Assembly (NCBI RefSeq): GCF_900108095.1
Contig: NZ_FNWL01000001.1
Span: forward strand, 1,240,001 to 1,304,000
DNA length: 64,000 nt
Source of the DNA: Natronorubrum sediminis
GTDB taxonomy: Archaea > Halobacteriota > Halobacteria > Halobacteriales > Natrialbaceae
Direction: 5' to 3'
Below the pieces are notes generated by a model that was not told the origin of the DNA, did not search any database, and saw only the letters and a list, made by a program, of their open reading frames with translations. Below are positions 1 through 64,000 of this stretch, one piece after another; the first letter of the stretch is position 1, and the number at the start of each line of letters is the position of its first letter. The position numbers were made by a program, and so were the translations under genes.

Positions 1-183
1 AGCAACCTACGTGGCACGAATTTCAATCACACTAATCAATGAGCGAGGGTCATACCTCGGATTCAGACGAAGGGCTTCATTGATCTGGTTGAGAGGAATA
101 CTGATGGGATTTATTTATCCGATCTGATTGGGATGGAAGTTCCTCATAAGAAGTTGGCGAAGAAATTCCTTTACTCACCAAAT

Positions 184-816
184 TCAATATTCTTCTAACA
201 AGCTTTCTTTCTTCTCTTCAAATTCCCTATCTGTGATGATCTCTTCCTCCTTAAGGTCTTTAAGTTCACGGAGTTTTGTAGATATATCTGTGATTTGTTT
301 CAGTTCATTACTCTCTTCTGGAACACTTTCTTTAGATCTAAGCGCGATTCTTTCGGTGTTTTTCTTCTTAGATAGTTTCTCATAGGCGACATTGCCAGCA
401 CCAAACGTCCACAGGCCGGTTGCTAATCCAGTTAATGTATGGCCACCAATAGTACCGCCACTTGTATTCTCCATCACTACACGCTCGTTCTTTTGATCTA
501 TCTCCGCGATCTCCCACCCTTCTGCTTGTCTATCTTCAACTTGTTCCCTTAACCCTGGATCACTTATTGATTCTAACCCTAATTTTTCTTCAGATTTAAC
601 GTCATCTACAAGCTTAGAAAACGATTTGACCACTTCTCGCTTAGAAGCTTCGTACCCACAGCTATCACAGTAGTAGTCAAATGGAGTGAAAATGCGTCCG
701 TTAGCAAAATCAAAAACACTTTCTCTTGTTCGGTAAATTTTATCTTCAGAACACTCTGGGCAAGGCTTGAAAATATCGTGTTCACCAGGCTCACTCTCCA
801 ATTCAAACATACCCAT
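184..816 (-). CDS. Zinc-ribbon protein with C-terminal SHOCT domain
   Basis: A 210-aa protein of unknown role. Residues 19-56 carry a zinc-ribbon pattern, CPEC then CDSC about 30 residues later. A Gly-rich hydrophobic stretch (about 118-140, GGTIGGHTLTGLATGLWTFG) could be a short membrane-associated segment. The last 30 residues form a SHOCT-type helical hairpin (LKDLKEEEIITDREFEEKK). SHOCT domains are short oligomerisation or anchoring tails found in many prokaryotic and phage proteins. Codon use is AT-rich compared with chromosomal neighbours, which fits mobile cargo. It lies on the same strand as the integrase and 76 bp beyond its stop codon. The ATG at 816 gives the natural N-terminus before the ribbon. 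Confidence 0.6.
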   Translation of the reverse strand: MGMFELESEPGEHDIFKPCPECSEDKIYRTRESVFDFANGRIFTPFDYYCDSCGYEASKREVVKSFSKLVDDVKSEEKLGLESISDPGLREQVEDRQAEGWEIAEIDQKNERVVMENTSGGTIGGHTLTGLATGLWTFGAGNVAYEKLSKKKNTERIALRSKESVPEESNELKQITDISTKLRELKDLKEEEIITDREFEEKKESLLEEY

Positions 817-892
817 AACTGATTCTTAAAGTCATTCTACTTAATACCTTTCAACATTTGTCATTTGAACGTTGGGAATAGTAGATGTATAA

Positions 893-2068
893 TCAGCCCA
901 TTCGATTGAGGGCATCCCGTCGATCCTCGACAGGTGTTTGATCGTATCGTATTGTGGTTCTCTCTGACTTGTGGCGTAATTGGGCTTGTGCTGCTGCTAA
1001 CCCTTCCTCTCTCGTCATATACGTACCGACACTGTGTCGAATCGTGTACCAGCTAACTTGCCGGTTTTCGGTTGGAATCTCTGCTATTTCAAACAGTTTC
1101 TCTAATACCTGCCGGAGAGAACTTGTCTGATAAGGGTTCCCAAAGCGTGTGAGCCATAGCTGATCCGTCCCTTCATACAAGTCGTACTGCTTTCGCTCTT
1201 CTAACCATCGGTCAAGGGCCTTTGCTGTTCTGTCCTGTAGCCCAACAGTCCAATGGCCCTCATTTTTTGAACTCTCTTCTTTGGGGATTCGTAGTACTGC
1301 GTTATCAATGTCAATCCATGTCGTCTTTGCTCGCTCGACTTCCACCGGGCGAAGTCCAGCATCAAGACTGACCCATACCATGCTCGGGAACTTCCAACTG
1401 TTTGCTCGCTTCCAGTCGTCGGGGGTTACATCGGACTTGTTCTTGCTGAACCGTTGAGCAAGGTACGCTTTCCACTTGTCACGATTAGCAGCTGTTAGGT
1501 CGCTATACGCAGGGATTGAACCGTATTCTAAGGCCGCTTCTCGTATCTTACCGCGTTCCTCACGGGTTAGGAAGTCACGAGGCTCGCTACTACCCGAAGG
1601 TTCTGTGAAGACAATATCCGGTTCCCACAATTCGCTATTTCGTTCGTGGTGTTTGTACTTGAACAAGCGTTTGATGGAACTTTGTGTATTATTCCGCGAA
1701 TAGTCACTTTCGTCCCTTCGCGCCAACTCCTTCATGTAGTCGTTGGCATGGCTATGAGTGATTTCGGTCGTGTACCCCTTCCCGTCGTTCCAAGTCCACC
1801 GATAAAACTTGTCTAACCGGGCTGCGGTGTTTTTCACTGTTGCTTCCGCATACCCTTCGACCATATCCGGGTCTTTACCGAACACCAGCAACCACTCTAC
1901 GAGCTTCTTTCGGTGGTCTTTGTAATCGAGTACCTGCCGGTCGTTTAACCACTCTCTCGAGGGTTCGGGAACCAGTTTGATACCGTCAGTGTCTACCATA
2001 GTTCCCACCCACAAGCTTCCGGCTTTGGAACGATAGACTGTCCCGTTTGGTTGATATTGGTGTGACAA
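893..2068 (-). CDS. Tyrosine recombinase (integrase) of the tRNA-Arg element
   Basis: A 391-aa site-specific recombinase that would integrate and excise the element. An N-terminal SAM-like DNA-binding region (about 45-150) precedes the catalytic domain (about 165-391). The catalytic residues can be followed: Arg in AGLRPVE (about 237), a Lys/His region near KNEGHW, Arg in YTIRHSVGTYMTRE (344), His in LRHKSERTT (366) and the nucleophile Tyr in TIRYDQTP (375). The first position of box II, usually His, is Tyr here (YTIR), a variant seen in some archaeal integrases. It reads away from the tRNA 122 bp distant. Length and domain order are complete, so the enzyme may be active. Confidence 0.9.
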   Translation of the reverse strand: MSHQYQPNGTVYRSKAGSLWVGTMVDTDGIKLVPEPSREWLNDRQVLDYKDHRKKLVEWLLVFGKDPDMVEGYAEATVKNTAARLDKFYRWTWNDGKGYTTEITHSHANDYMKELARRDESDYSRNNTQSSIKRLFKYKHHERNSELWEPDIVFTEPSGSSEPRDFLTREERGKIREAALEYGSIPAYSDLTAANRDKWKAYLAQRFSKNKSDVTPDDWKRANSWKFPSMVWVSLDAGLRPVEVERAKTTWIDIDNAVLRIPKEESSKNEGHWTVGLQDRTAKALDRWLEERKQYDLYEGTDQLWLTRFGNPYQTSSLRQVLEKLFEIAEIPTENRQVSWYTIRHSVGTYMTREEGLAAAQAQLRHKSERTTIRYDQTPVEDRRDALNRMG

Positions 2069-2168
2069 CTTCCGATAATCGCATGACGGAAGCCTATTCG
2101 ACTATTCCGATTAACCGTATTGGCTATAGGCATGGCTTCTGTTCACCTTTAGCCACGGTTGAAAACTG

Positions 2169-2196
2169 CAGGACGGGCGTAGCCCGTTACGTCCTG
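2169..2196. repeat. Hairpin overlapping the tRNA-Arg 3' end
   Basis: The 28-bp segment is a nested inverted repeat: outer arms CAGGAC and GTCCTG, inner arms GGGC and GCCC around GTA. The right outer arm is the last six bases of the tRNA-Arg gene (minus strand), so the element side of the junction carries an inverted copy of the tRNA 3' terminus. It could act as a transcription or processing signal for the tRNA or be part of the recombinase attachment site. Both roles are inferred. Confidence 0.5.
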
Positions 2197-2262
2197 ACGG
2201 AGATTTGAACTCCGGTCCCTGGCTCCGCAAGCCAAGAGGATAGTCCACTACCCTACCAGGAC
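2191..2262 (-). tRNA. tRNA-Arg (anticodon GCG)
   Basis: A 72-nt gene folding into a full cloverleaf on the minus strand. The acceptor is GTCCTGG with TCAGGAC, the anticodon stem TTGGC/GCCAG has loop TTGCGGA (anticodon GCG, reading CGC), and the T-stem CGGAG/CTCCG has loop TTCAAAT. No CCA is encoded, as is normal for haloarchaea. Its 3' end is the insertion site of the element on the left. The terminal acceptor pair next to the D-arm is G-T; the rest is regular. Confidence 0.93.
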
Positions 2263-2558
2263 TCATCTCTTCGTAACCGCGTGCACATTAAAGCCCTTTC
2301 GAAAGGGACCGGTCGCCGGCTGGCACTCTCGTGCACAGACGCCGCGTAAACGGGATTTCTCGAGGGGTTTCGTAACCCCCCTACGGAGCACTCGATACTG
2401 CCAGTATCGGAGATTCACTCCGGGCTGGCTCGCAGAGAAACGAAGCGTGCACTTGGACTCGAACAGGTTCCACCATATATTATACTCACTCACAGTCACA
2501 GAATTTAATTAATTATGGTGTTATATTTAGTATTCCAAGGTACTCGGAGGGAAGTGGA
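2263..2558. promoter_or_regulatory. Divergent intergenic region, tRNA-Arg / oxidoreductase operon
   Basis: No convincing gene. The right part, about 2470-2545, is strongly AT-rich (for example TTTAATTAATTATGG near 2504 and TTATATTTAG near 2521) and should hold the promoter of the rightward oxidoreductase operon. GGAGGGAAGTGG just before 2559 is a usable ribosome binding site. The tRNA-Arg promoter must lie in the left part but no clear TATA box was picked out. Confidence 0.4.
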
Positions 2559-3587
2559 ATGGGACCAAATGACAATCACGATGATGGACTGTCCCGTCGA
2601 ACGGTGCTCGGCGGCATCGGCGGGACCGGAATCGCCTCACTGGCGGGACTACCGGCAGTGACGGCAGGCGCTGGCGACGGGCCGACGACCCTCGAGACGA
2701 GCACCCACACCCGGGAAACGTTTCGGTCGATCGTCGACGCGATCGTGCCCGAAACGCCGGGTCTTGCCGACGAACTCGGGTCCGAACACGGACCAGGGGG
2801 ACTCGACGTCGACCTCGAGGAGTTCCTCATCTGGAACTACAATAATTCGGAGGAGTTGCGAGCTGAGGGACTCTCGTGGCTCGTCGCGTCGGCGCTGAGC
2901 ATCGACGTCGACGAGAGCGACCTCGAGGAAATTCTCGAGGACGTTCGTGACGATCATTCGACGATCGAGGGGTATCGAGTCCGACAGGCCGGGTTGACGG
3001 ACGTCGACACGGTATTCGGCTCGCTCCGCGGCCTCGAGATCGACGTCGACCGACCCGGCAACGAGGGGACAGTCGACGTCGAGTACGCGATTACGACGAC
3101 CGAGGAGACCGTCGACGGCGAGTCGGTGACCTTCCCTTATGCACCAGTATTTGCAGCGATTTTCGACCTCGTCGCACTCGAGTTCGTCGCCCGCGGCGAG
3201 CCCGAAGACGACGTCGAAGCGCGCTCGGCGTTCGACGGTGGCGGGGCGTTCGTCCGGCTCTCCCCACGGGATCGACTGCGCTGTCTCGAGTGGCTCTTCG
3301 GCGGCGAGCCAGTCGAGGCGCTCGAGGAGGAACTGGCCGAATTGATCGCCGCACCCGAAACGATGCCGGACGTGGTCATGACGCTGCAAATTCTCACCGT
3401 GATGGGCTACTACAGCGAGTGGGCTGGCTACGGCGAGACGAAGACTGACCCGCCGACTGAACGCGACCTCGAGACACCGATCGACGAGGTCCAGAGTCGC
3501 CAGCAGACGAACTATCCCGGACTCGAGCCGGGATACGCGGCGTACCGGGGCGTCGAAGTGAGCGAATTCCAGGAAAACGACTACTAA
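2559..3587 (+). CDS. Tat-exported gluconate 2-dehydrogenase subunit 3 family protein
   Basis: A 342-aa protein that starts with a twin-arginine signal (LSRRTVLGGIGGTGIASLAG, residues about 11-30) and a likely cleavage near AGA. The rest, about 55-330, resembles the small gamma-type subunit (subunit 3) of membrane-bound gluconate 2-dehydrogenase. In bacteria that subunit helps export and stabilise the flavoprotein subunit, which lacks its own signal peptide. Here the flavoprotein gene follows 14 bp downstream, so the pair probably forms a heterodimer outside the membrane, carried through Tat together. The usual third subunit, a multi-haem cytochrome c, is not present nearby. The substrate cannot be read from sequence. 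Confidence 0.82.
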   Translation: MGPNDNHDDGLSRRTVLGGIGGTGIASLAGLPAVTAGAGDGPTTLETSTHTRETFRSIVDAIVPETPGLADELGSEHGPGGLDVDLEEFLIWNYNNSEELRAEGLSWLVASALSIDVDESDLEEILEDVRDDHSTIEGYRVRQAGLTDVDTVFGSLRGLEIDVDRPGNEGTVDVEYAITTTEETVDGESVTFPYAPVFAAIFDLVALEFVARGEPEDDVEARSAFDGGGAFVRLSPRDRLRCLEWLFGGEPVEALEEELAELIAAPETMPDVVMTLQILTVMGYYSEWAGYGETKTDPPTERDLETPIDEVQSRQQTNYPGLEPGYAAYRGVEVSEFQENDY

Positions 3588-3601
3588 CAGACACGACACT
3601 C

Positions 3602-5323
3602 ATGACAGAAAATCCAGACGTTATCGTGATCGGCGCAGGCGGCGACGGACCGGCACTCGCGTGGCGACTCGGCGACCTCGGTATCGACACGCTCGTGCTC
3701 GAGGCGGGGCCGTGGCACGGCAACGAACAGTGGGAGAACCCACACGAAGCGGCGGGCGGGACCGAGAGCAGTGATCCGAACGATTTGAGCGGCGAGTTGC
3801 TCGACGAGCAGTTCGATCTGCGCGAAAACGCGACGAACGACTCCAATGGCGGGCGATTCCGATTCGGCCCTGCGAACCGCGACCGGCCGGAGTGGGATCG
3901 TTCGACGGCGGACCCGATGTATATCTCTCAGATCGCGGGCGTCGGCGGAACGACGTTGCACTACTTCGGGAATCACCCGCGGGCGTATCCCTACGCCTTC
4001 GAGGAGCAAGATCACTGGCCAATCGACTACGAAGAACTGGTGCCGTACTACCAGCAAAACGAGGACATCTGCGACGTGCACCCCGCCCCGACGACGGCCA
4101 AAGAGCGGGTCTTCTACGAGGGGGCAGCAAACGCTGGCCTCGAGTTGATCGATCAGCTAAATGTCGTCGACGCTGGCTATCGCCCACAGCCGAATGCAGT
4201 CACGCCGCCGGACGAAACCATGCAGGATCCGGACTACGACGGGCCGTTCACCTATCCCGACGTCGAGGGAGACACCCTCGCGGGCGACCACTACCAGGGT
4301 GCGCCGACGCCACTCGAGGCACCCGTCTCGGAAAAGTCTCGAAAATCGAGCAACGTGAGCTACGTCCCGCGGGCGCTCGAGACCGGCAACGTGACGATTC
4401 GGCCCAACACGTTCGTCACGAACGTCACGACCGATTCGGCGGGGTGGGCTGGCGACCCCGAGGCGACCGGCGTCGAGTACCGGGATACGTGGACTGGCGA
4501 AACCGGCGAGATCGAAGCCGACGTGGTCGTGATGGCAGCAGGCTGTATCGAGACGCCGCGTCTGTGGCTCAACGCCGACCTGCCGGACAACGGAAAGGTC
4601 GGGACGGGCCTGACGACGCACTGGTTCGACTTCGTCACCGGCGTCTTCGACGAGGAGACGCTCGAGGAGGTCACCGGCCAGCGAACGATCGACCCATTCG
4701 TCGGCCACAACGCAGCCGCGCGCTACGACGAACCGGGTGTCGGCTGTTTCGAGATGGTCGGCGGGACGCCGGGCATCGCGAGCTTCCAGAACTACGGGTT
4801 CAGTCGGGCAGGGTACGCCTTCGACGTCGACGTGGACGCAGACGCGCCGTGGGACAGCCGCGGTTGGGTCACCGGCGAAGACCTCAAAGCGCGAATGGCC
4901 GACTATCGGCGGTCACTGTCGATTCTAATTATCACGGACGATCTGCCGCGCGAAGACAACGGCGTCAGCGTCGACGAGGATGCGGCCGACGAGCACGGAC
5001 CGGTCGCCGACGTGACGTGGGAGCCACATCCGGACGACGACGAGAAACGCGACCAACTCGCAGAAACCGCGGCGGAACTCCTGCAATCCGCCGGCGCGAG
5101 TCACGTTCACCGGGCAGACGCACCACCGCTCTTGCTCCACCTACAGAGTTCGATGCGGATGGGCGAAGTCGTCGACGAGAACTGCGAGGCGTACGACGTC
5201 GACCGACTCTTCGTCGGCGACCACAGCGCCATGGCCAACGGCCTCGGTGGCCCGAATCCGACGAACACGGGACAGGCGCTGGCGCTCCGAACGGCGGAGC
5301 AAATCGAATCACTGTACTTCTGA
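3602..5323 (+). CDS. GMC-family FAD oxidoreductase
   Basis: A 573-aa flavoprotein of the glucose-methanol-choline family, predicted to oxidise an alcohol or sugar. The FAD-binding beta-alpha-beta unit is at residues 6-37 (VIVIGAGGDGPALAWRLGDL, with LVLEAG). A second FAD segment is near GVGGTTLHYFGNHPRAYP (about 105), and MAAGCIETPRLWL is at about 309. The C-terminal signature VGDHSAMANGLGGPNPTNTG (about 537-556) carries the active-site region. It has no signal peptide, consistent with hitchhiking through Tat with the preceding subunit. The two genes form an operon. Electron acceptor and substrate are unknown. Confidence 0.88.
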   Translation: MTENPDVIVIGAGGDGPALAWRLGDLGIDTLVLEAGPWHGNEQWENPHEAAGGTESSDPNDLSGELLDEQFDLRENATNDSNGGRFRFGPANRDRPEWDRSTADPMYISQIAGVGGTTLHYFGNHPRAYPYAFEEQDHWPIDYEELVPYYQQNEDICDVHPAPTTAKERVFYEGAANAGLELIDQLNVVDAGYRPQPNAVTPPDETMQDPDYDGPFTYPDVEGDTLAGDHYQGAPTPLEAPVSEKSRKSSNVSYVPRALETGNVTIRPNTFVTNVTTDSAGWAGDPEATGVEYRDTWTGETGEIEADVVVMAAGCIETPRLWLNADLPDNGKVGTGLTTHWFDFVTGVFDEETLEEVTGQRTIDPFVGHNAAARYDEPGVGCFEMVGGTPGIASFQNYGFSRAGYAFDVDVDADAPWDSRGWVTGEDLKARMADYRRSLSILIITDDLPREDNGVSVDEDAADEHGPVADVTWEPHPDDDEKRDQLAETAAELLQSAGASHVHRADAPPLLLHLQSSMRMGEVVDENCEAYDVDRLFVGDHSAMANGLGGPNPTNTGQALALRTAEQIESLYF

Positions 5324-5360
5324 CGACCCCTTCTTTCGTTCGGAGTTGGTATGCGCTGAG

Positions 5361-5370
5361 ATTTATATAT
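5361..5370 (+). promoter_or_regulatory. TATA-like box upstream of the RPA gene
   Basis: ATTTATATAT stands out in a GC-rich intergenic region between the GMC oxidoreductase and the RPA gene. It is 190 bp before the RPA start, so it would give a long leader or an unrecognised short transcript. No closer AT-rich box is evident before position 5561. Confidence 0.35.
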
Positions 5371-5560
5371 GGTCACGCGGCCAACGATGGTATGCAGTCT
5401 CGCTCGAGGTCACTCGAGAGACCGATCACAGCCAGTTCACTCGACCGGCCGATGGTTCGACAGACGGGTGCTGACAGCCACGTCAGCGCGCTCAGTAGTG
5501 GCGGTTCGATACGACGAATGAACAACGCTTATGCGCGGCCTACTCATGCACGAACATAGA

Positions 5561-7012
5561 ATGAGCGACATCGAGGGCGTGTACGAAGACCTCGAGGCCG
5601 ACGTCTCCCTCGAGGAGTTTCGCGAGGCCGTCGAGGCGAAAGTCGAGCAGATGGGGGGACTCGCGGACGAGGAGACGGCGGCGATGCTCGTCGCTCACGA
5701 AGTCGGCGAGAGCGAGGTCGGCGGCATCGCCGACATCGAACCCGGGATGGAGGAAGCGAAGTTCGTCGCCAAAGTCATCAGCATCGGCGAGGTTCGGACG
5801 TTCGAACGCGACGGTGAGGACGAGGACGGTCGCGTCGTCAACGTCGAAGTCGCGGACGAGACCGGCTCCGTGCGAGCCGCGTTCTGGGACGAGCACGCCG
5901 AGGCCGCCATCGGAGAACTCGAGGAAGGACAGGTACTCCGAATCAAGGGGCGACCGAAGGAAGGCTACAGCGGCGTCGAGGTCAGCGTCGACGATGTCGA
6001 ACCCGATCCGGACACCGAAATCGGTGACGTACAGGTCGCCGATACCCACACCGTCGAGGCGCTCTCGCTTGGCCTCTCGAACGTCAATCTCGTCGGCGTC
6101 GTCCTCGACACCGGCAGCGTTCGCACGTTCGACCGCGACGACGGCTCCGAGGGGAAGGTCTCGAATCTCGTCCTCGGCGACTCGACGGGGCGGGTGCGCG
6201 TGACGTTGTGGGACGAACAAGCCGAGACGGCGACGGAGATCGACCCCAGTACCACCGTCGAGGTCGTCGACGGCTACGTCAAGGATCGAGACGGGAACCT
6301 CGAACTCCACGTCGGCAACCGCGGCGCGGTCGAAGAAATCGACGAAGAAGTGGAGTACGTTCCAGAGAGTACGCCGATCGAAGCGATCGAAATCGACCAG
6401 ACGGTGGATATCGCCGGCGTCGTCCGCTCGGCAGATCCAAAACGAACCTTCGACCGTGACGATGGCTCCGAAGGACAGGTTCGGAATATTCGGGTCCAGG
6501 ACGCGACCGACGACATCCGCGTCGCGATGTGGGGCGAGAAAGCCGACATCGACATCGGCCCCGGCGACGAAGTCGCCCTCGGCGACGTCGATATCCAAGA
6601 CGGGTGGCAAGACGACCTCGAGGCCTCCGCTGGCTGGCAGTCGACGGTCACGGTACTCGAGTCCGATTCGGAGACGACGTCCGCGGAGAGCGAAGACGAC
6701 GGAGGAGACGAAAATGCTGGACTGTCGGCGTTCAGCGGCGACGGTGACGACGACACCGAGGGAGCCAATGCGACCGATGCGGGTTCAGATACCGATGGCT
6801 CGAGTGACGATTCCGCTGGGAGCGACGAACCGGACGCAGGAGAAGAAATCGAGTTCACCGGCGTCGTCGTTCAGGCTGGAAGTCCGGTCGTCCTCGACGA
6901 CGGCGAGACGACGATGAGCGTCGAGACCGACACCGACGTGGGCCTCGGCGAGGAGATAACCGCCAGAGGCGTCGTCCGAGACGGAACGCTCGAGGCAAAC
7001 GACGTGTTCTGA
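5561..7012 (+). CDS. rpa2: Replication protein A, single-stranded DNA-binding OB-fold protein
   Basis: A 483-aa protein that binds single-stranded DNA in replication and repair. After a helical N-terminus (1-55) come three OB-folds. Each carries a near-identical turn: VRTFERDGEDEDGRV (about 78), VRTFDRDDGSEGKVSN (about 188) and KRTFDRDDGSEGQVRN (about 298). An acidic linker (about 360-430) leads to a short fourth beta-rich C-terminal segment (VVVQAGSPVVLDDG). It matches the stand-alone haloarchaeal RPA rather than the ones paired with RPA-associated proteins. Start: ATG at 5561 (MSDIEGVYEDLE), since an upstream in-frame ATG at 5531 adds an unconserved-looking tail. The histone gene follows 66 bp downstream, an arrangement I recall from other haloarchaea. 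Confidence 0.88.
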   Translation: MSDIEGVYEDLEADVSLEEFREAVEAKVEQMGGLADEETAAMLVAHEVGESEVGGIADIEPGMEEAKFVAKVISIGEVRTFERDGEDEDGRVVNVEVADETGSVRAAFWDEHAEAAIGELEEGQVLRIKGRPKEGYSGVEVSVDDVEPDPDTEIGDVQVADTHTVEALSLGLSNVNLVGVVLDTGSVRTFDRDDGSEGKVSNLVLGDSTGRVRVTLWDEQAETATEIDPSTTVEVVDGYVKDRDGNLELHVGNRGAVEEIDEEVEYVPESTPIEAIEIDQTVDIAGVVRSADPKRTFDRDDGSEGQVRNIRVQDATDDIRVAMWGEKADIDIGPGDEVALGDVDIQDGWQDDLEASAGWQSTVTVLESDSETTSAESEDDGGDENAGLSAFSGDGDDDTEGANATDAGSDTDGSSDDSAGSDEPDAGEEIEFTGVVVQAGSPVVLDDGETTMSVETDTDVGLGEEITARGVVRDGTLEANDVF

Positions 7013-7078
7013 TGTCCCGAGGAACCTCCTCGAGCACTTAGGAAAAGCGTTAAGGGCGTTTGCTTCGCCTATCATGAT

Positions 7079-7510
7079 ATGAACGTCGAACTCCCGTTCG
7101 CCCCGGTTGATACCATCATCCGGCGGAATGCGGGCGAACTTCGGGTGAGTGCCGACGCGTCGAGGGAACTTGCAACGCGGATCCAAGAGCACGGCAGTGA
7201 ACTCGCGATCGACGCTGCCGAGCACGCGACCCGTGACGGGCGCAAGACGCTGATGGCAGAGGACTTCGGCGTCGAGCGGGTCGTCGACAAGACCGACCTC
7301 GAGTTGCCAGTCGCTCCCGTCGACCGAATCGCCAGAATCGATATCGACGATCGGTATCGCGTTTCGATGGACGCCCGCGTCGCCCTCGCGGATATTCTCG
7401 AAGACTACGCGGACAACGTGGCACGAGCAGCCACGATCCTCGCTCACCACGCCGACCGACGTACGATCACTGAAGACGACATCGAGACGTACTTCTCGCT
7501 GTTCGAGTGA
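7079..7510 (+). CDS. hstA: Archaeal histone with two histone folds in one chain
   Basis: A 143-aa DNA-binding protein made of two fused histone folds. The first is residues 4-68 (LPFAPVDTIIRRNAGELRVS through EDFGVERVV); the second is 73-143 (LPVAPVDRIARIDIDDRYRV through TEDDIETYFSLF). Each keeps the PVDxIxR start and the fold-closing DD or EDF turn. The two copies form an intramolecular pseudo-dimer, the haloarchaeal histone form. It is acidic, as expected for halophiles, and haloarchaeal histones are reported to act more like regulators than packaging proteins. Only 1 bp separates its stop from the deacetylase-like gene, so the two are co-transcribed. Confidence 0.95.
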   Translation: MNVELPFAPVDTIIRRNAGELRVSADASRELATRIQEHGSELAIDAAEHATRDGRKTLMAEDFGVERVVDKTDLELPVAPVDRIARIDIDDRYRVSMDARVALADILEDYADNVARAATILAHHADRRTITEDDIETYFSLFE

Positions 7511-7511
7511 G

Positions 7512-8546
7512 ATGCAATTCGGCTACAGCGAGACTTGTCTCGCACACGATCCCGGTTCGCGCCACCCGGAGACGCCGGACCGGCTACGAGCGATTCGAGA
7601 AGGACTGAAGAAAAAACACGGTGTCGAGTACGTCGAAGCAAAGCCCTGTGATATCGATCGCATGGCTGCCGTCCACGACCGGGACTATCTCGAGTCAGTT
7701 GAGGAGTTCTGTGCCGATGGCGGTGGCAACTGGGACCCGGATACGACTGCCGTCGAAGAAACGTGGGATGCAGTCTGTCACAGTTCCGGCCTCGCCTGTT
7801 GGGCGGTCGAAGCCGCACTCGAGGGAGCAACCGGCCGTGAGACGCCGTTTTCGATCGGCCGACCGCCGGGTCATCACGCCGTGTTCGACGACGCGATGGG
7901 CTTTTGCTTCGTCAACAACGTCGCGGTCGCCGCCCAGCACGCGCTCGATTCGGACGAGTACGACGTGGAGCGAGTTGCGATCGTCGACTGGGACGTCCAT
8001 CACGGCAACGGCACGCAGGACATTTTCTACGACCGAGAGGATGTCTTCTTCGTCTCGATTCACGAACAGGGGCTGTATCCAGGAACGGGCGACATCGACG
8101 AGACCGGCAAGGGCGATGGCACGGGAACGACGATGAACGTCCCGATGCCTGCGGGAACGGGCGACCGAGAGTATCTTACGGCGGTCGAGGGGCCTGTTCG
8201 TCACGCGTTGACGGCGTACGATCCCGACCTCCTCCTCGTCAGTGCGGGCTTCGATGCCCACCGCCACGACCCCATCTCTCGTGTTCGCCTCTCGACGGAA
8301 GCCTACGCGCTGCTGTCCGACCGCCTCCGAACGCTTGCCGACGACACCGACGCCGCGTTCGCGTTCATCCTCGAGGGCGGGTACGGACTGGACGTCCTCG
8401 CCGACAGCGTCTCCATCGTTCACGAAACGTTCGACGGCCGCGAGCCGATCGAACCCGACTCGACGTGCGGCGAGAAGGCTCGATCGGTACTCGAGGACGT
8501 AATCGATGTCCACGGACTGGAGTTAGATCTCGAAGTGGGCGAGTAG
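7512..8546 (+). CDS. hdaI: Histone deacetylase superfamily protein
   Basis: A 344-aa zinc-dependent deacetylase of the arginase/deacetylase fold. The conserved elements are all present: paired His in GRPPGHHAVFDDAMGFCFVN (about 116-135), the metal ligands in VDWDVHHGNGTQD (about 158-170) and AGFDAHRHDP (about 246), and the late EGGYGLDVLA motif (about 286). Known substrates of this family range from acetyl-lysine to acetylpolyamines, so histone deacetylation is inference from position. The gene begins 1 bp after the histone stop codon. It is convergent with the CCA-adding enzyme gene. Confidence 0.9.
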   Translation: MQFGYSETCLAHDPGSRHPETPDRLRAIREGLKKKHGVEYVEAKPCDIDRMAAVHDRDYLESVEEFCADGGGNWDPDTTAVEETWDAVCHSSGLACWAVEAALEGATGRETPFSIGRPPGHHAVFDDAMGFCFVNNVAVAAQHALDSDEYDVERVAIVDWDVHHGNGTQDIFYDREDVFFVSIHEQGLYPGTGDIDETGKGDGTGTTMNVPMPAGTGDREYLTAVEGPVRHALTAYDPDLLLVSAGFDAHRHDPISRVRLSTEAYALLSDRLRTLADDTDAAFAFILEGGYGLDVLADSVSIVHETFDGREPIEPDSTCGEKARSVLEDVIDVHGLELDLEVGE

Positions 8547-8621
8547 ATCGGCGGAGGAATCGCGCGAGTGAGCGTAAAAGGGGTATCTCGAGTGGGAGTA
8601 GAACGGGTATCGCCAGTGAGA

Positions 8622-10022
8622 TTAGGGTGACGGGTCGAAGTACGCCGACAGTTCTCGGCCGAATTCTTCACAGAGGCGGGTGAGTTCCTCGCCGGTGAGC
8701 ACCGTGTACTCGTCCTCGAGTGCCGTCTGAACGTGGGCACCGAGGCCGACGTCGAAGAGGCGATCACTCTCGAGGAAGTCGCGGGCGGTCGTGAACTCTC
8801 GGGGTCGTTCGGTGACGTAGCGGTCGCCGTCGATGTACGGGCCGTAGGTGTCGGGTGCGTCGACGTACGCCTCGTAGAAGCCGTCGGCGTGCGAGCGGAC
8901 GTGAACGGGCGGGCCATCGTGGCGTTCGATCGCCGGCCGTTCGCTGACCGCGAGCTCGACGAGGATGACTGCGGTTTCGTCCGCGATTGCAGTTGCACGG
9001 AAGACGTCGAAGCCGCGGTCGTCGAGCCCTGTGGTGATACCGTCGAGTGACTTCTGAAGTTGGGGATAGAGCTGATCGTCGACGAGGTCGGGGGCATCGG
9101 TTTGGATGGCGACTGGAGTCGTGCCGCGACGCTCGAGGTGCGTTTGCAGCGCGGATTCACTCAGCGGTGCCGGTTCGTCGGATTCGAACACGTCGGTCCG
9201 AGGCGCGTCGAGAAACGACCGGGCGTAGTGTTGGAAGCGAGCGACGTTCGTCGGTGAGCAGACGGCGGCGACGTTACGCTCGGGATCGGTCGGGTCGATG
9301 ACGACGAGCGGGTCGGTGAACGTCGTCCGGCCGTGTGCTTCGGGGTCGAGTTCGACCTGTGGGTGCCACGCCGCCGCAGCCTCGAGTAACGGACGAAAGC
9401 CGCCGTACTCGAGGACGAGCAGTTCGGTCAGGTAGCCACTGAATCCTCGCGTTCGGAGGTCGCTGCCGTAGGCACCGATCCCCTTCAGGAACTGTTTCGT
9501 CAGCCGAACGTCGTCGGCGAGTTCGTCGTCGAGTCGCGCCTGCAGGTATTTCGTGTGAAACGGCGTTCGGTCGACGGCCGATCGAATGTCGGTCGCCGAC
9601 TCGAGGCGAAAGCAGGGGACGACGTCGATATCGAACCCCTCGACGGTCCCTTTGACGTAGGGGTGTTCTGCGTACTCCTCGTGGCCGCCGGGTAGCGTCT
9701 CGTGGCCGACTTCGAGCCCGTAGCGCTCGAGCGTCTCGCGCTCGAGGTCGGGCGGGAATCGGACGAAGATGTCGATGTCTCGGTCGCCGCTGACCCAGGT
9801 GTTTCGAGCGGTCGAGCCCACCTGCAGGACGTCCACGCCCTCACAGCAGTCGGCCGCCGCCGTTTCGGCGCGCTCGACGAGCCGGTCGGCGACCTCGCGG
9901 AGGCGAGCGCGTTCGTCCGCGTCGGGATCGATTCGGTCGTGAATCTCGGTCGTGACCGACTCGACGGTGGGGTCACCGCTTTCTGGGTCTGGCCCCTCGT
10001 CGGCAGCGTCCTCCTCGCTCAT
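8622..10022 (-). CDS. cca: CCA-adding enzyme (class I archaeal tRNA nucleotidyltransferase)
   Basis: A 466-aa enzyme that adds the CCA end to tRNAs, essential here because none of the tRNA genes in the window encode CCA. The class I nucleotidyltransferase head is visible: the GSTARNTWVSGDRDIDIFVR motif (about 69-88) supplies the catalytic carboxylates, with a further Asp in GFDIDVVPCF (about 128). The KQFLKGIGAYGSDLRTRGFS region (about 173-192) is the archaeal neck. Start at 10022 (MSEEDAADEG); an ATG 54 bp upstream would add an uncharacteristic tail. It is divergent from tRNA-Asn 95 bp away. Confidence 0.95.
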   Translation of the reverse strand: MSEEDAADEGPDPESGDPTVESVTTEIHDRIDPDADERARLREVADRLVERAETAAADCCEGVDVLQVGSTARNTWVSGDRDIDIFVRFPPDLERETLERYGLEVGHETLPGGHEEYAEHPYVKGTVEGFDIDVVPCFRLESATDIRSAVDRTPFHTKYLQARLDDELADDVRLTKQFLKGIGAYGSDLRTRGFSGYLTELLVLEYGGFRPLLEAAAAWHPQVELDPEAHGRTTFTDPLVVIDPTDPERNVAAVCSPTNVARFQHYARSFLDAPRTDVFESDEPAPLSESALQTHLERRGTTPVAIQTDAPDLVDDQLYPQLQKSLDGITTGLDDRGFDVFRATAIADETAVILVELAVSERPAIERHDGPPVHVRSHADGFYEAYVDAPDTYGPYIDGDRYVTERPREFTTARDFLESDRLFDVGLGAHVQTALEDEYTVLTGEELTRLCEEFGRELSAYFDPSP

Positions 10023-10117
10023 TGGATGGGTGTACTCGAGCGGTGCGTGAAAGGGTATCGAACACGGAGCCGGCAAAACGAAAGCCCTATCAAATACACC
10101 CTGTTATCTGAAGATGA

Positions 10118-10190
10118 GCCGAAGTAGCTCAGATGGTAGAGCACCTCGCTGTTAACGAGGTTGTCCCAGGTTCGAGTCCTGGCTTTGGCG
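10118..10190 (+). tRNA. tRNA-Asn (anticodon GTT)
   Basis: A 73-nt regular cloverleaf: acceptor GCCGAAG/CTTTGGC with discriminator G, D-arm GCTC/GAGC, anticodon stem CCTCG/CGAGG with loop CTGTTAA, and T-arm CCAGG/CCTGG with loop TTCGAGT. There is no intron and no encoded CCA. AT-rich sequence just upstream (TATCAAATACACC, about 10087-10100) is a plausible promoter. Confidence 0.97.
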
Positions 10191-10491
10191 CTTCCTACTC
10201 GTAACTCACTCTCGAGGAGCCGTGGCTCCGAGGAGCTCCCGGCAAGAAGCAAGGAACAGGAACTCCCGGCAAAAAGCAGGAAATAGGAGTGACCGAACGG
10301 CCAGTTCTACCCTGCGTTCTGTTCACGTGGCAATAAGGGATTCCTCGTCCTCCCCAGCCGATTCGTTCGGTCACGACGTCCTCACTCATCCCTCGCGTGG
10401 AATCGCTCGACGGTTCGGCGACCGGTCGCCTCACCGTCTCACAGCACGCGCCACCGCAGGAACTCCGTTCTCCGTCGCTGTGTTCCACCCT
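10191..10491. repeat. Intergenic region with a short direct repeat
   Basis: No convincing gene. CTCCCGGCAAGAAGC (10236-10250) and CTCCCGGCAAAAAGC (10263-10277) form a 15-bp direct repeat, 27 bp apart, with one mismatch. It lies just after tRNA-Asn. Function unknown; it may be a slipped duplication. Confidence 0.4.
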
Positions 10492-10914
10492 TCAGTCGTT
10501 TTGTAACTGTCCGATCGAGTCCACCGTGACCAGCGAGTAGTCGACGGTCTCGACGGCTTCGATTGCACGGAGTTTGCCGACGAACGTAGCGATCACCTCG
10601 AGGTCGGACTCGAGAACGAATAGGTCGACGCAGTAGTCCGCGACGTGACTGTGGTCGTTCGAGACGATGTGAGCGTCGTACTCGTGGCGCAACTCGGTTA
10701 CCTGGCGTTCGACGGGGTGGGTGTCGAAGTCGTAGAAGACCGTGACGACGCCAGCGAGCGGTTCGGCAGCGAGGGCGTCGTCGTCGAACTCGGTCAGAAA
10801 GGCACGTGCACTCTCACGGATAACCTCGCTGCGGCCGGTGTACTCGTGGTTCGCCGCGTGGGTATCCAGTCGCTCGATCAGACCGGCCGGCATCGAGACG
10901 CTAACGACAGGCAT
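10492..10914 (-). CDS. nikR: NikR-type metal-responsive ribbon-helix-helix regulator
   Basis: A 140-aa transcription regulator. An N-terminal ribbon-helix-helix DNA-binding domain (VVSVSMPAGLIERLD through YTGRSEVIRESARAFL, residues 3-40) is followed by an ACT-like metal-sensing domain (about 55-135). The nickel-binding pattern of NikR is present: His in ELRHEYDAHI, then H-x-H plus Cys in NDHSHVADYCVDLFVL. It is divergent from the two COG0523 chaperone genes and in the same block as a nickel/peptide-type ABC importer, so it probably controls metal uptake. Whether it senses nickel or another metal such as cobalt is not decided by sequence. Its own promoter overlaps an inverted repeat at 10939-10959. 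Confidence 0.85.
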   Translation of the reverse strand: MPVVSVSMPAGLIERLDTHAANHEYTGRSEVIRESARAFLTEFDDDALAAEPLAGVVTVFYDFDTHPVERQVTELRHEYDAHIVSNDHSHVADYCVDLFVLESDLEVIATFVGKLRAIEAVETVDYSLVTVDSIGQLQND

Positions 10915-10938
10915 CGGTTATATGAAAAGCCCACCATA

Positions 10939-10959
10939 GAATAATAGCAATTGTTATTC
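10939..10959. promoter_or_regulatory. Candidate NikR operator between divergent promoters
   Basis: GAATAA-N9-TTATTC, a perfect 6-bp inverted repeat, lies between nikR and the COG0523 gene. Read toward nikR, the left arm falls in the AT-rich box CTATTATTC centred about 27 bp before the nikR ATG. That is the spacing of a haloarchaeal TATA box for a leaderless mRNA, so binding here would block nikR itself. Confidence 0.5.
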
Positions 10960-11023
10960 AGTTCGCAGCCGTTGCGTAATAACTAACATTAACAATGGCG
11001 CGCCCCTTATTCACAACGACGCT

Positions 11024-12229
11024 ATGAGTTCCAACCGTATTCCCGTAACTGTCCTCAGTGGCCCACTCGGAGCCGGAAAGACGACGGTCCTCAATCACGT
11101 CCTGACCGCCGATCACGGCCTCGAGGTAGCCGTCGTCGTCAACGACATGGGCGACGTCAACGTCGACGCCGAACACGTGGCTCAACAGACCGACCTGGGT
11201 GGCAACGAAGAGATCATCGAACTCTCCAACGGCTGTATCTGCTGTCGTCTCCGTGGCGACATGTTAGACGAGGTCGGCCGACTGGCCGAGCGCCGTGACT
11301 TCGATTACCTCCTGGTCGAATCGTCAGGGATCTCGGAGCCGATTCCGGTCGCCCAGACGTTCGCGATGGGGTTCGAGGACGCTGACTACGATCCGACCGA
11401 CACGTACGAACTGGACACGATGGTCACCGTAGTCAACGCCCACAGTATCTGGGAGTCGTTCGATACGGGAACGGCACTGACGGACCAGCAACTTCAGGGC
11501 GAAGCAGGCCGCGTCCCCGAAGAGGTCCTGCTGGATCAGATCGAGTTCTGTGACGTGCTCCTCTTGAACAAGTGCGATCTCGTTCCCGACGACGCCCTCG
11601 AGGAGATCGAGGCCGTCCTCGAGCGGCTACAGCCTCGAGCCGACATCGTTCGAACCGAGTTTGGTGGCGTCGATCCCACTGCAATCCTCGGGAGCGGTCG
11701 GTTCGATTTCGAGCGAGCCAAGGCGGGTGCCGGCTGGAAACACGAACTCCAACACGACCACCACCACGATCCACAGGAAGAACACGGGGTTACGTCGTTC
11801 GTCTATCAGCGTAACCGTCCGTTCCATCCCGAACGCATTGCTGCCCTGCTTTCCGAGCTTCCAGACGAACTGATCCGTGCGAAAGGATTCTTCTGGAGCG
11901 CCGGCCGCGAGGACGTCGCGATGGGCATCGACAAAGCCGGAACGTCCGTCCGGGCTGGACCGGCGGGCCAGTGGCTCGCGACGCTTCCGAAAGCAAAGCG
12001 CGAGCAGTACTTCGCCGCCCGGCCGGGCCTGAAAGACGACTGGGACGACAAGTGGGGCGACCGGATGACCCGACTCGTCTTCATCGGACGCGAGTTCGAC
12101 GACGAAACCTTGATCGACCGACTCGACGACTGCGTGCTGACCGAGCGGGAAATGGACGACAACTGGGACGCCTACGCCGATCCCTTCGGACCGGAAGACC
12201 GACGTGAACTCGCGCTCACGACACAGTAA
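11024..12229 (+). CDS. COG0523 (CobW/ZigA-type) GTPase metallochaperone
   Basis: A 401-aa G3E-family GTPase thought to deliver metal to target proteins. Walker A is GPLGAGKTT (11-19), the metal-binding CxCC motif is in NGCICCRL (about 68-75), Walker B/switch is LLVESSGISEP (about 94), and the guanine-specifying motif is LLLNKCDLV (about 180). A modest His-rich loop (HDHHHDPQEEH, about 246) precedes the C-terminal CobW domain (about 265-390). It is the first gene of a two-gene COG0523 operon, since the next ATG follows its stop codon immediately. The NikR neighbour suggests nickel or cobalt; zinc is the main alternative. Confidence 0.88.
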   Translation: MSSNRIPVTVLSGPLGAGKTTVLNHVLTADHGLEVAVVVNDMGDVNVDAEHVAQQTDLGGNEEIIELSNGCICCRLRGDMLDEVGRLAERRDFDYLLVESSGISEPIPVAQTFAMGFEDADYDPTDTYELDTMVTVVNAHSIWESFDTGTALTDQQLQGEAGRVPEEVLLDQIEFCDVLLLNKCDLVPDDALEEIEAVLERLQPRADIVRTEFGGVDPTAILGSGRFDFERAKAGAGWKHELQHDHHHDPQEEHGVTSFVYQRNRPFHPERIAALLSELPDELIRAKGFFWSAGREDVAMGIDKAGTSVRAGPAGQWLATLPKAKREQYFAARPGLKDDWDDKWGDRMTRLVFIGREFDDETLIDRLDDCVLTEREMDDNWDAYADPFGPEDRRELALTTQ

Positions 12230-13621
12230 ATGAGCGTTCCCGTCACCATCCTCTGTGGCGAACTCGGCGCGGGCAAGACGACGCTACTCTCGAGGCTCCT
12301 CGAGGAGGCGGACCGAGAGATCGCGGTATTAGTCAACGACGTCGGCGCGGTCAACGTCGACGCCGACCTCGTCGAAGCGCGAACCGACCTATCGACTGGG
12401 GAGGAAGTCCTCGCACTCGAGAACGGCTGTATTTGCTGTAGTCTGGGCGGCGAGCTGTCGCGGTCGGTGATCCAACTCTGGAAGGAACACGATTTCGAGT
12501 ACCTAGTCGTCGAAGCGTCCGGCGTCGGCGAACCCGAACCCATCGCGCGGCAGTTCGTCCGTGGTCCCGCTGGGGGCCCATACGACCTCGACGCAGTCGT
12601 CACCGTCGTCGACGCGCGACGGTTTCACGACCGATTTGGTGCAGAAGAAGGCGACGGGGCGGAGGGATCCGAGACGGCAGATCCACCAGAAACTCCGCAG
12701 CCACAGGGTCCCGACGAAACCGGGAGTCAACCGCTCGAGAACCTCTTACTCGAGCAAATCGAGTTCTGTGACCTCCTCGTCGTGAACAAGTGCGACCTCG
12801 TGAGCGACGAGGAACGCGAGCGTGTCGTTTCCTTACTCGAGACGTTGCAGCCGCGAGCCGACGTCGTGACCACCGAGTACGGCGCGCTCGAGCCAGAGAC
12901 GATCCTCGACAGCGGCCGGTTCGATCTCGAGGCTGCGGCCAAATCGGCGGGCTGGAAGCGCGTGATCGAAGCCGACGCCGACGAGCGAGACGACGATGGA
13001 CCGCATGACGACCGGTCGGATGACGGCGGCAGCCACAGTGACCACGAGCACGGCCACGAACACGAACACGAACACGAACACGAGGACGAGGACAAGCACA
13101 ACCACGAACACGAGAACGGAAACGAACACGGAACTGGACACGACCACGAGGACCACGTGCACCCACCCGAACGCTACGGGATCGAGGTCGATACGTATCA
13201 TCGCCGGCGACCGCTTCACCCCAAGCGATTCCTGGCCTTTCTCGCCGACGTGCCGGTGGGACTGATCCGAGCCAAAGGACTGTGCTGGATCGCCGGCCGC
13301 GAGCGCCAGGCGATCACGATGAGCCTCGCCGGGACGGAGACGAGTCTCGAGGTCACCGGCCGCTGGATCGCCAGCCTCTCCGAGGAGCGCCAGGAGCAGT
13401 ATCGAGACCAACAGCCCGACCTCTCGTGGGACGAACGGTGGGGTGATCGAGAGACGCGACTCGCACTAATTGGACGCGACGTCGACATGGCAGCCGTGAA
13501 ATCCCGCCTCGACGACTGCCTGCTCAGCGACGACGAACTGGATGCGGAGTGGTCGACGTTCGAGAACCCGACGCCGACCGGAATGGACGAACGGACGACG
13601 GTCTCGAGTGACGGCGAGTAA
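12230..13621 (+). CDS. COG0523 GTPase metallochaperone with long His-rich loop
   Basis: A 463-aa paralogue of the preceding gene, starting at the base after its stop codon. Walker A is GELGAGKTT (8-16), CxCC is in NGCICCSL (about 66-73), and the G4 motif is LVVNKCDLV (about 185). Between the GTPase and C-terminal CobW domains sits a low-complexity insert (about 248-308) dominated by His with Glu and Asp (for example DHEHGHEHEHEHEHEDED). It should bind several transition-metal ions. At DNA level it is a run of CACGAA/CACGAG-like hexamers, so its length may vary between strains. His-rich COG0523 proteins are known as metal stores or chaperones; the ion here is inferred to be nickel or cobalt. 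Confidence 0.88.
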   Translation: MSVPVTILCGELGAGKTTLLSRLLEEADREIAVLVNDVGAVNVDADLVEARTDLSTGEEVLALENGCICCSLGGELSRSVIQLWKEHDFEYLVVEASGVGEPEPIARQFVRGPAGGPYDLDAVVTVVDARRFHDRFGAEEGDGAEGSETADPPETPQPQGPDETGSQPLENLLLEQIEFCDLLVVNKCDLVSDEERERVVSLLETLQPRADVVTTEYGALEPETILDSGRFDLEAAAKSAGWKRVIEADADERDDDGPHDDRSDDGGSHSDHEHGHEHEHEHEHEDEDKHNHEHENGNEHGTGHDHEDHVHPPERYGIEVDTYHRRRPLHPKRFLAFLADVPVGLIRAKGLCWIAGRERQAITMSLAGTETSLEVTGRWIASLSEERQEQYRDQQPDLSWDERWGDRETRLALIGRDVDMAAVKSRLDDCLLSDDELDAEWSTFENPTPTGMDERTTVSSDGE

Positions 13622-13703
13622 CAGCGGAGAGTGACGCAAATTCGTTCTCGAGACGCTCCGCGAGAGGGTGGGATTAATCGCCCCGCAGCAACGATACCAA
13701 CGT

Positions 13704-14297
13704 ATGACGACAGACAGAGACGACCGGCGAGACACGGACGATCACGGCCACGACATCATCGACCCGCTGTACGTCGGCATCGTGACGGTCTCGAGTTCGC
13801 GCGCACAGGCCGACGAGGTGGATCCCGACGACCCGGGCGGAGATACCGTCCAGGAGTGCTTCGAGGCCGACGGCCACGAGATTCGAGAGCGGCTACTGGT
13901 TCGTGACGATTACTCGTCGATCCGGACGGCGGTTCGCGGGTTGGTCGCGCGTCGTGACATCGACGTCGTCGTGACGACCGGTGGGACGGGAGTCACTGCC
14001 GACGACGTCTCCCCTGAAGCGACGTCGTCGCTGTTCGAACGCGAACTGCCGGGCTTTGGCGAACTGTTTCGGTCGCTCTCGTGGGACGAGATCGGGACGC
14101 GAGCGATGGCATCTCGCGCGACGGCGGGCATCGCCGTCGACACGCCGGTGTTTTGCCTGCCCGGGAGTACGGGCGCCTGTCAGACCGCCTGTGAGAAACT
14201 GATCGTTCCAGAAACGCCGCACTTGGCGGGACTGGCGACGCGTCACCGAACCGAGGCGACCGACCAGTCGCTCTCGGCGTACCAGGACGAGAACTAA
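13704..14297 (+). CDS. moaB: MoaB/MogA-type molybdopterin adenylyltransferase
   Basis: A 197-aa enzyme that adenylates molybdopterin before metal insertion. The MPT-binding signature TTGGTGVTADDVSPEAT (about 90-106) and the loop FCLPGSTGACQTAC (about 150-163) are intact, and IVTVSSSRA near residue 20 is the usual first strand. Start at 13704 (MTTDRDDRRD), since an in-frame upstream start adds 12 residues without support. It lies 82 bp after the second COG0523 gene in the same direction and may share its transcript. The cofactor would serve the nitrate reductase gene at 61264-63447 among others. Confidence 0.9.
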   Translation: MTTDRDDRRDTDDHGHDIIDPLYVGIVTVSSSRAQADEVDPDDPGGDTVQECFEADGHEIRERLLVRDDYSSIRTAVRGLVARRDIDVVVTTGGTGVTADDVSPEATSSLFERELPGFGELFRSLSWDEIGTRAMASRATAGIAVDTPVFCLPGSTGACQTACEKLIVPETPHLAGLATRHRTEATDQSLSAYQDEN

Positions 14298-14372
14298 CTC
14301 CAACTACAATCTTCGCCGCCTATTCCGTTTTTCTCTCCGTAGCGACTGTAATCAGCCCGTAGCACCCAGCAA

Positions 14373-14393
14373 CTAAAGTAGGATTTCACTTAG
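14373..14393 (+). promoter_or_regulatory. Inverted copy of the importer promoter element
   Basis: CTAAAGTAGGA followed by N5 and CTTAG. The same element occurs inverted at 14516-14531, where the minus strand reads CTAAAATAGGACTTAG. The two copies are about 140 bp apart upstream of the ABC importer and could bind one regulator, possibly with looping. The importance is inferred. Confidence 0.4.
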
Positions 14394-14523
14394 ACAAGTA
14401 TATTTGCTATGCGTGTGAACGACGCTGTATGACCGCATTCGGGACGGGACAGCGCTCGAGTCGCGTTCGGACGACCGATCGGATCACCGAACGGTTACTG
14501 GCCAAGTTAATATCTCTAAGTCC

Positions 14524-14538
14524 TATTTTAGTAAAATA
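14524..14538. promoter_or_regulatory. Palindromic operator at the ABC importer promoter
   Basis: TATTTTAGTAAAATA is a perfect 7-bp inverted repeat around one base. Its right arm runs into AAATATAT, which is centred about 30 bp before the ATG at 14569, so it overlaps the likely TATA box of a leaderless message. A bound protein would block transcription. NikR or another metal regulator is the obvious candidate, but the sequence differs from the GAATAA-N9-TTATTC site near nikR. Confidence 0.5.
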
Positions 14539-14568
14539 TATCAATATAGAGAATGCCTCTAGCAAAAT

Positions 14569-16095
14569 ATGACCGGGAGATACTCACGACGACACGTCCT
14601 CGCGGGGGTCGGCGTTGGCCTTAGTACGCTCGCAGGCTGTCTGAGCGATTCGATGGACGACGAGTCGATTACGGTCGCTCGTCCTCGCTCCTCACAGGAC
14701 GGCGAGTGGAGCGTCTATGGGGGTGTGATCCCCTACTATTCACGCGTTTTCGAGCCGCTCGTCGGCACGAGCGACGAAATGGAGCCCGAGCCGTTGCTCG
14801 CGACAGAGTGGGAACAGACCGACGAGACGACCTGGCGCTTCGACATTCGCGAAGACGTCACGTTCCACAACGGCGCGGAACTTTCGGCCGAGGACGTGGT
14901 CGCTTCGTTCGAGGAGACCATCGACTACCACGACGCGACCGGCTGGATCAACGTCGAACCCGACGGCGTCAGCGCCGTCGACGAGTACACCGTCGAGTTC
15001 GAGACGGTCGAACCGTTCCCGACGCTCCCCGGCACAATTTCGCACAACTACTTCGGGATCGTTCACTCGGAAACTGATGCGGACGACGACACTGCAATCG
15101 GGACCGGTCCGTTTCGACTCGAGGAGCGCGCCGGCGACGACGTCACGCTCGTTCCCTACGAAGACCACTGGGATGTCGTCCCGACTGCCGAGGAACTGCA
15201 TCTCGAGGTCGTCGACGACCCGACGACGCGCGTGCAGGCACTCGAGGGGACGGATGCCAACGTCGCACTCGAGCCACCACGGAGTGCCGTCTCGGGACTC
15301 GAGGACGCAGCGGAGACGGCGACCGAACGCCAACTCACGCCGCGGACGTGTTTCGGCGGCGTCAACATTTACAAGGAACCGACCGACGACGAGTCCCTCA
15401 GGCGGGCACTGGCGTACGCGATCGATCAAGACGAACTCGTCGAGAGCGTCCTCGAGGGAATCGGCGAGCCAGCCCGTGGACCGATCTCGCCCGAGATTCC
15501 GTTCGCGATCCACGACGACTTGCCGACGTTCGGCCCCGACCTCGAGGAGGCTCGCGACCTCGTCGAGGACTCGGCATACAACGGCGAGACGCTCTCGATC
15601 CTGATCGACGGCGGGGAGCCCGACGACCGGAACGTCGCCGAAATTCTGCAAGATCGATTCGACGAGATCGGCGTGGAGAGCGAGATTACAAGCGTCGAGT
15701 CGGCGGCGTTCATGGAGACGTTCACCGACGGCGACGCCCACGTCTCGATCGTGACCCTCGGCTCGAACAGCGCTGCGGCGGATTACCTCGTTCGGGCGAT
15801 GTTCCACTCGGAGGGCAGCGACAATCAACAACTCTACGAGGAGGAGGGCACCGGCGTCATGAACCTCGGTTCGGACGTTGACGACCTCATCGAGGAGGGG
15901 TATCGGACGGACGGGCTCGAGGCGAAACGCGAGATCTACGGCGAGGTACAAGAACGGGTCGTCGAGGAAGGCGTCGTCCTCCCGCTGTACTACCTCGAGT
16001 ACGTCGCCGGCTACGAGAGCGACCTCTCGCCACCGACGCTACACCCAGTCAGTGCGATGAGCGACTTCACCGAACTCGAACGCACCGACGACTGA
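14569..16095 (+). CDS. ABC importer substrate-binding lipoprotein (nickel/peptide family)
   Basis: A 508-aa extracellular binding protein of the SBP family 5 (peptide/nickel/opine). The N-terminus has a twin-arginine motif and lipobox (YSRRHVLAGVGVGLSTLAGC, Cys at about 24), so it is a Tat-exported lipoprotein. Family features follow: PLLATEWEQTDETTWRFDIR (about 65-85), FHNGAELSAEDVVASFE (about 100) and RRALAYAIDQDELV (about 280). It is the first gene of a tightly coupled importer operon. A nickel substrate is suggested by NikR and COG0523 neighbours, but oligopeptide binding cannot be excluded. Confidence 0.87.
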   Translation: MTGRYSRRHVLAGVGVGLSTLAGCLSDSMDDESITVARPRSSQDGEWSVYGGVIPYYSRVFEPLVGTSDEMEPEPLLATEWEQTDETTWRFDIREDVTFHNGAELSAEDVVASFEETIDYHDATGWINVEPDGVSAVDEYTVEFETVEPFPTLPGTISHNYFGIVHSETDADDDTAIGTGPFRLEERAGDDVTLVPYEDHWDVVPTAEELHLEVVDDPTTRVQALEGTDANVALEPPRSAVSGLEDAAETATERQLTPRTCFGGVNIYKEPTDDESLRRALAYAIDQDELVESVLEGIGEPARGPISPEIPFAIHDDLPTFGPDLEEARDLVEDSAYNGETLSILIDGGEPDDRNVAEILQDRFDEIGVESEITSVESAAFMETFTDGDAHVSIVTLGSNSAAADYLVRAMFHSEGSDNQQLYEEEGTGVMNLGSDVDDLIEEGYRTDGLEAKREIYGEVQERVVEEGVVLPLYYLEYVAGYESDLSPPTLHPVSAMSDFTELERTDD

Positions 16096-16141
16096 TGACT
16101 CGAGCGTGCCGGACGCCGCGATCGCACGCGAGGAGAACGCC

Positions 16142-17083
16142 GTGAGCTACCTGCTCCGTCGTCTCGCGAGTTCGACCGTCGTCTTGTTCGGCGTCACCGT
16201 CCTCACGTACGGCCTGATCCACCTGACGCCGGGAGACCCCGCGCGAACGGTACTCGCTGAGCAACAGGGCCGCCAGCCGGACGACGACGCAGTCAACGAG
16301 TTTCGGGCCGAAGAGGGGCTCGACGAGCCGATTCCCGTTCAGTACGGCAATTGGCTCGGAGACGCGTTGGGTGGCGACCTCGGCCGCTCGTACTACGGCG
16401 ACGGCGACGTCCTCGAGTTGTTGCTCTCTCACCTACCGAATACGATCGAACTCGCGGGTGCATCGGTCCTCATCGCGGTCGCGATCGCCCTCCCCGTCGG
16501 CGTGATCAGCGCCGTCTACCGCGGCACGTGGGTCGACTACATCAGCCAGGTTATCTCCCTGCTCGGGCTCTCGATGCCGAACTTCTGGCTGGGCTACCTG
16601 CTCATCATCGGCGGCGCGCTCAGACTCGGCGTCTTCCCCGTTTACGGTGCCGGGACGCCCGCACACCTCGTGCTTCCGGCGATTACCCTCGGAACCGGCA
16701 TGGCCGCCGTCCTCACCCGGCTCGTCCGCTCGTCGCTGCTCGAGACGCTCGAAGAACCCTACGTCGACGCGGCTCGCTCTCGCGGACTCGCGGAACGCGG
16801 CGTCGTCGTCGCTCACGCGCTCCGAACGGCGCTGTTACCGGTGGTGACGATCGTCGGTCTCCAACTGGGTGCCGTCCTCGGCGGGGCAGTCGTCGTCGAA
16901 GTCGTCTTCCAACGCCCGGGAGTCGGCACGCTACTGGTCGACGCCGTCTTCGCGCGGGATTTCCCTGTTATTCAGGGCGTCACCTTACTCGTCGGCGTGA
17001 CGTTCGTCGTCGTCAACCTGCTCACTGACCTGGCCTACCGTCGGCTCGACCCCCGTGTTTCGCTCGGAGGTGGACGGGCGTGA
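16142..17083 (+). CDS. ABC importer permease (DppB/NikB type)
   Basis: A 313-aa inner permease with about six membrane helices. It begins in typical family fashion (SYLLRRLASSTVVLFGVTVL), carries LTPGDPA near residue 32 and the ATPase-contact EAA-type loop EEPYVDAARSRGLAERGVVV (about 203-222). I choose GTG at 16142 because GAGGAG lies six bases before it and the protein then begins like its relatives. A GTG at 16106 would add 12 residues. The last four bases overlap the next gene's GTG start (GTGA), so the two are translationally coupled. Confidence 0.88.
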   Translation: MSYLLRRLASSTVVLFGVTVLTYGLIHLTPGDPARTVLAEQQGRQPDDDAVNEFRAEEGLDEPIPVQYGNWLGDALGGDLGRSYYGDGDVLELLLSHLPNTIELAGASVLIAVAIALPVGVISAVYRGTWVDYISQVISLLGLSMPNFWLGYLLIIGGALRLGVFPVYGAGTPAHLVLPAITLGTGMAAVLTRLVRSSLLETLEEPYVDAARSRGLAERGVVVAHALRTALLPVVTIVGLQLGAVLGGAVVVEVVFQRPGVGTLLVDAVFARDFPVIQGVTLLVGVTFVVVNLLTDLAYRRLDPRVSLGGGRA

Positions 17084-17991
17084 GCGTCCTCGAGCGTCGA
17101 GACTCGAGTGTTTCGGCGTGGCTTGAGCACCCGACTGTGCGAGGCCTTCGGCGAAATCCGTCGGCCGTCGCGGGCGCACTCGTCGTCGCCGCACTCACCC
17201 TCCTCGGGGTCGTCGGCCCGTTTCTCACGCCGTACGACCCGAACGGCCAGCACCTCGACGCGCGGCTGCAGGGACCGTCGCTCGCCCATCCCCTCGGAAC
17301 CGATCAGCTCGGACGCGACGTCGCGACCAGAATCGTCTACGGCGCCCGTCTCACGCTCGGCATCGCCGTCCTCGTCACGGTCGTTCGCCTCACGATCGGC
17401 GTCGTCGTCGGCGTCGTCGCTGGCTACTGCGGCGGCTGGATCGACGAAGCACTCATGCGCGTCGTCGACATCCTGCTCGCGTTCCCCGGCATCATCCTCG
17501 CGCTCGTCGTCGCCGGCATCCTCGGGCCGAGTCTCACCAACCTCGTCCTCGCGCTCGCCGTCGTTGGCTGGACCCGATACGCGCGCGTCGTCCGCTCGAG
17601 CGTCCTCGAGTTACGCGAGCGGCCGTTCGTCGCGGCCTCGCGGCTGACCGGTGCGCCGCGACGACGCGTGTTGCGTCGGCACGTCCTTCCGAACGTGGCG
17701 GGTCCCGTCGTCGTCTTGGCGACGCTCGATCTCGGCGGCGTGATTCTCGGTGCTGCCGGGCTCTCCTTTCTCGGACTCGGTGCACAGCCCCCAGCACCCG
17801 AATGGGGGACGATGCTCTCGACGGGTCGTCACCACCTCCAGGATGCCTCGTGGCTGGTCAACGCACCCGGGATCGCGATCGTCGTCGCGGTGCTCGGAAC
17901 GAACCTGCTCGGCGACGGCCTGCGAGACGCGCTCGATCCGAACGACCGAGCCGAGCAAAGCGGTCGAACGGAGGTGAGTCGTCGTGAGTGA
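17080..17991 (+). CDS. ABC importer permease (DppC/NikC type)
   Basis: A 303-aa permease starting at GTG 17080 inside the preceding stop codon. It has an N-terminal cytosolic stretch, a first helix near GALVVAALTLLGVVGPFL, then the periplasmic segment with HPLGTDQLGRDVATRIVYGA (about 70-89), typical of DppC/NikC. The ATPase-contact loop is ERPFVAASRLTGAPRRRVLR (about 186-205), followed by HVLPNVAGPVVV. It pairs with the DppB-like permease to form the channel. Its end overlaps the ATPase gene start by 8 bp. Confidence 0.88.
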   Translation: MSVLERRDSSVSAWLEHPTVRGLRRNPSAVAGALVVAALTLLGVVGPFLTPYDPNGQHLDARLQGPSLAHPLGTDQLGRDVATRIVYGARLTLGIAVLVTVVRLTIGVVVGVVAGYCGGWIDEALMRVVDILLAFPGIILALVVAGILGPSLTNLVLALAVVGWTRYARVVRSSVLELRERPFVAASRLTGAPRRRVLRRHVLPNVAGPVVVLATLDLGGVILGAAGLSFLGLGAQPPAPEWGTMLSTGRHHLQDASWLVNAPGIAIVVAVLGTNLLGDGLRDALDPNDRAEQSGRTEVSRRE

Positions 17992-19990
17992 GTCACTGCT
18001 CGCGGTCTCGGACCTCCGCGTGCGCTTCGAAACGAGTGGGCGGACGGTCCGTGCGGTCAACGGCCTCTCGCTGTCGGTCGACTCCGGCGAGGTCGTCGGC
18101 CTCGTCGGCGAGAGCGGCTGTGGGAAGTCCGCGGCCGTCCGCGCGATCGCCGGCCTCCACGGCGACGACGCACGCGTCGAGGGGACCGTCTCCTTCGACG
18201 GCACCGACCTGCGCACACTCTCCGAGGAGCGCCAGCGTCAGATCCGCGCGACCCGGCTCTCGACGGTCTTTCAGGATCCCGCGGCGACGCTGACGCCGAC
18301 GCGAACGGTGAGCTTTCACCTCAAAGAGGCGTTGTGGCTCGCCGACCGCCCAGACGATCGCTCGCTCCGGTCCGCGCTGGGGATCACGCTCGGTCCGCGC
18401 GATTTGGGGAGCGGTCGTGGAAGTCGTGAGCGTCGAGAGCGAGCGCTCGATCTCCTCGAGCGCGTCGGATTGGCAGACGCCGACTATCTCGAGCGCTATC
18501 CCCACGAACTGAGCGGCGGCGAGGCTCAACGAGTCTCGATCGCCGTCGCACTGGCGTCGGAGCCGGAGCTGTTGCTCGCCGACGAACCAACGACGGCCCT
18601 CGACGCGACGACTCGTGACGACATCCTCGACCTGCTCGAGTCGCTCGTCGCCGAACGGGATCTGGCGCTGTTGCTCGTCAGTCACGATCTGGGGCTCGTC
18701 GGCGAGCGTTGTGACCGCGTTTCGGTGGCCTACGCCGGCGAATTGATGGAATCCGGCCCCGCCGACAGAGTGCTCGAGGAGCCACGCCACCCCTACACGC
18801 GGGCCCTCCTCGACTGTCGACTCGAGGGGGCGAATCCCGGCGAGCGAGTGCCGACGATCGACGGATCAGTGCCGGATCCAACCGTCGAGCGAGCGGGCTG
18901 TCCGTTCGCCTCGCGCTGTGCCCACGCGACGGCAACCTGTCGGCAGAGCGCGCCGCCGACGATTGACGACGAGCGCGGTCGGGTCCGCTGTGGCGAACTC
19001 GAGTCGGTCACAAAGCGCGGAGCAGGTCCGGATACCAACGGAACGCACGTCCCACCGTCAGGTTCGACCGACGGAGCCCGCTCCGGTTCGGTGGAAGAAA
19101 CCGAGACAGCGACGCGAGCGACGACGAGCGTGAGCTTCGACGGCGGCGTGGCAGCCGACGAGCCGGTTCTCGAGTTACGCGGCGTCTCGAAGCGCTATCC
19201 GATCGAGGACTCGTGGCTCTCGCGAGTGCGCGGACGGGATCGATACGCGAGCGCCGTCGACGACCTCTCGCTCACCGTTCGTCGCGGCGAGACCCTCGGC
19301 ATCGTCGGCGAGAGCGGGGCTGGAAAGTCGACCGTGATCGACCTCGCCACCGGCCTCGAGTCGCCCACGGCGGGGGAGGTCGTGTTCGACGGCGACACCG
19401 TCGGTCCGATTGCGAACCGCTCGCGCGACCAACTCGCGGCCGTCGGCCGGCTGTTTCAACACCCCCGCTCGAGTCTCGACCCCCGACAGCGGGTCTATCG
19501 AGCGATTTCCGAGCCGCTCCTTGAGGCCGGCTGGCGTCGCGACCGGCGACGCGAGCGCGTCTCGGAACTGCTCTCGCTGGTCGGGCTGGACGACCGCCAC
19601 ACCGAGCGTCGCCCGCGCGAACTCTCCGGCGGGCAGTGCCAGCGGATTGCCCTCGCGCGAGCACTCGCCCTCGAGCCGTCGCTGGTCGTCCTCGACGAGC
19701 CGACGGCTGCACTCGACGTCTCCGTTCGCGCACGGGTGTGTAACCTGTTGCTCGAGCTTCGAGATCGCCTGGACTGTGCGTTCGTGCTCGTGAGCCACGA
19801 CCTCGGCGTCGTTCGTCACCTCGCCGATCGTATCGCCGTCATGCGAGACGGGCAACTCGTCGAGTATGGCTCCGCTTCACGAGTCTGTGCCGAGCCGGAG
19901 TCCGCCTACACCGACGAGTTGCTCGCGGCCGCGAGCGGACTCGCAGACGAACCGACTGACAACCACGCCACGTTCCACCGCCACCGATGA
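17984..19990 (+). CDS. Fused double ABC ATPase of the importer (NikD-NikE / DppD-DppF type)
   Basis: A 668-aa protein carrying both ATPase domains that are normally separate. The first domain (about 1-260) has Walker A GESGCGKS (about 40-47), signature LSGGEAQRVS (about 177) and Walker B LLLADEPTTALD (about 197), followed by the oligopeptide/nickel C-terminal extension with cysteines (GCPFASRCAHATATC, about 304-318). A Ser/Thr-rich linker leads to the second domain (about 390-660) with GESGAGKS, LSGGQCQRIA and LVVLDEPTAALD. GTG 17984 is the start. The fusion fixes ATPase stoichiometry. Its TGA overlaps the next gene's ATG. Confidence 0.9.
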   Translation: MSESLLAVSDLRVRFETSGRTVRAVNGLSLSVDSGEVVGLVGESGCGKSAAVRAIAGLHGDDARVEGTVSFDGTDLRTLSEERQRQIRATRLSTVFQDPAATLTPTRTVSFHLKEALWLADRPDDRSLRSALGITLGPRDLGSGRGSRERRERALDLLERVGLADADYLERYPHELSGGEAQRVSIAVALASEPELLLADEPTTALDATTRDDILDLLESLVAERDLALLLVSHDLGLVGERCDRVSVAYAGELMESGPADRVLEEPRHPYTRALLDCRLEGANPGERVPTIDGSVPDPTVERAGCPFASRCAHATATCRQSAPPTIDDERGRVRCGELESVTKRGAGPDTNGTHVPPSGSTDGARSGSVEETETATRATTSVSFDGGVAADEPVLELRGVSKRYPIEDSWLSRVRGRDRYASAVDDLSLTVRRGETLGIVGESGAGKSTVIDLATGLESPTAGEVVFDGDTVGPIANRSRDQLAAVGRLFQHPRSSLDPRQRVYRAISEPLLEAGWRRDRRRERVSELLSLVGLDDRHTERRPRELSGGQCQRIALARALALEPSLVVLDEPTAALDVSVRARVCNLLLELRDRLDCAFVLVSHDLGVVRHLADRIAVMRDGQLVEYGSASRVCAEPESAYTDELLAAASGLADEPTDNHATFHRHR

Positions 19991-20784
19991 CACCAGACGA
20001 GACACTCTCGACAACGCCAGTAGCATCGACCACGACCGATTCGGCACCGACGCCGACGCATCCGACCTACGACGTCGCCGTCGTCGGCGGCGGCCCTGCC
20101 GGCTGCTCCGCTGCGGTCTTTACCGCCCGCGCGGACCTCGAGACGGTCCTCTTCGAACACGGCCGCGCATCCTTGCTGAAGTCAGCCCACCTCGAGAACT
20201 ACCTCGGCTTTCCCGTCGGTATCCAGCCCGCACAGTTTCTCGAGTTAGCACGCGAGCACGTCCGTAAGGTCGGCTGCACAGCACATCGAGCGGAAGTCAC
20301 GACGGTTCGACGCGTGGAGGGGGATAATGAATCAGGGTTCGTCCTCGAGACGGAGTCTCGAACCGTGCGGGCCGAACGCGTGATCGTCGCCTCCTGGGCG
20401 CGGACGGGGTTTCTCGAGGCCCTCGAGATTACGCGCGAACCCGAGGAGCCCGGGCCGGTGATGGTCGTCCCGACCGACGACGATGGGCGAACCGACTGCG
20501 AGGGGGTGTACGCGGCGGGTCGAATCACGAGTCGGAACCACCAAGCAATCGTCAACGCCGGCGATGGTGCCGACGTCGCGCTGACGCTCATCCGAGACGT
20601 ACGACCCGACTACTACAACGACTGGATCGTCCCCGACGGCTACTACGAGTCGTACGAGATGGCGGTCCCCGAGGGCGCCGAAGAAATCTCCGTGGCCGAG
20701 CGACGACGCCGAAAAGAGCGAGCCGAGGATAAGATGGCCGCATTCTTTGGCAGTGATCGGTCACTCGAGCGAGACGGAGAGTAA
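19987..20784 (+). CDS. Single-domain FAD oxidoreductase, thioredoxin-reductase-like
   Basis: A 265-aa flavoprotein overlapping the ATPase gene by 4 bp, so it is part of the importer operon. The FAD dinucleotide fold is at about 29-60 (YDVAVVGGGPAGCSAAVFTA), and the closing FAD motif is at about 170-200 (CEGVYAAGRITSRNHQAIVN). The NADPH domain and the CxxC active site of thioredoxin reductases are missing: sequence runs from RVIVASWARTGF directly to the closing motif. It ends in a charged helical tail (ERRRRKERAEDKMAAFFG). It may be a redox partner for the imported substrate or metal; the reaction is unknown. Confidence 0.75.
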   Translation: MTPDETLSTTPVASTTTDSAPTPTHPTYDVAVVGGGPAGCSAAVFTARADLETVLFEHGRASLLKSAHLENYLGFPVGIQPAQFLELAREHVRKVGCTAHRAEVTTVRRVEGDNESGFVLETESRTVRAERVIVASWARTGFLEALEITREPEEPGPVMVVPTDDDGRTDCEGVYAAGRITSRNHQAIVNAGDGADVALTLIRDVRPDYYNDWIVPDGYYESYEMAVPEGAEEISVAERRRRKERAEDKMAAFFGSDRSLERDGE

Positions 20785-20819
20785 GGGTTAACTAGGTTCC
20801 GCGGTTTCGTCTCGTGTAC

Positions 20820-20926
20820 GGGCCCTTAGCTCAGTCTGGTTAGAGCGCTCGGCTCATAACGCGATCGGACCTGGTTCGGTTGTGTGGGATACCGAGTGGT
20901 CGATGGTTCGAATCCGTCAGGGCCCA
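20820..20926 (+). tRNA. Elongator tRNA-Met (CAT) with an intron
   Basis: The exons form a 75-nt cloverleaf: acceptor GGGCCCT/AGGGCCC, discriminator A, anticodon stem CTCGG/CCGAG and loop CTCATAA with anticodon CAT at 20855-20857. The loop is interrupted after position 37 by an intron of about 32 nt (20859-20890, with one base of ambiguity because both borders are A). Haloarchaeal elongator tRNA-Met genes are known to carry an intron at this place; the one recalled from Haloferax is longer. A splicing endonuclease is expected elsewhere in the genome. Confidence 0.93.
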
Positions 20927-21039
20927 TGGAGCGAACCGAGCACTCCGCGAGGGTCGCGGAATGATGTCCTGTGGATTCGAACTAGACGACGGCGAGCGAA
21001 GCGAGCCGTCGGCGTAGTTACGAATCCGTCAGGGCCCAT
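20909..21039 (+). repeat. Duplicated 3' end of tRNA-Met (attachment-like direct repeat)
   Basis: The last 18 bases of the tRNA gene plus one more, cgaatccgtcagggcccat, occur at 20909-20927 and again perfectly at 21021-21039. The 93 bp between the copies hold no gene but include a strong hairpin (ACTA and GACGGC at 20981-20993 pairing with GCCGTC and TAGT at 21005-21018). Direct repeats of a tRNA 3' end are the scar left by integrase-type insertion, so this may be a nearly empty remnant. Confidence 0.6.
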
Positions 21040-21339
21040 CCGCAAAAACCCGAAGTGTAGCCGAAACAGATTCGGCCGATAGTCGGGCCTTGAACCATCC
21101 GAAGCGCCGGTTCATTGTTTCGGAAACACCGGGTTTCAACCCTGAACCGAACCAGCCACTAGTTCCGATCACACGAACCGCAGCTCTCGAGCATATGCTC
21201 GGAACCCAAGCGCTGGCGGAAGATCGCCATGCATACGCGCTCGCCGCGCGCCGATATACCAAATTTTCGAGAGGAGTCAGTAGCGCTCATCGGTCGCGTC
21301 GCTCCCTCAGGGAGCGAGCGATAGGGCAGACGGTACGAT
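21040..21339. other. Intergenic region before RNase J gene end, nothing recognised
   Basis: No convincing gene, RNA or repeat. Short open frames here lack recognisable domains. Downstream of tRNA-Met and the 3' end of the leftward RNase J gene meet in this segment. Confidence 0.4.
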
Positions 21340-22677
21340 TCAGTTTATTTGAATAACGTTTCCGTTCGACGTGATGTGTAAATCCTCTCCAAGCGTGTAG
21401 CCTTGATTAGACGCGAGATCGACGTATCCCGAAAGTCCGCTGAGGTCTTGGTGTGCCGGGATGATGTTCTCTGGTTGAAGCGCATCGAGCATCGTGTAGT
21501 GACCTTCCTGGCAGAGGTGGCCCGAAACGTGGATGTCGGAGTAAACGCGCGCTCCTTGCATGCCGAGCAATTTCTCCGCTTGATGGCGTTGGCCCACGTT
21601 GGTCGGCTCGGGAATGACGCGTGCGGAGTAGACTACCTTGTCGCCGGGCTCGAGTTCGAACTCGGTTTCGCCACGAGCCATTCGCGTAAGGAGTGCTCGC
21701 GGTTCGCCCTGGTGGCCAGTGACGATCGGCAGGAAGTTCTCTTTGCCCTCGTTCATGATCCGCTCTAAGGTCTGTTCGATGGAGCGGCGATAGCCAACCA
21801 TTTCGACATCCGATGGGAAATCGACGCCGATCTGCTTGGCGGTTCCCGAGTACGTTTCCATCGATCGACCGAGCAAGATCGGCGTCCGTCCGATATCTCG
21901 AGCAAATTCGATGAGCGATTTGACTCGAGCGATATGGCTCGAGAACGTCGATGCGAGGATTGCACCGTCGTAGTCCTCCATGCTGTAGAGGACGTCTCGA
22001 AGGTGTTCTCGCGCGACGCTCTCGCTGGGAGTTCTGCCTTTCTTGTTCGCGTTCGTACAGTCTTCGATGTAACAGAGGACGCCTTCACGGCCGATCTCAC
22101 GGAAGCGATCCATATCGATCGGGTCGCCGATGACAGGGTTGTGGTCCATACGCTTGTCGAGTCCGTAGACGACAGCGCCTTCCGGCGTGTGCAAGACCGG
22201 GTTGATCGCCTGGATGATCGAGTGGGTGACGTTGACGAATTCGAGTTCACAGCCGTGGTCACCGATCGTCATCGTTTCGCCGGCCTCCATTTTGACGAGA
22301 TCGTTGTCGAGATCGAACTTCTGCTCTTCTTCGGCATCGTCGCTCACGAGTTCGATCGTGAACGGTGTCCCGACGATGGGTGCGTCGTATCGATGAGCGA
22401 GTTTGCTGATCGCCCCGATGTGATCGAGGTGACCGTGCGTCGGGACGATCGCCTGAACGTCGCCCTCTAAGTCGCTCATAACCCGGTCATCGGGGATCGC
22501 ACCCATGTCGATCAGATCGAGACTGTGCATCCCTTCGGTTCGGATATTATCGTGAATGAGGACCTTCGAAAGGTTCAGTCCCATGTCGAAGATCACGATA
22601 TCGTCACCGGCGCGGACGGCGGTCATCTGCCGTCCGACTTCTTCGTAGCCGCCAATCGTCGCAATTTCAATTTCCAT
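21340..22677 (-). CDS. rnj: Archaeal RNase J, 5'-3' exoribonuclease
   Basis: A 445-aa metallo-beta-lactamase/beta-CASP ribonuclease of the aRNase J group that degrades RNA from the 5' end. The zinc motif is [13 protein letters not shown] (about 78-90), with further ligands in FVNVTHSI (about 148) and the beta-CASP motifs in TGHQGEP (about 318), SARVIPEP (about 350) and [14 protein letters not shown] (about 385-398). It is shorter than bacterial RNase J because the C-terminal domain is absent, as is normal in Euryarchaeota. The gene is monocistronic. Confidence 0.93.
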
Positions 22678-23176
22678 TGGTAAACCCGATCATAGCAGTC
22701 CGTACGACACAGCCTCGCAGCCAGAATGGCCACCTCGTGGGTATCCGAACGTTCAGTAACGTGAGCGAGCAAGTCGAACACATCCGTGGCGATTCCAAAA
22801 TCGAACGTTCGGTCCCGACTGTGCCAAGGACAGCGCCTCTTTCGGTTAGGTGGATAACGTCCTTCCACACGTAAGTACTCCCGGATTACGAGAGTGTAGA
22901 GCGGACAGCTGAGCGAGGAAATCGAACCACAAAACATATTCCGCTATCGATTGACCAATCTTGTAGGTAGGTGGACAACGGGTAGGGGTATCCGTGGATT
23001 ATGTCCACCGATTTATCACCATCTAGAAACGCATATCTCGTCTATCTGATGGGACTCTTACCGACGACGTGCTGCAAGAGTCCGGTGCCCGCCGTCTGGC
23101 GATAGTAGCGAAAACGGATCGACCTGAGGAGATCGGAGACGAAGCGTTTATCCACGATTTCACGCCACTACTCACC
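22678..23176. other. Divergent intergenic region, RNase J / HD hydrolase
   Basis: No convincing gene. It contains promoters for both flanking genes and a pronounced hairpin at 22970-23009. AT-rich stretches at 22925-22945 and 23008-23025 are candidates for promoter boxes of the rightward gene. Confidence 0.4.
22970..23009. other. Forty-base two-part hairpin
   Basis: An outer 8-bp stem GGTGGACA/TGTCCACC (22970-22977 with 23002-23009) encloses a 7-bp inner stem ACGGGTA/TATCCGT (one G-U pair) with loop GGGG (22985-22988). A six-base bulge lies on the 3' side. As RNA on the plus strand it would sit in the leader of the HD hydrolase gene. No known family was recognised. Confidence 0.4.
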
Positions 23177-23815
23177 ATGCTCGAGGCAGTCCGAACCCGC
23201 GCCGAGACCTATTTCGAGGAGGCCCCACCAGCACACGATTGGCACCACGTCGAACGCGTCGACGCGCTGGCCTCGAGACTGATCAGCGACCACCCTGAGT
23301 CGAAACCCGTCGACGAGACCGTCGTCGCGCTGGCCGTAGCTCTTCACGATATCGGCCGAGAACGAGAGGATCGCGGCGAGATCGACGATCACGCGAGTTG
23401 GGGAGCCACGGAAGCGGGACGGATACTCGAGTCCCACGACGTCTCGTCGGACACCGTCGAGCACGTAAAGCAGTGTATTCGCGCTCACCGATACTCGAAC
23501 GCGATCGAACCGGAGACGCTCGAGGCCGAAATCGTCAGCGATGCGGACAACCTCGACGCGTTGGGTGCCGTCGGGGTCGCGCGGGTGTTCGCCCACGGCG
23601 GCACGCTCGAGGAGGCGATGTACGATCCTGCCGTCCCGGTCGCCGAGGACGAGACGGCGTCGGGGAAGACGCAGTACAACCACCTCCACAAGAAGATCCT
23701 CGACCTGCCCGAGCGGATGTACACCGACGTCGGCTGGGAACTCGCGACGGAGCGGGCGCAGTTCGTGCGAACGTTCCTCGAGCAATTCGATGCGGAACGT
23801 GCCGGTGAGCGGTAG
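23177..23815 (+). CDS. HD-domain metal-dependent phosphohydrolase
   Basis: A 212-aa HD hydrolase related to the bacterial YedJ-like proteins. The metal ligands are in APPAHDWHHVERV (about 15-27), the HD pair in ALAVALHDIGRERED (about 50-64), further His in DDHASWGATEAGRIL and the late Asp in IVSDADNLDALGAVGVARVF (about 122-141). It probably hydrolyses a phosphomonoester or nucleotide; the substrate is unknown. Start ATG at 23177 (MLEAVRTRAE) is the conserved-looking one; an in-frame start 108 bp upstream is unlikely. Confidence 0.83.
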   Translation: MLEAVRTRAETYFEEAPPAHDWHHVERVDALASRLISDHPESKPVDETVVALAVALHDIGREREDRGEIDDHASWGATEAGRILESHDVSSDTVEHVKQCIRAHRYSNAIEPETLEAEIVSDADNLDALGAVGVARVFAHGGTLEEAMYDPAVPVAEDETASGKTQYNHLHKKILDLPERMYTDVGWELATERAQFVRTFLEQFDAERAGER

Positions 23816-24081
23816 GTGGATACCTAGTCGCGGGAACCTCGAATCGAGACCATTCAGCGAGAAGACTCGAGGTAACGGCCGAATCGAGAGCGGCTAGTAC
23901 AAAGAGACGAGTGAGAGCGGCCAGTACGAAGGGGCGAGTGAGAGGGGAGACGGACGAGGGACAGCCACGAACTCGACAGTCACTGCAGCGAGTCAGTTCG
24001 GTTTTGGATAGAGTCATTGCGACAGACGGCACGGCGTTTTTCAGTCGCTCTGTCGTATCACTACGTGCCGAGGTGAGATTG

Positions 24082-24327
24082 ATGCAAGAGACAACCATCG
24101 ACAGATCCGTTCCGGATCCACTCGAGACGTTGATTGTAACGCTCGCCGCGGCATCGAGATACGATGTCCTGCTGGGGATTATTCCCGTTGCATACGCGAG
24201 CGCGATACTCGTAGCGGGACTCTCGAGCGTTCCACTCGTACTGACGATGCTCGTCGCGTCACTCGTTGGCGTGGTCGTCATCGTCGACGCGTGTTACCTC
24301 AATCCGCTGACCGAGGCGCGCTCGTAG
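24082..24327 (+). CDS. Small membrane protein, two helices
   Basis: An 81-aa protein with two hydrophobic segments (about 29-46, VLLGIIPVAYASAILVAG, and 50-70, VPLVLTMLVASLVGVVVIVD). Its pattern resembles a small haloarchaeal membrane family of unknown role. ATG 24082 is chosen because upstream in-frame sequence lacks any family character. It is followed 172 bp later by the Fe-S scaffold gene. Confidence 0.6.
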   Translation: MQETTIDRSVPDPLETLIVTLAAASRYDVLLGIIPVAYASAILVAGLSSVPLVLTMLVASLVGVVVIVDACYLNPLTEARS

Positions 24328-24499
24328 GGCCCCAGCAGATTCTCACAGTGTGTATCGGACCCGACCGAGAAAAAGCGAGTCGACTGCCGTCTCGAGGTGG
24401 TCACGCGGACAGTCGTCTTCGAGACGGCGAACCGTCGTGACAGCCTCGTGTGTCGCCCCGGAACCCTTTTACAACTCTCGCGTCTATTCGGATGCAACG

Positions 24500-24919
24500 A
24501 TGGGACTGGGCTCGGATATGTACCGACAGCAGATTCTCGACCACTACAAGAACCCGCGGAACTACGGGCAACTCGAGGATCCAACGTTTACCCACATCGG
24601 CGAGAACCCGATGTGCGGTGACGAGATTCGGATGGACGTCGTCCTCGCCGACGACGAGGAGACGATCGAACGCGTGGCCTTCTCCGGTGATGGCTGTGCG
24701 ATCAGTCAGGCCTCGGCGAGCATGCTCTCGACTGAGCTCGCAGGCAAGACGATCGACGAACTACTCGAGATGGATCGCGACGACGTCATCGACATGCTCG
24801 GTGTCGACATCTCGCCGATGCGAGTCAAGTGTGCCGTGTTGGCGGAGAAGGTCGCCCAGGACGGCGCGGAGATTTATCAGGGCGAACTCGACGTCGAGAA
24901 GACGACGACCGAGGACTAA
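24500..24919 (+). CDS. sufU: Fe-S cluster scaffold protein (SufU/IscU family)
   Basis: A 139-aa NifU N-terminal domain protein on which Fe-S clusters are assembled or by which a cysteine desulfurase is activated. The three cysteine ligands are present: ENPMCGDEIRMD (about 37), SGDGCAISQASASML (about 63) and RVKCAVLAEKV (about 112). The Asp beside the first Cys and the family start MYRQQILDHYKNPRNYG match SufU. No partner cysteine desulfurase lies next door. ATG 24500 fits; an upstream in-frame start would add 50 unrelated residues. Confidence 0.88.
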   Translation: MGLGSDMYRQQILDHYKNPRNYGQLEDPTFTHIGENPMCGDEIRMDVVLADDEETIERVAFSGDGCAISQASASMLSTELAGKTIDELLEMDRDDVIDMLGVDISPMRVKCAVLAEKVAQDGAEIYQGELDVEKTTTED

Positions 24920-25106
24920 GGCTCATTTTTCCGTATTGGGCTCGATCGTTGCGCTTCGTTTAGTGCTCCCCCGCAATTAGACTGAAAAGGCGCTCGCTCA
25001 CGTTATTCACTCGCAGGTGTAACACTCCTCCCACCGTGGACGCCAGTCGCCTCGTTCGACACGTACTCGAGCGAACAGTCCAGTTGGGTGGCGTCCGATA
25101 CGTCGA

Positions 25107-26138
25107 TTACTCTGGCTTCAGGCCACCGTCTTGGACGCGCATGACGCCCTCACCGTCGGCGAGGTTTGGCGCGTCGACGAGGCGGACGATTCGTTTGTCG
25201 CCTTTGGATTTGCGGAGGTAGATTCGGAAGGTGGACTTGTGGCCGAGGATGTTGCCACCGATCGGCTGAGTTGGGTCGCCGAAGAACGAGTCGGGGTTCG
25301 AGGCGACCTGGTTCGTCACGATCACGGCGGCGTTGTAGAGGTTTCCGACCTTGTCGAGGTCGTGGAGGTGCTTGTTGAGTTTCTGCTGTCGGTCTGCGAG
25401 CTGGCCACGACCGACGTACTCAGCACGGAAGTGAGCGGTCAGTGAGTCGACTGCGAGCAGCCGGACGGGGTACTCCGAGTCCTCGTGTTCGCTGGCCAGT
25501 TCCTTCGCCTTCTCGGCCAGCAACATCTGGTGGTTGGAGTTGAACGCCTTCGCGACGTGGATCTTGTCGAGGATGTCCTCGATGAGTTCGTCGACAGCGG
25601 CCTCGTCGTCGGCCGAACCTTCCATTTCACGGTCCTCGAGGGTCGCGTTGATCGCTTCGTCTGGCAGTCCACGAACCATGTCGTCGATTCGCTCCGGTCG
25701 GAACGTGTCCTCACTGTCTACGAAAATCGCGCTGCCGTGGAGGCCGCCGACTTCCTTGGGAAGCTGGACGTTGACGGCCATCTGGTGGGTGACCTGGGAC
25801 TTTCCGGATCCGAACTCGCCGTAGACTTCGGTGATCGACTGCGTTTCGATTCCGCCACCGAGGAGGTCGTCGACCTCGTCGATGTGCCAGCTTAGCTTGC
25901 CGATTTCGTTTCGTCGCTCGAGGACGGTCGAGCCGGTCTCGAAGCCGCCGATGTCGGCGGCGTCACGAGCGGCACGGACGATGTCGGAGGCGGTCGACTC
26001 GCCGACGTCGGCCGTGTTCGAGAGTTCGGACGGCGAGGCGACGGCCAGGCTCTGGAAGGATTCGAAGCCTGCGTCGTGGAGTTTGTCTGCGGTTGCCGGT
26101 CCAACGCCGGGAAGTGTTTCGAGATCTGCTTCGGGCAT
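25107..26138 (-). CDS. radA: RadA recombinase
   Basis: A 343-aa RecA/Rad51-family recombinase for strand exchange. Helix-hairpin-helix DNA-binding motifs open the protein ([20 protein letters not shown], 5-24). Walker A is GEFGSGKSQ (about 107-115), Walker B region [16 protein letters not shown] (about 222), the DNA-binding loop region follows with [19 protein letters not shown], and [20 protein letters not shown] is at about 270-289. No intein is present. ATG 26138 begins [11 protein letters not shown]; the in-frame ATG 27 bp upstream is less likely. Monocistronic. Confidence 0.97.
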
Positions 26139-26332
26139 ACTCCCTGCTTGTGCCGGACCCCCCATAAACCCTCGTTAACAGGAGGGTGAAAGTGAAAGTG
26201 CAAGACTGCGACGGGGTTGTGTTCCAACTAATCAACAGGTTTACCAGTGAAAGCGAGACGGTGTTCGAGCAGCGCCAGCAGCCACTGGGAGCGAAGACTC
26301 GAGCCGTAAATTTCTAGTCGAGGCGTCCGAAT

Positions 26333-27526
26333 TCAGACCGATGGCTCGTCTATGTCCCACTCGAGGCGATAGAGTCGATCGCCGCCGACGACGAACAGGT
26401 GATCCGTTCCGAGCGCGGGGGGAGCCGTGATCGGGCCGTCGAGGCCGACGTGCCAGCAGGGGTTGCAGTCGTCGGTCAGGTCGATGCCGTAGAACGAGCC
26501 GGTCGAGTCGCCAACGCAGCAGATTTCACCGGCGACGGCGGGACTCGCCGAAATCGTCCCGTCGAGGGCGACGCCCTTCTTCGCGAAGAGCCAACCGCGG
26601 AGTTTGCGACGGCCGAACGTCGTGTCGGTGACGTGGACGTAGCCGTCGGTCGCGCCGACGAACGTCGTATCGCGCTCGGGAAGGACGGTCGGCGAGGAGG
26701 CGAACGACTGCTGGATTTTGTAGGTGAACCACGATTGCCCGCTGTCGGCGTGTAACGCGACGAGCGTGCCGCTGTCGTCGGCGACGTACACTCGATCGCC
26801 GGTGATCGTCGGTCCGTCGACGACCGTGCCGTTCGTCGGCGCGTCCCAGCAGGGTTCTCCGGTGTCAGCCTCGAGTGCGAGCACCTGTTCGTCCGCGGTG
26901 GCAACGCAGACGCGGTCTCGGTCGGCCGTCTGCGTCGTTTCCTCGTCCATCCGAGCGTCCTCGAGCGAGAGGAGGTCGAGTTCGTCCGGTTCCGGCGTGT
27001 CGCTTCCCCACTCGTCTCCGTGTGCTCGGTCACGGACGCGGTCGACCGCTGGCGTACCGACGACTGCGGCGTCCGTTTCGTGCGTCCAGACGACTTCGCC
27101 GGTGTCGGCCTCGAGTGCCGAGACGCCCGCCTCGTGACCGACGAAGAGGAGGCCGTCGGCGAGGGCGAGCGACGACTCGAGCGTGCCAGGGAGTGTCGCC
27201 GCCCAGCGCTGGTCGCCCGTCGTGGTTTCGAGTGCGCGAACGGTGTCGTCGGCCGAGGTGAGATAAAGGGTGTCGCGGGTGACTACGGGCGTACTCTCGG
27301 CCGCCGCATCAATCTCGACCGTCCAGCGCTCGCGTCCACGCGCTCGCTCGAGCGCGTGACAGGCCCGATTCGTCAGGACGTAGACGGTGTCGCGATCGTA
27401 GACTGGAGACCCGGCGTCCCCGTCGAGGTCGACCGTCCAGGCCTCTTGAACCCGATTTGGCCCCTCGAAATCGCGTCGACGCCCCGAGTGTCGCGGGTCG
27501 CCTTTGAACTGGTTCCAGTTGGTCAC
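26333..27526 (-). CDS. Cytosolic PQQ-type beta-propeller repeat protein
   Basis: A 397-aa protein built of about seven to eight blades with the repeating pattern VYxxxxxDxxxxALxxxTGxxxW (for example ALETTTGDQRW, ALEADTGEVVW, ALEADTGEPCW). It has no signal peptide, lipobox or membrane helix, unlike its exported relatives. An acidic insert (about 175-205) separates two blades. Such proteins are scaffolds for protein contacts (BamB-like) or enzymes; no PQQ-dependent active site was recognised. The role is unknown. A structured element lies upstream at 27631-27748. Confidence 0.75.
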   Translation of the reverse strand: MTNWNQFKGDPRHSGRRRDFEGPNRVQEAWTVDLDGDAGSPVYDRDTVYVLTNRACHALERARGRERWTVEIDAAAESTPVVTRDTLYLTSADDTVRALETTTGDQRWAATLPGTLESSLALADGLLFVGHEAGVSALEADTGEVVWTHETDAAVVGTPAVDRVRDRAHGDEWGSDTPEPDELDLLSLEDARMDEETTQTADRDRVCVATADEQVLALEADTGEPCWDAPTNGTVVDGPTITGDRVYVADDSGTLVALHADSGQSWFTYKIQQSFASSPTVLPERDTTFVGATDGYVHVTDTTFGRRKLRGWLFAKKGVALDGTISASPAVAGEICCVGDSTGSFYGIDLTDDCNPCWHVGLDGPITAPPALGTDHLFVVGGDRLYRLEWDIDEPSV

Positions 27527-27883
27527 TGTCAGGGGCTACCGACCGGTCCGATATAATGGATGCGACAGCGATCGACGTTCGGCGCGTAGACCGATTATCG
27601 TCGGCGTCGACACTCGAGGGCTAAAAGGTGCGGCAGGAAACGAAACAACTGGTGTATGGCGCAGTTGAAGTACTGCATGACACAGTCGGTGACTGTCGTG
27701 ATGTGCATGGCACGCAGTCGGTGACTGAGATGGAAGTGTTTCCTGCCGTAGTTCTACGTACTACGTCCACCGTGATATCTATAGTGCCAATGTGATTTGG
27801 TACGGCCGAGCGAGCACCCCAACAATGCGTGCGTTCTGTCGGCAGCCCGTCAGTTTTACCAATGGCGTAGTGACATTTTGAAA
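27527..27883. other. Intergenic region holding a structured element
   Basis: No convincing protein gene. The notable content is the inverted-repeat element at 27631-27748. Sequence between it and the PspAB-like gene includes AT-rich GTGATATCTATAGTGCC (27770-27788), a candidate promoter pointing left. Confidence 0.4.
27631..27748. ncRNA. Candidate structured RNA or miniature element, 118 bp
   Basis: The ends are an 11-bp perfect inverted repeat: CGGCAGGAAAC (27631-27641) and GTTTCCTGCCG (27738-27748), extendable by a G-U and a U-A pair on the plus strand. Inside are two copies of the palindrome CAGTCGGTGACTG (27683-27695 and 27715-27727), spaced exactly 32 bp, each preceded by GCATG[AG]CAC. 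It could be a small RNA, a leader structure of the leftward beta-propeller gene, or a miniature transposable element. No target-site duplication is evident, and no known family was recognised. Confidence 0.4.
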
Positions 27884-28489
27884 CTACTCCCACGGATGTG
27901 TCCCACGCTCGCTCGGCCAGAGCGGATACCAGTACTCCTTCTCGCGTTCGATCTCGAGTTCGCCGTCGAGTGTCGCCTCGAGTTTGAACTCGGCACTCGA
28001 GTCGCGTTCGCGTCCGGATCGCGGCGCGAACGGGTAGTAGCGTCCGCGTCGGAACGAGTAGATCCAGTACGCCGGTCCGTCGCGGTGGGTGTAGGCGAAC
28101 ACGGCGGCGAGCAGGCGGGAGCCGTAGCCGTGTTCGATGAACGTGTCCGCGGCGAAGTGCATGCTCGTGATCAGGTCCTCGGGGTCGTCGTCTTCGAGGA
28201 CGACCCAGTGATAGCCGTGGTCATCGCTCGTGACCGAGAAGTCGGTGCCGGTCTCCTCGCGGCCGGCCTCGAGGATCGCCTCGACTTCGTCGACGGCGTC
28301 GCGAAAGCTTCCCGAGTCGACGCCGGAGAAACAGAGCGCGCCGACATCCGCGGAGTCGTACCGAAGATCGGTCTGCATCGTGATGTAGGCAGTGCTCATC
28401 CCGAAGAGGTCGTCAGGGTCGGCGTCGCGTTTAGCATCGCTCTCGGCGCGAAGTCCGAGTACGGCACGAAGTCCATCCAGCAGTCCCAT
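27884..28489 (-). CDS. pspAB: PspAB-like protein next to HtpX
   Basis: A 201-aa soluble protein resembling the PspA-associated protein PspAB family, which is often found beside HtpX. Conserved-looking stretches are GLLDGLRAVLGL (2-13), LFGMSTAYITMQTDL (28-42), the WVVLEDDDPEDLI region (about 93) and YWIYSFRRGRYYPFAP (about 140). No catalytic motif is visible. It is 24 bp downstream of htpX on the same strand, so both are likely one operon dealing with membrane protein quality control. The function is inferred from association only. Confidence 0.65.
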   Translation of the reverse strand: MGLLDGLRAVLGLRAESDAKRDADPDDLFGMSTAYITMQTDLRYDSADVGALCFSGVDSGSFRDAVDEVEAILEAGREETGTDFSVTSDDHGYHWVVLEDDDPEDLITSMHFAADTFIEHGYGSRLLAAVFAYTHRDGPAYWIYSFRRGRYYPFAPRSGRERDSSAEFKLEATLDGELEIEREKEYWYPLWPSERGTHPWE

Positions 28490-28513
28490 ATCTCGAGTGT
28501 GAACCGCGTCGCC

Positions 28514-29398
28514 TTAGAACGCCTGCATTTCTTGCTCGAGGTCGCGTAGTGCCTCGACGCGGTTTTCAGTCGAGGGGTGCGTGCTGAAGAGTTTCCCGAC
28601 GATGCCCGACTTGATCGGGATGATGAAGAAGGCGTTCATCTCGGCTTCTTCGCGCATGTCGTTTTTGGGCACGTTGTCCATCTCACCGGAGATTTTGAGG
28701 AGTGCAGAGGCGAGCGCGGAGGGGTTGCCAGTGATGGCAGCAGCCCCGCGGTCGGCGGAGTACTCGCGATAGCGCGAGAGCGCGCGGATCAATAGGTAGC
28801 TGATGATCCAGACGAGCAGGGAGACGAGGATAGCGACCATGATCCCGGCCCCACCTTTCCCGCCGCCGCGATTCCCGCCGCCGAAGAACGCGCCCCAGCG
28901 AACGATCATGAACGCGATGGTCGAGAGGAACGAGGCGATGGTCATCACCATCATGTCTCGATTCTTTACGTGCGCGAGTTCGTGTGCGAGGACGCCGTCG
29001 AGTTCGTCGTCGTCGAGCGTTCGCATCAGTCCCGTCGTCACTGCGACGGCCGCGTTTCGCTGATTTCGGCCGGTCGCGAAGGCGTTTGGGACGTTCGAGT
29101 CGATAACGGCGACTTTCGGCTTCGGAAGGTCGGCTTGCTGTGAGAGGCGTTCGATAGAACCGTGAAGTTGTGGATACTCCTCTGCAGAGACCGTCTGTGC
29201 ACCCATACTTTTGAGCGTGAGTGTGTCGCTGTAGAAGTACTGCACCAGCGAGAAGCCGCCGAAGACGAGCGCGAAGACGATCATACTGCCGCCCATGTAG
29301 AGGGAGATTGCACCCGCGAAGACGATGTACAGTGCAAAGAGCAAGAACATCGTCAAAAACATCCGAAACCGAAGTCCCCAGTCCGCCTGCCAGTTCAT
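28514..29398 (-). CDS. htpX: HtpX membrane zinc metalloprotease
   Basis: A 294-aa M48-family protease of the membrane that degrades damaged membrane proteins. Two N-terminal helices (about 10-30 and 33-52) precede the catalytic HELAHVKNRD motif (about 138-147). Two further helices are around 153-195, and the third zinc ligand Glu is near SRYREYSADRGAAAITG (about 213). The C-terminus STHPSTENRVEALRDLEQEM is typical. Complete and full length. It leads the htpX-pspAB pair. Confidence 0.93.
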   Translation of the reverse strand: MNWQADWGLRFRMFLTMFLLFALYIVFAGAISLYMGGSMIVFALVFGGFSLVQYFYSDTLTLKSMGAQTVSAEEYPQLHGSIERLSQQADLPKPKVAVIDSNVPNAFATGRNQRNAAVAVTTGLMRTLDDDELDGVLAHELAHVKNRDMMVMTIASFLSTIAFMIVRWGAFFGGGNRGGGKGGAGIMVAILVSLLVWIISYLLIRALSRYREYSADRGAAAITGNPSALASALLKISGEMDNVPKNDMREEAEMNAFFIIPIKSGIVGKLFSTHPSTENRVEALRDLEQEMQAF

Positions 29399-29816
29399 AC
29401 TGAAACCAATGGGCTCAGATACAATAAGTACCCTGACGGTTCGGTCGCGAGACGCGACCGTCGTGAACTGAACAAATCGAACCCGACTCGAGTTGTCGTT
29501 CCGTCGAGCGAATCACCGAACCCCCTCGTTTCGCATGGAAACCCGCAGACACGAGTACCGAGACGAACGACAAAATCGGGTGTGTCGGACGTGCGTCTGA
29601 CGTTTTCGCCTCGGCAACTCGACGTAAAACCCCGTGATTTTGAAGTGAACAATCGACGCGTGAAACGAGATAAAACGGCGATTTTTCGATCGGTGTACTC
29701 GGCAGGTGCACACGGGGGATGGTTGTGAGTGAGCGAACAATTGCACGAGAGTGTGTGCCCAGAGAAACGATTCTATCGGACCGATAGGTAACGCGGAGCA
29801 ATTTTATCACTACTGT
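29399..29816. other. Divergent intergenic region, htpX / exported propeller protein
   Basis: No convincing gene. It carries both promoters. TGGTTGTGAGTGAG and the segment 29795-29810 (GGAGCAATTTTATCACTAC) before the ATG at 29817 hold a TATA-like TTTTATC and a GGAG, so the rightward gene may use a short leader. Confidence 0.4.
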
Positions 29817-31514
29817 ATGGCAAACCAAACGAGGCGGAGCGTCCTGCAGTACGCAGGCGTGACGCTGACCCTCGGATCGCTCGCCACTGGTGCAACGGCG
29901 GCCAACGACGTGGCCACCGCCGAGTCCTCAGCGTCGGAGGAAGCTGACGGGTGGTCCTCACTCGGCGGAAACGCGGGCAACAACAGCGTCGTGCCCGCCT
30001 CGAGCGCTCCGGAGGAACCGGTCGACGTCGCGTGGGAGTACGACCACGGCGGCCCCGTCGCAGTCGACGACGGAACCGTGTTCGTGGTGGCCGACGGTGC
30101 CGTCCACGCCCTCGACGCGGCCGACGGATCGCTCGAGTGGGAAACGGAGGACGTGGGCGCGAGTGGGGCGCCCGCAGTGACCCCCGATTCCGTCCACGTT
30201 GGTGGGGAACAACTGACGAAGGTCGATCGGACCGACGGTGGGGTCTGTTGTCAGGCGGATCTCGGCCCCGACGAGGTGATTCCGTCGCCGACCATTGCGG
30301 ACGGGCTCGTGATCGTCGTCGCGGAGGGGGCGCTGTACGCCGTCGACGTCCAAGATCACGAGATGGAGTGGTACGTCGAACCGAGCGAACCGCTCTACGA
30401 GCAACCGGTCGCCGTCGCCGACGGCGCGGTCTTCGCGACGAGTGAATCGAAAGCGTACGCGCTCGAACTCGACGACGGCTCGAGGCGCTGGATCGACGAC
30501 GAACCGGAAGGCGACGACGAATACAGTCGGTTCCCTGAACCGGGTGCCAATCAACCAAACCACCCCGTGGCGACGGATGGCGTCGTCGCGATCGGTAGCG
30601 CAGATTCCGAAGACGGTTCGATCTACCGAGAGGGGCACGTGACGCTGTACGACACGGAAACCGGTCGGAAACGCGAGCACAACGAACGTGGGGCGTTCAT
30701 GCCCGCTCTGGTCACCGACGACGCGTTCTACGCGTTCGACGCGTACAACGTGACGGGGTACGATCGCGAGTCCGGGTCAGAAGTGTGGGACACGGAGGTG
30801 AACACGTACCGCGTTCCCTCGATCGCCGTCGGCGACGGAATCGTCTACGCGGGCCTCGCCGTCGACGGCGAGGCGTACGGTCCGGATGAGGTACCCGAGC
30901 CCTCGGACGGCGTCTACGCTTTCGACGAGGAAACCGGCGAAATCGAGTGGGCCGTCGGCACCGACGAGATTCCGACCATCGCACTCGCAGACGAGACGAT
31001 CTACGCCAGTTCGGAGACGCTGGTGGCCATCAGGAACGAGGACGACGACCGAAGCGAGGAACCGGACGAAGAGGAGGAAGAGGAGAACGACGACGGTGAC
31101 GGCGGCGAAACTGACGACGACGAATCGGAAGACGAGAGCTCCGATGGCGACAGCGAGTCCGACGACAGCGACGGTGACGACGGCGACTCGAGCAGTAGTA
31201 GTGACGACGGTAGCAGTGACGAAGGTGACGACGACGCTTCGGGAAGCGACGATGACGACACCGAACGCGACGACGCAGACAGCGATGCGTCGGGGAGCGA
31301 CGAGAGTGACGACGCAGACGATAGTGATTCCGACGACATCGGTGCCGGAGACGACGCGGACGACACCGGTGACGATGGGGACGATTCAGACGACGGTGAC
31401 GGCGCAGACGATAGCGTACCCGGTTTCACCGCGGGTGCGGGTGCCGTCGGTGGCCTCGCGACCCTCGAGTGGCTCCGACGAAAGGCGGGTGACGCCGAGG
31501 AACCGGCCGAGTAA
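29817..31514 (+). CDS. Tat-exported, PGF-CTERM-anchored beta-propeller surface protein
   Basis: A 565-aa cell-surface protein. It starts with a twin-arginine signal (QTRRSVLQYAGVTLTLGSLA, 3-22). Residues about 45-405 form PQQ-type propeller blades (ALDAADGSLEW, ALELDDGSRRW, AFDEETGEIEW). Then comes a long Asp/Ser/Glu linker (about 415-530) like the spacer of haloarchaeal surface glycoproteins. The end is a PGF-CTERM-like tripartite signal: PGF, a rather weak hydrophobic stretch (TAGAGAVGGLATLEW) and LRRK. Such tails are recognised by archaeosortase A, which swaps them for a lipid anchor. The ligand or enzymatic role of the propeller is unknown. ATG 29817 is chosen to expose the signal peptide. 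Confidence 0.82.
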   Translation: MANQTRRSVLQYAGVTLTLGSLATGATAANDVATAESSASEEADGWSSLGGNAGNNSVVPASSAPEEPVDVAWEYDHGGPVAVDDGTVFVVADGAVHALDAADGSLEWETEDVGASGAPAVTPDSVHVGGEQLTKVDRTDGGVCCQADLGPDEVIPSPTIADGLVIVVAEGALYAVDVQDHEMEWYVEPSEPLYEQPVAVADGAVFATSESKAYALELDDGSRRWIDDEPEGDDEYSRFPEPGANQPNHPVATDGVVAIGSADSEDGSIYREGHVTLYDTETGRKREHNERGAFMPALVTDDAFYAFDAYNVTGYDRESGSEVWDTEVNTYRVPSIAVGDGIVYAGLAVDGEAYGPDEVPEPSDGVYAFDEETGEIEWAVGTDEIPTIALADETIYASSETLVAIRNEDDDRSEEPDEEEEEENDDGDGGETDDDESEDESSDGDSESDDSDGDDGDSSSSSDDGSSDEGDDDASGSDDDDTERDDADSDASGSDESDDADDSDSDDIGAGDDADDTGDDGDDSDDGDGADDSVPGFTAGAGAVGGLATLEWLRRKAGDAEEPAE

Positions 31515-31594
31515 CCGTCGGCGACCAAGCGGTAGCGACGGAAAGACGGGCGGAAGGCGGGCCGTTTAACTCACTCACTCTCCAAGCGGGGGCA

Positions 31595-32740
31595 ATGAGT
31601 GAGTCGCGTGCGTTCTGTCCCCGGTGTGGGGAGGCAGTTCCCGAACGGTCGGCGAGCGACGCGAACGACGAGGACGCGACGGATCCCCTTCGACCCGGCG
31701 CGGACGTCGAACTCTGTGATTCCTGTTACTTCGACGACTTCGACTTCGTCGACGCGCCGGAGCGAATCGACGTTCGCGTCTGTGCGACCTGCGGGGCCGT
31801 CTATCGCGGAAATCGGTGGATCGACGTTGGGGCCCAGGACTACACCGACATCGCGATCGAGGAAGTGAGCGAAGCGCTCGGCGTCCACGTCGACGTAGAA
31901 GACGTCGCCTGGCAGGTCGAACCCGAACAGATCGACCCGAACACGATCCGGATGCACTGTTACTTCACGGGGGTCGTCCGGGGCACGCCGGTCGAAGAGC
32001 AGGTGACGGTACTGGTCAGAATCGCCCGTCAGACCTGCCAACGCTGCGGTCGAATCGCCGGCGACTACTACGCCAGCATCGTCCAGATCCGGGCCGAGGA
32101 TCGAACGCCGACGAGCGAGGAACTCGAGCGGGCAGAGGAGATCGCGAACACGATCGTCGCCGACATGGAGGCGACCGGCGACAGAAACGCCTTCGTCACA
32201 GAGACGAGCGAGACCGACGACGGACTGAACATCAAGGTCTCGACTAACAAGATCGGGAAGAAAATCTCGAACAAGATGATCGAGGAGTTCGGCGGAACGG
32301 TCAACGACGCCGAAACGCTCGTCACGGAGGACTCAGACGGCAACGAGGTCTATCGCGTTACCTTCGCCGTTCGCCTGCCACCGTATACGCCCGGTGAGAT
32401 CATCGACCTCGAGGACGACGACGGCCCGGTGATCGTCCGCAGCGCTCGCGGGAATCTCAAAGGCGTGCGGGCGACGACCGGGGAGCGATACGAAGCGAGC
32501 TACGAGGAGGGGAACTCACCGGATGCGCGCAGACTCGGACACCTCGCGGACGGGGTCGAAACGACGGTCGTCACCGTCGAGGACGACAACGCGGTGCAGG
32601 TACTCGATCCGGAGACCTATCGGGCGAAGACGGTCGCGCGGCCGTCGTACTTCGATCCGGACGCCGAAACGGTTCCCGTGCTCAAGAGTCGAGCAGGGTT
32701 GCACATCCTCCCCGACGACGGACGCGAAGACGATGAGTGA
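31595..32740 (+). CDS. nmd3: NMD3-like ribosome-associated protein
   Basis: A 381-aa archaeal relative of the eukaryotic 60S-export adaptor NMD3. The N-terminal zinc-binding region has FCPRCGEAVPE (7-17), CDSCY (about 42), CATCGAVYRG (about 64) and CQRCGRIAGDYY (about 145), followed by beta-rich domains. In archaea there is no nucleus, so a role in late large-subunit maturation is inferred. It overlaps the following gene by 8 bp (ATGAGTGA), so the two are translationally coupled. Confidence 0.9.
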   Translation: MSESRAFCPRCGEAVPERSASDANDEDATDPLRPGADVELCDSCYFDDFDFVDAPERIDVRVCATCGAVYRGNRWIDVGAQDYTDIAIEEVSEALGVHVDVEDVAWQVEPEQIDPNTIRMHCYFTGVVRGTPVEEQVTVLVRIARQTCQRCGRIAGDYYASIVQIRAEDRTPTSEELERAEEIANTIVADMEATGDRNAFVTETSETDDGLNIKVSTNKIGKKISNKMIEEFGGTVNDAETLVTEDSDGNEVYRVTFAVRLPPYTPGEIIDLEDDDGPVIVRSARGNLKGVRATTGERYEASYEEGNSPDARRLGHLADGVETTVVTVEDDNAVQVLDPETYRAKTVARPSYFDPDAETVPVLKSRAGLHILPDDGREDDE

Positions 32741-33944
32741 CGACGACGCGACCCCCGCGAGGGGCGACGGCGAGTCGAGTTCCGAGAACGGCCGCGACCC
32801 AGAAACGACCCCCGAAGACGTCCTCGAGCGAACGCGCGCCGACGCGCCACTCGCCGCCGTCGTCGAAAAGCCGCGTTCGGAGACGGCTATCGAGTCGCTT
32901 CGAGCCGAAGGCGTCTACGACGATTCGCGACGAGTGCGCGAGGACGGCCCCGAACGGGTCGCACTACCGATCACGGAGCCGCCGACGGAGACGCCAGTAC
33001 TCGAGGTCGTCCGGCAACTCGAGCCCGAGCCTCGAAACCCGGATCTCGAGGATCGCCTCGCTGCTCGTGGCTGGAGCGAGACGGCCCTCGAGTCGGCCCC
33101 CGGTTCGTGGGCCGTGATCGGGTCGGTCGTGATGGTGACGATTCCGGACGACTGTCCGGACGAACGGGAACTAGGCGAGGCGTTGCTCGAGATACACGGC
33201 GAAGCTGACAGCGTGTTGGCCGACGAGGGAATCGCGAACGACGGCGAGGCGGGCACGTTTCGTGAACCGAAGACGCGACACGTCGCGGGCGAGCGAGAGA
33301 CCGAGACGATCCACACTGAACACGGGACGCGCTACGGCCTCGATCCGTCGAAGGTGATGTTCTCGCCGGGGAATCAGGCCGAACGGGCACGGATGGGCGA
33401 GCTGGTGGAGGCCGACGAACGCGTCTTCGACATGTTCGCCGGCATCGGCTACTTTACGCTCCCGATGGCTCGCGCCGGCGCGCACGTCACGGCGACCGAA
33501 CGGAATCCGACCGCCGTTCGCTACTTGCTCGAGAACGCGATGCTCAACGGGGTCGAGACGCGCGTCGACGCCTACGTGAGCGACTGTCGAGACATCGCGA
33601 GCGACGTCGAGGCGGATCGAGTCGTCATGGGCTACTACGGCAGCGCGGCCGATGGTGGGGACGATGAGGGGCGAAGCGAGGACGGACAACGCGAGGACGG
33701 TCACGGAACCCGAGCCGACGAGGCTCACGACTTTCTGTCGGATGCCCTCTGTGCGCTCGTACCCGGCGGCGTCGTCCACTATCACGAGGCGACGCCCCGC
33801 TCGCGGCTGTGGGAGCGGCCGCTCAAGCGACTCGAGACGGCGAGCGAGGAAGCCGGTCGGGAGTTCGAGGTGCTCGAGAAGCGACGCGTCAAGAGCCACA
33901 GCGCCGGCGTCGACCACGTCGTCGTCGATGCGCGCTTCGAGTAG
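32733..33944 (+). CDS. taw2: Taw2/Trm5-family SAM-dependent tRNA-G37 modification enzyme
   Basis: A 403-aa Rossmann-fold enzyme acting at tRNA position 37. The SAM-binding motif is VFDMFAGIGYFTLPMARAG (about 231-249), then TERNPTAVRYLLENAMLNGV (about 255-274). Where Trm5 methyltransferases have NLP, this protein has VVMGYYGSA (about 297) and later GGVVHYHEATPRS (about 345), features I associate with Taw2 (aminocarboxypropyl transferase of wyosine synthesis). Trm5 activity remains possible. A strongly charged insert of about 25 residues follows YYGSA. Start ATG 32733 overlaps the NMD3 stop. Its last 60 bp recur at 36307-36366. Confidence 0.82.
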   Translation: MSDDDATPARGDGESSSENGRDPETTPEDVLERTRADAPLAAVVEKPRSETAIESLRAEGVYDDSRRVREDGPERVALPITEPPTETPVLEVVRQLEPEPRNPDLEDRLAARGWSETALESAPGSWAVIGSVVMVTIPDDCPDERELGEALLEIHGEADSVLADEGIANDGEAGTFREPKTRHVAGERETETIHTEHGTRYGLDPSKVMFSPGNQAERARMGELVEADERVFDMFAGIGYFTLPMARAGAHVTATERNPTAVRYLLENAMLNGVETRVDAYVSDCRDIASDVEADRVVMGYYGSAADGGDDEGRSEDGQREDGHGTRADEAHDFLSDALCALVPGGVVHYHEATPRSRLWERPLKRLETASEEAGREFEVLEKRRVKSHSAGVDHVVVDARFE

Positions 33945-34191
33945 CGCTCGGTGACGGAACCGAACCCTCGAAGCCGGGTCCTTCGGCGGTTCGACGAAGC
34001 GTGTTTCTGTCTCGAAGCCACCGGTGAATGGTGATACGGCGGCGTCCCGTAGGGCACCTCGAGGAACTACGCGACGGTGTCGACCGTCATCGAGTGCCCC
34101 GGTTGGCCGAGCGGACTGTCGTGCTCGACCGTTTATTCGGGGTTCGGCCCTCGCGACCGGCCGTCCAAGTAACAGCCCGTTCGTTTCGAGT

Positions 34192-34842
34192 TCATGCACT
34201 CGAGTGGCCGACGCGAAACCGCAGATGCGTCACGTCTGAAGACTCGACTACCCTCGTTCGCTCCAGTTCGGTTCCGGCGTGAGCCGATCGCTCGAACAGC
34301 CTGATCCCGTCGCCCAGCAACACGGGTGCGATATGGACCTCGAGTTCGTCGAGCACGCCCGCCTCGACACACTGCTGGATCGTCCTCGCGCCGCCGGCGA
34401 TCGAGACATCAGCGCCGTCGGCCGCCCCCGTCGCTCGTTCGAGGGCGACCTCGAGTCCGTCGGTCACGAAGGTGAACGTCGTCTCGCCCAGATCGAGGGG
34501 CGCTCGCTCGTGGTGCGTGAGCACGAACACCGGCACGCCGAAGGGCGGGTCCTCGCCCCAGTGGCCCTCGAAGGGATCGTCACCCCACGGCCCTTCGCCG
34601 TTGTCGAACATCCGCCTGCCCATCACCACCGCGCCGACGTTCTCGATGGACTCGGCGAATGTCTCGTCGGCCCGGCCCGTCTCGCCGCCCTCGAGACCGT
34701 GGACCTCCCGCCAGCTCGCGAGGTCGTAGATCCACTCGTGGAGTCGCTCGCCGCCGTCGCCGAGCGGGTTTTCGCGGCTGTCGTTCGGGCCGGCAACGAA
34801 GCCGTCGAGCGAGACCGAGATGTTCGCACGGACCTCGGTCAT
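34192..34842 (-). CDS. RibD/dihydrofolate-reductase-fold protein
   Basis: A 216-aa protein of the DHFR-like family typified by the RibD C-terminal domain (MTEVRANISVSLDGFVAGPN at the start). NADPH-binding features are VVMGRRMFDNGEGPW (about 70-84) and DVSIAGGARTIQQCVEAGVL (about 145-164), then DELEVHIAPVLLGDGIRLFE. The true substrate in this family is rarely known. I choose ATG 34842 because GGAGGT stands nine bases before it. It is the last gene of the ArsR/AHSA1 cassette. Confidence 0.83.
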   Translation of the reverse strand: MTEVRANISVSLDGFVAGPNDSRENPLGDGGERLHEWIYDLASWREVHGLEGGETGRADETFAESIENVGAVVMGRRMFDNGEGPWGDDPFEGHWGEDPPFGVPVFVLTHHERAPLDLGETTFTFVTDGLEVALERATGAADGADVSIAGGARTIQQCVEAGVLDELEVHIAPVLLGDGIRLFERSAHAGTELERTRVVESSDVTHLRFRVGHSSA

Positions 34843-34944
34843 CTCAGGGCCACCTCCGCTCCCAGATTCGCCGTCGGTGGGGCCCGTCATCGGATCTCAC
34901 CTGGATATCGCTTGCGGTCGTATGCTTGGAGACGCCGACGGCCC

Positions 34945-35448
34945 TCACGGCTCGGCCCCCGACTCGTCGACGGACGCCTCGAGCTTCTCGAAGCTCTGGC
35001 TCCAGCCCATTTCCATCCCGCCGAGGGCCTCCTCCACCGCCGGCGTCGCCGAGACGACGTCCGCTTCCAGCGTGAGATGGGTCTGATCGCCGTCGGCTTC
35101 GAACGTGATGGTGTGTCGGACCTCGAGTTGGTGACCACCGTCGTCGTCCTCGAACGCCCGGCTCGTGAGGACGAGCCGTTCGGGTTCGACGACCTCGTGG
35201 AACACCCCCTCGTCGGGGTAGACAGTGCCATCGGGCGCTTCCATGTCGATGCTGAACGCGCCGCCGGGGCGCGCGTCCACCTCGCAGTCGGGGACGGTGA
35301 ATCCGTGGGGCCCCCACCACTCGGCGACCTGTTCGGGGTTGGTCCACGCCGCCCACACCGCCTCGCGGGGGGCGTCGACGGTTCGCGTGATCGTCGTGTC
35401 GTACTCGCTCGGATCGAATTCGTGCTCGCCGGTCGTGTCTTCGGTCAT
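34945..35448 (-). CDS. SRPBCC (AHSA1-type) ligand-binding protein, second copy
   Basis: A 167-aa START/Bet v1-fold protein with the AHSA1 hallmarks ITRTVDAPREAVWAAWTNPE (about 21-40), VAEWWGPHGFTVPDCEVD and RPGGAFSIDMEAPDG. The C-terminal helix has GGMEMGWSQSFEKLEASV. This fold binds hydrophobic ligands or regulates partners; here the ligand is unknown. It begins inside the stop codon of the first AHSA1 gene (ATGA overlap), so both are translated together. About 30-35 percent similar in pattern to that copy by eye. Confidence 0.85.
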   Translation of the reverse strand: MTEDTTGEHEFDPSEYDTTITRTVDAPREAVWAAWTNPEQVAEWWGPHGFTVPDCEVDARPGGAFSIDMEAPDGTVYPDEGVFHEVVEPERLVLTSRAFEDDDGGHQLEVRHTITFEADGDQTHLTLEADVVSATPAVEEALGGMEMGWSQSFEKLEASVDESGAEP

Positions 35449-35906
35449 CGTTCTCGGCCCTCGTCGTTTCGCACGGTCGCCGCCAGCGTTTCGATCGCCG
35501 CCGTCCATCCCTCGGCGTGTTGCTTGGTGGTCTCTCGGTCCGGGAGTCCCTCGTGAGTGAGCACGACCTCGGTGCCCTCACCAACCTCGTCGAACTCTAC
35601 CGTCACTCGGCCGACGTACCAGGTGTGGACGAGGCGCTCGCGCTCGGTTACCTCGAGGAACTCGCCTTCGATGTCGTAGTCGCCCTCGTCGTCACGCATG
35701 GTGATCGAGAACGAGCCGCCGGGTTCGGCCTCGAGCGCGTGGATCTCGACGTCCATCAGGTCCGATCCGTACCACCGACGAACCTCGTCGGGATCGGTGA
35801 ACGCCCGCCAAACGCGCTCGCGTGGGGCGTCGACGGTCCGGCTGATCGTCAGGTGCTCAGCGCGCGATTCGGATACTGCTTCGGTGTTCGCCGTGTCGTC
35901 TGTCAT
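35445..35906 (-). CDS. SRPBCC (AHSA1-type) ligand-binding protein, first copy
   Basis: A 153-aa Bet v1-fold protein: LTISRTVDAPRERVWRAFTD (about 19-38), EVRRWYGSDLMDVEIHALE, EPGGSFSITMRDDEGDYDIE and the C-terminal GLPDRETTKQHAEGWTAAIE helix. It starts in the stop codon of the ArsR-type regulator (ATGA overlap 35903-35906). ArsR plus AHSA1 pairs are common in bacteria and some haloarchaea; the ligand is not known. Confidence 0.86.
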   Translation of the reverse strand: MTDDTANTEAVSESRAEHLTISRTVDAPRERVWRAFTDPDEVRRWYGSDLMDVEIHALEAEPGGSFSITMRDDEGDYDIEGEFLEVTERERLVHTWYVGRVTVEFDEVGEGTEVVLTHEGLPDRETTKQHAEGWTAAIETLAATVRNDEGRER

Positions 35907-36241
35907 TGGTCTGCTTCCTCCAGATGGTCCTCGAGTGCGTCGAACCGATCCTCCCAGAAGACGCGGTAGCGGGTGAGCCACCCGAAGGCGTCGCTCAGCG
36001 GCGCACCATTCAGATGACACCGACGCACGCGTCCGTCCTTCTCGACGTCGATGAGCCCCGCGTCCTCGAGTACCTGCAAGTGCTTCGAAACTGCTGCCAG
36101 GGACATATTGTGTGGCTCGGCCAGGTCGCTGACGCGATCCGGTCCGCTAGCTAACTGCTCGATAAGTTCCCGTCGGGTCGGGTGAGCCAGGGCTCCGAAG
36201 ATCGCGTCGAGATTGAGGTCGTCCGATTCCCGTTCAACCAT
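35903..36241 (-). CDS. ArsR-family winged-helix repressor
   Basis: A 112-aa regulator leading the cassette. The winged helix-turn-helix spans about 10-75: IFGALAHPTRRELIEQLASG, VSDLAEPHNMSLAAVSKHLQ and VLEDAGLIDVEKDGRVRRCH. No metal-binding cysteines of the classic ArsR type are visible, and the C-terminus (FGWLTRYRVFWEDRFDALED) fits the YafY/PadR-like subgroup linked to AHSA1 genes. The message is probably leaderless: TTAAATAATAG lies about 27 bp upstream. Two palindromes at the start codon and upstream of it suggest autorepression. Confidence 0.88.
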   Translation of the reverse strand: MVERESDDLNLDAIFGALAHPTRRELIEQLASGPDRVSDLAEPHNMSLAAVSKHLQVLEDAGLIDVEKDGRVRRCHLNGAPLSDAFGWLTRYRVFWEDRFDALEDHLEEADQ

Positions 36242-36250
36242 CTAGTTGAA
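36233..36250. promoter_or_regulatory. ArsR operator 1, over the start codon
   Basis: TTCAACCATCTAGTTGAA has inverted arms TTCAAC and GTTGAA around six bases. It covers the ArsR start codon (36239-36241). With operator 2 it flanks the TATA-like box, 35 bp centre to centre. Confidence 0.65.
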
Positions 36251-36267
36251 TAGATGCGGAGCTATTA

Positions 36268-36285
36268 TTTAACCATTTAGTTGAA
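36268..36285. promoter_or_regulatory. ArsR operator 2, at the TATA box
   Basis: TTTAACCATTTAGTTGAA matches operator 1 at 16 of 18 positions. It overlaps the upstream side of the AT-rich box TTAAATAATAG (36262-36272, read leftward). A dimer on each site would enclose the promoter. Confidence 0.65.
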
Positions 36286-36306
36286 TGACATGTACCTCTC
36301 GGAAAC

Positions 36307-36393
36307 CGACGCGTCGAGAGCCACAGCACCGACGTGGATCACGTCGTCGTGGATGCGCGAATCGAGTATGGCTGTGAGCCTGTCCGCGAGTGA
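36307..36393 (+). pseudogene. Diverged copy of the taw2 3' end
   Basis: Positions 36307-36366 match the last 60 coding bases of taw2 (33882-33941) at 52 positions. In the same frame this copy reads RRVESHSTDVDHVVVDARIE, against RRVKSHSAGVDHVVVDARFE in the intact gene, then continues to a stop at 36391-36393. No upstream part of the gene is present. It is a stranded 3' fragment on the far side of the ArsR cassette. Confidence 0.7.
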
Positions 36394-36451
36394 ACACTCG
36401 GAGGATCGAACAGTCGTGACATTCATGCACTCCCAGCGCGAGTGGAACACT

Positions 36452-36538
36452 ATGGACAGAAATCAGTTCATCGCGCTCGGTTTCGCGATCCTCATGATGA
36501 CCTCGATGATCGCGATGGGCGCGCTGGCTGCAATCTGA
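36452..36538 (+). CDS. Small single-helix membrane protein, 28 aa
   Basis: MDRNQFIALGFAILMMTSMI opens this 28-aa peptide, which consists of a short polar start and one membrane helix ending in GALAAI. It resembles very short membrane proteins that recur in haloarchaeal genomes with the pattern M-x-R-N-x-hydrophobic and late MxAxG. The upstream in-frame region (from 36281) belongs to the taw2 fragment in another frame and is not coding for it. Function unknown. Confidence 0.55.
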   Translation: MDRNQFIALGFAILMMTSMIAMGALAAI

Positions 36539-36599
36539 ACGACACGGCCGTCACTTTCTCGTTCCCGGATGCGGAGTCCCTACTGCTGTTTCGAGCGTC

Positions 36600-38438
36600 C
36601 TAGCCATCAGTATCCCAGACATCAGCCAGCGGGCTCGAGGAAGACGAACTCGACGAAGATCCTCGCGAGCGTTGATAGCGCGAGCGCTCTCGTGAGGAGT
36701 CCGTCGTCTCGGTCTGTGTCCCGCGGCCGGTCGCGCCGTGTTGGTCGGCGAGTGCGCTGGTTGGCTGGAACGACGGTAGATCCGGCTCACCCATTCGGGT
36801 GACTTGCGCTTCGAACCAGTCGGGCATATCCGTTCGGGCCCGCTCGAAGAGATCGAGCAGACTCGAGTCCGCGAGGTAGGTCGCGCCGTGGTCGTCGGGG
36901 GCGCGAACGACGCGACCACAGCCCTGGATGACCGTGCGGAGGGCAGTTCGGTAGTACCAGGCCCACTGGCCCTCCTCGAGTCGGTGGGCGACTCGAGAGT
37001 CGCCGGTGTTGAGGAACGGGGCTTTACACAGTACCTGCCAGCGACAGAGGTCGCCCTTGAGGTCGAGCGCTTCCTCCATCTTGACCGAGAGGAAGACGTC
37101 GGGGTCGTCGCTGGCTTTCCAGGCGTCGAGGGCGGCGTCGCGGCCGTCGCGGTCGTGGGTGCGGACGCGGTCGCCGACGCCGAAATCGGAGAGCATGTCG
37201 GCGAGTCGCTCCTGAATGTCGTAGGAGTGGGCGTGAATCAACCCCTTCTCGTCGGGGTGGTGTTGCATGAGCCGAACGATCGTGCGCGCGATCTTCGGCG
37301 TCGTCTCGTCGCGGTGCTCGTAGGTCATCTTCCCCTGTGTCACGTCGTACAGCGGCCGGTTCTCGACAGGGAAGGTGTGTTCGACGTCGACCAGCGCGAC
37401 ATCGTCCGGATCGAGTCCGACTTGCCGACAGAACGCCTCCTTGTTGAGAATCGTCGCCGAGAGCAGCGCGAACTTGTTGCCCCGATCCCAGACGGTGTGT
37501 CTGAGGTACTTCTCGGGGCTCATCGGCTTGATCGTGAGCGGGCCGCCGGCGGGGTCGTCGTCCTCGTCTCGCTCGTCCGCGCGAGCCCTCGAGGGTTCGG
37601 ATTGATCGACGAGCCACGTCGTCGGACTCTGTGGGTCGCGATAGTCCGAGACGAACCAGTCGAGTTCGCCGATGAGTTCCTGCAGGCGGTCGCGTTCGCG
37701 GACCTCGCCGGGCGAGAGCGAGTCCTGTCCGAGTAAGTCGTCTTTCCGGCGGCCACAGGTCTGGGCGAGGTTCTCGGCGTAGCGAACGGCTCGCTCGAGG
37801 GAGTCGATCTCGGGAACGCGTAGGTCGTCCCAGAAGGGGACCGTTCGCGGGCCGAGTTGGATCGTCGCGTACATTTCGGCCCACTCGGCGAGGCCGTGGG
37901 CTTCGTCGACGACGACGACGTCCCGTTTGCGAAAGACCTCGCTACCGGCGGTTTGCATGAAGTACGCGAGCGTCATCGCCGCGATGGAGCGATTCGACGC
38001 GATTGCGCGGTCGGAGAAGTACGGACAGCGGTGTTTGACCGAACAGTCGTAGCCGCGTTCGCGAACGCAGGGGGCCTGATTGACGGGGGTGTTGCGCTCT
38101 TCCGGGAGGATACAGGAGTAGTTCGACTTCCCGCGGATGACGTTGAGGTCGGCCAGCAAGTCGTCGGCCGCCACGTCGTCGAGTTGGGAGACCTGGGGCG
38201 TCGTGTAGTACGCACCCGTCGGATCGCTCGGGTCGGCGTCGTCGACCCGGCGTGCACAGCCGGCGACGGCGCGGGCGAGCAGGGACTTGCCACTCCCCGT
38301 CGGCGCGCGAACCAAGACGACGTCGTTGCCGGACGCGAACGCGTCGCGAATGTCCCGCAGGGCCTGCTCCTGGGCACCGCGATAGCTGGGGGCGGGGAAC
38401 GCCTCGAAGATCCGCTCGGGATTCACCGTTCGATGCAC
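36600..38438 (-). CDS. XPD/DinG-like Fe-S DNA helicase
   Basis: A 612-aa superfamily 2 helicase of the Rad3/XPD/DinG type. Walker A is RAPTGSGKSLLA (about 43-54). Four cysteines of an Fe-S domain follow (YSCILPEERN, APCVRERGYDC and HRCPYF, about 106-141). The DEAH box is VVVDEAHGLAEWAEM (about 174), with LSATILNKEAF (about 313), and the last motif is VIQGCGRVVRAPDDHG (about 515). A disordered Ser-rich tail closes it. It is likely to unwind DNA 5' to 3' in repair; the exact subgroup is uncertain. Haloarchaea usually carry several such paralogues. Confidence 0.9.
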   Translation of the reverse strand: MHRTVNPERIFEAFPAPSYRGAQEQALRDIRDAFASGNDVVLVRAPTGSGKSLLARAVAGCARRVDDADPSDPTGAYYTTPQVSQLDDVAADDLLADLNVIRGKSNYSCILPEERNTPVNQAPCVRERGYDCSVKHRCPYFSDRAIASNRSIAAMTLAYFMQTAGSEVFRKRDVVVVDEAHGLAEWAEMYATIQLGPRTVPFWDDLRVPEIDSLERAVRYAENLAQTCGRRKDDLLGQDSLSPGEVRERDRLQELIGELDWFVSDYRDPQSPTTWLVDQSEPSRARADERDEDDDPAGGPLTIKPMSPEKYLRHTVWDRGNKFALLSATILNKEAFCRQVGLDPDDVALVDVEHTFPVENRPLYDVTQGKMTYEHRDETTPKIARTIVRLMQHHPDEKGLIHAHSYDIQERLADMLSDFGVGDRVRTHDRDGRDAALDAWKASDDPDVFLSVKMEEALDLKGDLCRWQVLCKAPFLNTGDSRVAHRLEEGQWAWYYRTALRTVIQGCGRVVRAPDDHGATYLADSSLLDLFERARTDMPDWFEAQVTRMGEPDLPSFQPTSALADQHGATGRGTQTETTDSSRERSRYQRSRGSSSSSSSSSPLADVWDTDG

Positions 38439-38670
38439 GGGGTGGCCACACCCTAAAGGCTGCGAACCGTTGCTCGTCGTGCAGTTTCTCCCTCCTACAC
38501 TCGCCCGCAGGTGGGGACTCGAGACATGATCGAGTGGGTGACTCGGCCGCGAACGGACACCCTACCGCGACAGTGGACTCGAGTGTGCGCGGGTAGGCTG
38601 GGACTATCACCCGGACGTCGGCCGTAACCGAACGATTACAAAGACGGATCCGGCCAACGAATGCGAGTAC
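38439..38670. other. Intergenic region upstream of the tRNA-like gene
   Basis: No convincing gene. AACGATTACAAAG at 38631-38643 lies about 35 bp before the tRNA-like sequence and could be its TATA-type promoter box. Confidence 0.35.
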
Positions 38671-38760
38671 GGAAGGGTCGCTCAGCGGAAAGAGCATCGC
38701 GGTGCCATCCGGCCCGCGGCGGCCATTGTGCCACGTGGCGTTCAAATCCCACCCCTTCCG
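38671..38760 (+). tRNA. Non-canonical tRNA-like gene, possible tRNA pseudogene
   Basis: A 90-nt segment with a perfect 7-bp acceptor (GGAAGGG with CCCTTCC), discriminator G and a perfect D-stem (GCTC/GAGC). A T-arm is disturbed by one extra base: GTGG-C-GTTCAAAT-CCCAC would be a perfect GTGGG/CCCAC arm without the C at 38739. The anticodon stem TCGCG/CGCGG encloses 13 bases rather than 7; read as a tRNA the triplet after U33 is GCC (Gly). A 3-bp variable arm GGC/GCC follows, as in class II tRNAs. It could be a decaying tRNA, a virus-derived tRNA, a six-base-intron tRNA or a tRNA-like RNA. Identity is not assigned. Confidence 0.5.
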
Positions 38761-38763
38761 CTT

Positions 38764-38780
38764 GCGGCAGCGACTGCCGC
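38764..38780 (+). terminator. Hairpin after the tRNA-like gene
   Basis: GCGGCAG-CGA-CTGCCGC, a perfect 7-bp stem with three-base loop, begins three bases after the tRNA-like 3' end. It may define the 3' end or protect it; no T-run follows. Confidence 0.35.
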
Positions 38781-39027
38781 AGCGATCGTGGTTGTGGCTT
38801 ACGCGACTCGAACACGGTCAGTCGACGAACGGTCTGCTTCGGCGACGGTGGCGCACTCGACTCACGTACCATCACGGCGAACCGGCACGCGAACGCCCGT
38901 CATTCGTCAACTGACGGATACGGGCGACGGCGGGGACGACCGAGACGTCCCATCACGGCCGGTTACCCAGTCATCGAGCGCCGATCCAACGCGAATTTTT
39001 TGTGACCGGTAGCCCAGAAGAGACGAC
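38781..39027. other. Intergenic region, nothing recognised
   Basis: Convergent ends of the tRNA-like gene and the leftward zinc-ribbon gene. No gene or repeat could be supported. Confidence 0.35.
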
Positions 39028-39267
39028 TCAGTCGATCACTAATTGCGACGTCTCCGCGTCGACCTGTTCGAGCCGAGCAACGTCGTCAGCGGTCGGCTCG
39101 TCGGGAAGCTCCTCGAGACAGGGATAACACAGCAGGTGCTCCGTCCCGTCTGCGAGTTCGAGCGTGATCGCGGTGCCCTCCGCGCCGTCGCCGAACGTCC
39201 AGACGTTGGCGATGCCGCCGGCGACAGAAACCGTCCGTCCGCAGCCGTCACAGGAGTCCCGTGCCAT
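39028..39267 (-). CDS. Small zinc-ribbon protein
   Basis: A 79-aa acidic protein with two Cys pairs, DSCDGCGRTV (about 4-13) and LLCYPCLEELPDEP (about 46-59), forming one zinc ribbon around a beta-hairpin (ANVWTFGDGAEGTAITLELA). It looks like a family of small haloarchaeal zinc proteins of unknown role. ATG 39267 (MARDSCDGCG) is chosen over an upstream in-frame start that would add 29 residues without character. Confidence 0.7.
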   Translation of the reverse strand: MARDSCDGCGRTVSVAGGIANVWTFGDGAEGTAITLELADGTEHLLCYPCLEELPDEPTADDVARLEQVDAETSQLVID

Positions 39268-39529
39268 ACTCGAGGATGGGTTCTCGACGCTGAAAGTCGT
39301 TCTCCCGGGAGGGTGAACTCGCACTCGAGGGTGGTCGACGATGTGCACACCCACTCGACGGCGACACGAAGCGAGAGCGCAGACGCTCGCGATGCTCTCG
39401 AAACGCCAGACTGGGACGCCCTCGAGTGCTCTCGGGGAGCCCGGCCGACGTTTCAGGAACGCCAGCGTATCCGCTCACGAGAGGAGCGGGGAGTCTGACA
39501 GTGCGTCGGTAAAACGGCGCGTCGTTGCC

Positions 39530-39703
39530 TCAGTCGGATTTTATCTGCTCGAACTGATCGAGGAGGTCCTCCGCAGACTCACCGGAGTCGTACTCGACCG
39601 TTCCGTGATAGATCGTCCGCTCGTCGTCGAAATCGGCGTCGACCTTCGACGCCTGCTGCTCGCGCCGCTCGTGTTCATCTTCGTCATAGGCACCCATTGA
39701 CAT
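39530..39703 (-). CDS. Small acidic haloarchaeal protein (DUF5786-like)
   Basis: A 57-aa highly charged protein, starting MSMGAYDEDEHERREQQASK, then a beta-hairpin-like DERTIYHGTVEYDSGESAED and a closing helix LLDQFEQIKSD. It matches my memory of a family conserved across haloarchaea (DUF5786). Function unknown. An ATG 15 bp upstream is possible. Confidence 0.72.
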   Translation of the reverse strand: MSMGAYDEDEHERREQQASKVDADFDDERTIYHGTVEYDSGESAEDLLDQFEQIKSD

Positions 39704-39879
39704 GGTAGCTATACACATGTTAGTTCGTGACGTACATTAATGTACCGATCACACCACCCGGATGCCGGAACTTTCGCTACGGCGGGTGCCGGACCGCTCC
39801 CTACGAGTTTCCGACTGGACTCCGCGAAGACCCGTCCCAGACGCGTAACACGTATGCACGCTCGCACCAAAATGAGCGT

Positions 39880-40887
39880 GTGGCACGGCCGCTTCGCTTT
39901 CGGTATTCGCCCACGTCGTGGAGCGAACAGAAAGTCCGACACGAGATTTTGCAACCCCTTCGCTCGAACATTGGCGCTCGAGCGGTTTCGCCCCGTTTCG
40001 AGATCGGCGCGAACTGGGAGACGCATCGCTTCGAGATGCAAAACGGCGACGTCGCGCTCTTCGCGCGAAACGACGACGAAGCCTACTGGATGGGAAACAC
40101 CGAGACGCCCTCTTCGCTGTGGCGGACCAACAAGGTCGGCTGGCGAGAGGTTTCCTATCACGTCACTCGTTGGAGCAAGCGAGAACTCCTCGCGACCCTT
40201 CACGAGGAAGATCCGTGGCTCGCCGATTACCCACACATTTCGTGGTTCTTCCTCCCCGTTTTCATGTCCAAAGACGGCCGCGAGTCCACTCGAGCGTTCT
40301 TCCGGGAACACGCCGCCGGCTTCCCCGACGCCGGCCGCCGCGAGACGACGCGCTTTTTCGAAGACTTCCTTCAAACCGGTGTCCTCGACGAGTATCGACA
40401 CGTCATGTCGGGCAAACTCGGGACCAGCGACCACGTCGACCGCGTTCGAATGAGCGCCGCATTAGGCGAGTTCATCGCGGCGAAGATCCTCACCGAGGCT
40501 GGCTACGCCGTCGAGCCTGAGATCGAGGTCACGACCGGTCACTCGCTGGATTTCCGGGCCGAAGACGAGTCGACGAACGTCCTCGTCGAAGTGACGCGCC
40601 CGCAACCGCCGGCTAATCGCTCGGCCTCCGGTCCCGTCGCCGCCGTGCGCGACACCGCCGAGACGAAGACCAACGGCCAACTCGCCGAACACGGCGGCGG
40701 TGCCGTCCTCTTCGTCGACTGCTCGAGTTTTCGCGACGAGGCCTGGAACGCTGTCCGCGGCGAACAACCCGACGTTCGCCACCGCCCCGCCGTCGTCTAT
40801 CGCACTCGACCGAACGGACACGTCGAAGGCTACCAGAAGGGGTCGGTTCCACTCGATCTGAACGGTGCCTTGGAGTTGCTGAACTGA
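39880..40887 (+). CDS. Haloarchaeal conserved protein (DUF5784-like)
   Basis: A 335-aa protein. The start is GTG 39880 (MARPLRFRYSPTSWSEQKVR when initiated), which looks like the family N-terminus. Strongly conserved-looking parts are WFFLPVFMSKDGRESTRAFF (about 125-145), RVRMSAALGEFIAAKILTEA (about 190-209) and TTGHSLDFRAEDESTNVLVE with TRPQPPANR (about 220-250). The latter region has the D-x(n)-ExT shape of a restriction-like nuclease core (DFRA, VEVT), so a nuclease fold is conceivable. Function not established. Confidence 0.7.
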   Translation: MARPLRFRYSPTSWSEQKVRHEILQPLRSNIGARAVSPRFEIGANWETHRFEMQNGDVALFARNDDEAYWMGNTETPSSLWRTNKVGWREVSYHVTRWSKRELLATLHEEDPWLADYPHISWFFLPVFMSKDGRESTRAFFREHAAGFPDAGRRETTRFFEDFLQTGVLDEYRHVMSGKLGTSDHVDRVRMSAALGEFIAAKILTEAGYAVEPEIEVTTGHSLDFRAEDESTNVLVEVTRPQPPANRSASGPVAAVRDTAETKTNGQLAEHGGGAVLFVDCSSFRDEAWNAVRGEQPDVRHRPAVVYRTRPNGHVEGYQKGSVPLDLNGALELLN

Positions 40888-40968
40888 ACGGGCCGGTTTC
40901 TCCGAATTCCTCTCAATTTCTGTGACAGTACAGACACGTATATGGTATGCGGTAGCAACAATCAACCC

Positions 40969-42030
40969 ATGCGTGCAGCAGTTCTCGAAGAACACGGCGA
41001 ACCGCTCTCGATCGAAGACGTCGACGCACCGGAGCCCGACCCCCGGGGTGCCGTCGTCGAAGTCGAAGCCTGCGGCGTCTGCCGGAGCGACTGGCACGGC
41101 TGGCAAGGCGACTGGGGGTGGCTCGGTCTCGAGACTCAACAGGGTCAGATTCTCGGCCACGAGCCCGCGGGAACGGTCATCGCCGTCGGTGACGAAATCG
41201 AGAACGTCTCCGAAGGCGATCACGTCGCCGTCCCGTTCAATTTGGGCGACGGTACCTGCCACGAGTGTCGTCGCGGCCACTCGAACACCTGCGAGAACGT
41301 GATGCCACTCGGATTCGTCCCGCCCGTTCAGGGGGCGTTCGCCGAACAGGTCCACGTCCCAGCCGCCGACCACAACCTCGTTCAACTCCCCGACGGTGTC
41401 TCGTCGGTCGACATGGCCGGCCTCGGCTGTCGGTTTATGACCTCGTTTCACGCGCTGGCCCACCGAGCAGACGTGAGCGCGGGCGACTGGGTCTCCGTTC
41501 ACGGTGTCGGCGGCGTTGGCCTCTCGGCGGTCCACATCGCCGACGCCCTCGGCGCGAACGTGATCGCCGTCGACCTCAAAGAGCAGAAACTCGAGAAAGC
41601 CCAGGAACTGGGGGCCGTCGAGACGGTCAATGCGAGCGACGCAGACAACGTCGCGGCCGAGGTCAAAGCCATCGCCGACGGCGGTGCCGACGTCTCGATG
41701 GACGCCCTCGGAATCGAGACGACGTCACAAAATTCGGTCCAGAGCCTCGGCAACCGCGGCCAGCACCTCCAGGTCGGCCTCACCACGCAGGACGAACAGG
41801 GGATGATCACCGTCCCCTCCGACGCGATGGTGATGCAAGAGATCGAGTTCATCGGCTCGCTCGGCATGCCCCCAACTCGGTACGACGAAATCTTCCGAAT
41901 GGTCTCGACCGGAAAGCTCCGGCCCGCTGACGTCGTCTCCGAGACGATCGACCTCGAGGACGTCTCCGACAAACTCGCGGCGATGACCGACTACGAAACC
42001 GAGGGCATCCCGGTCATCGATAGCTTCTAG
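40969..42030 (+). CDS. Zinc-dependent alcohol dehydrogenase (MDR family)
   Basis: A 353-aa medium-chain dehydrogenase. The catalytic zinc ligands are in EACGVCRSDWHGW (about 34-46) and LGHEPAGTV (about 63). The structural zinc loop is GTCHECRRGHSNTCE (about 94-108), with three cysteines and Asp at the place of the first. The NAD(P) fold is VHGVGGVGLSAVHIADALGA (about 174-193) with AVDLKEQK at the end of the second strand, which favours NAD. It may oxidise an alcohol or reduce an aldehyde; the substrate is unknown. Start ATG 40969 (MRAAVLEEHG) rather than 27 bp upstream. Confidence 0.9.
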   Translation: MRAAVLEEHGEPLSIEDVDAPEPDPRGAVVEVEACGVCRSDWHGWQGDWGWLGLETQQGQILGHEPAGTVIAVGDEIENVSEGDHVAVPFNLGDGTCHECRRGHSNTCENVMPLGFVPPVQGAFAEQVHVPAADHNLVQLPDGVSSVDMAGLGCRFMTSFHALAHRADVSAGDWVSVHGVGGVGLSAVHIADALGANVIAVDLKEQKLEKAQELGAVETVNASDADNVAAEVKAIADGGADVSMDALGIETTSQNSVQSLGNRGQHLQVGLTTQDEQGMITVPSDAMVMQEIEFIGSLGMPPTRYDEIFRMVSTGKLRPADVVSETIDLEDVSDKLAAMTDYETEGIPVIDSF

Positions 42031-42342
42031 GACGTACCGTTTTCCGCTTCGGGTTCGCTCGCTGCGTGTTCGCCCGACTCGTCGCACGAACACGCTACTC
42101 GCGAGCAGTCAGCGCAAAAACCGACACGAAAAAGGCCGATCGCTCGCGAGTACAGCAGTTACTATTCGTCTGCAGTGGAAGTCCAGCCTGTCCTCCCCAC
42201 AGCAGTCATACAGATGCGCTCGGCCTGTTCTATCGACAGTTTCGACAACCCGGAATCTCTAGCGTGACGTGCAAACGGGCGTTTGACACGTGAATAAGCA
42301 ATCGAGCGAACGGAATGAGCGAAGGCCTCGGTATAAAGCGTG
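42031..42342. other. Convergent intergenic region, nothing recognised
   Basis: Lies between the 3' ends of the dehydrogenase gene and the leftward small gene. No gene, RNA fold or repeat could be supported. Confidence 0.35.
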
Positions 42343-42630
42343 TTAGAAGGAAACGGCGTCAGGCGCGTACGGACTGCCGACCGGTGTCGGGTCGCGGTCG
42401 CTGTATCCGATTCGGCCAACCGCCTTGTTGCTGACGCCACACGAGAGCGCGAGGCGAACGTCGTCCGCCGTTTCGAACGTCTCGGACTCGAGACGAGCGA
42501 GGACGTCGCCGACGGTTTCGGAACCGTTGGGCAGTTCGATGGTCCGGTCACCCTGCTCTTCGATCAGTTCCTCGGTCGTCACGGGGTAGTCGTAGTCAGC
42601 GGCGAATTCGCCAGCGTTGGTGGGAACCAT
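42343..42630 (-). CDS. Small haloarchaeal protein (DUF5789-like)
   Basis: A 95-aa protein with a winged-helix-like or DUF2795-like layout: VTTEELIEEQGDRTIELPNG (about 17-36), SETVGDVLARLESETFETAD (about 37-56) and CGVSNKAVGRIGYSDRDPTP. It resembles a small family widespread in haloarchaea. The function is unknown; nucleic-acid binding is only a guess. The AT-rich segment 42640-42690 upstream contains its promoter. Confidence 0.68.
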   Translation of the reverse strand: MVPTNAGEFAADYDYPVTTEELIEEQGDRTIELPNGSETVGDVLARLESETFETADDVRLALSCGVSNKAVGRIGYSDRDPTPVGSPYAPDAVSF

Positions 42631-42802
42631 TACACCCTATCCTCTGTGAACAATAATTATAAACATTGTCCATATACGTTTTCTAGTCGCACTGCATACC
42701 TAGTAGACCTAAATGATCCTTAGTGACACTCTCGAGGTGACCGAACGCGGCCGATTTCGAGGAGTAACACCTTTAGGAGCGTCGCACTTCGCATCGAGTG
42801 AG

Positions 42803-43591
42803 ATGCCCTACGCCGACCTCCACGTACACACGACGCGCTCCGATGGCAGCCTCGAACTCGAGGCGGTTCCCGACGCGGCCCGTCGCGCGGGCGTGGAGGT
42901 CGTCGCGGTGACGGATCACGATCGGCTACAGCCATTCGACGCGCCGGTCGTCGAACGAGCAGGAGTGACCATCGTTAATGGGATCGAACTGCGCGTTGAG
43001 ACGTCGAGTGGCGATCGAGTCGATTTGCTCGGATACGGCGTCGAGCCAACCGAGGAACTCACGGCACTCGCGGACGGGATTCAGCAAAACCGGATCGAAC
43101 GCGGGCAAGCTATCGTCGACTGCGTCGAATCGCGTTTCGGCGTCGACCTGGGCTGTACCGTCGACGACGGCTTCGGTCGCCCGCACGTCGCCCGCGCGGT
43201 CGACAGTCATCCCGACCTCGAGTTCGACTACGAGGGGGCGTTCGACCACCTCATCGGCTACGGCGACCCCTGTTTCGTCGCGAGGGACGTCCCCTCGTTC
43301 GAGCGCGGACTCGAGATTCTCGAGGAGGCGTGCGCGCTGGTCTCGCTCGCGCATCCGTTTCGATACCGCAATCCCGACGCGGCGCTGTCACTGACGAGTC
43401 ATCCGGCTCTCGAGGCCGTCGAGGTGAACTATCCCTACGACGGCGCGACCGTCGATCGGGAACTGCTCGAGGAGACGGTCGAGCGCCACGACTTGCTCGT
43501 GACGGGTGGCAGCGACGCCCACGGGGAGAGCCTCGGCGTTGCTGGGCTCTCTTCTCGCGAGTACGACGCACTCAGCGTTGGCGAAACATGA
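42803..43591 (+). CDS. PHP-domain metal-dependent phosphoesterase
   Basis: A 262-aa protein of the polymerase and histidinol phosphatase (PHP) family. The metal ligands are in ADLHVHTTRSDGSLELE (about 4-20), VAVTDHDRLQPF (about 35-46), NGIELRVET (about 58), VSLAHPFRY (about 181) and VTGGSDAHGESLG (about 232-244). Relatives hydrolyse 3',5'-bisphosphates or nucleotides. ATG 42803 (MPYADLHVHT) is the family start; upstream in-frame sequence is not conserved in character. Confidence 0.88.
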   Translation: MPYADLHVHTTRSDGSLELEAVPDAARRAGVEVVAVTDHDRLQPFDAPVVERAGVTIVNGIELRVETSSGDRVDLLGYGVEPTEELTALADGIQQNRIERGQAIVDCVESRFGVDLGCTVDDGFGRPHVARAVDSHPDLEFDYEGAFDHLIGYGDPCFVARDVPSFERGLEILEEACALVSLAHPFRYRNPDAALSLTSHPALEAVEVNYPYDGATVDRELLEETVERHDLLVTGGSDAHGESLGVAGLSSREYDALSVGET

Positions 43592-43646
43592 CGGAAGTGC
43601 GGCCGATAGCGGAGGGTTCAATGCCCCGTGGGGCCAAGGTTCGGGC

Positions 43647-43811
43647 ATGAACTGTCACTACTGTGACCACGAGGCCGCGTTCGCTGCGGAATCAGAGGGG
43701 CTCAAAGTCGGCCTCTGTGAGGAGCACTTTCGCGAACGGTTACAGGAACTCGCCGAAGCCGACGGACTCGAGACGTTGAAAGAGAAAGTCGACGTCGACC
43801 GCGCGGAGTAA
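43647..43811 (+). CDS. Small zinc-finger protein (DUF6757-like)
   Basis: A 54-aa protein, MNCHYCDHEAAFAAESEGLK then VGLCEEHFRERLQELAEADG. The C-x2-C and C-x2-H ligands make one zinc knuckle, followed by a charged helix. It resembles a small haloarchaeal family. It lies 55 bp after the PHP gene and may share its transcript. Function unknown. Confidence 0.65.
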   Translation: MNCHYCDHEAAFAAESEGLKVGLCEEHFRERLQELAEADGLETLKEKVDVDRAE

Positions 43812-43876
43812 CGACGCGCTCGGCGAAATCTATCTGCAGTGGACGAAGAACGTGCGCTGCTCGAACGACCCGACGC

Positions 43877-44230
<354 letters not shown>

Positions 44231-44303
44231 TTAAAAGTATACGCCCGCTGTCGGTCCGTACACTCCCCAGACAGTCTCGGAGTTCGACGGAACCACCCTC
44301 GAA

Positions 44304-45101
44304 TTACGAGTCGCCGTCGAACGACGAAACGCGCTCGAGTCGGTCGTTGAGGAGTTCGCGCATCCAGACGGCGAAGCCGTGGTCGCGACCGTACGACCAG
44401 ACGGCCATCTCGTTGGTCACGCCGGGAAGGTCGCTCTGTTTGAGTCCCGTCGCGATAATTTCCCGATTGTCCGTCATAAGTAGTTGACCCGGGAATTCGG
44501 CGTAGACTTCCTCCGTGAACTGAAGGTCGGGCGAGACGACGATAGTCGCGTTCGGGTCGTCGATCTCGAACGCGTCACGGTCGTCCTCCGTCGGCACTTC
44601 GATGTAGACGGAAACGCCGCGTTCGGCCGCGTTTGCCAGGCCCTCGAGGATTTCCTGACGCGCCATCTCGGTCGCCGGCGCGATGTAGTGGACGATCTCG
44701 TCGGCGTCGTCCAGAAACGTGACGATCCGTTCGGTCACGTACTCTTGTTGCGTGATCGCCCACATCCCTTCGTCCGCTTTGGACTCCGGGCGTTCGAGTT
44801 GCTCGAGGGCGTTTTCGGCGGCGTTGATTCGCGAATCGTAGTCCTCACGGATTCGACGGCAGGCCGTGTCGATCTCGACGGCGTTGTACTCGCGCGGATC
44901 GGTTTGTTGAACGTTGACCAGGCCCCGTCGTTCGAGGCGTTCGATCGTGTCGTACACGCGCGACCGAGGAACGTCGGCAACCTGGCTGATTTCCTTTGCG
45001 GTGCCACTCGAGAGTCGAGTGAGTGCGACGAAACAGCGTGCTTCGTACTCCGTGAGCCCGAGTTCGTGGAGTGTGGAAACGGCTTCCTCAGCGTCGGCCA
45101 C
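44304..45101 (-). CDS. TrmB-family transcription regulator
   Basis: A 265-aa regulator. The winged helix (about 10-75) reads LHELGLTEYEARCFVALTRL, KEISQVADVPRSRVYDTIER, RRGLVNVQQTDPREYNAV. A coiled segment follows, then the TrmB C-terminal ligand-binding domain (about 115-260), with VTERIVTFLDDADEIVHYIA. TrmB proteins sense sugars or other metabolites; the effector here is unknown. GTG 45101 is chosen because ADAEEAVSTLHELGLTEYEA then begins as in relatives; upstream in-frame codons look non-coding. Confidence 0.83.
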   Translation of the reverse strand: MADAEEAVSTLHELGLTEYEARCFVALTRLSSGTAKEISQVADVPRSRVYDTIERLERRGLVNVQQTDPREYNAVEIDTACRRIREDYDSRINAAENALEQLERPESKADEGMWAITQQEYVTERIVTFLDDADEIVHYIAPATEMARQEILEGLANAAERGVSVYIEVPTEDDRDAFEIDDPNATIVVSPDLQFTEEVYAEFPGQLLMTDNREIIATGLKQSDLPGVTNEMAVWSYGRDHGFAVWMRELLNDRLERVSSFDGDS

Positions 45102-45171
45102 GAGACGAAGACGACGCGCGTGATCAAAAATCTCGAGGCTTGCGTTCGCCACACCCGCGAACGGACGGGCG

Positions 45172-45321
45172 TTACTCGAACACGCGAAACGCGGTACTTC
45201 CACACGGACAGCCGTCGGCGCTTCCGATCGGTCGAACATCGTCGGCAGCCACCCAGACTGCCAGCGCTATGCCACAGTCACGACACTGTGCAGCACCCCG
45301 CTGACGCGATTGTGTTGTCAT
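45172..45321 (-). CDS. Very small zinc-finger protein, 49 aa
   Basis: The peptide starts MTTQSRQRGAAQCRDCGIAL and ends DGCPCGSTAFRVFE. CxxC followed by CPCG forms the small zinc-finger pattern found in many haloarchaeal proteins below 60 aa. It lies just upstream of the TrmB-type gene on the same strand (70 bp). Function unknown. ATG 45321 is favoured; an earlier in-frame ATG at 45402 adds 27 residues. Confidence 0.6.
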   Translation of the reverse strand: MTTQSRQRGAAQCRDCGIALAVWVAADDVRPIGSADGCPCGSTAFRVFE

Positions 45322-45476
45322 GAACGCTGATTTGCTCGTCGGACGGATAAGCAGTCTGCGAGTGTTCTCGAAGTACCGATGGTGGTGTTCCAGTCGTAAC
45401 AACAGCCTCGATCGAAGCCACCCTGTCGGAAACAGAGCGCGCCGTTTTTGACCCGTCCCTCTATAGGTGTCACCAT

Positions 45477-46496
45477 ATGGATCTCACTCATCGCCCTCGC
45501 CGGCTCCGTCAGGACCGGGTCCGCGGGCTCGTCAGCGAGACGAGTCTCGAGCCCGCGGACCTCATCGCGCCGGTGTTCGTCGATGCGACGACCGAGGAGC
45601 GAGTCCCCATCGAGACGATGCCGGGGCACGAACGCGTTCCGCTTTCCGAGGTCGTTGACCGCGTCGAGGAAGTCCGCGAGACCGGCGTCGAGGCGATTAT
45701 GCTGTTCGGAATTCCGGAATCGAAAGATCCCGACGGAACGCGCGCGTGGGCCGAAGACGGCGTCATTCAGGAGGCGACGCGTCGAATTACAGCCGAGACC
45801 GACACGTACGTCCTCACGGACGTCTGTCTCTGTGAATACACCGACCACGGCCACTGCGGGCCACTCGAGGAGCCACTCCAGAGCGACGACGAGCACACCG
45901 ACAGCGGCCCGGCCTGTGACCCGACGCTGACGGTGGACAACGACGCCACGCTCGAGGCGCTCGATAAAATCGCCGTCTCCCACGCCGAAGCGGGGGCTGA
46001 CATGATCGCACCCAGCGGCATGATGGACGGGATGGTCGGGGCGATCCGGGAGGGGCTCGACCGCGAAGGGTTCGAAAACGTTCCGATCATGAGCTACGCG
46101 GCGAAGTACCAGAGCGCGTTCTACGGGCCGTTTCGCGACGCGGCCGACGGCGCGCCGGCCTTTGGCAACCGCCGGCACTATCAGATGGATCCCGCGAACG
46201 CGCGCGAAGCCATGCGCGAGGTTCGACTCGACGTCGAGCAAGGCGCGGACGTGCTGATGGTCAAGCCCGCCTTGCCCTACCTCGACATCGTCTCGGATAT
46301 TCGACGGGAGTTCGACCATCCGGTTGCCGCGTACAACGTCTCCGGTGAGTACGCCATGCTCCACGCCGCCGCGGAAAAGGGCTGGCTCGACCTCGAGGAA
46401 GTCGCGCTCGAGTCGTTGCTCTCGATCAAACGGGCGGGTGCGGATCTGATTTTGACGTACTTTGCGGAGGACGTCGCCGAATCGCTCCCCGCGTAA
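45477..46496 (+). CDS. hemB: Delta-aminolevulinic acid dehydratase (porphobilinogen synthase)
   Basis: A 339-aa enzyme that condenses two 5-aminolevulinate molecules to porphobilinogen in haem and cobalamin synthesis. The zinc-site cysteines are in [15 protein letters not shown] (about 117-131). The first active-site Lys is in [18 protein letters not shown] (about 204-221) and the Schiff-base Lys in [12 protein letters not shown] (about 259). Length is typical. hemL follows 3 kb downstream, so the pathway genes are loosely grouped. Confidence 0.96.
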
Positions 46497-46912
46497 GTCC
46501 ACAGACGGGGTGTTTCGGACGAACGTCCACCAGCGGTCGACTCTACCGTGAGCGAGGCAACATCTGCCGCGCGTGACGGGATGGATCCACAGTGTGACGG
46601 TGGAGCGGTGATTTTTGACGCGTTCGGGGACGAAAACGGTCTCGCCGGGATTGAGAAAGCACACATCTCTCGCGAACGACTCGGCCACGTTGCAGCGGCC
46701 ATACCCTTATACACATAATAGTCGATCTAGATTTTTGCGTTTGTCCCTAATACACCCGTTTTACCATCCAAACATCAACGCTAATCGTTATATGTGACTG
46801 GCCCATCCCACTCAGACGTGATTTGGAACACATCTATGAGGCAAGTTGGAGAAACGGTGGACAAACAACCACAATACGCAGATAGTTTCGACGGATCAGT
46901 GGAGGGATGGGC
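46497..46912. promoter_or_regulatory. Intergenic region with the amt promoter
   Basis: No convincing gene. The right half is AT-rich. CGTTATATG at 46787-46795 is the best TATA-type box and directly follows the motif at 46778-46790. GGAGG at 46902-46906 is a ribosome binding site for the amt start at 46913. Confidence 0.5.
46778..46790 (+). promoter_or_regulatory. Nitrogen promoter element, amt copy
   Basis: AACGCTAATCGTT, an inverted repeat AACG-N5-CGTT, abuts the box CGTTATATG. It matches the element upstream of nitrate reductase (AACGGTGATCGTT, 63570-63582) at 11 of 13 positions. Confidence 0.5.
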
Positions 46913-48718
46913 ATGATCGATCCCGTGCTCCTCGAGATTAGTGCCGAAGAGGTCGAGTCGCTCGCGACGGGGGTCAACCTCGTGTGGATGCTCGCCGCGA
47001 CGTTCCTGATCTTCTTCATGCACGCCGGATTCGCGATGCTCGAGGCGGGACAGGTCCGCTCGAAGAACGTCGCGAACCAGTTGACGAAGAACATGCTAAC
47101 TTGGGCGGTCGGAATTCTCGTGTTCTTCGCGATCGGAATGGGCATTTCGAACAACGTCGGGACGATACTCGGCGGTGGCAGCGGTTCCAGCGCGCTGACA
47201 CAGTTCGGCGTCGATGGCGGCTACGACATGGCCGAAATCCTGTTTAGCGCGGTGTTCGCGATGACCGCCGCGACGATCGTGTCCGGTGCAGTGGCGGGCC
47301 GCGCGAAATTGCGCGCCTACGTCACGTACACGTTCTTGCTCGCCGCAGTCATCTACCCGGTCGTCGCCGCGATGGTCTGGTATGCACCAGGCGCCGACGC
47401 TCCGATCCTCGATAGTCTCGGCTTCGCCGACTTCGCGGGCGGGATGGTCGTCCACGGCGTCGGCGGCGTCGCCGGGCTAACCGCAGCCTGGATTCTCGGC
47501 GCTCGCATGGACAAGTACAACGACGACGGCAGCGTCAACATCATCCCCGGTCACTCGCTGACGTTTGCCGTGCTGGGGACGCTGATCCTCTGTTTCGGCT
47601 GGTTCGGCTTCAACGTCGGGACGGCCGCGACGGTGTTTAACCCCGAATCGGCCGCCGATGGGGTCCTCGAGCTCGGTGACTTCGGATACGTCGGCAGTGT
47701 CGCGATCGTCACCGCCCTCGGGATGGGACTCGGTGCACTCGGTGCCTCGAGCGTCTCGCTGGCACTGAACGGGAAGGTCGATACACTCTACGTCGCCAAC
47801 GGCATGCTCGCCGGCCTCGTCGGCGTCACGGGTCCGACGGACCTCATCACACCGATGGGTGCGATCGCGATCGGATTTATTGCCGGCGCACAGCTGCCGA
47901 TCGTCTTCAAACTCGTCGACGAGAAACTCAAGATCGACGACGTCTGTGCAGTGTTCCCGGTCCACGGGACTGCAGGGATGCTCGGACTGATACTCTACCC
48001 ACTCTGGTCGCTCGAGGGAACCGCCATTGGTGGCGGCGTCATCTCCGGCGGCATCCTCTCGATCGAAGCGAGTGCGTTCGCACCACAGATCATCGGCGTT
48101 GCGGTCATTACGATCTGGACGGTCGCGGCAACTGCAGCCGTCTGGGGCGCCTTCAAGGCCATCGGTGAAGCTCGAGTCACGCCAGATCACGAACGCGACG
48201 GACTCGATCTCGCCGAGCACGGCGTCGACACCTACCCAGAGTTCGGTGGGCCAGACGTCGCGACCGACGGCGGCTACACCGACGATAAGGCCATCCGCAC
48301 GGACGGCGGGGAGGTGAACGAAGAGAAACGATCCTCGTCAGAGCTCCGCGCTGACGGTGGTGAGCCGAACGACGGCGAACTCAAGCTGGTCACCGCGATC
48401 ATCCGGCCCGACCGACTCGGTGCGGTCAAGAAGGGGCTCGCCGAAATCGGCGCGCCGTCACTTACCGTCACGAACGTCTCCGGACGCGGCTCCCAGCCCG
48501 CCAAGAAGGGCCAGTGGCGCGGCGAAGAGTACACGGTTGACCTCCACCAGAAGGTCAAAATCGAGTGTGTCGTCGCGGACATTCCGGCCGGCGATGTCGT
48601 CGACGCCATCGCGGACGCCGCGAACACCGGCGAACCCGGTGACGGGAAAATCTTCGTGATCCCCGTCGAGGGTGCCTACCAGGTCCGGACCGGAAACAGC
48701 GGACAGGACGCCGTCTGA
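46913..48718 (+). CDS. amt: Ammonium transporter fused to a PII signalling domain
   Basis: A 601-aa membrane protein. Residues about 1-420 form an eleven-helix Amt/Rh channel. The twin pore histidines are in [12 protein letters not shown] (about 180) and [12 protein letters not shown] (about 350). After an acidic tail (about 420-488) a complete PII domain follows (about 489-590): [19 protein letters not shown], then a T-loop with [14 protein letters not shown] (Tyr present) and [39 protein letters not shown]. Free PII (GlnK) normally plugs Amt when nitrogen is plentiful, so here the regulator is tethered. GGAGG seven bases before 46913 decides the start; an ATG at 46907 is too close to it. 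Confidence 0.93.
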
Positions 48719-48873
48719 AGTCAGTTCGCGAGGGGGTGCTGGTTTTCTTCTCGGTTTGACCTTCTGAGTTCCTCGCATCCGGATTCTGACGCTCCGATAG
48801 GCCGGAGACACGCCACGAAAACCACCCAATCTGCCAATACGTTTATTCGTCCTGATTGTGAGGTCTCGAGTGA

Positions 48874-49455
48874 ATGTCAGGACAACGCGGTAAGGGGCGA
48901 GAACAGGTGGGCGGGACGGAGATGCGCTACGACGAATCGGACGGTGGGGAACGTGAATCCGCGCGACAGACGCGCTCGGCGAGAACGGAGATGGCGTTAC
49001 TCGAGGACGAAACGGTGCTCGTCGACGCGCAACCGACGTGGTGGGCGTGGGCAGGTCACCTCGTCGTTGCAGCAGTGATCGCACTCGTCGGCATCGTACT
49101 CGGTGACGGTATCGCCGTTCTCAGTGTGCTCGTGAGCGTCGCGATTGCGGGGTACGTCTGGTATCGTCGAAGCCGGGTGCACTATCTCATCACCGACAGA
49201 CGAATCGTCGTCGTCGCGGGATTCTCGGCGCGGACGACGACCGAGACGTGGATGGAAGACGTACGGAGCATGCAGACGAAGGCGTCCGCGTTCGGTCGCC
49301 ACCAGGGCTACGGGACGATCACCGTCTCTCACGCCGTGATTTCTCAGCGATTCAGTCGCACGTCGGGACTACGATTGCCGGGCGTTCCGGAGTACGAGCA
49401 CGTCGCCGAGACGATTCGGCGGCGCCAATCCGAGCGAAAGGCCGTCGAGTACTGA
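48874..49455 (+). CDS. Membrane-anchored bacterial-type PH domain protein
   Basis: A 193-aa protein. A charged N-terminus (1-45) leads to two helices (about 51-70 and 72-90, [16 protein letters not shown] and [18 protein letters not shown]). The bPH2-like (YdbS/DUF304) beta-domain follows ([20 protein letters not shown], about 99-118) with [20 protein letters not shown]. The family is common in prokaryotes with unknown function. Monocistronic. Confidence 0.75.
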
Positions 49456-49517
49456 CGGCTGCGGACAACGACCGAACCTCGGTACTACTTTCCCGGTTCA
49501 CGCCGAAGCACCCGGGT

Positions 49518-50792
49518 ATGAACGACGACAACTCGCGCGAGCTGTACGATCGGGCGCTCTCGGTCATGCCCGGCGGGGTGAACTCGGCCGTTCGGGCGGC
49601 GATCGAACCCTATCCGTTCTTCGTCCAGAAAGGCGACGGCGGGCATGTCATCGACGCGGACGGCAACCGCTACATCGACTGGGTGATGGGCCTCGGTCCG
49701 CTCATGCTAGGCCACGACCTCCCACAGCCGGTGCAGTCACGAATTCAACAGAAAGCCAGCGAGGGACCGATGTACGGCACGCCCACCGAAATCGAAGTCG
49801 ACCTCGCGGAGTTCGTCGTCCGCCACGTCCCGAGCGTCGAGAAGATTCGGTTCGTCAACTCCGGCACGGAGGCCACCGTCTCGGCGGTTCGGCTCGCTCG
49901 AGGTGCGACCGGTCGGAACAAGGTCGTGATCAACCAGGGCGGCTACCACGGCGCACAGGAGTCGACGCTGGTCGAGGGCGACGCCGAGAGCGTCGCGCCC
50001 TCCTCGGCCGGAATTCCTCAATCGTTCGCCGAGCACACGATTCCGGTGCCGTTCAACGACGAGACGGCCGTCCGCGAGGCCTTCGAGGAACACGGCGACG
50101 ACATCGCGGCCGTCATGACCGAACCGATCCTCGGCAACTACGGCGTCGTCCACCCCGAAGACGGCTATCACGAGTTCCTCCGCGAGATCACCGAGGAACA
50201 CGACTCGCTGCTCATCTTCGACGAGGTCATCACCGGCTTCCGCGTCGGCGGCCTCGGCTGCGCCCAGAGCGAGTTCGACGTCACGCCCGATCTGACGACG
50301 TTCGGGAAACTCATCGGCGGCGGCTTCCCCGTCGGTGCCATCGGTGGCCGCGCCGATCTTATCGAGCAGTTCGCTCCCTCCGGTCCCGTCTTCCAGGCCG
50401 GGACGTTCTCGGGCCACCCCGTCACGATGGCCGCCGGGCTCGAGACCCTACAGTTTGCCGCGGAGAACGACGTCTACGACCACATCGACGAACTCGGTGA
50501 CCGACTCCGTGACGGGCTCTCGGATATCGTCGACGATCAGGCACCCGAGTACACCGTCGCCGGCACGGCCGGGATGTTCAAAGTGATCTTCACCCGCGAC
50601 GGCGAAGCGCCACGGAACGCCGCGGACGTGAAAAACGCCGAAACCGACCGCTGGCGGCGGATCTTCTGGGGCCAGATGAAAGAACAGGGCGTCTTCCTCT
50701 CCCAGAATCAATTCGAGTGTCAGTTCGTCAGCTACGGTCACACCGACGAAGACGTCGACGAGACGCTCGAGGCGTACAAACACGCGCTGTAA
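49518..50792 (+). CDS. hemL: Glutamate-1-semialdehyde 2,1-aminomutase
   Basis: A 424-aa PLP enzyme that makes 5-aminolevulinate from glutamate semialdehyde, feeding hemB. Recognisable parts are [20 protein letters not shown] (8-27), [20 protein letters not shown] (about 112-131), the Asp of [14 protein letters not shown] (about 233), and the PLP Lys in [19 protein letters not shown] (about 257-275). ATG 49518 follows a long non-coding-like in-frame stretch and is the family start. Confidence 0.96.
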
Positions 50793-50851
50793 GCGACGAG
50801 CAGATCGTTCGGACGATCGCGTAGACGGGCACGGTAGCACGCACCCTCGAG

Positions 50852-51526
50852 ATGAGAACGCACGTCGACGAACTCGGCTGGGAACGGGTGATCGAGCGAC
50901 TGTTGTACCTGTTTCCGCCGGTGATCGGCGTCGGAATCGTCGGCGTCCTGCAGGAAACAGAACCCGGCGTTCCGGGCTTGCAGTTCGGGTTGCTCGTGCT
51001 GGGGAGTATCGGGTACACGGTCCTGACGCTCGGCGTCTTCGTCGCGATCTTTTTCGACGCGCGACGGATTCGGCGGCGGCCGCGAGCGAGTGGCAACTGG
51101 ACGCCCAACCCGTGGCTCAACGCCGGCATAGCCCTCGTCTCTGCGCCGATCGCGGGCGTGATCTACCTCGCGCGTCGACACCGACGCTTTGGCACGCAAT
51201 CGGGGTGGGACGGCTGGTGGCTCGTCGTTGCCCTCTCGCTCGTGACGACGGTGGGCGGGTTCGTCGCCGCCCTCGTGGCGATCGTGTTCACGATTCCGGG
51301 GCTCCTCGGCGCGGCGATCGGACTCGCGGGGGCGATCGCCTTCGGCACGTTCCCGGTCGCGATCCATCAGGACGCCGCCTACGTCTGTACGGAAGGAGGG
51401 GCGTGGCGACCGAATCCGGGCGTCTACCTGGCCATCGCGTTTCTCAGCCTTTCCGTGCCGGTGATCCAGCCCGTCGTCGCGGGCTACTATCTCGTTCGGC
51501 GACGAGGCGAACTGGGCACACCCTGA
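50852..51526 (+). CDS. Haloarchaeal multi-pass membrane protein
   Basis: A 224-aa protein with about six membrane helices (about 20-36, 46-68, 88-103, 118-142, 143-165, 190-215). Polar loops carry RRIRRRPRASGNWTPNPWLN and TEGGAWRPNPGVYLA, both with a W-x-PNP motif that looks like an internal repeat of a three-helix unit. Unknown function. It follows hemL by 59 bp and may be cotranscribed. Confidence 0.65.
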   Translation: MRTHVDELGWERVIERLLYLFPPVIGVGIVGVLQETEPGVPGLQFGLLVLGSIGYTVLTLGVFVAIFFDARRIRRRPRASGNWTPNPWLNAGIALVSAPIAGVIYLARRHRRFGTQSGWDGWWLVVALSLVTTVGGFVAALVAIVFTIPGLLGAAIGLAGAIAFGTFPVAIHQDAAYVCTEGGAWRPNPGVYLAIAFLSLSVPVIQPVVAGYYLVRRRGELGTP

Positions 51527-51725
51527 GGTCGCGTCGCGTTCGAACGGGACACCTCGTTCGTGCCACGAAGAGCGAGTATAGCGCTCGAGTCGGAACGTGA
51601 AACGCCTGGAGCGCCCGAAGCGCTCGACTCAGACACTCCCCGTAGAAACCTGGGTGCGGCCGGATCGTCGGCGCGATCGGCGACACGAGCCTCGGACGAA
51701 TCCGTCGGAAGCGGCGGAGAGAAAG

Positions 51726-52295
51726 TCAGTTACCGTCGTCGTACTCGTACTCTTCTTCCGGATCCTCGACACCCTCGGTTCGGGAACCGACCCACGCGCC
51801 GAGCGAGAGGCCGTAGACGAGGTGGCCCGCGTGGAACAAGGCGAGTTCGTCGGCCTCGAGTCGGATATCGAGGACCTCCTTGAGCATGATCTGTGAGCCA
51901 AACGCCGAGAGGACCATGCCGTAGATCGACCCCCAGACGATGCCGCGCTGTTCGGGCTCGATCGATCGTTCGGCGTCCTGGAGGGCGAACAGCGCGCCGA
52001 AGATCGCTCCGGCCTGCACGCCGTAGACGAAGTGTAACAGGAGGCCCACAATCGGGTGATCCTCGGGGTCGCCGCCGGAGACGTACTGCGACCAGAAGTT
52101 CGCGGATGGCGGCAGCGACCGGAGGATCGGCAATCGAAACGCCGTCATGATGATCGTCGCGACGAACCCCGCCTGAAGCCCTCGAACCGCCGCGCCGCTC
52201 GCGTGTTCGACGCGCGAGTGCGAGTCGGCGGACTCCGGATCGGTTCGGGTGCGACTCGCCGAACGGACTCGCCGGACGAAATCGGAGACAATCAT
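51726..52295 (-). CDS. Haloarchaeal membrane protein of unknown function
   Basis: A 189-aa protein. After a polar N-terminus come hydrophobic segments at about 45-60 (GFVATIIMTAFRLPIL), 84-110 (IVGLLLHFVYGVQAGAIFGALF), 120-140 (IVWGSIYGMVLSAFG) and 155-175 (LFHAGHLVYGLSLGAWVG). His residues sit in helices, as in some small membrane families. ATG 52295 is chosen; an ATG 24 bp upstream is possible. Confidence 0.6.
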   Translation of the reverse strand: MIVSDFVRRVRSASRTRTDPESADSHSRVEHASGAAVRGLQAGFVATIIMTAFRLPILRSLPPSANFWSQYVSGGDPEDHPIVGLLLHFVYGVQAGAIFGALFALQDAERSIEPEQRGIVWGSIYGMVLSAFGSQIMLKEVLDIRLEADELALFHAGHLVYGLSLGAWVGSRTEGVEDPEEEYEYDDGN

Positions 52296-52427
52296 CGTGT
52301 TCTCGAGGAGTCCACGCACAGTGACTTAACACTCAGGTGTGCAATGGATGGGTCGACGGTGCGGTGAGCGCCTGAGCGGGCGAGCCACGACAACGCGCTT
52401 TTGCCCGTCGGGGACGAACGGCGGGAT

Positions 52428-53324
52428 ATGACTACGGTCGAGGCGAAACTCGAGGCCGCTCGGGACGACCTCGAAGGCCACGACGGCGTGTTAGTGGCCT
52501 TCTCCGGTGGGGTCGACTCGAGCGTCGTGGCCGCACTCGCACACGACGCCCTCGGCGAAGACGCGGTCGCCTGTACGGCAAAGAGCGAGACGCTCCCCGA
52601 GGCCGAACTCGAGGACGCCCGCGCGGTCGCCGAGGAAATCGGTATCCGCCACGAAGTCGTCTCCTTCTCCGAACTCGAGAGCGACGCCTTCGTCGAGAAC
52701 GACGACGAACGCTGCTATCACTGCCGGACGATGCGACTCGGCGAGATGCTCGAGACGGCCCGCGAACTGGGGGTCGAGACGGTCTGCGACGGGACGAACG
52801 CGGACGACCCGGGCGCAGGACACCGACCCGGATTGCAGGCGGTCGACGAACTCGAGATCCACTCGCCGCTTTTGGCCCACGACGTGCGCAAAGACGAGGT
52901 TCGCGAAATCGCGACCCACTACGGCCTCTCGGTCGCGGACAAGCCCTCGATGGCCTGTCTCTCCTCGCGGATTCCGACCGGACTCGAGGTCACCGAAGAG
53001 AGGCTCACGCGCGTTGAGCACGCCGAAGCGCTGTTGCGCCAGTGGGGATTCGATCAGTTCCGCGTGCGCGATCACGACGGGTTGGCGCGCATCGAAGTCG
53101 CTCCCGACGAACTCGAGCGTGCGCTCCAACGCGAGTTCGTCGAGACGGTTCGCGAGGAACTCGAGGGGCTTGGATTCGATCACGTCACGCTCGACCTCCA
53201 CGGCTACCGGACGGGGAGCGTCAGCCCCGAAAGCGAGGAGGCGAGTCGCGAGGACGCCGACGCGGCCGCGGACGAGCCACTCGTCGACGACGTCTTTGCC
53301 GCCGAGTCTCGAACGGACGACTGA
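52428..53324 (+). CDS. larE: LarE-type sacrificial sulfur transferase
   Basis: A 298-aa PP-loop ATPase related to LarE, which donates sulfur from its own cysteine while building the nickel-pincer nucleotide cofactor of lactate racemase-like enzymes. The PP-loop is FSGGVDSSVVAAL (about 26-38). DERCYHCRTMRLGEML (about 94) and the conserved KPSMACLSSRIPTGLEVTEE (about 174-193) follow; the latter holds the Cys I expect to be sacrificed. It has an acidic tail. larB and larC are not in the window. Nickel use would fit the NikR-type island at 10-20 kb. Confidence 0.88.
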   Translation: MTTVEAKLEAARDDLEGHDGVLVAFSGGVDSSVVAALAHDALGEDAVACTAKSETLPEAELEDARAVAEEIGIRHEVVSFSELESDAFVENDDERCYHCRTMRLGEMLETARELGVETVCDGTNADDPGAGHRPGLQAVDELEIHSPLLAHDVRKDEVREIATHYGLSVADKPSMACLSSRIPTGLEVTEERLTRVEHAEALLRQWGFDQFRVRDHDGLARIEVAPDELERALQREFVETVREELEGLGFDHVTLDLHGYRTGSVSPESEEASREDADAAADEPLVDDVFAAESRTDD

Positions 53325-53527
53325 TCAGCCCCACTCGAGTCAGACTGAGGAGAGAAGAGATTGCAGATTCTCGATCGTTCGAAAGGCGAGACTCGAGTTC
53401 GACATAGTTCCAGAATATAACCGCCTTCTCCGTGGAAAACCCACCAATGGAGGTAGTTCTGCGTTTCCGTCCGGGAATATTGCACAATTCGATACGGACG
53501 TTGTGATAGGGGCGGTATCACTGGTTG

Positions 53528-53884
53528 ATGGATGCAGACGTCCCGTTCGAGTGGACCACAGAAGACCGTCGGACGTACACTCCGGCCGACACGGACCGAG
53601 ATATGCAGTATCACACCTATCGCCACGAGTCGGGTGATATCCGACTCAAGGTCGCCCCGGCGTCACTCGACGGCGAAGATCACCCGGGGTACGCGCTGAC
53701 CGCGACGACGTATCCCGGCCTCGACCTCTCCGAGACGATCCGCGTTCGAACCGTTCTCACCTTCGAACGCTGTACGCGTATCGCCACCCAGTTCATGGAT
53801 CTCTTTTCGGCCAGCTACGATGGCCCAGGCTCGCTCGAGGACGCCCTCGAGTACGCCTACCAGCGGACGCGAGAACATCGCTGA
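53528..53884 (+). CDS. Conserved haloarchaeal hypothetical protein
   Basis: A 118-aa soluble alpha/beta protein, MDADVPFEWTTEDRRTYTPA at the start and YAYQRTREHR at the end. No motif was recognised. ATG 53528 follows a TTG at 53525. It is convergent with the TRAP transporter genes. Confidence 0.55.
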   Translation: MDADVPFEWTTEDRRTYTPADTDRDMQYHTYRHESGDIRLKVAPASLDGEDHPGYALTATTYPGLDLSETIRVRTVLTFERCTRIATQFMDLFSASYDGPGSLEDALEYAYQRTREHR

Positions 53885-53904
53885 ACTGAACGGATGGACC
53901 CGCG

Positions 53905-55194
53905 TCAGGCCAACACGTTCAGTTCGGGGACGGCGAAGAACAGCGCCCAGACGGCGATCAACATGCCGAGGTACGGCAACGCGTCGTAGGTCACGCGGAG
54001 GTAGTCGATCTCGGTAATTCCGCTGATGATGTAGAGATTGAGGCCGTACGGCGGCGTGATGAAGCCGATGGCGTCACTGATGATGAAGATGATCGCCCAC
54101 GTCACCGGATCGAGGCCCAGTTCCATCGCGGCGGGCGTCAACAACGGCACCGTCAGCGCGATGTTCGGCACCGACGCCAGCACGGACCCGGTCGCGAGCA
54201 TGATGAGCATCATCGCGAGCATGACGAGCCACGGCGAGCCAAGCGAGAGCAGGGCCTCGCTAACGGCTTCTTGAATGCCGAGGAACGACAGATTCTGCTG
54301 GATCGCCACCGCAGCGACCACGATCGGGAGGATGACGCCGATCAACAGCAGCGACGTGAAACTCGCGCTGACGACCTGCTCGAGTCTCGTAATCTTCCCG
54401 AGTGCGACCGACATGAGCAGGATGTAGAAGACGGCGACGGCGGCGGCTTCCGAGGGGGTGAAGATCCCGATGTAGATGCCACCCAGGAGGATCACGATCG
54501 TGCCGAGGCCGACTTTCGCCTGCCACGCCGTCTGTACTATTTCCCACGGCTGGAACTCGAACGCCGAACTGTCCTGGCCGTAGTCGTTTCGCCACGAGAG
54601 CGTTGTGTTGACGGCGACGAGACCGAAGAGGATCGCGATCCCCGGAACGATGCCCGCGATGAACAGATCGGGGACGGAGACGCCGTACATCACGCCGTAG
54701 ACGATCAGTAGGACGCTCGGCGGGAGGACCGTCCCGACGATTCCGCCCGAGGCAATCGTCGCCGCGGCGTAGGATTCGTCGTACCCCTCGTCGTCCATCG
54801 GCGGATGGAGCGCCTTCCCGACGGAGGCGGTCGTTGCGGCGTTCGAGCCCGTAATCGCCGAGAAAATCGCCGAACAGCCGATCGAGGTGTTTCCGGTGCT
54901 GCCGGGGAGCCAGCCGATACAGGCCCGGGAGAACTCGATGATTTCATCCGAGATCCGCGCCCGGTTGATCAGGTCGCCGACGAGCACGAACAGCGGAATC
55001 GCGACGTACGTGAAGCTCTCGAGTTCACTGAACGCGAGGATGCTCATGTTGCTCGCCGGGAACTCCGGAACCATCGTGTAGAAGCCAAGCGCCCAGAGTC
55101 CAAAGACGAGGAAGATCTGCACCCCGCCCAGGAACAACAGGAGACAGAGAACGGTCAGCGCGAGCAATGCGAGTTCGAAGCTAATAGCGATCAT
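53905..55194 (-). CDS. dctM: TRAP transporter large permease (DctM)
   Basis: A 429-aa permease with about twelve hydrophobic segments, the ion-coupled translocation subunit. Family features are FVLVGDLINRARISDEIIEF (about 70-89), STGNTSIGCSAIFSAITGSN (about 99-118), ASGGIVGTVLPPSVLLIVYG (about 148-167) and the late GFITPPYGLNLYIISG (about 378). It overlaps the DctQ gene stop by 4 bp (ATGA). It ends 20 bp from a convergent gene. Confidence 0.94.
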   Translation of the reverse strand: MIAISFELALLALTVLCLLLFLGGVQIFLVFGLWALGFYTMVPEFPASNMSILAFSELESFTYVAIPLFVLVGDLINRARISDEIIEFSRACIGWLPGSTGNTSIGCSAIFSAITGSNAATTASVGKALHPPMDDEGYDESYAAATIASGGIVGTVLPPSVLLIVYGVMYGVSVPDLFIAGIVPGIAILFGLVAVNTTLSWRNDYGQDSSAFEFQPWEIVQTAWQAKVGLGTIVILLGGIYIGIFTPSEAAAVAVFYILLMSVALGKITRLEQVVSASFTSLLLIGVILPIVVAAVAIQQNLSFLGIQEAVSEALLSLGSPWLVMLAMMLIMLATGSVLASVPNIALTVPLLTPAAMELGLDPVTWAIIFIISDAIGFITPPYGLNLYIISGITEIDYLRVTYDALPYLGMLIAVWALFFAVPELNVLA

Positions 55195-55799
55195 TGGGTC
55201 TCACCGTCGGTATCGTCGACATCGTCGGTCGTGTCGTACGCCCGATCTTCGATTTCGATCGAAGCGGTCGGTTCGATGGTGTCGCCGCGTCGGTACCGTC
55301 GCGTCACGTGCAGAATCTCCTGGCCGACTCGCAGGAGGATCAACGCCGTCCCGACGGGTACTGCGAGGTAAAACAGCGTGTCGGGAATGCTCGTCCCGAC
55401 GACGATGCGACCGGCTTCGGCGTGGCGCTCGAGTTCGGGGATCGAGTACCAGAAGATGGTGCCGACGACGACGAACCACAGCACCCACTCGACCCAGTAC
55501 ATCACGTAGTTGCGACGAGCGGACCACTGCTGGCGCAACAGGGTAAATCGCAGGTGCGAAGAGTGTCGAACCGCAAACGCCGCGCTGAGCCACGTGATCC
55601 AGATGAACAGCCCTTCGACGACCTCGAGCCCCCAGACGAACTGAGTGCCACGAACCGTTCGGTTGACGACGTCGACGAACACGAGGAGCGTCACGACCGC
55701 GAGCAAGACCATCGCGAGATAGCCCTCGAAGTAGCGCTCGAGCGAGGTCGTCACCTCGCCGTCGGCCACTCGGTTTCGAAGCGTCTCGACGACCGTCAC
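55191..55799 (-). CDS. dctQ: TRAP transporter small permease (DctQ)
   Basis: A 202-aa four-helix membrane subunit. WGLEVVEGLFIWITWLSAAF with AVRHSSHLRF (about 54-83) is the DctQ signature region. The C-terminus is acidic (TTDDVDDTDGETQ). GTG 55799 starts one base after the binding-protein stop codon and begins TVVETLRNRV. An upstream in-frame ATG overlaps the binding-protein gene and is less likely. Confidence 0.85.
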   Translation of the reverse strand: MTVVETLRNRVADGEVTTSLERYFEGYLAMVLLAVVTLLVFVDVVNRTVRGTQFVWGLEVVEGLFIWITWLSAAFAVRHSSHLRFTLLRQQWSARRNYVMYWVEWVLWFVVVGTIFWYSIPELERHAEAGRIVVGTSIPDTLFYLAVPVGTALILLRVGQEILHVTRRYRRGDTIEPTASIEIEDRAYDTTDDVDDTDGETQ

Positions 55800-55800
55800 G

Positions 55801-57075
55801 TTAGAGTTGCTCAAGGTACTCACCCCACCAGGCGTCGAGCGTGACATCGGCAGCCGAATCTGGAACACTCGATTCGCGCGCGATTTCCCAGATGTAGTCG
55901 TAGAAGTCGTCCACCGGAAGGTCCATCGCCTCGACGCGCTCGAGTTCTTCCTCGTACATCCCCGGATTCTCGGCGGGATCGACGGGATCGCGCCACTGCT
56001 CGAGTTCGTCGTCGTCGAGGTCGTTGACGGTGATGTCCTGCTCGCCGTAGCCGGTATCCTCCGGGGGCGGATCCGCGTGGCCGACGCGTTCGTCGACGAT
56101 TTCGTCGGTCTGCTGGATGACCGATTCGCTCAGTTCGCGAGTCACGTCGGCGATGAGTTCCCGGTGGTCGTCGGAGAGCGATTGCAGCCAGTCGGTACTG
56201 ACCCACATGACGCCCTGTCCGGCCATGAAGTCGACGAGCGTCACCTGATCGACGACCTCGTCCATGCCGCCGGCGATCCCGACTCCCGACCACGTCTCGA
56301 GGCCATGGACGACGCCCGTGTCCATCCCCTGGACGGTGTCGCCCCACGAGAGTTCGGGCGCGGTCGCCCCCCACTCCTCGAGCGCGACTTTCGGCGGTCG
56401 CGAGTTCGAGCGACGAAGCCGAATTTCCTCGAGGTCGTCGGGCGTTCGAACTCGTCCGTCTGCGATCTCCGTCGCCTCCTCCGAGAGCAAGAGATTCCGG
56501 AGCGACGGCGACCAGGCGTAAAACGGGAAGATGCCGTACTGCTGAGCGAAGGGCACCCAGTAGTTCTCCCAGATTCGCTCGTCGAAGAGCGTGTAAGAGA
56601 GCGACGCCCGGTTCGGAAACGTATACGGGAGTAACCAGATGTTGTTCTCCGGCCAGAAGTTGTTCCCGTTAGCAATCGAGGCGTAGCCGGCCTCGAGAAT
56701 GCCCTGTTGGGCTTTCCCGCCGCAGGTCGTGCTGTCACAGACCTGGTCTTCCCCGTGGAGGTTCATCACCACGTCACCGCCGGAACGCTCCTCGAGTTCC
56801 TCGCTGATCGCCCAGCCTGGAGAGGGATCCACGCAGTCCATGCAGTGGCCGCCCTCGTGGGCGAACGTTCCCGCGGTGAACTCGGTCACGTCGTCGCCGT
56901 CGGCTCCCGTCGTCACGTCGATACAGCCCGCACTCACGCCCGTCGCTGCGAGAGTACCGAGGGTGCCGAGGTAGGCTCGTCGCGTCGGCGTCCCGTCGGT
57001 ATTCGGCGAATCTCGTCTCGGTGATTCTCGAGCAGTGCTATCGCTATCTGTCGTGTCATCAGTTACGCGTATCAC
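55801..57075 (-). CDS. dctP: TRAP transporter substrate-binding lipoprotein (DctP type)
   Basis: A 424-aa extracellular solute receptor. GTG 57075 is the plausible start, followed by a polar Tat-type N-region and lipobox (TRRAYLGTLGTLAATGVSAG then Cys, about 31-51). The mature part has the DctP-like layout, with GWAISEELEERSGGDV (about 87) and NNIWLLPYTFPNRASLSYTL (about 145). Unusual are two cysteine pairs early in the mature protein, HCMDC (about 76-80) and CDSTTC (about 112-117), which could form disulfides or bind metal. The substrate is unknown; organic acids are usual. Confidence 0.85.
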   Translation of the reverse strand: MIRVTDDTTDSDSTARESPRRDSPNTDGTPTRRAYLGTLGTLAATGVSAGCIDVTTGADGDDVTEFTAGTFAHEGGHCMDCVDPSPGWAISEELEERSGGDVVMNLHGEDQVCDSTTCGGKAQQGILEAGYASIANGNNFWPENNIWLLPYTFPNRASLSYTLFDERIWENYWVPFAQQYGIFPFYAWSPSLRNLLLSEEATEIADGRVRTPDDLEEIRLRRSNSRPPKVALEEWGATAPELSWGDTVQGMDTGVVHGLETWSGVGIAGGMDEVVDQVTLVDFMAGQGVMWVSTDWLQSLSDDHRELIADVTRELSESVIQQTDEIVDERVGHADPPPEDTGYGEQDITVNDLDDDELEQWRDPVDPAENPGMYEEELERVEAMDLPVDDFYDYIWEIARESSVPDSAADVTLDAWWGEYLEQL

Positions 57076-57427
57076 GAGTGTGCTATCGTCGCGTGTGCAG
57101 AGTTTCCATCGTAGTGGTACTATCAAATCGACCGATAACAGCAGCAATTGAGCCGATCAATGACAACTGCCCCATGATAATGACAGCGTCCGGAAAAGAC
57201 CTGTGCTTTCGGAGGAATATGTCGAATATCGTACTTGAAATGAGATGGCTGTGCGTCGAGTCGACCGGAGACGGATTGGTGTCCGTCAGTCTCGGTGCAG
57301 TCACGCTCGTCCTGCAGTGACACCGATAAGTGCGCCACCAGACCGCTCGTACGAATCGCTGAACCGTTTTAGTGATGGTCGCTGCCCTAATCGAGCGATT
57401 GCCGGTACCGAATCACAACGGACCGTC
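57076..57427. other. Intergenic region upstream of the TRAP operon
   Basis: No convincing gene. It holds the TRAP operon promoter (AT-rich near 57115-57145) and the 3' border of the nitrite reductase gene. Confidence 0.35.
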
Positions 57428-59191
57428 TCAGTCGTCGGACGGAGCGACCGACCCTTCAGCCGCGCTCGCCGACGGTTCCTCCGCGAAGGGGTACCAGGAT
57501 TGCTTCGCGTCGGCCATGTACGGTGCCTCGAAATCGGTCTCTTCGGGTTCGCAGAACTCAATGAGCGCCTCGGTGCCGACCGACTCGACCCACTGGCGGA
57601 ACGTCTGTCCATCACTTCTGTGGGCTGCAAACGCCTCCAACAGATTGCGGATCGCGCCGGGTGCTTCGTCCGCCGGCACGCGCTGTTGGATCCACTCGAC
57701 GAACGACGGGTTCTCGCCGACGCCGCCGCCAACGCCGATGTCGAATGCCTCGACCATCTGGCCGTCCTTCCGGGCGCGCATTCCCTGCAGGCCGATATCG
57801 GCCGTCATCGCCTGCCCGCAGTCGGCGGTACACCCGGAGTAGTGCATCTTGATCTTGCCCACGTCCTCGGGCAAGTCGACGTTCGCGTTGAGCCAGCGCA
57901 GCATTCGCGCCATCCGACCCTTCGTTTCCGTAAGCGCGATCGAACAGAACTCGGTGCCCGTACAGGCCATCGCCCCGCGCTCGAAGGGGCTCGGTTCGGG
58001 CGGGTACGAAGCGAGGAGCGGGTCCGCGAGCAGGGACTCGAGATCGTCGTCGTGCACGTCGACGATAACCGGGTTCTGGCGGCGGGTAAGACGGAGTTCG
58101 CCGGAGCCGTACTCGTCGGCGAGGTCGGCGAGGGCGACGGCGTCCTCGGCGGGCAATCGGCCGACGGGAACGCTCAGCCCGACGTAGTTGAGGCTGTCCT
58201 GTTTCTGGTCGTAGACGCCGACGTGGTCGTGTTTGCCCTCGGTCGTCGAACCGGCGTTGTAGGTGTACTCCTCGCGGAAGTCCTCGCCCGCAGTGTGCAT
58301 CTCGAGGTCGACGTACTCTTCTTGGAGCGTCTCGCGAATTTTCTCCATTCCCCAGTCGTCGGCGAAAAATCGGGTCCGATTCTTCGAACGGTTCTGTCGA
58401 CCGCCGTAGTCGTGGTAGAGTTGGACGAATCCTCGGCCGACCTCGAAGGCGTTCTCGGGGAGAACGAAGACGTCGAGTGGCGTCGCAGCACGGGGCTGTC
58501 GGCCGCCGAGGCCGCCGCCGATGCGCACGTTGAAGCCCTTGACCGTCTCTCCGTTGATCTCCTTTCTGGCCGGCTCGAAGCCGATATCGTTGAGCGAATC
58601 CTGCGCGCAGCCGGATTTCGTCCCAGTCACGCTGATGTTGAACTTCCGGGGCATGTTCGCGAGCGCGTCGTCACCGCGAAGGTCCTCCTCGAAGCGCTCG
58701 AGCAGCGGGCCGGAGTCGACGTACTCCTCGACTTTGCCGTGGAGGGCCGAGCCCGAGATGTTACGCATCGTATCGCCGCCCGCCGACCGGGAGTGGACGC
58801 CCTCGGCCTCGAGTTGCTCCCAGATTTCCGGCACGTCCTCGAGTTTGAGCCAGTGCAGTTGGACGGACTGTCGGGTCGTGAGGTCGATCCAGCCGTTCCC
58901 GAACTCGGGGTTTTCGACGGGGCCGGTGGCGTACTCGCCGGCAACTTCGCCGATGGCTCGGAGCTGTCCCGGCTCCAAGATACCACTGGCGTTCGTCAGT
59001 CGCATCATGAAGTACGACTCCTGTCCGCTGCGCTGGTGGAAGAGTCCCCAGAATTTGAACCGGGTGAACCACGTCTCGCGTTCGTCTTCCGGAATCGCCT
59101 CGTAGCCGCCGTTTTCCGCGAACTCGAGGATGTGTTCGCGAACCTCGTCGCCGTAGCAGTCGTCTTTTTGCTCTTCTTTCTTATGGACCAT
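57428..59191 (-). CDS. nirA: Assimilatory ferredoxin-nitrite reductase (siroheme, 4Fe-4S)
   Basis: A 587-aa enzyme reducing nitrite to ammonium. Two ferredoxin-like half domains are followed by the siroheme/4Fe-4S motifs ACTGTEFCSIALTETKGR (about 395-412, C-x5-C) and KMHYSGCTADCGQAMTADIG (about 434-453, C-x3-C). NGWIDLTTRQSVQLHWLKLE (about 98-117) is a further family block. Sulfite reductase is the alternative, but the neighbouring nitrate transporter and reductase decide for nitrite. ATG 59191 (MVHKKEEQKDD) overlaps the end of a 26-codon leader ORF. Confidence 0.93.
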   Translation of the reverse strand: MVHKKEEQKDDCYGDEVREHILEFAENGGYEAIPEDERETWFTRFKFWGLFHQRSGQESYFMMRLTNASGILEPGQLRAIGEVAGEYATGPVENPEFGNGWIDLTTRQSVQLHWLKLEDVPEIWEQLEAEGVHSRSAGGDTMRNISGSALHGKVEEYVDSGPLLERFEEDLRGDDALANMPRKFNISVTGTKSGCAQDSLNDIGFEPARKEINGETVKGFNVRIGGGLGGRQPRAATPLDVFVLPENAFEVGRGFVQLYHDYGGRQNRSKNRTRFFADDWGMEKIRETLQEEYVDLEMHTAGEDFREEYTYNAGSTTEGKHDHVGVYDQKQDSLNYVGLSVPVGRLPAEDAVALADLADEYGSGELRLTRRQNPVIVDVHDDDLESLLADPLLASYPPEPSPFERGAMACTGTEFCSIALTETKGRMARMLRWLNANVDLPEDVGKIKMHYSGCTADCGQAMTADIGLQGMRARKDGQMVEAFDIGVGGGVGENPSFVEWIQQRVPADEAPGAIRNLLEAFAAHRSDGQTFRQWVESVGTEALIEFCEPEETDFEAPYMADAKQSWYPFAEEPSASAAEGSVAPSDD

Positions 59192-59261
59192 CGACGACCA
59201 CCTCGAAACCACATTCCGACTCCGTACGCAGCGTTTCCTTCTCAGTTGTTTCGGAATTCAT
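59181..59261 (-). CDS. Candidate leader peptide of nirA, 26 aa
   Basis: The ORF starts MNSETTEKETLRTESECGFE and ends VVVDGP before TAA. It begins about 29 bp from the centre of the TATA-like box TATTATAG (59287-59294, read leftward), the spacing for a leaderless haloarchaeal mRNA, and its stop lies 11 bases inside nirA. It could couple translation to nirA or act as an attenuator. Coding is inferred only from position. Confidence 0.45.
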   Translation of the reverse strand: MNSETTEKETLRTESECGFEVVVDGP

Positions 59262-59289
59262 GTTTCAAGTCCACGTCTCTAAACCCTAT

Positions 59290-59302
59290 AATAGTAATCG
59301 TT
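59290..59302 (-). promoter_or_regulatory. Nitrogen promoter element, nirA copy
   Basis: Plus-strand reading AATAGTAATCGTT, extended to TTTACA. It overlaps the TATA-like box of nirA. Together with the flanking CTCTAAACC block it is nearly identical to the narK promoter. Confidence 0.6.
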
Positions 59303-59461
59303 TACAAATAACTAATTTTTAGTCCCGTTAGTCGTCGAACGGAGTATCTACAATCGAATATTGACTGTATTAGGATGTGGATCGGAAGCGATCGTCGGCG
59401 CTAGTTGAAGATGTGAGGGCCGGACACAACTCGAGAAAGCGAGCGCAGCGACGCCGTGGCG

Positions 59462-60790
59462 TCAGTCGTCCGCGGGGGCCGGAACGGACGGCGTCGTCGG
59501 TGCTGGCTGGTCGCGATAGAGGGAGACGGCGATGGCGAGTGCGAGGAGTCCGACGACGAGGTAGACGACGAACCCGGTCGCGTAGCCGCTTACACCCTGC
59601 AAATCGACGAACAGACCGAGGATCGGCGGCACGACGAAGCCGCCGAACCCACCGAGTCCGCCGACCAGACCCGACGCACCGCCGACGGCGTCGGGAACGT
59701 ATCGCGGCAGGAGCTGGTAGATCGCCGCGCTCGCGACCCCCAATCCGGCACCGAGCGTCACCGTGGCGACGATGGCGACGTATAGGTCGTGCGTGAACAC
59801 GAGCGCGAACGTCGAGATCACGACGACGACGAAACTCGAGATCGTCGTCACTTCGCCGCCGAAACGGTCGCTGACTGCGCCACCCGCGGCACGAAAGAGC
59901 GCCGAGAGGAGCGTGAACGTCAAGGCCGTGACGATCCCTGCGGTCTGGATGTCCAGTCCGTGGAGATTGTGCCAGTAGGAGGGATACCAGGTGGTTAGCG
60001 CGAGGTAACCACCGAAGGAGACGAAGAACATCGCCGTGAGCATCCACGAGCGCGGGATCGTCGCCGCCGTTCGGATCGACTGCATCGCGTCACCGCTGGG
60101 GAACAACTCCTGGCCGGCATCCGCTGCCTTCGCTTTCGCCTCGGATTCCTCGAGGCCGCGTTTTCGGTACTGGAAGTACGGCGAGTCGACGGCGAACATC
60201 ACGAAGACGACGGTTCCCACGAGGAGGAAGACGAACCAGGCGGCGTACGTCCCAGTCAAGCCCACCGCGCCGAGTGCGATCGGGGAGACGATCGTGAACA
60301 GGCCGGGCGAGGTCGTCCCGAGTCCGGCGAAGAGCGCGAGCATCGTGCCGCGGCGATTCGCCCGGTACCAGTAGGTAATGTCGGTGATTCCGACCGAAAA
60401 GGCCGCGATCCCACAGCCGCTGAGCGCGCCGAAGACGAAGATCAGCGGATAATGGGCCATCGACAATCCGTCGGGATAGGTCGTAAGCAGGATCGTCAAC
60501 AGTCCGCCCATGCCGAGCGCGGACAGACAGAGCAGGATAGCGAATGGCTTCTTGGCACCGGCGCTGTCGGCCCACGCGCTGAAGGGAATGCGCAACAGCG
60601 ACCCCGTCAACTGCGGGGCCGCGACGAGCAATCCGAGTAACACGCCGGAGAGTCCCAGCACGTCTTCGAATTCGGTCGCGACGGGGCCGTAGACGACGAC
60701 ACCGGCGAAGCCGACGAAGTAACCGATCGTCAGGATCGAGAGGGCCCGATGTGGTGTGCCACGGATAGCCGGAGTGTCGGCCCCGGTCAT
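59462..60790 (-). CDS. narK: Nitrate/nitrite transporter (NarK/NNP family, MFS)
   Basis: A 442-aa twelve-helix major facilitator. The NNP signatures are recognisable: RGTMLALFAGLGTTSPGLF (about 140-158) and the late glycine-rich GGASGLVGGLGGFGGFVVPP (about 365-384). An Arg in helix 2 (LLRIPFSAWADSAG) fits nitrate binding. It probably imports nitrate for the reductase encoded upstream. Its ATG overlaps the TGA of an upstream 37-codon open frame (ATGA). Confidence 0.92.
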   Translation of the reverse strand: MTGADTPAIRGTPHRALSILTIGYFVGFAGVVVYGPVATEFEDVLGLSGVLLGLLVAAPQLTGSLLRIPFSAWADSAGAKKPFAILLCLSALGMGGLLTILLTTYPDGLSMAHYPLIFVFGALSGCGIAAFSVGITDITYWYRANRRGTMLALFAGLGTTSPGLFTIVSPIALGAVGLTGTYAAWFVFLLVGTVVFVMFAVDSPYFQYRKRGLEESEAKAKAADAGQELFPSGDAMQSIRTAATIPRSWMLTAMFFVSFGGYLALTTWYPSYWHNLHGLDIQTAGIVTALTFTLLSALFRAAGGAVSDRFGGEVTTISSFVVVVISTFALVFTHDLYVAIVATVTLGAGLGVASAAIYQLLPRYVPDAVGGASGLVGGLGGFGGFVVPPILGLFVDLQGVSGYATGFVVYLVVGLLALAIAVSLYRDQPAPTTPSVPAPADD

Positions 60791-61263
60791 CGTCTCACCT
60801 GGACACTCGTCCAGACGGCGGTCCGCTTCGGGTATCCAGCCGTATTTCGGCTTTCAGCGGCCGATTTCACACACTCCGTCGACCAGTACTCACGCGTCAC
60901 GGCGACTCACCTCGAGTGAACGATCCAAAACCTCGGTCGTTATTTTTCCTTCAAACACGCTTCAATTCACAGTATACGGTCACGTTTCTAAACCACATAA
61001 CAGTGATCGTTTACACATGGCCGAATGTCCGGGAGTTTAGTGGAGAATTTCGGATATCAAATCGAATATGGCCAATATTATGACGATAATGCGATCGAAA
61101 TCGGTCGCTGATTGACAAACGGAAACCGAAAATGACCCGCTTACGAGATCGAATCGGACACGCGAAGCGAAACTCGGCTCGAGGTCGGTCGGCGGTGGTC
61201 GCGTCGACGCGCGCTCGCATTTCGCTCATTCGCTCGTTCGAGGCAGGGACGCGACCCCCGACT
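60791..61263. other. Intergenic region, narK promoter
   Basis: No established gene. It has the nitrogen promoter element about 210 bp before narK, implying a long leader. An open frame from GTG 60900 to TGA 60787 overlaps the narK start codon, but its coding value is doubtful. 61016-61263 shows no recognised feature. Confidence 0.4.
60999..61011 (-). promoter_or_regulatory. Nitrogen promoter element, narK copy
   Basis: Plus-strand reading AACAGTGATCGTT, extended to TTACA. Over 60984-61015 it matches the nirA promoter (59275-59306) almost throughout, including TCTAAACC and ATAA next to the core. Confidence 0.6.
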
Positions 61264-63447
61264 TCAGGCGCTCACGTCGGCGACGGCGCTCGTCGGACGG
61301 TCTCGCGGGCGCTCGAGTCGGACCGCACACTGCTTGAAATTCGGTTCCTTCGAACGCGGGTCGACGGCGGCGACGGTGAGTTCGTTCACCGCGGGCTGGT
61401 GGATCGGTAACCAGACGACGCCGTCGGGGATCGACTCGTCCGATTCGACGCGAACGGTGATCGATCCGCGTCGAGAGACGACGCGCCCGTATCGCGCGTC
61501 GGCTTCGGAGTCGTCGGTCTCGAGTTCGTCGGCTTCGGAGTCATCGGTCTCGGAATTTTCGACCTCGAGTTCGTCGGCGAGGGCAACGGCCGTCGCGGGG
61601 CTGACGCGAGCCGTCGGTTCGGTATCGCGGGCTCGCACACCCGTGTTGTAGGCGTCCGGTCGCCGAGCCGTCGTCAGCGTGAGCGGATAGGCCTCGTCTG
61701 TGGGCTCGGGTAATGGCTGCGTCGTCCCCGTCGAGAACTGTGCGCGGCCGGTCGGCGTCGGGAACAACCACGATTCCGCCCGCTCGTCGTTAGCCGCCTC
61801 TTGCGTATCGTCGTCGTCACTCGCTGGGCCGTCGTAGTACCGGTACCCCGCGGAAACGTCGGGTTCGGGTGCCGGCCACCGAACCGCGACCTCGGCCTCG
61901 AGACGTTCGTAGCTGATCCCCGAGAGGTCCGCGGGAGTACCTTCCGTCAATGCAGCCAGTTCCGCGAAGACCGATTCGGGCTCGAGTGGGGAGTCGAACA
62001 GCGCGGGAGCGAGTCGGTCGGCGAGGTCACCGATCAACTCGAGGTCGGTTCTGACGCCAGAGGGCGTCTCCGTCGCCGCGCGAACGCGCGAGACGGTTCG
62101 TTCCATGTTCGTCGTCGTGCCCGCCGATTCGCCCCACGTCGCCGCCGGCAGGACGACGTCGGCGAGTTCGACCGTCTCGCTTCGAAAGGCGTCCTGGACG
62201 ACGAGGAACGCGTCCTCGAGTTGCTCGCGGACGTGCGTCGTATCCGGCATCCCGGCGAGCGGGTTGGTCGCAACCGCGTAAACGGCGGAGACGTCCTCGC
62301 CGATGGCATCCACGATACCGACCGGTCCAGGGCCGGGGTCGGCGGGAAGTCGCGATTCGGGAACGCCCCACGCCTCGGCGACCGCGCTGCGGTGCTCGGC
62401 GTCGCCGAAGGGACGGTGACCCGGCCAGGTCCCCTTCGAGGAACAGACGCGCGTTCCCATCGAGTTCGCCTGCCCCGTCAGTGAGAACGGCCCCGAACCG
62501 GGGCGAAGGTTGCCCGTCGCCAGACAGAGATCGATCAACGCACCCGACGCGGCGGTTCCGTTGACGCTCTGATTGATCCCCATCCCCCAGTAGAGCAGCG
62601 TCGGCGACTCGAGTGCCGTTGCGATTCGGTCGACCATCTCGAGGGTGACGCCGGCGGCCTCGGCCGCGTCGGCGGCGTCCGGAAGCTGGTCGCACAACTC
62701 GTCGAATCCGTCGGTCGTGTGGGCGACGAAATGCTCGTCGACGCGGTCGGTTTCGACGATTCGGGCGAGAATCGCCCGCGCGAGGGAAACGTCGCCGCCG
62801 GGCTCGAGTGGCACGTGATAGTCCGCGACCTCGACGGTCTCGCTCTCGATGGGGTCGACGACGATCAGTTCGGAGTCCTCGGCGTCCGCGGACTGGTTGA
62901 TCCACCGAAACATGACCGGGTGGGCGGCGGCGGGATTGGCTCCCCAGACGAGATGCGTCTCGGCCTCGGGGATGTCGTCGTACGTCGGCGGCGGGGCGTC
63001 GCTACCAAAGGCGTCGTAGTACGCCGTGACGGCCGAGGCCATACACAGCGTCGTGTTGGCGTCGTAGTAGCTGGTTCCGAACCCGCCGCGGGCGAGTTTT
63101 CCGAGCGCGTAGGCCGCCTCGTTGGTCTGTTGGCCACTTCCCAACACGGCGACGCTATCGGGGCCGTCCTCGAGCGCCGTATCGAGGCCTTCAGCCGCGC
63201 GCTCGAGGGCCGTCTCCCAGGTCGTCGCCACCAGTTCGCCGTCTCGTCGGACGAGCGGGCGGGTGAGCCACTTGTCGCCAGGATCGACGGATTCGCTGAT
63301 CCCCCGCTGACAGGCGAGTCCGTTGTTGACCGGGTGGGCGGCGTCGCCACGGACGACGTCGAGGCCGTACCCCTGATCGACGGCTCGATGAACGTGTCCA
63401 CAACCGACGGCACATCGCATGCAGGTCGTCGGCACGAGGTCCGTCAC
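61264..63447 (-). CDS. nasA: Assimilatory nitrate reductase, molybdopterin oxidoreductase
   Basis: A 727-aa enzyme reducing nitrate to nitrite. The N-terminal 4Fe-4S motif is TTCMRCAVGCGH with the fourth Cys in NGLACQRG (about 9-47). The molybdopterin domains follow: AYALGKLARGGFGTSYYDAN (about 110-129), WGMGINQSVNG (about 290), NLRPGSGPFSLTGQANSMGT (about 315-334). The C-terminal cofactor domain (about 590-727) contains an acidic insert of repeated ETDDSEADE. No signal peptide, so it is cytosolic as expected for assimilation. GTG 63447 is preferred over GTG 63456 because it overlaps the stop of an upstream ORF (GTGA). Confidence 0.92.
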   Translation of the reverse strand: MTDLVPTTCMRCAVGCGHVHRAVDQGYGLDVVRGDAAHPVNNGLACQRGISESVDPGDKWLTRPLVRRDGELVATTWETALERAAEGLDTALEDGPDSVAVLGSGQQTNEAAYALGKLARGGFGTSYYDANTTLCMASAVTAYYDAFGSDAPPPTYDDIPEAETHLVWGANPAAAHPVMFRWINQSADAEDSELIVVDPIESETVEVADYHVPLEPGGDVSLARAILARIVETDRVDEHFVAHTTDGFDELCDQLPDAADAAEAAGVTLEMVDRIATALESPTLLYWGMGINQSVNGTAASGALIDLCLATGNLRPGSGPFSLTGQANSMGTRVCSSKGTWPGHRPFGDAEHRSAVAEAWGVPESRLPADPGPGPVGIVDAIGEDVSAVYAVATNPLAGMPDTTHVREQLEDAFLVVQDAFRSETVELADVVLPAATWGESAGTTTNMERTVSRVRAATETPSGVRTDLELIGDLADRLAPALFDSPLEPESVFAELAALTEGTPADLSGISYERLEAEVAVRWPAPEPDVSAGYRYYDGPASDDDDTQEAANDERAESWLFPTPTGRAQFSTGTTQPLPEPTDEAYPLTLTTARRPDAYNTGVRARDTEPTARVSPATAVALADELEVENSETDDSEADELETDDSEADARYGRVVSRRGSITVRVESDESIPDGVVWLPIHQPAVNELTVAAVDPRSKEPNFKQCAVRLERPRDRPTSAVADVSA

Positions 63448-63530
63448 GCACGCCACCTCGAGTCGGCGTCGCCACGACGAGTGTGTGGTTTACAAACACA
63501 CCAATCGAACGGCATTTTGCTCAAACTCAT
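63444..63530 (-). CDS. Possible leader ORF of nasA, 28 aa
   Basis: The ORF starts MSLSKMPFDWCVCKPHTRRG and its TGA overlaps the nasA GTG start by 4 bases. It begins about 38 bp below the TATA-like box. The overlap mirrors nirA, but the peptide is not similar in sequence, so the case for coding is weaker. Confidence 0.3.
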   Translation of the reverse strand: MSLSKMPFDWCVCKPHTRRGDADSRWRA

Positions 63531-63569
63531 AGACTATTTCACGACGATAGAAAACGTATGAAGCTACTA

Positions 63570-63582
63570 AACGGTGATCGTT
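63570..63582 (-). promoter_or_regulatory. Nitrogen promoter element, nasA copy
   Basis: Plus-strand reading AACGGTGATCGTT, part of the inverted repeat AAACG-N5-CGTTT, extended to TTTACA. Located about 120 bp before the nasA start. Confidence 0.6.
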
Positions 63583-63758
63583 TACAATATCCCACTTTTT
63601 GTCTGAAGAAGTCGCCGATCCAGCAATCTACCGATGGATAGGGAGAATATAAGGACCGAATCGCTCGAGTACTGGCGGGTTTCTGTACGACCATCCACGG
63701 AATTCACCCCACTCGAGCGGGCGAACGATCGAGTTGAAGAAGAATGGTGTGGATGGGC
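63583..63758. other. Intergenic region between tatC end and nasA promoter
   Basis: No gene, RNA or repeat recognised. Confidence 0.3.
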
Positions 63759-64000
63759 CTACTCTTTTCCGAGCCACTTGAGGACGAGCAACGTGCCCTC
63801 GAAGAGCATGATCATCGTGATGGCGACCAGGATGGGGGCCATCATTGTCGGGTCCATGGTAAACATGAACGAGAGGCCGAAGAAGGCCGCCCAGAAGTAC
63901 AGGCGTTTATCGGCCAGCCACCGCCGGGTCGTCACGCCCATCATGATCGCGAGCATGATGAACAGCGGAATCTGGAAGACGATCGCGAGGAAGCCGGTCA
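63759..64000 (-). CDS. tatC: Sec-independent translocase TatC (C-terminal part)
   Basis: Only the last 80 or so codons are in the window; the gene continues past 64000. AIVFQIPLFIMLAIMMGVTT is the TatC helix-5 signature region, followed by TRRWLADKRLYFWAAFFGLS and a final helix after MDPTMMAPILVAITM, with the end LKWLGKE. TatC binds twin-arginine signals, and haloarchaea send most secretory proteins this way, including several in this window. Which of the two haloarchaeal TatC types it is cannot be told. Confidence 0.87.
   Translation of the reverse strand, partial: TGFLAIVFQIPLFIMLAIMMGVTTRRWLADKRLYFWAAFFGLSFMFTMDPTMMAPILVAITMIMLFEGTLLVLKWLGKE

Follow-up and report, generated by a model that had tools for sequence, protein, structure and literature searches.

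A haloarchaeal tRNA-like RNA gene with a plain hairpin in the place of the anticodon arm

Background

In the tRNA-like domain of bacterial tmRNA the upper half of a tRNA is kept and a helix replaces the anticodon arm; small RNAs of the mascRNA type are non-decoding and tRNA-like, and are produced by the tRNA-processing enzymes. When the literature was searched for tRNA-like or anticodon-less RNAs of haloarchaea, the t-element was the only one found. This sequence lies upstream of the 5S rRNA, and both RNase P and tRNase Z act on it (PMC4326828); in Haloferax, such t-elements are real processing signals (PMC4326828, PMC4946936). The locus described here lies in a 64,000 nt stretch of the Natronorubrum sediminis genome (contig NZ_FNWL01000001.1, positions 1,240,001 to 1,304,000), referred to as the window, in which a tRNA-like gene of unusual form had been predicted from the sequence alone. 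Neither Rfam 15 nor the literature that was searched yielded a counterpart to it.

Structure of the RNA gene

The gene has the sequence GGAAGGGTCGCTCAGCGGAAAGAGCATCGCGGTGCCATCCGGCCCGCGGCGGCCATTGTGCCACGTGGCGTTCAAATCCCACCCCTTCCG. The original prediction of a tRNA-like gene of 90 nt is borne out, as is the start it gave at 38671, but its end, 38780, was placed 20 bases too far downstream. The component parts are as follows.

38636 to 38642, plus strand: TATA-like box TTACAAA, a putative promoter, recognised from the alignment and the positional A/T profile
38671 to 38760, plus strand: whole tRNA-like RNA gene, 90 nt
38671 to 38677, plus strand: 5' strand of the acceptor stem, GGAAGGG, pairing with 38753 to 38759; invariant
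38680 to 38695, plus strand: D arm, GCUC-AGCGGAAA-GAGC, with the equivalents of G18 and G19 retained
38697 to 38719, plus strand: hairpin in the place of the anticodon arm, UCGCGG-(U)-GCC-AUCC-GGC-CCGCGG, lacking a 7 nt loop; from the fold and compensatory changes
38721 to 38732, plus strand: variable arm, GGC-CAUUGU-GCC; from the fold and covariation
38735 to 38752, plus strand: T arm, GUGG-C-G UUCAAAU C-CCAC, with the extra C, at 38739, bulged; unchanged across all 30 aligned copies
38753 to 38759, plus strand: 3' strand of the acceptor stem, CCCUUCC
38760, plus strand: discriminator, here G and elsewhere in the family either G or A; the gene does not encode CCA

The RNA combines a 7 bp acceptor stem with canonical D and T loops. 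As had been predicted, both the acceptor stem (GGAAGGG/CCCUUCC, 7 of 7 bp) and the D stem (GCUC/GAGC, 4 of 4 bp) are perfect, a variable arm is present as a 3 bp GGC/GCC helix, the T arm carries an extra C, and an AT-rich box stands at the proper distance upstream, approximately 32 bases from the gene. An unbulged 5 bp T stem is not found in this RNA, nor is a 7 nt anticodon loop on a 5 bp stem with U33. The anticodon loop had been described as having 13 bases, which holds if a 5 bp stem is assumed, but four further pairs close it into a 9 bp hairpin with a single bulged U and a 4 nt tip, AUCC. The cloverleaf has a folding energy of -41.2 kcal/mol, as against -41.6 kcal/mol for the best fold of the RNA, the z-score of the fold being -2.27 when this RNA is taken alone.

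Run on the window, ARAGORN did not list positions 38671 to 38760; the gene also falls under the gathering cut-off of the Rfam tRNA model (RF00005), with a cmscan up to E=5 returning nothing, and is absent from the matches of a whole-genome Rfam scan to E=10, in which 45 ordinary tRNAs of the same genome lie above the cut-off. Some relatives from other families exceed the RF00005 cut-off, at 40-48 bits. Gene finders judge tRNAs by the anticodon, and so omit or misname genes of this kind; hence an RNA conserved in around half of the haloarchaeal genera sampled has apparently escaped listing. Elsewhere in the window, a 107 nt tRNA that probably contains an intron (20820 to 20926) is found by Rfam and missed by ARAGORN.

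Conservation and covariation

Strong BLAST matches were present in 31 of the 37 genomes of the family, as a single copy in each. Across 30 aligned copies, the acceptor stem and the T arm, including its extra C, are invariant and the D arm is nearly so. T54-T55-C56, A58 and the D-loop GG are retained. In 30 of 30 relatives 99.3% of the structural cells were paired, with covariation exceeding that of all 500 shuffles, and five pairs of the anticodon-position arm had changed on both sides. Random substitutions in the stems of sister strains had been named in the original prediction as a finding that would refute it; the opposite was seen, the changes being compensatory. The conserved stretch comprises the promoter-like box, the RNA from G1 onwards and two to three bases past the discriminator, after which conservation falls to 0.39-0.45. 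At the site of the box the relatives have a conserved GATTACAAATACG, and the AT-richest 7-mer lies between -36 and -34, mostly at -36, in most relatives of the window clade.

Two covariance models, an initial one and then a broader one, were used to define the wider family, with the threshold set above most serine tRNAs (51-56 bits), which are the nearest ordinary relatives by model score. Relatives were detected in 191 of 392 Halobacteriales genomes, a count that is slightly generous in taking in at least one of a second tRNA-like group (e.g. G134). These genomes represent 47 of 95 genera, and none has more than three relatives. Outside the Halobacteriales, model matches in other families of the phylum (52-62 bits, up to three per genome) were taken to be class II tRNAs on the basis of their overlap in score with the serine tRNAs. 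Hosts named by a pattern scan include Natrialba, Natrinema, Natronococcus, Natronorubrum, Haladaptatus, Halorussus, Haloarcula, Halorientalis, Haloferax, Halobellus, Halogranum and Halegenticoccus, among others; several genomes, such as those of Halegenticoccus, Halobium and Halorientalis persicus, contain both of two types of the gene, in two or three copies altogether. A single GTDB-type genus, g28, includes carriers and non-carriers alike.

The second tRNA-like group was observed in the Haloferacaceae (L083 1008-1092, L086 1001-1089 and L246-L252). Its members have a GAAAGGG or GAACGGG acceptor, an ordinary 5 bp T stem and an anticodon arm with a 5 nt loop; one genome has four copies with common flanks, and the copy in L083 adjoins a tRNA-Gly.

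Amongst 84 diverse members of the main family, in an alignment that leans towards the structure through having been fitted to the model, 97.3% of cells pair, and there are 163 double-change cells, where shuffles give 41 and slid controls 2 to 11. In these 84 sequences every one of the six anticodon-arm pairs has changes on both sides, as do two pairs of the variable arm and one of the T stem; the second T-stem pair switches jointly between U-A (62 of 140 sequences) and C-G (78 of 140). All 140 distinct sequences have the extra T-stem base, in the form GUGG-C-G in the core Natrialbaceae-type clade and GYG-U-GG elsewhere, and it is a hallmark of the family. The T half of L101-L220 was fixed by the search pattern, so that its invariance there is partly the result of selection by the search; the same constancy is also seen in the BLAST-found and model-found sets.

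The acceptor stem never varies among family members. By contrast, the arm in the anticodon position ranges from 14 to approximately 60 nt, the shortest being CCACC-UUCG-GGUGG; the discriminator is G or A, both occurring within Haloferax, and the variable-arm helix is missing from the Haloferax copies. The pattern of change suggests that what selection maintains is the tRNA body, together with the presence, rather than the content, of a helix in the place of the anticodon arm. Arms of Haloarcula and Halorientalis (e.g. L106, L118 and L119) retain AUGCCAGA, a possible clade-specific binding site. In a Natrialbaceae metagenome-assembled genome, one copy (L169, around 4257-4450 on the minus strand) has an insert of approximately 60 nt in the variable arm, which has its own hairpin.

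Genomic sites and mobility

Two genes flank the core Natrialbaceae-type copies, and are positioned in the window as follows.

36600 to 38438, minus strand: divergent superfamily-2 helicase (Helicase_C_2, DEAD_2), its synteny being kept across Natrialbaceae-type loci
39028 to 39264, minus strand: small CxxC protein, DUF7561

There are 46 helicase-linked loci. At a further 42, from several families, the copy lies downstream of a gene that we take, from reading its protein sequence, to be sdhA and that ends the succinate dehydrogenase operon, and this site may be the ancestral one; other copies are found among what are presumably surface-glycan genes. Hence the neighbours differ by clade (helicase, sdhA or glycan genes), and none was found to be a linked partner gene. 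At the syntenic site in G005, a genome of the same genus, there is a decayed remnant (L242/L243, G005:C10 117705-118821) in which neither the D arm nor the acceptor is intact any longer, whilst the promoter-like box is still conserved; the gene can therefore be lost, and is dispensable there.

The sdhA-linked copies, which share the strand of sdhA and follow it at distances ranging from tens to a few hundred bases, bear on the likeliest of the alternatives: that the tRNA shape draws in the two processing enzymes, RNase P and tRNase Z, to excise a neighbouring transcript, such as the end of the sdhA message, in the manner in which t-elements act in Haloferax (PMC4326828, PMC4946936). However, conservation is at background just past the discriminator, and in Natrialbaceae-type loci the gene upstream is divergent, and no more than a short leader can separate the TATA-like box from the RNA, leaving nothing upstream to be released. 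Furthermore, over the region directly before the 5S genes of its own genome, where a t-element would be expected, the family model scores no more than 4.2 bits, which rules out identity with the 5S t-element; a role as a processing signal is therefore unlikely.

The T-half pattern had no exact match in IMG/VR, a Haladaptatus-type relative had none in phage records, and the window copy had none among plasmids, where a Haloferax copy matched a single sequence, pHOS100 of Halorientalis sp. IM1011. There, the gene (58771-58860; L241 6001-6090) has an HTH/DUF1616 pair on one side and orc1/cdc6 on the other. The T half is present in additional, partial copies downstream of two family members (L071 4160-4345 and L114 7040-7155), within long inverted repeats, GGGATTCGAA...TTCGAATCCC; no integrase was recognised next to these partial copies when the genes were judged by eye. 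Such partial copies, together with the plasmid-borne one, might suggest that the locus is a DNA target, a tRNA-like attachment site retained by integrating elements. Yet no recurrent integrase was seen among the neighbour clusters whose representatives were examined, the promoter-like box is conserved, and the anticodon, variable and T arms covary in a way that shows selection on RNA structure, making this a decidedly improbable explanation.

Decoding potential and integrity

A decoding tRNA, with an intron or an unusual anticodon within the arm, might be envisaged because GCC or GUC comes directly after a U33-like U in the majority of Natrialbaceae-type copies (either being a candidate anticodon in the window clade), and because AUGCCAGA has been kept in the arms of Haloarcula and Halorientalis. 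The alternation of GCC and GUC is, however, explained by a compensatory change of C-G to U-A within the helix; the arm varies freely in length, and 45 ordinary tRNAs are already present in the genome. In other clades the arm ends in a 4 nt UUCG tip with no space for an intron, which rules out an intron or split anticodon, and a 5 bp stem with a 7-base loop and U33 can be formed in just five of the 140 distinct sequences, which are scattered and dissimilar, as chance would produce. The relatives thus share no consistent anticodon loop. We hence regard decoding as very improbable.

Least probable of all is a decaying or horizontally acquired tRNA gene, possibly from a virus as originally suggested, since, whilst the RNA breaks the cloverleaf rules, one relative is on plasmid pHOS100 and a decayed copy exists in G005, the window gene is intact, single-copy and syntenic, with a core invariant across the family and compensatory changes in its stems, and no match was found for the T-half pattern in IMG/VR or for a Haladaptatus-type relative in phage records. 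Unconstrained stem substitutions, as expected of a pseudogene, were not seen, the one true pseudogene being that in G005; judged from these alignments, the window gene is not decaying.

Proposed role

The other half of the original suggestion, an RNA that only imitates tRNA, agrees with what was found: the body of a tRNA is conserved, in the absence of an anticodon loop or conserved anticodon. As the anticodon arm is a plain hairpin, free to change in both length and sequence, the RNA could not decode, and we consider it very likely to be a non-decoding tRNA mimic. Selection on the body and on the presence of the helix fits a mimic read by a protein that touches the acceptor and elbow, and the window gene is probably a freestanding RNA of this type; that such a protein mediates its action is favoured to the same, lesser degree. 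The invariant acceptor stem argues for a partner that reads sequence, whilst the variable discriminator speaks against one strict synthetase.

In the proposed mechanism, the RNA would be transcribed from its own TATA box, trimmed by RNase P to a 5' end at G1 and by tRNase Z after the discriminator, and would then receive CCA. Retained contacts between the D and T loops would fold it into an L shape, of which the acceptor stem, D arm and T arm with its bulged base could be read by a protein that handles this half of tRNA; to such a protein the RNA would be a carrier that does not decode, or else a competitor or decoy. If the RNA does engage an acceptor- and elbow-reading protein, a role as an aminoacyl carrier is conceivable but doubtful, and one as a decoy or regulator slightly more so. 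Equally tentative is the fullest form of the proposal, namely that dedicated, anticodon-free tRNAs without a decoding role make up a new family of RNAs, inherited from the ancestor of much of the Halobacteriales, and are charged through the acceptor stem to serve as amino-acid donors or sensors outside the ribosome.

If expressed and processed, this would be a natural tRNA without an anticodon, offering a clean way to single out those tRNA-handling proteins that read the acceptor and elbow half alone, and possibly a way into off-ribosome amino-acid chemistry. Haloferax species are carriers, and hence the RNA could be studied in tractable cells.

Comparison with known systems

The t-element of Haloferax volcanii shares with the RNA described here a haloarchaeal tRNA-like fold without a decoding role. 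However, it stands directly before the 5S rRNA and is part of its precursor, whereas the window gene has its own promoter-like box and no adjacent rRNA, none having been found in the window. RNAs of the mascRNA type differ in being eukaryotic and freed from a long host transcript, and no homology with them is claimed. Whilst the replacement of the anticodon arm by a helix recalls tmRNA, the haloarchaeal RNA has no tag reading frame, is only around 80-117 nt long, and has an A3-U70 pair in place of the G3-U70 pair used for alanine charging. The class II serine tRNAs of archaea have a similar variable arm (GGCC..GGCC plus UC), and G73 as in the window clade; in other clades, however, the discriminator is A, and the Haloferax copies lack the variable-arm helix, both of which weaken the case for a serine-tRNA paralogue of strict seryl identity. 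Relative to serine tRNA, this is a tRNA-like RNA with a different D arm, an extra base in the T stem and no anticodon loop.
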